A stretch of DNA of 18,161 nt, from positions 1 through 18,161 of the forward strand of contig CAITEL010000030.1 in the NCBI GenBank assembly GCA_903891375.1. Reading direction: 5' to 3'. The first letter of the stretch is position 1. Each line of letters begins with the position of its first letter. The DNA comes from an uncultured Neisseriaceae bacterium. GTDB lineage: Bacteria; Pseudomonadota; Gammaproteobacteria; Burkholderiales; UBA11063. Below are positions 1-18,161 of the stretch, piece by piece. The notes under the pieces are model-generated. The model was not told where the DNA came from and ran no database searches. It worked only from the letters and a program-made list of their open reading frames with translations. The translations under genes and the position numbers were made by a program.

Positions 1-321
1 ATACCAAAAACGTTTTGTTTTTATTAATGCTAATTTATGATTAATCATAACTTCAATTAACGCTATTAGTAAACAGACAATTCCTATATATGCAAGAATA
101 TTCAATGACTGCCCCACCAGTTGTGACGCAGTTATTGGATCCAACGTTTTAAATAAAAGAGGAAATATGACTAAAGCCAGCATTAAACTACCACCAATCC
201 AAAAAGTCATCGCAATTTTACTAAATTGATGAATACTGATAATATCTTTCTTTAGTGGTGTCAGAGGCTTTTTTGCCCTAACCTTTGGCTTTAATGCTTT
301 ATTTTTCCGAACTGTTGTCAT
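1..321 (-). CDS. DUF4149 family small membrane protein (C-terminus cut by window edge)
   Basis: An open frame of 107 codons runs from the ATG at 321 to the left edge without a stop, so the C-terminus is missing. The first ~25 residues are very basic (many Lys and Arg). A hydrophobic segment with FWIGGSLMLALVIFPLLF follows at about residues 40-57, and a second around residues 78-92. The WxGG helix followed by a short loop and a glycine-containing helix is what I associate with DUF4149/TMEM205-like membrane proteins, whose role is unknown. An AAAGGA ribosome site lies just upstream. The gene starts 26 bp after the pyrophosphatase stop, so the two are probably co-transcribed. The family name is from memory; the membrane nature is clear. 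Confidence 0.6.
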   Translation of the reverse strand, partial: MTTVRKNKALKPKVRAKKPLTPLKKDIISIHQFSKIAMTFWIGGSLMLALVIFPLLFKTLDPITASQLVGQSLNILAYIGIVCLLIALIEVMINHKLALIKTKRFWY

Positions 322-347
322 ATTTACCGTTCCTTTAATCTTAGCTG

Positions 348-872
348 TTATTTATAACGTTTTATTGAATCAATTATTTCTTGTTTAGCAGCATTCACAT
401 CTTCCCAACCAGTTATCTTAACCCATTTACCAGTCTCAAGACCCTTATAATGCTCAAAGAAGTACTTAATCTGCTCAATATATAATGGAGGTAACCCGTC
501 AACAGTATCTATATTTGCATATAATTGGCATACTTTTTTAGTTGGTAACGCTAATATTTTGGCATCTATACCTGACTCATCTTCCATACGTAGTACACCA
601 ATTGGCCTGCAGGCTATAATAGCACCATGAGCAACTGGGAACGGAGTTATTACCACAACATCCGCTGGGTCTCCATCTTCTGATAATGTATGAGGAATAA
701 AACCATAATTAAATGGATATGACATTCCTGTACCCACAAATCTATCAACGAAAATTGCACCTGACTCTTTATGCATTTCATATTTAATTGGATGCGAGTA
801 TGCTGGAATCTCGATAATTACATTAAACTCTTCTGGCACATTACTACCAATACTTACTTTATCTAAAATCAT
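348..872 (-). CDS. ppa: Inorganic pyrophosphatase, family I (soluble)
   Basis: The 174-residue length is typical of bacterial hexameric family I enzymes, which hydrolyse cytosolic pyrophosphate to two phosphates and so pull biosynthetic reactions forward. The signature EDGDPADVVV is at residues 65-74, with metal-binding Asp66, Asp68 and Asp71. Other expected active-site positions are present: Glu21, Lys30, Tyr56, Asp98, Asp103 and Lys105, plus a GKWVKI segment near the C-terminus. The ATG start is preceded by AAGGA at good spacing. The gene is divergent from coq7, with 191 bp between the start codons, and is followed closely by the DUF4149 gene. Nothing is unusual in the protein. Confidence 0.95.
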   Translation of the reverse strand: MILDKVSIGSNVPEEFNVIIEIPAYSHPIKYEMHKESGAIFVDRFVGTGMSYPFNYGFIPHTLSEDGDPADVVVITPFPVAHGAIIACRPIGVLRMEDESGIDAKILALPTKKVCQLYANIDTVDGLPPLYIEQIKYFFEHYKGLETGKWVKITGWEDVNAAKQEIIDSIKRYK

Positions 873-932
873 TTAAAAAATCCTTAAAATTTATTAATGG
901 CATGTGGTTAATGGTATATAATACCGTACTAT

Positions 933-945
933 ATATACTTAGCAC
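933..945. repeat. Single copy of the ATATACTTAGCAC motif
   Basis: The 13-mer ATATACTTAGCAC is identical to the two outer ends of the inverted-repeat element at 1717-1824. Here it lies in the ppa/coq7 divergent intergenic region. It is followed by a small imperfect stem (GTCATC at 947-952 with GATGAC at 965-970) and no clear partner end. It may be a degenerate or solo end of the same repeat family; this is inference from three identical 13-mers within 900 bp. Confidence 0.45.
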
Positions 946-1051
946 TGTCATCATTTAAGTACAGGATGACCAGCACCTAACACGCTAATCTGCCAGATTT
1001 TACCCTAAATTGGGTACTTCTTGCAAACTATTTAAAATTGTCAACAAATAT

Positions 1052-1058
1052 GGGGTGA
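1052..1058 (+). promoter_or_regulatory. Ribosome binding site that fixes the coq7 start
   Basis: GGGGTGA lies 5 nt before the ATG at 1064. The frame is open further upstream to a TTG at 1010, but that codon has no comparable site. The ATG also gives a Coq7 of usual length. Confidence 0.7.
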
Positions 1059-1063
1059 TAACG

Positions 1064-1684
1064 ATGCTCGATAAAATTATTATTGAATTTGATAAGGTGA
1101 TAAAAACTCTATTTACTTCACCAACTTCCACCAGAGCACATCCTGATAATAATCTTAACGAACAAGATTTAACTGATGAAGAAAAAAAACATATAATCGG
1201 ATTAATGCGTATCAATCACTGTGGTGAAGTATGTGCCCAAGGATTATACCAAGGTCAAGCAATTACCACAAGAGAATCATTTAATAAAGAAGCATTTGCA
1301 CACGCCGCCCATGAAGAAACTGAACACCTAGCTTGGACAGAACATCGCATAAAAGAACTTGGGGGTAAGACTAGCATTTTAAACCCTCTTTATTATGGCG
1401 TAAGCCTTGCAATTGGAATAACTGCTGGTATTCTTGGGGACAAATGGAATCTAGGATTCTTGGAAGAAACAGAAAGACAGGTTGAGGCTCATTTAAATGA
1501 ACATTTGGATATAATACCTTATAAAGATTTAAAAAGTAAAGCCATTTTACAGCAAATGCGCGACGATGAAATCGGTCATGCAGAAATGGCTCACAACTAT
1601 GGTGCCGCCAGATTACCAACTCCCATTAAGTTGTTAATGAAAATTTCTTCAAAAGTCATGACAAAAACAACATATTATATTTAA
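1064..1684 (+). CDS. coq7: Coq7-type demethoxyubiquinone hydroxylase
   Basis: With the ATG at 1064 the protein is 206 residues, the normal size for bacterial Coq7. The family is a di-iron, ferritin-like monooxygenase that hydroxylates the benzoquinone ring late in ubiquinone synthesis at the inner membrane. The ligand set is visible: Glu55 in RINHCGEVCAQGLYQGQA, Glu85 and His88 in EETEH, Glu137 in EETERQVEAH, and Glu169 and His172 in DDEIGHAEMA. A hydrophobic patch around residues 112-125 fits the membrane-docking face. It stands alone on the plus strand, followed by the inverted-repeat element at 1717-1824. Its presence implies an aerobic, ubiquinone-using respiratory chain. Confidence 0.93.
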   Translation: MLDKIIIEFDKVIKTLFTSPTSTRAHPDNNLNEQDLTDEEKKHIIGLMRINHCGEVCAQGLYQGQAITTRESFNKEAFAHAAHEETEHLAWTEHRIKELGGKTSILNPLYYGVSLAIGITAGILGDKWNLGFLEETERQVEAHLNEHLDIIPYKDLKSKAILQQMRDDEIGHAEMAHNYGAARLPTPIKLLMKISSKVMTKTTYYI

Positions 1685-1716
1685 TGCATATGACCTTTTT
1701 AGGCGTATAGCTAAGG

Positions 1717-1824
1717 ATATACTTAGCACCGGCATGTATTGAGCTTTCCGCTTTCGCTCCTGATGTAATACTGTACACGGCGTCGCTCATCAAAAACCTC
1801 AATTTGTGCCCGTGCTAAGTATAT
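1717..1824. repeat. 108-bp MITE-like / hairpin element
   Basis: The ends form a 27-bp inverted repeat. The left arm 1717-1743 and the reverse complement of 1798-1824 match at 23 of 27 positions, with the outer 13 bases (ATATACTTAGCAC) identical. The ~54-bp core is GC-richer than its surroundings and contains CGGCGTCGC. There is no ORF. The position between coq7 and panG would suit a transcription barrier, but no clean U-tract follows. The perfect outer ends and ~110-bp size resemble a MITE or a dispersed structural repeat; no clear target-site duplication is visible. Confidence 0.6.
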
Positions 1825-1857
1825 GATACTTGCCAAATAATACTTTTTATTTAGGAT

Positions 1858-1886
1858 TTGATTGATGCCAACAAATACCATATATT
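1858..1886 (+). promoter_or_regulatory. Putative sigma-70 promoter of panGBC
   Basis: TTGATT (1858-1863), a 17-bp spacer and TATATT (1881-1886) lie upstream of panG, leaving a leader of roughly 60 nt. The boxes match the consensus at 4/6 and 5/6. In such AT-rich DNA this remains a prediction. Confidence 0.4.
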
Positions 1887-1951
1887 CACTTTTATATCGT
1901 TTTTTAAAAATATCTTTTAATTTTATAAATTAATTTCCCTCAGAAGTTAAC

Positions 1952-2791
1952 ATGAAGTATAAAATTGGATTTATTGGCGCCAGTAAGACTGGCAGCAACT
2001 TAGTACGATTATGTCAACAATATAACAATTTAATTGATTTAGTTGGGATATATAGTAATTCTAAACTCGCATTAGATGAAACGATCAATATCATTGATAT
2101 ACCTATTGCAACAGATATGTTTCAATTAATTGAATCCAGTGATATTATTTTTATCACCACCAAAGATAATGATATTAGTAAAACATGGGAGTATATACAA
2201 AGCACGCAAACTCGCAAACTCGAACAAATCTTTATCCATTGTAGTGGCTTACTTACCAGTGAAGTGTTCATCAACCACGAGTCTAATGGTGCGTCATTAC
2301 ACCCCATATTTCCATTTAATCGCAAAGATATTCCTCTTGACACATTATCTCAAATACAGTTTTCACTTGAAGGTGGTGATACAGCAATCACATACATTAA
2401 ACCATTATTAGAATTATTAAATCTAAAGTATTTCGTTATAGATAAAACCGTTAAACCAATTTATCATTTTATATGTTTTATTTTATCTAGTGGTGTCACC
2501 GCTTTATTTTCCTACGCCACACAAATAAGTAACAATAGCAACATTGACATATTTAAATTACTACCATTAAGTATCAATGCTATTAATAATTTAACCGAAT
2601 CTAACAACATAACTCAAAGTATGACAGGCCCAATTGCACGTGGTGACATAGACACATTATCTAATTATACAAAATTACTTGAACCAAGCAATTTACCTCC
2701 CTTAAAATTTATTATTGAGCATTTAGTTCCTTTCACCAATCATGAACACAAACAATTATTAATAAAATTTTTAACAACCTTAGAGGAGTAA
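1952..2791 (+). CDS. panG: PanG-type ketopantoate reductase (Rossmann fold plus DUF2520)
   Basis: The 279-residue protein begins with a nucleotide-binding loop (KIGFIGASKTGSN, residues 4-16). It carries the DUF2520 hallmark GASLHPIFPF at about residues 113-122, followed by a helical C-terminal half typical of dehydrogenases of the 6-phosphogluconate type. It is not a PanE (ApbA) sequence. Francisella uses an alternative ketopantoate reductase, PanG, encoded beside panB and panC; the same arrangement is seen here. The predicted reaction is NAD(P)H-dependent reduction of 2-ketopantoate to pantoate in the cytosol. It is the first gene of the operon: its stop is 5 bp before the panB start, and the panB ribosome site (GAGGAG) lies in its last codons. 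DUF2520 alone would not settle the function; the operon context does most of the work. Confidence 0.8.
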   Translation: MKYKIGFIGASKTGSNLVRLCQQYNNLIDLVGIYSNSKLALDETINIIDIPIATDMFQLIESSDIIFITTKDNDISKTWEYIQSTQTRKLEQIFIHCSGLLTSEVFINHESNGASLHPIFPFNRKDIPLDTLSQIQFSLEGGDTAITYIKPLLELLNLKYFVIDKTVKPIYHFICFILSSGVTALFSYATQISNNSNIDIFKLLPLSINAINNLTESNNITQSMTGPIARGDIDTLSNYTKLLEPSNLPPLKFIIEHLVPFTNHEHKQLLIKFLTTLEE

Positions 2792-2796
2792 CGTAC

Positions 2797-3600
2797 ATGA
2801 ATAACTTATCATTTAACATAAATGATTTTGCGAAATTTAAACAACTAAAACAACAAATAAGCATGCTCACTGCCTATGATTATTATTCTGCACAAATATT
2901 AGAAGAAGCAGGTATTAACACTATCTTAGTTGGCGACTCACTTGGAATGGTCATTCAAGGCAATCATGATACTATAGGGGTCACACTTGATGAGATTGTG
3001 TATCATACGAAAGCGGTAAGAAATGGTGCACGTAATACTTTTGTTATTGCCGATATGCCATACTTAACCTACCATACTGATACTAAAGATACAATTAAAA
3101 ATGCAGGTAGATTAATTATTGAGGGCGGAGCTAATGCCGTTAAAGTGGAGATTAATCATTTAAACACTATAAAACATATTGAAGCATTAATAAGTGCACA
3201 AATCCCAGTTATTGGCCATATTGGATTAACTCCTCAATCCGTAAATATGTTTGGTGGCTTTAAAATACAAGGGAAAAATGAACAACAACGTAAACACATA
3301 CTAGAAATAGTTAAACAGCTTGAACACAGTGGTATATGTAGCGTTGTATTAGAATGCATGCCACATCAATTAGCTGAGGAAATAACGCAATTATTAAGCA
3401 TACCCACAATTGGTATTGGCTCTGGAATATTTTGTGATGGACAAGTCTTGGTGTTTCATGATGTATTTGGCTTTAACCAAACTACACCTAAATTTGTTAA
3501 GAAATATATGGATGCCAATACATTAATTAAAAATGCTGTGCGTCAGTATATTGCTGATTTACAAGGAATGCAACCATCGATAAATGTTTCTGTAAACTAA
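2797..3600 (+). CDS. panB: 3-methyl-2-oxobutanoate hydroxymethyltransferase
   Basis: The enzyme transfers a hydroxymethyl group from methylene-tetrahydrofolate to ketoisovalerate, making ketopantoate, the first committed step to pantothenate. The protein has 267 residues, close to the E. coli length. Visible motifs: MLTAYDYYSA (23-32), VGDSLGMV with metal ligand Asp47, ADMPY with Asp86, AVKVE with Lys116 and Glu118, GHIGLTPQS (140-148), and LECMP with the catalytic Glu186. GIGSG at 206-210 is also typical of the TIM barrel. It follows panG by 5 bp and precedes panC by 17 bp. Confidence 0.96.
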   Translation: MNNLSFNINDFAKFKQLKQQISMLTAYDYYSAQILEEAGINTILVGDSLGMVIQGNHDTIGVTLDEIVYHTKAVRNGARNTFVIADMPYLTYHTDTKDTIKNAGRLIIEGGANAVKVEINHLNTIKHIEALISAQIPVIGHIGLTPQSVNMFGGFKIQGKNEQQRKHILEIVKQLEHSGICSVVLECMPHQLAEEITQLLSIPTIGIGSGIFCDGQVLVFHDVFGFNQTTPKFVKKYMDANTLIKNAVRQYIADLQGMQPSINVSVN

Positions 3601-3617
3601 GAAATAGAGGAAAAGTC

Positions 3618-4460
3618 ATGAACATAATTACCGACATAAAAGAAATGCAAGAAACAGCCATTAAATTAAAAAAACAAGATAAAAGTATTGGGTTTGTTCC
3701 TACCATGGGGTATCTACATATAGGTCATAAAGAACTCATCTTAAATGCGCGCAAAACTAATGACATTGTTATTGTCAGCATCTTCGTAAACCCACTACAG
3801 TTTGGAATTAATGAAGATTTAGATAAATACCCACGCAATATTTGTGCTGATACCCAGTTATGTGAATCGATTAATGTTGATTTTTTGTTTATTCCTGATA
3901 CAAGTTCGCTAACCCAAAACCTCTTAATGCAAATACAACCAAGTAGACTTGACCAATATCTTTGTGGGGCAAGTCGCCCTGGACATTTTACTGGTGTATG
4001 CACTATTGTAGCAAAACTATTCAATATTACCCTACCAGATACGGCATATTTTGGTAAAAAAGATATTCAACAATTAAAAATAATAGAACAAATGGTCATG
4101 GACCTCAATATACCAGTGCGGATTATCCCTGTTGAAACAGTTCGTGAACATGATGGGCTAGCTTATAGCTCAAGAAATAGCTATTTAACCCAAAAGGAAC
4201 GTGGTATTGCCACAATAGTCCCCGATGTAATAAATTTGATTACGCAACAAATAAAATCACATCTCGGACGTGAAGAAATTCTAAATAATGCCTTAACATT
4301 TATTGATAACGAGAAATTAGCTCTGGTGAATTATATTGAGATAGTGGATGAAAAAACGCTGGCACCTACTGATGATTTTAAGCAAAATATTGTTATTGCC
4401 GTTGCAATTTATATAGGTAATACCAAATTAATAGATAACCGCTTAATTAAATATACGTAA
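3618..4460 (+). CDS. panC: Pantothenate synthetase (pantoate-beta-alanine ligase)
   Basis: The enzyme joins pantoate and beta-alanine with ATP through a pantoyl-adenylate. The 280-residue sequence shows the nucleotidyltransferase HIGH motif (34-37, in FVPTMGYLHIGHKEL), VNPLQFG (58-63), SRPGHFTGV around 119-127, FGKKD (145-149) and the KMSKS-like loop SSRNSYL (184-190). It is preceded by AGAGGAAAAG. It is the last gene of panGBC; panD, which would supply beta-alanine, is not in the window. The stop is only 4 bp from the stop of the convergent FUSC-like gene, leaving no room for a separate terminator. Confidence 0.96.
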   Translation: MNIITDIKEMQETAIKLKKQDKSIGFVPTMGYLHIGHKELILNARKTNDIVIVSIFVNPLQFGINEDLDKYPRNICADTQLCESINVDFLFIPDTSSLTQNLLMQIQPSRLDQYLCGASRPGHFTGVCTIVAKLFNITLPDTAYFGKKDIQQLKIIEQMVMDLNIPVRIIPVETVREHDGLAYSSRNSYLTQKERGIATIVPDVINLITQQIKSHLGREEILNNALTFIDNEKLALVNYIEIVDEKTLAPTDDFKQNIVIAVAIYIGNTKLIDNRLIKYT

Positions 4461-4464
4461 TGGT

Positions 4465-5529
4465 TTATGGGTGTTTTGACATAATATCCCACTTAGTATA
4501 GTGTTTAATAGATCTCCAGATAATATAGGCAATTAATGCACCACCAATCCCTAAATAGTTATTTATAATACGCAATTCTAAATAAAGTGTACTATTTAAA
4601 TCTAAGATTATATACAAGCATGTTAAAGCAACAGTTACCGCCACAATCCCTAATATTTGTGGCCGTGACGAGAATGTTATTCGATATTCAAACATGCAAA
4701 TAATACTAATAACTAAAGATACCCATAATAGTAGTACCATCAAATTATGATAATGGATACTATTATACTTTATTATTAAACTTGATGCTAATAGGCCAAC
4801 AAAAGTACCGATAACACCACTTATGATAGTTCTTTTACTAGCCACATCATCATTTTTTAAGATACAACCAATAGCCACAACTACTGCCCAATTTGGTTTT
4901 AAATCATTACTAACAAGTGTTACACAAATAATATATAAAATCCCAGCAGTAAGCGTACCACGAATCGCTAACTTAACTTTTTCAGAATTAATCGCATACC
5001 ATTCTTTGATACGACCATGTTTAAAATTGAATATATAATTCTCTCTAACATAGTTGATTCCTGATGGGAATACACGAAAGGAAATATACAATACAACCTG
5101 CGCTTCAATATAAGAGATTATTGTGGCAACAATTTTAGTTTGAAATGGTAATTGGGTTAGTGTGGTTGCAACAGCAAGACATTGAACATACGTCCAGATA
5201 GTAACACTTTTATCATACCCTGAATCTTTTAAAATAAAAAAAACATAAGTAAATATGAAAATCAGAATAAAATAAGCGAAATGATACCCAGAAGTAAGTT
5301 CACTGATTGTATAATAAACAACCACCATTATAAAGTGATTAAAAATATTTCTATCAAAAATTGTCTTTTTCGGCTGACTAGTTACAATGCCGATAAAACA
5401 AATGGTTGCGATAGCCACCCACAAAAAGATAGAATTATCCGAGATATAATAGATCGCACAATTTATAACAAAACATAGCGATTGCGCAACTATATTAGCT
5501 CTATACTCATTGCGAATATACTCATTCAT
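4465..5529 (-). CDS. FUSC-like multi-pass inner-membrane protein
   Basis: With the ATG at 5529 this is a 354-residue protein with about ten hydrophobic segments: one block of helices before residue ~165, a basic loop (HGRIKEWYAINSEKVKLA), then a second block. The second block begins with AIRGTLTAGILYIICVTL, then PNWAVVVAIGCIL and a short charged loop (KNDDVASKRTIISGVIGTFVG). That pattern, an Arg-rich loop then GxxGTxxG, is typical of FUSC/YccS/aluminium-activated-malate-transporter relatives, which are export-type proteins of mostly unknown substrate. The frame extends 2 codons upstream to a TTG at 5535, but GGAA at 5537-5540 is spaced properly for the ATG. The start region lies in the left arm of the inverted repeat at 5516-5626. 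Substrate unknown. Confidence 0.6.
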   Translation of the reverse strand: MNEYIRNEYRANIVAQSLCFVINCAIYYISDNSIFLWVAIATICFIGIVTSQPKKTIFDRNIFNHFIMVVVYYTISELTSGYHFAYFILIFIFTYVFFILKDSGYDKSVTIWTYVQCLAVATTLTQLPFQTKIVATIISYIEAQVVLYISFRVFPSGINYVRENYIFNFKHGRIKEWYAINSEKVKLAIRGTLTAGILYIICVTLVSNDLKPNWAVVVAIGCILKNDDVASKRTIISGVIGTFVGLLASSLIIKYNSIHYHNLMVLLLWVSLVISIICMFEYRITFSSRPQILGIVAVTVALTCLYIILDLNSTLYLELRIINNYLGIGGALIAYIIWRSIKHYTKWDIMSKHP

Positions 5530-5626
5530 ATTCAAGTTCCATGTTTGTTGCCAATCTCATTACCTATTACACCTACAGGCGCCGTAGCTTGGTGCCTACA
5601 TGGATCTTGAATATGTTCGAGTATAT
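5516..5626. repeat. 111-bp inverted-repeat element over the FUSC gene start
   Basis: The arm 5516-5544 and the reverse complement of 5598-5626 match at 25 of 29 positions, with blocks ATATACTC, CATATTCAAG and TCCATGT identical. Nested inside is a small GC-rich stem, AGGCGCC (5577-5583) with GGTGCCT (5591-5597), 7 bp including one G-U pair. It fills the gap between the lysP stop (5644) and the FUSC start, and the left arm includes the first five codons and ribosome site of that gene. It shares size, architecture and terminal ATATACT with the element at 1717-1824, although the cores differ. It may terminate lysP transcription or modulate the downstream gene. Confidence 0.6.
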
Positions 5627-5643
5627 ACATAATTTCTTTAAGG

Positions 5644-7068
5644 TTAATCTACGTTTTCCTCATCCATTTTGGAATAAGGGCTGTTTTTATTAATTAAATT
5701 AAATTTAGTATAGATTTTATGCCCAAAATATAGAACAAAATATAATATCAATGATGAGTATATCATAATAAAATCAAAAATATTATAATGTTCACCTAAA
5801 GTAATGAATTGCGCAACTATAATAAGAACAATTGCAACCATAGAGATAATCTGTGCCCATGGATAAAATTTAGCTTTATATTTTAATATACCCACACCGC
5901 CTAACTTAGGTAGGATATTTTTTCTAAACTTGTAGTGACTTAATGCAATGCCAAACCAAGCCAAAAATCCACATAAAGCCGAAATTTGTACCAAATAAGT
6001 AAAAACCACACCATTACCGACAAAAGAAGAAATAAATACCACTGAACCAACTAAAGCAGTTAAAATTAATGCAGCAATCGGAATTCCGCGTTTATTTACT
6101 GTAGTAATAAAGTTTGGAGCTTGTTTAATTGTGCCCAAATACCACAATATGCGAGTGGATGAGTACATGCTAGCATTAGCTGCAGAAATTAGCGCAACTA
6201 AAATTACAATATTTATGAAGTTAGCAGCATAAGTACCAATATAATTACTAAACACTAAAGTATACGGACTCATATGTACGTTGTCTTGTGTTGCTAATCG
6301 TGGATCATTATACGCAATTAGTAAACTAATAATCCCTATAGATAATATGTAAAACAGTGTCAAACGCCAAAATACAAGTTTAATCGCTTTAGGAATGCTT
6401 GTTTCTGGGTTTTTAGTTTCCCCTGAGGCAACACCCACTAATTCGGTACCTTGAAAAGAAAATCCAGCAAATAAGAATACTGATATAAAACCAAACCATC
6501 CTTGATGGAATGGTGCATCGCCTATTGTCCAACGTTTAACACCAAATTCTGGTTGATGATATAGCGTCGCTATACCTAATACAATAAATACTATGATAAC
6601 TGCCACTTTTACAAACGAAAGCCAATACTCAACTTCACCGTATACTTTAACCGAGAATAAGTTTGTAATAAAGATTCCCAGAAAAAAGACTATGGAAAAC
6701 CACACAGGATTAATATGCGGAAACCAGTAATTCATAATCAATGCTGCGGCCGAGATCTCAGTTGCAATAGTTATTGCCCAATTAAACCAGTAATTATAAC
6801 CCATGGCAAAACCAAATGATTTGCCTACATATAAATTTGAATAATCACAAAATGAACCTGAACTTGGTTTGAAGGTACTCATTTCTCCAAGACTCGTCAT
6901 TAAAAAATAGACAATCACTGCCATCACAGTATAAGCAACTAAAGCACCACCTGGACCGCCAACAAAAATAGAATAACCACTTGCAAGAAAAATCCCAGTG
7001 CCTATCGAACCACCTATAGCAATCATATTGATCTGGCGTGATTCCAATCGTTGTTGTAAATTTGACAT
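5644..7068 (-). CDS. lysP: LysP-like amino-acid permease (AAT family, APC superfamily)
   Basis: The 474-residue protein has about 12 membrane segments. The first contains the APC signature IAIGGSIGTGIFLASG (16-31). Many blocks closely resemble E. coli LysP as I remember it: GPGGAL, YFLMTSLGEM, WTIGDAPF, FSFQGTELVGVASGE, SPYTLVF and ISHYKFR. The inferred role is proton-coupled uptake of L-lysine across the inner membrane. The last-gene position in the lysine-degradation cluster supports lysine as substrate, though arginine or histidine cannot be excluded from sequence. An 79-bp gap separates it from the dehydrogenase gene upstream, and that gap holds a plausible promoter of its own. The ATG at 7068 has AAAGG upstream. 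Confidence 0.85.
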   Translation of the reverse strand: MSNLQQRLESRQINMIAIGGSIGTGIFLASGYSIFVGGPGGALVAYTVMAVIVYFLMTSLGEMSTFKPSSGSFCDYSNLYVGKSFGFAMGYNYWFNWAITIATEISAAALIMNYWFPHINPVWFSIVFFLGIFITNLFSVKVYGEVEYWLSFVKVAVIIVFIVLGIATLYHQPEFGVKRWTIGDAPFHQGWFGFISVFLFAGFSFQGTELVGVASGETKNPETSIPKAIKLVFWRLTLFYILSIGIISLLIAYNDPRLATQDNVHMSPYTLVFSNYIGTYAANFINIVILVALISAANASMYSSTRILWYLGTIKQAPNFITTVNKRGIPIAALILTALVGSVVFISSFVGNGVVFTYLVQISALCGFLAWFGIALSHYKFRKNILPKLGGVGILKYKAKFYPWAQIISMVAIVLIIVAQFITLGEHYNIFDFIMIYSSLILYFVLYFGHKIYTKFNLINKNSPYSKMDEENVD

Positions 7069-7103
7069 GTGCCAATAACCTTTAAAAATAAAATTTCACA
7101 AGT

Positions 7104-7136
7104 AAGTAGTATACTATACTACTTGAGTAGTTACAA
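7104..7136 (-). promoter_or_regulatory. Putative lysP promoter with palindromic operator over the -10
   Basis: On the minus strand TTGTAA (7136-7131), a 17-bp spacer and TATACT (7113-7108) form a sigma-70-like promoter, 4/6 and 5/6 to consensus. A perfect odd palindrome (arms AAGTAGTATA 7104-7113 and TATACTACTT 7115-7124 around C7114) covers the -10 box and part of the spacer. An overlapping shorter one (CTACT-TG-AGTAG, 7119-7130) lies beside it. A repressor site is the natural reading. Alternatively the palindrome could be a weak hairpin terminator for the gene upstream, since a T-rich run follows about 10 nt later. Confidence 0.45.
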
Positions 7137-7147
7137 ATAATTTGCAG

Positions 7148-10078
7148 TTATCCATATATATCAATTGCCTCGTCATGTACTCGACGAAGTATTTGAATTG
7201 GATGTTTTAATTGCATATTAGCTAAAGATTTAACTTGTGAACGACAAGAATAACCCGTTGCTAAAAATTCTTTATCTGGTGAATTTAGCACATCACCCCA
7301 ATGCATTAAAAATAAATTAGTGCTATTCTCTAAATGTTCCGCTTGATGACCATACGTACCTGCCATACCACAACAACCAAGATTCATAAGGCTTAATTCT
7401 AAACCAAAATAATTAAATATTTTTTGCCATAATTTTGCATCTTGTGGCAAAAGAGATTGTTCTGTGCAATGTGGAAGTAAGCAATATTTTTTTAAAGGTG
7501 ATAATGTTTGGTTAATTTTTTGCACTACATTTAGATTTTCTATTGCCTTTATCAAAAACTCCGCTAAAGTAGCCACCCTGCCAAGTAATGACTCAGCAAA
7601 TTTAACATAATCATCTCTAAACATTAAATTCACACTACTTTCCAGACCTACAACAGGAATACCCTTAATAAAAATAGGATCGAGTAATTCTTTGACTCCA
7701 TGTGCACGTGATTTAAATTTATCTAACCAACCAGCAACAAGGAATGCCTTACCACTTGATTGTGGTAAAAGAACAACTGGCGTATAACCAAAATTTTTTA
7801 AAATCTGGCAACTACTAATTAAAACCTCGTGATTAAGTAAACCAACAAATACATCACTAAAAATTGCAACGGGTTGTGTAAGTCTCTCAAAAATGCTTAT
7901 ATCACCATTGTATATGATTAAATTTTCAGTTGCCATCGTTTTTTTAAACGTTTTTTGTAAAGATAACGCTGGTATCTTATTCATGCCAAACTTTGGATAT
8001 ACGTTACTTTTAAGTATAAAATTCCATAATAATGGAACTTTAGCACCAAAAATCAATATATCTTCTAAATATGCAAGCAGTTTTTCTCGGATAGTTCTTG
8101 ACTCATATTGCGTATAATACGTATTATAAAATTTGCTGCGTAAATCAGGAATACTAACTTGCGTTGGGCATTTACCAGCGCATCCTTTACACCCAAGACA
8201 TCCCTGCATTGCATTAAAAGCCACCTTAGCCGCCTCTTTCGTGTGATAGTTATCATCCCCTAATGTCGATTTAGCTCGTAACCACTCTTTAACCAGCATT
8301 GCTCTACCCTTTGGTGAATGCACTCTATCACTAGTTACCTTATACGATGGACACATGACATTATTTACATCCTGATTAAAACACGCAGCATTACCGTTAC
8401 ATAACATTGACTCTGAATACTCATCTTGTAACGTGCTATTGATTTTTTGATCTAACTCGCCACGCATTGTCACAACATCTATTTTAGTGACTTGATCTAA
8501 GGTATTTTCTGCTGTTACTAATTTACCTGGATTTAATCTATTTGCAGGGTCAAACATTGCTTTTATTTTACGCATAACTTGATATAGAATTGGTCCAAAG
8601 GTATGCTGGGCAAATTCTCCACGATAACCTTTACCATGCTCACCCCATAACAACCCGTGATATTTGTCTGTCAACTTAACTACATCTTCTGTAATTAGAC
8701 GAATATATGCTCTATCTTCACTATCTTTCATATCCAATGCTGGTCGTACATGGACGCAACCCACATCAACATGGCCATACATGGCATAATTAAGATTATA
8801 ACCATCTAATAACTCACGAAATTCAGCAACAAATTTACGTAAATTATGCGGTGGAACTAAAGCATCTTCAACAAAAGCAACTGGTTTACGTGTGCCTGGC
8901 ATTTTACCAACCAAACCTACGGCTAAAGAGCGTATCCCCCATAATTTAGCTATATCCACTGAGTCACGCACGATTCTAAAACGCATATTCTTTTTAATTA
9001 ACTCATTTTCTAAAGAATTAATTTTGTTATTAAGTGACTCTACATTATCTTCAGCGAATTCTGTAAAATTGGAAATACAACTTTCATTTTTATCTAACCC
9101 CATAAGCTCTGCTAACTCAGTCCAAATAGCTAGTGACGTTGCACTTTGTTGCACAATCTCATCCACCGTCTCTATTGCCAAGGGTTTATGCTCAATTAAA
9201 AAACCAGCATCACCCAAAGCATCTAAAAAACTGTCGTAATGGGTAACCACCAAGGCTTTATATTTTAAAATTGGCGTTAACTTCAACTTGGCATTTATGA
9301 TAAATGCCAAAGTACCCTCTGAACCTGAAATAATCTTAGTTAAATCTACCGTATTATTTTGATACGCCTCTTGTAAATTAAACCCTGATAATGGACGTTT
9401 TAATGGAATAAATCTTTTCTCTATTTCGTCCTTTACTGGTACTAAAAGCTCTTTTATTTGTTTTGCTAGTTCAAATGATTTGTTATCTTGTTTTTCATTT
9501 AATAATGCGTCATTAGTTATCGCATTAAAATTAATTATGCTACCATCAAGCATAACACAGGATAGGTCCTCAACATGATTGCTGGTTTTTCCATATACCA
9601 ATGAACCTTTGCCAGCTGAATCATTAGCAATCATACCACCTATTGTAGCTCTATTTTCGGTAGATACATTAGGGGCAAAAAATAACCCATGCGGTTGTAG
9701 AAATTTATTTAATTGACTTAAAACAACCCCTGGCTCAACGATAATGGTCTTAGTAGTTGGGTTAAATTCAAGAATATTATTCATGTAACGTGTGGTATCG
9801 ATTACCACACCTGTTGTTAACGACTGACCATTGGTACCAGTACCACCACCCCTTGCCGTAAATGTAAGTGTTTTAAATTTTTCGGTATTGGCTAATTTAA
9901 ATAACAATTGCACATCTTGTTGATGCTGCGGTTGAATTACACATGAGGGTAGTACCTCATAGATACTATTATCTGTGGCGTTTATCACTAGATTTGCAAA
10001 ATCAGTTAAAATATCACCATGAAAGCCAGCTTGTTCAAGCTCACTTTTAAATTCAAGTTCGATTTGATTGTTTTTCAT
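7148..10078 (-). CDS. ydiJ: YdiJ-type FAD/Fe-S D-2-hydroxyglutarate dehydrogenase
   Basis: The 976-residue protein has the fused layout of E. coli YdiJ (about 1,018 residues). An N-terminal FAD-binding type 4 domain carries ARGGGTGTNGQS (75-86) and NRATIGGMIANDSAGKGS (142-159). An FAD-oxidase C-terminal domain carries YGHVDVGCVHVRP (434-446) and GEHGKG (479-484). Cysteines at 560, 566 and 576 precede an Fe-S region with Cys627, 630, 633 and 637 (GCLGCKGCAGKCP). A CCG-type domain ends with GCCG at 901-904. Relatives oxidise D-2-hydroxyacids, and YdiJ acts on D-2-hydroxyglutarate, passing electrons to the respiratory chain. Here it would turn the HglS product into 2-oxoglutarate. Its ATG overlaps the serC stop by 4 bp (ATGA), implying translational coupling. 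D-lactate is the main alternative substrate. Confidence 0.85.
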   Translation of the reverse strand: MKNNQIELEFKSELEQAGFHGDILTDFANLVINATDNSIYEVLPSCVIQPQHQQDVQLLFKLANTEKFKTLTFTARGGGTGTNGQSLTTGVVIDTTRYMNNILEFNPTTKTIIVEPGVVLSQLNKFLQPHGLFFAPNVSTENRATIGGMIANDSAGKGSLVYGKTSNHVEDLSCVMLDGSIINFNAITNDALLNEKQDNKSFELAKQIKELLVPVKDEIEKRFIPLKRPLSGFNLQEAYQNNTVDLTKIISGSEGTLAFIINAKLKLTPILKYKALVVTHYDSFLDALGDAGFLIEHKPLAIETVDEIVQQSATSLAIWTELAELMGLDKNESCISNFTEFAEDNVESLNNKINSLENELIKKNMRFRIVRDSVDIAKLWGIRSLAVGLVGKMPGTRKPVAFVEDALVPPHNLRKFVAEFRELLDGYNLNYAMYGHVDVGCVHVRPALDMKDSEDRAYIRLITEDVVKLTDKYHGLLWGEHGKGYRGEFAQHTFGPILYQVMRKIKAMFDPANRLNPGKLVTAENTLDQVTKIDVVTMRGELDQKINSTLQDEYSESMLCNGNAACFNQDVNNVMCPSYKVTSDRVHSPKGRAMLVKEWLRAKSTLGDDNYHTKEAAKVAFNAMQGCLGCKGCAGKCPTQVSIPDLRSKFYNTYYTQYESRTIREKLLAYLEDILIFGAKVPLLWNFILKSNVYPKFGMNKIPALSLQKTFKKTMATENLIIYNGDISIFERLTQPVAIFSDVFVGLLNHEVLISSCQILKNFGYTPVVLLPQSSGKAFLVAGWLDKFKSRAHGVKELLDPIFIKGIPVVGLESSVNLMFRDDYVKFAESLLGRVATLAEFLIKAIENLNVVQKINQTLSPLKKYCLLPHCTEQSLLPQDAKLWQKIFNYFGLELSLMNLGCCGMAGTYGHQAEHLENSTNLFLMHWGDVLNSPDKEFLATGYSCRSQVKSLANMQLKHPIQILRRVHDEAIDIYG

Positions 10079-11145
10079 CTATGTTTAGCGGCAAAATCGT
10101 GCATAAATGAAATTAATTTATCTACTCCAGACTCTGGCATGGCATTATATAAACTAGCTCTTAAACCACCCACTGCAATATGTCCTTGTAGGTATTTTAA
10201 TCCATTAGCTATTGCCTCATCTAAAAAATCAACCGATAAAGATTCTTGAGTTAACTCAAAAGGAACATTAATCTGTGAGCGATAAGGTTTTTCTACATTA
10301 TTATAATAAAATTCACTAGTGTCAATATAATTATACAACTTCTCAACTTTTCTTTTATTTATTTTTGCAATTGCAGAAACACCACCTTGAGTAATTAACC
10401 AATCGACCATTAAATCCATTACATATAAAGCGAAAACAGGTACAGTATTGACACTCGAATTACATTCAGAAAGTAATTTATAGTTCCATACATTAGGCAC
10501 AATATCCAAACTACTATTTAACAAGTCATCACGCACAATGACAATCGTCACTCCTGCAATACCCAGATTTTTCTGCGCCGCCGCAAAAATCAGACCAAAT
10601 TTTGAAACATCAATTTCTTCAGATAAAATTGATGAGGTCATATCCGCAATAAGCGTGACATTACCTACATCAGGTACTTGCGAAAACTGAATCCCGTTTA
10701 TAGTTTCATTTGGACAATAATATACATAACTAGCTTTAGGATTTAACTTCCAAGCACTTACATCTGGAATGCCAGTTTTTGTAGATTCGGCAACAATATT
10801 AACATCTGCATATTTAGTAGCAGCATCTATGGCTTTTTTAGACCAAATACCTGTATTAAAATAATCGACATTTTTATTTTGCTTGAGTAAATTCATAGGA
10901 ATACCTGAGAATTGCCCTTGAGCTCCACCTTGCACAAACAGTATTTTGTAATTATGTGGAATATTCATTAGCGTACGAATTTTCTTTTGTAGATTCTCCA
11001 AAAGCTCTTGAAATATCTTAGTTCTGTGACCAAGTTCCATCACAGATACTCCAGTACCACACCAATCAAATATTTCATTTTGAACTTTAGCTAATACTTC
11101 CTCAGGTAACATCGCAGGACCTGCCGCAAAATTATACGCTCTCAT
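10075..11145 (-). CDS. serC: SerC-family aminotransferase, candidate 2-aminoadipate aminotransferase
   Basis: The 356-residue PLP enzyme matches the SerC family along its whole length: NFAAGPAMLPEEVL at the N-terminus, GGAQGQF (73-79), YCPNETINGI, ADMTSS and AAAQKN with the PLP lysine at 192. SerC normally makes phosphoserine from 3-phosphohydroxypyruvate and glutamate. His40 and Arg41, which hold the substrate phosphate, are kept, as is the carboxylate-binding Arg329. The usually invariant GHR motif reads GHI, so one phosphate-binding arginine is replaced by Ile323 (codon at 10177-10179). The gene starts inside the 3' end of the HglS gene (14-bp overlap, own GGAAAG site at 11155-11160) and overlaps the D-2HG dehydrogenase start by 4 bp. 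The position suggests transamination of 2-aminoadipate to 2-oxoadipate; normal serine synthesis, or both roles, remains possible. Confidence 0.85.
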   Translation of the reverse strand: MRAYNFAAGPAMLPEEVLAKVQNEIFDWCGTGVSVMELGHRTKIFQELLENLQKKIRTLMNIPHNYKILFVQGGAQGQFSGIPMNLLKQNKNVDYFNTGIWSKKAIDAATKYADVNIVAESTKTGIPDVSAWKLNPKASYVYYCPNETINGIQFSQVPDVGNVTLIADMTSSILSEEIDVSKFGLIFAAAQKNLGIAGVTIVIVRDDLLNSSLDIVPNVWNYKLLSECNSSVNTVPVFALYVMDLMVDWLITQGGVSAIAKINKRKVEKLYNYIDTSEFYYNNVEKPYRSQINVPFELTQESLSVDFLDEAIANGLKYLQGHIAVGGLRASLYNAMPESGVDKLISFMHDFAAKHR

Positions 11146-11968
11146 TGTCTTTTACTTTCCTATTACTTAGTTTAACATTTGTACTTTCAAATATTTTATC
11201 TGCAGATTTTGCAATAAAACCTTGATATAACTTTCCATTACTTAAAGGATAGCGTTTTGCAAATTCATAATAACTATTTAGTACTTCGAAAATACCTTGT
11301 TTGAATTTTACTAACACCTTATTTGCCATAATACTTGATTGTTCCAAATGCTCTTCTGGAGTACCTTTTATCTCACCTCCTAAACTATTTAACCTATATT
11401 TTTTTTGCTTTAAAAATGTATTTACCGCTTCAATTGTATGAAACTTCTTAAGTTGATTTACCAAAACAGTGAAGTGATTAGCTCTATAACCAAAAACATA
11501 CATCCATGCTGCATATTCTGACTCCGACAATAATTTTTTGTAAACACTGTAATCCAACTCACCCCAACAAGCGCCAGAGTATAATAACTCTAGGGAATTT
11601 AACGTTTTATCTGAAATGGTATCCACACATTTTTTAGCCTGTTGCTGTAAAAATGGGCTAAATTCTTTAGTCTTGAGTTCACTAATAAATACTTTTGGTT
11701 GCAATGGATCTGACTTATGTTCGTAATGTTTTGCGAATAATTTTTTTTCAGCGAACTCATACTCACCACAAGCCACATAACCTAACTGTTCAAAAAACTT
11801 ACCTAGTTTTACTACATTAACTCGTGGGTCATCAAAGGTACGTAACGCAATATGATCATTAACAACCTCTTCACCCTCCTTTTTAAATAAATCAAATATT
11901 TTTAATGCCTGCGGGCTTTCTTGTGTGTATTGATTCCAAAGACAAGAAAATAAATTATTTAGTTCCAT
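11132..11968 (-). CDS. hglS: DUF1338/HglS-type 2-oxoadipate dioxygenase-decarboxylase (short form)
   Basis: The 278-residue protein is a DUF1338 member of the VOC-like Fe(II) oxygenases. P. putida HglS and plant relatives convert 2-oxoadipate plus O2 to D-2-hydroxyglutarate and CO2. The expected residues are present: His39 and Arg43 in DHIALRTF (metal ligand and substrate arginine, spaced four apart as in HglS), His165 in FGYRANHFTVLVN, and probably Glu235 in YYEFAKRYP. ELDYSVY and SLGGEIKGTP are also recognisable. It is much shorter than P. putida HglS (about 460 residues), like many DUF1338 proteins of other bacteria. AAGGAG at 11980-11985 serves the ATG. It follows the aldehyde dehydrogenase gene by 71 bp, which contain a strong hairpin, and overlaps the serC start. 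The neighbours make the 2-oxoadipate assignment strong. Confidence 0.8.
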   Translation of the reverse strand: MELNNLFSCLWNQYTQESPQALKIFDLFKKEGEEVVNDHIALRTFDDPRVNVVKLGKFFEQLGYVACGEYEFAEKKLFAKHYEHKSDPLQPKVFISELKTKEFSPFLQQQAKKCVDTISDKTLNSLELLYSGACWGELDYSVYKKLLSESEYAAWMYVFGYRANHFTVLVNQLKKFHTIEAVNTFLKQKKYRLNSLGGEIKGTPEEHLEQSSIMANKVLVKFKQGIFEVLNSYYEFAKRYPLSNGKLYQGFIAKSADKIFESTNVKLSNRKVKDNESV

Positions 11969-11999
11969 GTATATAAATACTCCTTAATTAAATACTTCA

Positions 12000-12031
12000 A
12001 GTATAATTCCCGCTTGCACGGGAATTATACT
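12000..12031. other. Perfect intercistronic hairpin inside the lysine cluster
   Basis: The arms 12000-12012 and 12019-12031 (AGTATAATTCCCG and its exact complement) form a 13-bp stem with a 6-nt loop. It starts about 9 nt after the aldehyde dehydrogenase stop in transcript sense. No U-tract follows; the next ~15 nt lead into the AAGGAG site of the HglS gene. It looks more like a processing, stability or partial-attenuation element than an intrinsic terminator. Confidence 0.65.
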
Positions 12032-12039
12032 GTCTGATT

Positions 12040-13647
12040 TTATAAATTAAATTGAATACCTTGTGCTAACGTTAATGTCTCACCATAATTAATGGTATTT
12101 GTTTGCCTACGCATATATGCCTTCCACGCATCAGAACCAGCCTCACGACCACCACCAGTATCTTTCTCACCACCAAATGCTCCACCAATTTCGGCACCAG
12201 AGGTACCAATATTAACATTAGCTATTCCACAATCACTTCCTCTAACTGATAAGAATTCTTCCATAACCTTTAAGTCTTCTGTATAAATAGCGGAAGAAAG
12301 ACCATATGCAACTTGATTATTAATAGCAATTGCTTCATCTAATGTTTTATATGACATAACATAAAGTATTGGCGCAAAGGTTTCATGATTTACTATATCC
12401 CAACTCGGATTAGCTTCTACTATCGTAGGTTCTACAAAAAAACCCGCCCCCGGTATCAAATTTCCACCAAAGGCGATTTTACCATTATTTGCCTTAACTT
12501 CAGCAATTGCTTTTTGATAAGCCTCAACCGATTGTTTATCAATCAATGGTCCCATATGGTTGTTTTGATCCATCGGATCGCCTACTTTTAATTGCTTATA
12601 AGCATTAACCAAGCTCTCCACAGTTTGCTTGTATAAACTTTCATGTACAATTAAGCGCCTCAGTGTAGTACACCTCTGACCTGCCGTACCAATTGCCGAA
12701 AAGACTAATGAAGGGATGGCTGTTTTTAGATTAGCACTTTTATCCACAATGACTGCATTATTACCACCAAGTTCTAATATAGAACGAGCAAATCTGGCTG
12801 CCAAACGTTTACCTACCTCCCTACCTACTGGCGTTGAACCTGTAAATGAAACCAAAGCTAATCGTTTATCATCAACAAATTTTTGTGAAAAGGCAACATC
12901 ATCTGAGGTAACTAAAGAGAATATTGCTGGGTAATTATTTTCTGTCAATACTTGGGTACAAATTTTATGTACAGCTATTGCACATAGTGGTGTCTTAGGT
13001 GAAGCTTTCCACACCACCGTATTACCACAAATTGCGGCAACAAATGCATTCCATGCCCAAACTGCAACAGGAAAGTTGAAAGCGGAGATAACACCAACAA
13101 CCCCCAGCGGATGCCATTGTTCGTACATTCTGTGGTTTTCACGTTCAGAATGCATTGTGTTCCCGTACAGCATACGTGACTGACCAACTGCAAAATCTGC
13201 CATATCAATCATTTCTTGAACCTCACCATCACCTTCTTGTTTGGACTTACCCATTTCAGCTGACACCAATGAACCTAATACTGATTTGTATTTACGTAAC
13301 CGCTCACCTATTAACCGAATGAATTCTCCACGTTTAGGGGCAGGGATATTTCTCCATATCAAAAAAGCACCTTGCGCAACATCTAAAACACTCTCTAATT
13401 GTTCATTGCTTGTGGTTTGAATTGAACCTAAAACATCTTCATTAGTTGGACAAATTGATGTTAGAAGATTATCACTAGCTAACCAATGTGTTCCAGCTGC
13501 TGTACCTGCATGTTTGTCATGAATATCTAGTGTACTTAATAACTCTTTTATAGAGAACTCTTTACTCAACATCTCAATTTCTCCAATACTGCGTACATCT
13601 GAAGCTAATGAACTAGTATTTAATTCTTTATTGGTATTTAAACTCAT
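12040..13647 (-). CDS. amaB: Alpha-aminoadipate semialdehyde dehydrogenase (antiquitin/ALDH7 type)
   Basis: The 535-residue NAD-dependent aldehyde dehydrogenase oxidises 2-aminoadipate 6-semialdehyde (in equilibrium with piperideine-6-carboxylate) to 2-aminoadipate. The general catalytic set is clear: Asn191 in AFNFP, Lys214 in VVWKASP, Glu292 in LELGGNN and the nucleophile Cys326 in [13 protein letters not shown]. What makes it antiquitin rather than a generic family member is the C-terminal block [19 protein letters not shown] followed by [14 protein letters not shown], and PAPKRGE near residue 102. It has some 25 more N-terminal residues than human antiquitin's mature form, so initiation at Met26 is conceivable, but the first ATG overlaps the upstream stop (ATGA) with AAGG in the preceding codons, which favours coupled translation. 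Confidence 0.92.
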
Positions 13648-14741
13648 ACTCTAATACCTTTTGCATAATATGAACCAAATCGATTACCTAAAAATTCTGG
13701 TAAAGAAATTTGTTCTTGTTTAATCAAACCAGTTAAACGTTTTTCATGCATTACTAAATCAATGACAGTACAAATACCTGCGGCTGTTGTCATTTGTATG
13801 GCTGTATACGTATTATCATCAACAGTCACTGGGTATAGTGTATTTGTATATGTTTTTTCACTAAAGTTACCGTTTTTATTACCTTGCACTGAAACATATA
13901 CTACAACCTTGTCATCTTCAGCATGTGGTATTACTTTTGATAAAATTTGTTTAGCTAATTCTGGTTTTTCTCGCAATTTCAAATCATTTAAAATAAATGA
14001 CATCTTTGTACAATGACCTTGATAACGCATTGTCTTATAGTCCATATTTTTCACTTTTCCCGCATAACTTTCAACCAATGAACCAACGCCACCTGAGGTA
14101 TGAAACGCTTCGTATGGATGATTTTCAACAATAATAGTTTCTAAATCACCAAGTGCTGGTTTAAGTTTACGCTCTCCATTTTCAATGACTACACAGGGGT
14201 GAATATATTCATTTACAACACCATCAACAGACCATGTAAACGCATAGTTTAGGCTATTTGAAGTATTTTGCGTCAATGCTCCAACACGCATCTTCACATT
14301 ATCAACATCTTCAAAACCCTCCATTAATGAATTAGCTGCAATACTTATAAAACCAGGCGCCAAGCCACATTGAGGTGCAAATGAACCTTTGCTATTTTTA
14401 GATAGTTCGTACACTGCATTAGTAGTTGCAACATCTTCTGTTGGATCGAAATAATCTATACCACACTCACTTGCTATCTTGGCTACTTCAATAGTTAAAT
14501 TAAATGGTAAGCAAGATACAACGCCTTGAATCTGGTTAGATTTTATATAATTTTTAATCGCATCTGCCTTTTTTATATCCATAGGGATGAATTGAATTGG
14601 ATTATTTTTTATTTGCGGAAGAGTATGTGGCGGATTTACGTCTCCAATAAAAGCCTCGTAATCTCCAGTACGTGCAAGCAATCCCGCAACTGTTGTTCCA
14701 ATTTTTCCTGCTCCAAGTATTAAAATTTTGTGTTTTATCAT
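13644..14741 (-). CDS. lysDH: Lysine 6-dehydrogenase-like oxidoreductase (saccharopine dehydrogenase family)
   Basis: The 365-residue protein starts with a Rossmann loop ([18 protein letters not shown]). It then shows blocks of the saccharopine dehydrogenase family: [19 protein letters not shown], the [10 protein letters not shown] turn (~129-138), [12 protein letters not shown] and [11 protein letters not shown]. The last two closely resemble Geobacillus L-lysine 6-dehydrogenase as I recall it, and the length fits LysDH. That enzyme deaminates L-lysine at the epsilon position with NAD, giving AASA/P6C directly. No lysine-ketoglutarate reductase is encoded nearby, which also favours LysDH over a true saccharopine dehydrogenase, since the latter would lack its substrate. 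It is the promoter-proximal gene; GAGAGA lies upstream of the ATG, and its stop overlaps the next start by 4 bp. Confidence 0.78.
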
Positions 14742-14764
14742 TAGAATATTCTCTCAATCAAATA

Positions 14765-14849
14765 AATATAGTGCAAATAAATTCCCCATTTAAATACTCA
14801 ATACTGTCTGGCCGTTACCTTTACTAAGGTTTTAACAAAGTATTTAAAT
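14765..14849 (-). promoter_or_regulatory. Putative promoter and operator-like inverted repeat of the lysine cluster
   Basis: On the minus strand TATATT (14770-14765) is a fair -10, with a poor -35 (TTTAAA, 14794-14789, 18-bp spacing). The -35 sits in one arm of an inverted repeat: ATTTAAATACT (14788-14798) and AGTATTTAAAT (14839-14849), 11 of 11 matching with a 40-bp spacer. The spacer holds a small stem (ACCTT-TACT-AAGGT). The spacing suits a dimeric regulator binding two half-sites or a looping arrangement, but no regulator gene is in the window. Confidence 0.35.
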
Positions 14850-14971
14850 AGACCACAGACGAATTTTGATATTACCATAGTATCTTTTAACATTTATATG
14901 TGCAGTGCAACGCATTTAAGCTAACTTACTATTTTAACGGTAGATTGTATAAATACTATTTGTAAAAACTT

Positions 14972-14994
14972 TGATAAGTTTTATCATATATAAT
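14972..14994 (+). promoter_or_regulatory. Putative -10 region with adjacent palindrome, M48 peptidase gene
   Basis: A consensus TATAAT (14989-14994) is preceded directly by a perfect short palindrome, TGATAA-GTT-TTATCA (14972-14986). No good -35 lies at 16-18 bp. It would leave a leader of about 80 nt before the ATG at 15084. Confidence 0.3.
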
Positions 14995-15083
14995 GCTAAA
15001 TTGAATCTAAAAACTCCAAGTATGCTAAAATTATGTATTGTACGACTCCTTAACATTTTTATATAGGCTTAAAGTAGCAGTTT

Positions 15084-16328
15084 ATGAATAATTTTCAGAT
15101 TATATTTCCTATTTTAGTAATAATAGTTTTAATACTTAAATTGTATTTGAACCACCGACAAGCTAAATCTATCAAAAGTAATTTTAACCAAGTACCTAAA
15201 TATTTTCAAAGCCATATTGACTTAAACACACATCAAAAAGCTGGAAAATATACTTTAGCAAAGTTAAGCCTCAATAACCTAGATATTATTGTTGGTAGTA
15301 TTTTAATGCTTGTCTTTACCGTTGGTGGTTTAATTCAGTTTATTGATAATGCAATATCAACAAACATACTAACATCCCCACTTTCTCATGGGGTTATCCT
15401 CATCTTGGCCATATCTCTAATTAATATGCTGTGCGATATACCATTTAACTTATACTCCACATTCGGCATCGAACAACGTTTTGGATTTAATCGTACAACC
15501 GTTAAATTATATCTCCTTGACAATCTTAAAGCTATCATACTATTTGCTGTAATTGGCGTACCTCTACTTTATCTCATTTTATGGTTAATGAATATCATGG
15601 GCTCATTCTGGTGGCTTTGGGTATGGTGCACTTTAAGTGCATTTAATCTGCTGGTTATGTTGATTTACCCTACTTTTATCGCCCCATTATTTAATAAATT
15701 CACAGCACTAGATAATGATGAACTTCGTACTAGAATCAATAATTTATTACATAAATGTGGGTTTAAATCTAATGGAATATACGTAATGGACGGATCAAAA
15801 CGCTCTAGCCACGGCAATGCATACTTCACAGGCATCGGGAAATCAAAGCGCATTGTGTTTTTTGACACCCTTATTAAACAACTGTCATTTGATGAGATTG
15901 AGGCAATTCTTGCCCATGAATTAGGGCATTTTAAGAAAAAACACATCGTAAAACAAATTTGTATGTCTTTTTTTATAACATTATTAGTATTATTTATTTT
16001 AAGTTTACTAATAAAACAAGCTGTTTTTTATAATGCGCTCGGCGTAACAAATATCACCAACTACAATGCTTTAATGTTGTTCTTTATTGTTTTAAATATT
16101 TTCATGTTCCCATTTGCACCACTTAGTAGCTATTTATCACGTAAAAATGAATTTGAAGCTGACGATTTTGCAAAAGAAAATAGCAATAAAGACGCATTAA
16201 TTAGTGGTTTAGTTAAATTATATCGGGAAAATGCTTCAACTTTGACTCCTGACGAATTATATGCGAAATTTTATTATTCACACCCACCAGCAACTGCCAG
16301 AATTAATAACTTAGAGAAGCATTTATGA
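15084..16328 (+). CDS. M48 family metallopeptidase, Ste24/CAAX protease-like
   Basis: The 414-residue membrane protein follows the Ste24 plan. An N-terminal helix is followed by several membrane segments (about residues 68-90, 103-117, 149-170, 173-197). The zinc site HELGH is at 278-282 in ILAHELGHFKKKH, two further helices lie around 292-345, and a third ligand Glu356 is in NEFEAD. The pattern ALxxLYREN and SHPPATARI near the C-terminus is also typical. It has the expected length for full Ste24 homologues rather than the shorter HtpX. Bacterial members are thought to act in membrane-protein quality control, as prenylated CAAX substrates are generally absent. Its stop overlaps the rsgA start (ATGA), so the two are coupled. 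Confidence 0.9.
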   Translation: MNNFQIIFPILVIIVLILKLYLNHRQAKSIKSNFNQVPKYFQSHIDLNTHQKAGKYTLAKLSLNNLDIIVGSILMLVFTVGGLIQFIDNAISTNILTSPLSHGVILILAISLINMLCDIPFNLYSTFGIEQRFGFNRTTVKLYLLDNLKAIILFAVIGVPLLYLILWLMNIMGSFWWLWVWCTLSAFNLLVMLIYPTFIAPLFNKFTALDNDELRTRINNLLHKCGFKSNGIYVMDGSKRSSHGNAYFTGIGKSKRIVFFDTLIKQLSFDEIEAILAHELGHFKKKHIVKQICMSFFITLLVLFILSLLIKQAVFYNALGVTNITNYNALMLFFIVLNIFMFPFAPLSSYLSRKNEFEADDFAKENSNKDALISGLVKLYRENASTLTPDELYAKFYYSHPPATARINNLEKHL

Positions 16329-17203
16329 CAACAGGCTTAGTTGTAAATAGTTATGGGCGCAATTTTATCGTAGAGATTGAAAATAAAACGTTCAAAGCAA
16401 CAACTAAAAGTAAAAAAAATGACTATGTCGTTGGTGACATAGTCAATATAGAACTGATAAATGATACTCAAGTACAAATTATTGATGTACACTCACGTAA
16501 AAATTTAATCTTTAGAACCGATCAAAATCGTAGTAAAATCATAGCAAGTAATGTAACCCAACTATTAATTGTTATCGCTATTAAACCTAATTTTAATATT
16601 TTTTTTCTAAATAGCTGTTTAATCTGCGCTGAATCACAAGATATTCAACCCATCATTATAATAAATAAAATTGACCTTGCTGAAAGTCAACAATTTATTA
16701 CAGAAATAACCGAATTATATGGTAAAAAATTAAATTATAAAATCGTAGAACTATCCGCACTCAATAATTGTACCGAATTAATTCCAATATTGCGCAATAA
16801 AACCAGCCTCCTAATTGGACAATCTGGTGTAGGGAAATCTACAATTACAAATCAGATAATACCCGAAGCAAACACCCGTACCCATGCGATAACTAAATCA
16901 GAGACTAGCGGAAGCCACACAACAACCAATGCTACGTTATATCATGTAAATAACAATGCTGATTTAATTGACTGCCCTGGCTTACATGAGTTTGGCTTAT
17001 ATCATTTAGATATTGAATCTCTTACTGATTACTTCCCCGAATTTAGAGAGTTTATTGGCAAATGCAAATTTAGAAACTGTCGCCACACTAATGAACCAAA
17101 TTGCGCTATATTGAATGCATCTAAACTCGGCCTAATTGATAATCAACGTTTAAATTATTTTCAAGTTCTATCAAATAAACTATTAACAAAACCCACGTAT
17201 TAG
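16325..17203 (+). CDS. rsgA: Ribosome small subunit-dependent GTPase A
   Basis: The 292-residue protein is a circularly permuted GTPase that acts late in 30S subunit maturation. The order G4-G1-G3 is visible: NKIDLA (114-119), then GQSGVGKST (165-173), then DCPG (216-219). An N-terminal OB-like strand region covers about residues 1-65. The C-terminal zinc motif is CKFRNCRHTNEPNCA, with Cys247, Cys252, His254 and Cys260. A plausible G5 (ELSALNN) is at 142-148. It starts within the stop of the M48 gene. The protein appears complete. Confidence 0.95.
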   Translation: MTTGLVVNSYGRNFIVEIENKTFKATTKSKKNDYVVGDIVNIELINDTQVQIIDVHSRKNLIFRTDQNRSKIIASNVTQLLIVIAIKPNFNIFFLNSCLICAESQDIQPIIIINKIDLAESQQFITEITELYGKKLNYKIVELSALNNCTELIPILRNKTSLLIGQSGVGKSTITNQIIPEANTRTHAITKSETSGSHTTTNATLYHVNNNADLIDCPGLHEFGLYHLDIESLTDYFPEFREFIGKCKFRNCRHTNEPNCAILNASKLGLIDNQRLNYFQVLSNKLLTKPTY

Positions 17204-17286
17204 TCAGTAATTCCCTATAAAAGTAAAAATGTAGTAAAATCAATACCTGTGAGCAATATTAAAAAATAATTTTTCGCAAGTTTTAT

Positions 17287-17529
17287 ATGAAAAAAGAACG
17301 AAAATCATTGTCAATGGATAGTTTCATTGAGTGTGTTGGCACAGAGTTTGCAAATATTAAGGACCCACAAAAACGTAGTAAATTTTCCATAAAGGACTGT
17401 TTACTGGGTGGTTTGGGGATGTTTTATCTAAAAATGCCATCAATGTTACAATTTAAAAAAGGTATTGCAGATAAGAAAAATGCGTTAGTTCAGAATTTGA
17501 ATGGGCGTTGCTCATATGCGGAATTTTAG
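17287..17529 (+). pseudogene. Remnant of an IS transposase (N-terminal fragment)
   Basis: The 80-codon ORF starts SLSMDSFIECVGTEFANIKD, and continues with FSIKDCLLGGLGMFYLKMPS and MLQFKKG. This resembles the N-terminal helical region of a DDE transposase group common in Legionella- and Coxiella-like genomes, in which a 'hSLxDxLMSxLAMFxLKxPSLLQF' pattern precedes the catalytic core. Similarity stops around residue 62, and no DDE core follows before the recQ stop 43 bp downstream. No flanking inverted repeats or target duplication were seen. The family assignment is from memory. It is probably non-functional and marks a decayed insertion between rsgA and recQ. Confidence 0.6.
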
Positions 17530-17571
17530 CACACCTTTACTAAATTATGCTACACCTAATCCAACTTATTA

Positions 17572-18161
17572 TTATCTCATAATATTTTTATGGTCTATTT
17601 TATTTGTCAAACATATTAACTCGTTACCAAATCGTTGTAGTCTATACTTACCAATACCATATATATTCTCAAGTGCATTAAGGTCTTTTGGTTTATTAAC
17701 CACAATTTCGTAAATAGATTTATCGGGTAAAATAGCATGGTAAGAAACATTATCCTTGAGGGCTAATTTATGCCTCCAGAGTAAAATATCACGGTATAAG
17801 TTTTCTTCAATCTCGTTACGCAACCATATCGAATTATCTTGAATCGAACGCTTAAATTGTTCTTTAGGCTTCGGTAAATGTATATCTTTAATACCACGTA
17901 GTATTGGCAATGAATTCTCATTTAATTTTAAATTACCGGTTGTGAATTCAATATCAATAATATTATAACTATATAGCAAACGAATTGTTCGCCTTAAATC
18001 ACGTACGTGAACATCATCACATAAACCAAAGGTTGATAATTTACTATGCTCCCAAATTTGAATATTAATCGAATTTTTACCTAAAAGTATATCCATAATA
18101 TGAATTATTCCGAATTTTTGCCCTACTTTAAAAATTGTGGATAATATTTTTTGTGTAAGCA
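17572..18161 (-). CDS. recQ: ATP-dependent DNA helicase RecQ, C-terminal part (N-terminus beyond window)
   Basis: The frame is open for 196 codons from the right edge to the stop. An internal ATG at 18096 is not the start, because the upstream codons read LTQKILSTIFKVGQKFGIIH, which matches the RecQ RQC winged-helix region. The RQC domain continues with HSKLSTFGL, LRRTIRLLYSYNIID and LPILRG. An HRDC domain fills the last ~75 residues (LYRDILLWRHKLA, then LENIYGIGKYRLQRFG). The helicase motor is outside the window. RecQ is a 3'-5' helicase of recombination and fork repair. Its 3' end faces the transposase remnant. Confidence 0.88.
   Translation of the reverse strand, partial: LTQKILSTIFKVGQKFGIIHIMDILLGKNSINIQIWEHSKLSTFGLCDDVHVRDLRRTIRLLYSYNIIDIEFTTGNLKLNENSLPILRGIKDIHLPKPKEQFKRSIQDNSIWLRNEIEENLYRDILLWRHKLALKDNVSYHAILPDKSIYEIVVNKPKDLNALENIYGIGKYRLQRFGNELICLTNKIDHKNIMR

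What the first reader, a model, noticed from the sequence alone, without database searches (positions are those of the whole stretch)
5644..14741. A self-contained lysine-to-2-oxoglutarate operon in near pathway order, including uptake
Seen: six consecutive minus-strand genes encode a LysDH-like enzyme, an antiquitin-type AASA dehydrogenase, a DUF1338/HglS oxygenase, a SerC-family aminotransferase, a YdiJ-type dehydrogenase and a LysP-like permease, with overlaps of 4, 14 and 4 bp. Known: LysDH makes AASA/P6C, ALDH7 makes 2-aminoadipate, HglS makes D-2-hydroxyglutarate from 2-oxoadipate, and YdiJ oxidises D-2-hydroxyglutarate. Inference: the cluster degrades external L-lysine to 2-oxoglutarate without racemisation to D-lysine, cadaverine, saccharopine or acyl-CoA intermediates. 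This differs from the Pseudomonas route, where D-lysine feeds the HglS branch, and no step is left unassigned.
Basis: partly seen in the sequence, partly recalled or inferred. Interest (0 to 1): 0.88.

Follow-up and report, generated by a model that had tools for sequence, protein, structure and literature searches.

The report
Lysine-degradation operon docked on serine genes
A bacterium, probably a relative of the tap-water genus Aquella, carries what looks like a gene set for taking up lysine and burning it to 2-oxoglutarate, apparently built by attaching three lysine genes to two serine-making genes, one of which has a changed active-site residue.

Summary
The six genes and their overlaps are real. 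Homology supports L-lysine 6-dehydrogenase, piperideine-6-carboxylate dehydrogenase, HglS (HHE triad plus arginine kept), a YdiJ-like D-2-hydroxyglutarate dehydrogenase and a LysP-like permease (both below curated cut-offs). No PF05222 (LKR-type) match in the genome. An L-lysine to 2-oxoglutarate route is the best reading; nothing was assayed.

SerC's place is overstated. It is the genome's only SerC match. Genus members without the cassette also have SerC-YdiJ, in five followed by a SerB-SerA fusion: a serine operon. The recurrent lysine unit is LysDH-ALDH7-HglS, also found in another family of the class. SerC and YdiJ look like serine genes onto which the cassette docked at the shared D-2-hydroxyglutarate node.

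Against a purely housekeeping SerC: its phosphate-anchoring Arg/Lys is I, M or A in 9 of 10 cassette carriers with a readable residue, Lys in 8 of 8 non-carriers, though this reflects only about two evolutionary events. A SerC serving phosphoserine and 2-aminoadipate is my boldest reading, at slightly under even odds. New variant of known kinds.

The parts
13644..14741 (-). LysDH: L-lysine 6-dehydrogenase-like protein (365 aa), predicted L-lysine to AASA/P6C
   Evidence: Sacchrp_dh_NADP and Sacchrp_dh_C domains; best PDB profile hit 3abi, E 3.2e-34; AF2 model pLDDT 90.1, best fold 3abi 'L-Lysine Dehydrogenase', TM 0.82/0.86
12040..13647 (-). ALDH7/antiquitin-type L-piperidine-6-carboxylate (AASA) dehydrogenase (535 aa)
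   Evidence: NF050084 754.9 bits over cut-off 730; PDB hits include antiquitin and ALDH7A1; Cys326 and Glu292 located by motif (catalytic roles recalled)
11132..11968 (-). HglS-type 2-oxoadipate dioxygenase/decarboxylase (278 aa), short form
   Evidence: PF07063 91 bits over cut-off 25; PDB 3lho and 6w1k, the latter named hydroxyglutarate synthase; H39, R43, H165, E235 present in 26 of 26 aligned sequences, window included
10075..11145 (-). SerC-family aminotransferase (356 aa); only SerC match in the genome; I323 at the position of E. coli R329
   Evidence: TIGR01364 464.8 over 443.6; single match; residue analysis
7148..10078 (-). YdiJ-like FAD / Fe-S D-2-hydroxyglutarate dehydrogenase (976 aa)
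   Evidence: Best family NF049975, 1047 bits, below cut-off 1350; FAD_binding_4 and FAD-oxidase_C, weak 4Fe-4S matches below cut-off
5644..7068 (-). LysP-like lysine permease (474 aa)
   Evidence: Best PDB hit 9eyd 'Lysine-specific permease' 424 bits, next hit 38; best NCBIfam PRK10836 440.8 bits, below cut-off 735
12000..12031 (.). 13-bp-stem palindrome between ALDH7 and HglS
   Evidence: the only place in the genome matching the exact pattern

Best explanation
It is a lysine-catabolic operon. LysP takes up L-lysine. LysDH removes its epsilon-amino group, giving AASA/P6C. The antiquitin-type dehydrogenase oxidises this to 2-aminoadipate. An aminotransferase, possibly the operon's own SerC, makes 2-oxoadipate. 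HglS turns that with O2 into D-2-hydroxyglutarate and CO2. YdiJ oxidises this to 2-oxoglutarate. SerC and YdiJ appear to be a serine-biosynthesis pair in origin (E. coli-type SerA also makes D-2-hydroxyglutarate, which YdiJ removes). A three-gene cassette LysDH-ALDH7-HglS lies upstream of them, so that one dehydrogenase would serve two sources of D-2-hydroxyglutarate. SerC, single-copy and still needed for serine, may be bifunctional after losing the phosphate-anchoring Arg/Lys at E. coli position 329. Basis: all enzyme assignments are homology-inferred; the docking follows from comparative synteny; the second role of SerC is a hypothesis (about 0.4-0.45 on its own; the confidence below is for the pathway as a whole, whichever aminotransferase acts). 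If 2-oxoglutarate is the amino acceptor, the net output is glutamate plus ammonia and CO2 (inference).
For: LysDH: 3abi is the best sequence profile hit and best fold, ahead of saccharopine and carboxyspermidine dehydrogenases; PMC10413350 passages name 3ABI an L-lysine 6-dehydrogenase. No PF05222 match (the family I chose for LKR-type proteins) in the 94%-complete genome, while 7 of 14 controls ring. ALDH7: equivalog cut-off passed. HglS: HHE plus Arg in 26 of 26 aligned sequences, the residues that PMC7286885 ties to the 2-oxoadipate reaction. LysDH and HglS co-occur in the genus: both in 11 of 23 genomes, neither in 11, LysDH alone in 1 (G001, 58% complete). Cassette order in 9 of 11 genus carriers and in G353, G109, G248 of one other family. 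HglS-YdiJ neighbours also in G388 and G049. Serine origin of SerC-YdiJ: SerC-YdiJ-SerBA contiguous in G002, G006, G013, G020, G022; PMC9504171 abstract on SerA and YdiJ. SerC residue 329: I, M or A in 9 of 10 carriers with a readable residue, Lys in 8 of 8 non-carriers with a SerC; one of 2 of 356 columns separating 9 carriers from 8 non-carriers with at most one exception.
Against: No enzyme, growth or expression data. YdiJ and LysP fall below their curated cut-offs, and LysDH reaches no NCBIfam family of its own. The second PDB profile hit of LysDH, 3ic5, is named 'putative saccharopine dehydrogenase'. G015 has the cassette next to a SerC with Lys329. The carriers of the other family have SerC with Arg329, 3 of 3, so the cassette does not need a changed SerC. 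On the SerC tree cassette and charge each change about twice, the independent-pairs test has one or two pairs and is not significant, and the non-carrier G014 is a long branch of unsure place. Position 175, the other separating column, does not switch together with 329 in 120 SerCs. Several non-carriers are incomplete (59-88% for four of the eight with a SerC), so absence of the cassette there is less certain. The genome holds other aminotransferases: a truncated aspartate-type one and three class III, named by eye.
Confidence: 0.72

Rival explanations
1. SerC is only the housekeeping phosphoserine aminotransferase and YdiJ is chiefly the partner of SerA; the lysine cassette merely shares YdiJ, and 2-aminoadipate is transaminated by a general aminotransferase (aspartate-type or ArgD-like) encoded elsewhere.
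For: Single SerC match in the genome; SerB-SerA fusion present, so a SerC is needed; SerC-YdiJ in non-carriers; carriers with SerC away from the cassette (G005, G016, G019); SerC family cut-offs passed; G015 and the other-family carriers keep Lys or Arg at 329; other aminotransferases exist.
Against: The phosphate-anchoring Arg/Lys is replaced in 9 of 10 carriers and in 0 of 8 non-carriers; HglS is directly upstream of SerC in 5 of 11 carriers, with a 14-bp overlap in the window; in 6 of 6 carriers with SerC-YdiJ by the cassette whose YdiJ downstream flank was read, the SerB-SerA fusion is not next to it.
Confidence: 0.42
2. The LysDH-AASADH part serves mainly to make 2-aminoadipate as an osmolyte, as described for the Ruegeria pomeroyi lysine dehydrogenase pathway, and HglS/YdiJ only drain the excess.
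For: PMC4334477 passages: R. pomeroyi has lysdh (SPO0234) and aasadh (SPO0235), prefers the lysine dehydrogenase pathway at high salt, leading to aminoadipate, and several genes of its lysine pathways were verified. LysDH-ALDH7 stand together without HglS in G060.
Against: HglS is in 11 of the 12 LysDH-bearing genus genomes; the described isolate, A. oligotrophica, came from tap water (PMC6612550 abstract), not a saline habitat.
Confidence: 0.12
3. The dehydrogenase is a saccharopine dehydrogenase and the route runs through saccharopine.
For: Both Pfam domains are named saccharopine dehydrogenase; the second PDB profile hit, 3ic5, bears the depositor's name 'putative saccharopine dehydrogenase'.
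Against: Best sequence and structure match is a lysine 6-dehydrogenase; 365 aa against 435-449 residues in the saccharopine dehydrogenase/reductase structures listed; no PF05222 match in the genome (94% complete).
Confidence: 0.05

Closest known systems
LysDH-AASADH pathway of Ruegeria pomeroyi (SPO0234-SPO0235)
   Same: Neighbouring lysine dehydrogenase and AASA dehydrogenase genes, described as a route apart from the saccharopine pathway (PMC4334477 passages).
   Different: The passages read name no HglS, D-2-hydroxyglutarate step or serine genes; there aminoadipate is described as an osmolyte.
Pseudomonas putida D-lysine pathway with HglS
   Same: 2-oxoadipate to D-2-hydroxyglutarate by an HglS (PMC7286885).
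   Different: There HglS is in D-lysine catabolism; here the predicted entry is L-lysine epsilon-deamination. The window HglS is 278 aa and its second PDB hit is 6w1k, named hydroxyglutarate synthase, which I take to be the plant FLO7 structure (recalled); no further HglS chain was among the three PDB hits.
Plant lysine catabolism (LKR/SDH, AASADH, FLO7)
   Same: 2-oxoadipate to 2-hydroxyglutarate by FLO7 (PMC7286885), below AASA and 2-aminoadipate.
   Different: Plants enter through saccharopine with a bifunctional LKR/SDH (start of the PMC7253579 abstract); here a single LysDH.
SerA-YdiJ link in serine synthesis (E. coli, Pantoea ananatis)
   Same: E. coli-type SerA and a YdiJ-like enzyme; in five genus members SerC, YdiJ and a SerB-SerA fusion lie together.
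   Different: Here YdiJ also stands next to a second predicted source of D-2-hydroxyglutarate, HglS.

Membership tests
L-lysine 6-dehydrogenase | Closest to a characterised LysDH rather than saccharopine/carboxyspermidine dehydrogenases in sequence and fold | tested here: met
L-lysine 6-dehydrogenase | NAD(P)-dependent epsilon-deamination of L-lysine | not testable with these tools
   needs an enzyme assay
L-piperidine-6-carboxylate / AASA dehydrogenase (ALDH7) | NCBIfam equivalog NF050084 cut-off 730 | tested here: met
   754.9 bits
HglS / DUF1338 | PF07063 membership and HHE triad plus substrate Arg | tested here: met
Phosphoserine aminotransferase (SerC) | TIGR01364 and PRK05355 cut-offs | tested here: met
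   464.8 over 443.6; 490.1 over 253
Phosphoserine aminotransferase (SerC) | Four-residue phosphate anchor His-Arg-His-Arg (human His44, Arg45, His335, Arg336) | tested here: not met
   H40, R41 and H322 kept, the fourth is I323
YdiJ D-2-hydroxyglutarate dehydrogenase | NF049975 equivalog cut-off 1350 | tested here: not met
   1047 bits, best family by far; probably works like one, not filed as a proven member
LysP lysine permease | PRK10836 cut-off 735 | tested here: not met
   440.8 bits; nearest solved structure is a lysine-specific permease, 9eyd
Saccharopine pathway | An LKR-type partner (tested with PF05222) | tested here: not met
   no match in own genome, 94% complete

The most novel reading that the evidence does not exclude
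A single-copy SerC has become a dual-purpose aminotransferase for phosphoserine and 2-aminoadipate by losing the fourth phosphate-anchoring Arg/Lys, while a LysDH-ALDH7-HglS cassette docked on the SerC-YdiJ serine pair, so that lysine breakdown and serine synthesis share one aminotransferase and one D-2-hydroxyglutarate sink.
Probability: 0.4. Interest if true: 0.65.

Novelty: new variant of a known kind. Interest (0 to 1): 0.5.

Why it matters
It would be a bacterial L-lysine to 2-oxoglutarate route that enters by LysDH and leaves by HglS, without racemisation, cadaverine, saccharopine or glutaryl-CoA. It would also show how such a route can assemble: by docking a three-gene cassette onto the cell's existing D-2-hydroxyglutarate recycling in serine synthesis. 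The SerC position gives a one-residue, directly testable hypothesis about substrate range. One carrier, G016, has exactly the chromosome length of the cultured type strain Aquella oligotrophica P08 (2,820,660 bp), so the pathway prediction can be tested in a living strain.

Tried and rejected
A lysine riboswitch or other Rfam RNA: none at gathering threshold. tRNAs: none. A promoter signal: promoter-like sites no more frequent than in shuffles, 51 against a mean of 54.7. Saccharopine route: rejected as main reading. The idea that the aminotransferase gene is dedicated to lysine: rejected, SerC is the only SerC match and occurs with YdiJ in non-carriers. The idea that columns 175 and 329 of SerC switch together: not borne out in 120 proteins. 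Statistical support for the cassette-residue link by independent pairs: not significant, one pair on starred branches, two on all. Looking for another aminotransferase: the eight PF00155 matches are HisC, a BioF-like protein, four sugar-aminotransferase-like proteins, SHMT and one fragment at a contig end that I name aspartate-type by eye; the three PF00202 matches look like ArgD, BioA and HemL by eye only; PF01063 was not searched. Papers on a bacterial LysDH plus HglS operon: none seen in the listings (openly licensed papers only, listings of 3 to 25 rows). The 2013 lysine-catabolism survey cited in PMC4334477 and the LysDH structure paper are not held, nor is the DOI that I recalled for the P. 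putida HglS paper.
Full report
What is there. One search confirms six consecutive minus-strand ORFs at 5644-14741 with overlaps of 4, 14 and 4 bp and gaps of 71 and 79 bp. The window is the whole of contig C30 as held, in a 2.08 Mb assembly of 422 contigs, 94.3% complete. Twenty-two further genomes of the same genus are held. One of them, G016, is a single chromosome of 2,820,660 bp, the length given in the abstract of the Aquella oligotrophica P08 description (PMC6612550), so the genus is very probably Aquella as GTDB draws it.

Enzyme assignments. LysDH: the two saccharopine-dehydrogenase domains do not decide the function. A 16-sequence profile hits 3abi best (E 3.2e-34); second is 3ic5, a 118-residue domain named putative saccharopine dehydrogenase (1.1e-26); human saccharopine dehydrogenase follows at 1e-13. 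The predicted structure (pLDDT 90.1) matches 3abi, titled L-lysine dehydrogenase, with TM 0.82/0.86, ahead of saccharopine and carboxyspermidine dehydrogenases. Passages of PMC10413350 name 3ABI an L-lysine 6-dehydrogenase. ALDH7 passes the equivalog cut-off for L-piperidine-6-carboxylate dehydrogenase, 754.9 against 730. HglS passes PF07063 and is similar to 3lho and 6w1k. Its H39, R43, H165 and E235 are present in 26 of 26 aligned sequences (window plus 25 loci; the four weakest class matches were not included). I place them as the HHE triad and substrate arginine by their alignment with 6w1k and the H-x3-R spacing; the P. putida residue numbers of the triad are recalled. PMC7286885 (outline and abstract, part 2 of the results, discussion, find passages) predicts the 2-oxoadipate to 2-hydroxyglutarate reaction for proteins with these residues. 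YdiJ has the FAD domains and weak Fe-S matches and scores best with NF049975 but below its cut-off (1047 against 1350). The permease is below the PRK10836 cut-off, but the LysP structure 9eyd is its nearest solved relative by far, 424 bits against 38. No PF05222 match, the family I used for LKR, is found in the genome, while 7 of 14 control genomes ring.

The cassette. HglS occurs in 11 of 23 genus genomes and LysDH in 12 of 23, own genome included; all 11 HglS carriers have LysDH, and the twelfth (G001) is only 58% complete. LysDH-ALDH7-HglS stand together in that order in 9 of the 11 (G000, G003, G005, G008, G009, G011, G015, G016, G019; in G008 with an 852-bp gap after LysDH). G021 is split over two contigs with an unrelated ORF before HglS, and in G017 HglS has a cytochrome bd-like gene (named by eye) where ALDH7 would be. 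In the wider class, 16 of 369 genomes searched have an HglS match, own genome included. I fetched the regions of 11 of the other 15 (the four weakest were left out): G353, G109 and G248, all of one other family, have LysDH-ALDH7-HglS contiguous; G388 has HglS-YdiJ; G199, G407 and G085 have HglS after ArgD-, AstA- and AstD-like genes (named by eye and by weak ALDH similarity); in G380, G163, G280 and G091 neither LysDH nor YdiJ was seen in the stretch read. In the order-level set, G054 has HglS-LysDH-ALDH7 and G049 has YdiJ next to a long, distant HglS.

SerC and YdiJ look like older serine genes. SerC is the only SerC match of the own genome, and 52 of 61 genomes of the relatives set, own included, have a match, two of them (G005, G009) at least partly as fragments. 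The own genome also encodes a 630-aa protein with an N-terminal HAD-IB/SerB-like domain (SerB model 58 bits, below its cut-off 144) and a C-terminal E. coli-type SerA (NF008759 637 bits against 404). Open frames of 629-638 codons holding both matches appear in 15 of 23 genus genomes; most of the others are cut by contig ends or incomplete. In five genus members without the cassette (G002, G006, G013, G020, G022) SerC, YdiJ and this fusion are contiguous (in G002 the fusion is cut by the contig end); G010 is consistent with that across two contigs. SerC-YdiJ is adjacent in 15 genus genomes. In G016 and G019 SerC stands apart, YdiJ is next to the fusion with one ORF between, and the cassette is elsewhere. 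In the six carriers with SerC-YdiJ by the cassette whose YdiJ downstream flank was read (G000, G003, G008, G011, G015, G021) the fusion is not next to it; in G015 it lies about 8 kb away, and in G003 no SerA over the cut-off was found. G014 (no cassette found, 88% complete) has SerC-YdiJ next to the PHP- and ProC-like genes that in G015 lie on the other side of the cassette, resembling a locus without and with the cassette. The abstract of PMC9504171 (two passages) reports that SerA can make D-2-hydroxyglutarate and that loss of ydiJ lets it accumulate. So the pair is best read as part of serine synthesis, and the cassette shares its D-2-hydroxyglutarate sink. HglS lies directly upstream of SerC in 5 of 11 carriers (G000, G003, G009, G011, G015), with two inserted ORFs in 2 (G008, G021), not adjacent in 3 (G005, G016, G019), unresolved in G017.

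The SerC active site. PMC10031235 passages give the phosphate anchor of human PSAT as His44, Arg45, His335 and Arg336, with Arg336 flexible, at the entrance, and perhaps locking the substrate. The window SerC keeps the first three (H40, R41, H322) and the alpha-carboxylate arginine (R329) but has I323 for the fourth, E. coli R329. In genus carriers the residue is I (G000, G005, G008, G016, G019, G021), A (G009, G011), M (G003) or K (G015): uncharged in 9 of 10 with a readable residue; the eleventh carrier, G017, has no SerC match. In the eight non-carriers with a SerC it is K in 8 of 8. In 20 SerCs from outside the genus it is R or K in 20, and R in 3 of 3 of the other-family carriers; 23 further matches had no locus and were not read. 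Column 329 is one of 2 of 356 columns that separate 9 carriers (G005 not included) from 8 non-carriers with at most one exception. Against over-reading: on the SerC tree built without that column, cassette and charge change about twice each, and the independent-pairs test has one or two pairs and no significance. Carriers form a grade at the base of the genus on that tree, so loss of an ancestral cassette is one reading. In the 120 nearest SerCs, whose cassette status I could not look up, the residue is K or R in 70 and I, A, M, V, S, L, H or Q in 50, with at least 9 changes of charge.

Reading. The predicted flow is L-lysine, AASA/P6C, 2-aminoadipate, 2-oxoadipate, D-2-hydroxyglutarate, 2-oxoglutarate. 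Steps 1, 2, 4 and 5 have homologues of characterised enzymes; step 3 is the weak link. A SerC serving both phosphoserine and 2-aminoadipate fits gene position and the changed residue. A general aminotransferase elsewhere fits the carriers with distant SerC, G015, and the other-family carriers with Arg329. I give the bifunctional SerC slightly under even odds.

Novelty. In the listings of openly licensed papers that I searched I saw none describing a bacterial LysDH plus HglS operon. Each enzyme is known, LysDH-AASADH is known from Ruegeria (PMC4334477 passages), and the lower half is known from Pseudomonas and plants (PMC7286885). I rate it a new variant of known kinds.

Noticed in passing
G000:C87:6420-8309 (L177:6420-8309): SerB-like HAD phosphatase domain fused to E. 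coli-type SerA in one 630-aa protein; open frames with both matches in 15 of 23 genus genomes.
   Followed up: partly
window 12000-12031: Palindrome with a 13-bp stem in the 71-bp gap between ALDH7 and HglS; unique in the genome by exact pattern. Possible mRNA processing or attenuation site.
   Followed up: partly
L036:9074-9877 and L038:4267-5070: G016 (A. oligotrophica by length) and G019 carry a second, stand-alone HglS gene besides the cassette copy.
   Followed up: no
L030:10226-12021; L031:3249-4999: Two-gene insert between HglS and SerC in G008 and G021: in G008 an ATPase-like protein with weak matches to MADS3 and retron Eco8 effector models, plus a 163-aa protein.
   Followed up: no
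L170, L171, L173: HglS follows genes resembling ArgD, AstA and AstD (arginine succinyltransferase route; named by eye) in three other genomes of the class; hints at an HglS role linked to that operon.
   Followed up: no
window 1952-4460: DUF2520 protein next to ORFs that read as panB and panC (by eye); recalled as the PanG-type ketopantoate reductase arrangement of Francisella.
   Followed up: no
G000:C296 (L183): Start of an aspartate-type class I aminotransferase cut off by the contig end; a candidate alternative 2-aminoadipate aminotransferase (named by eye).
   Followed up: partly
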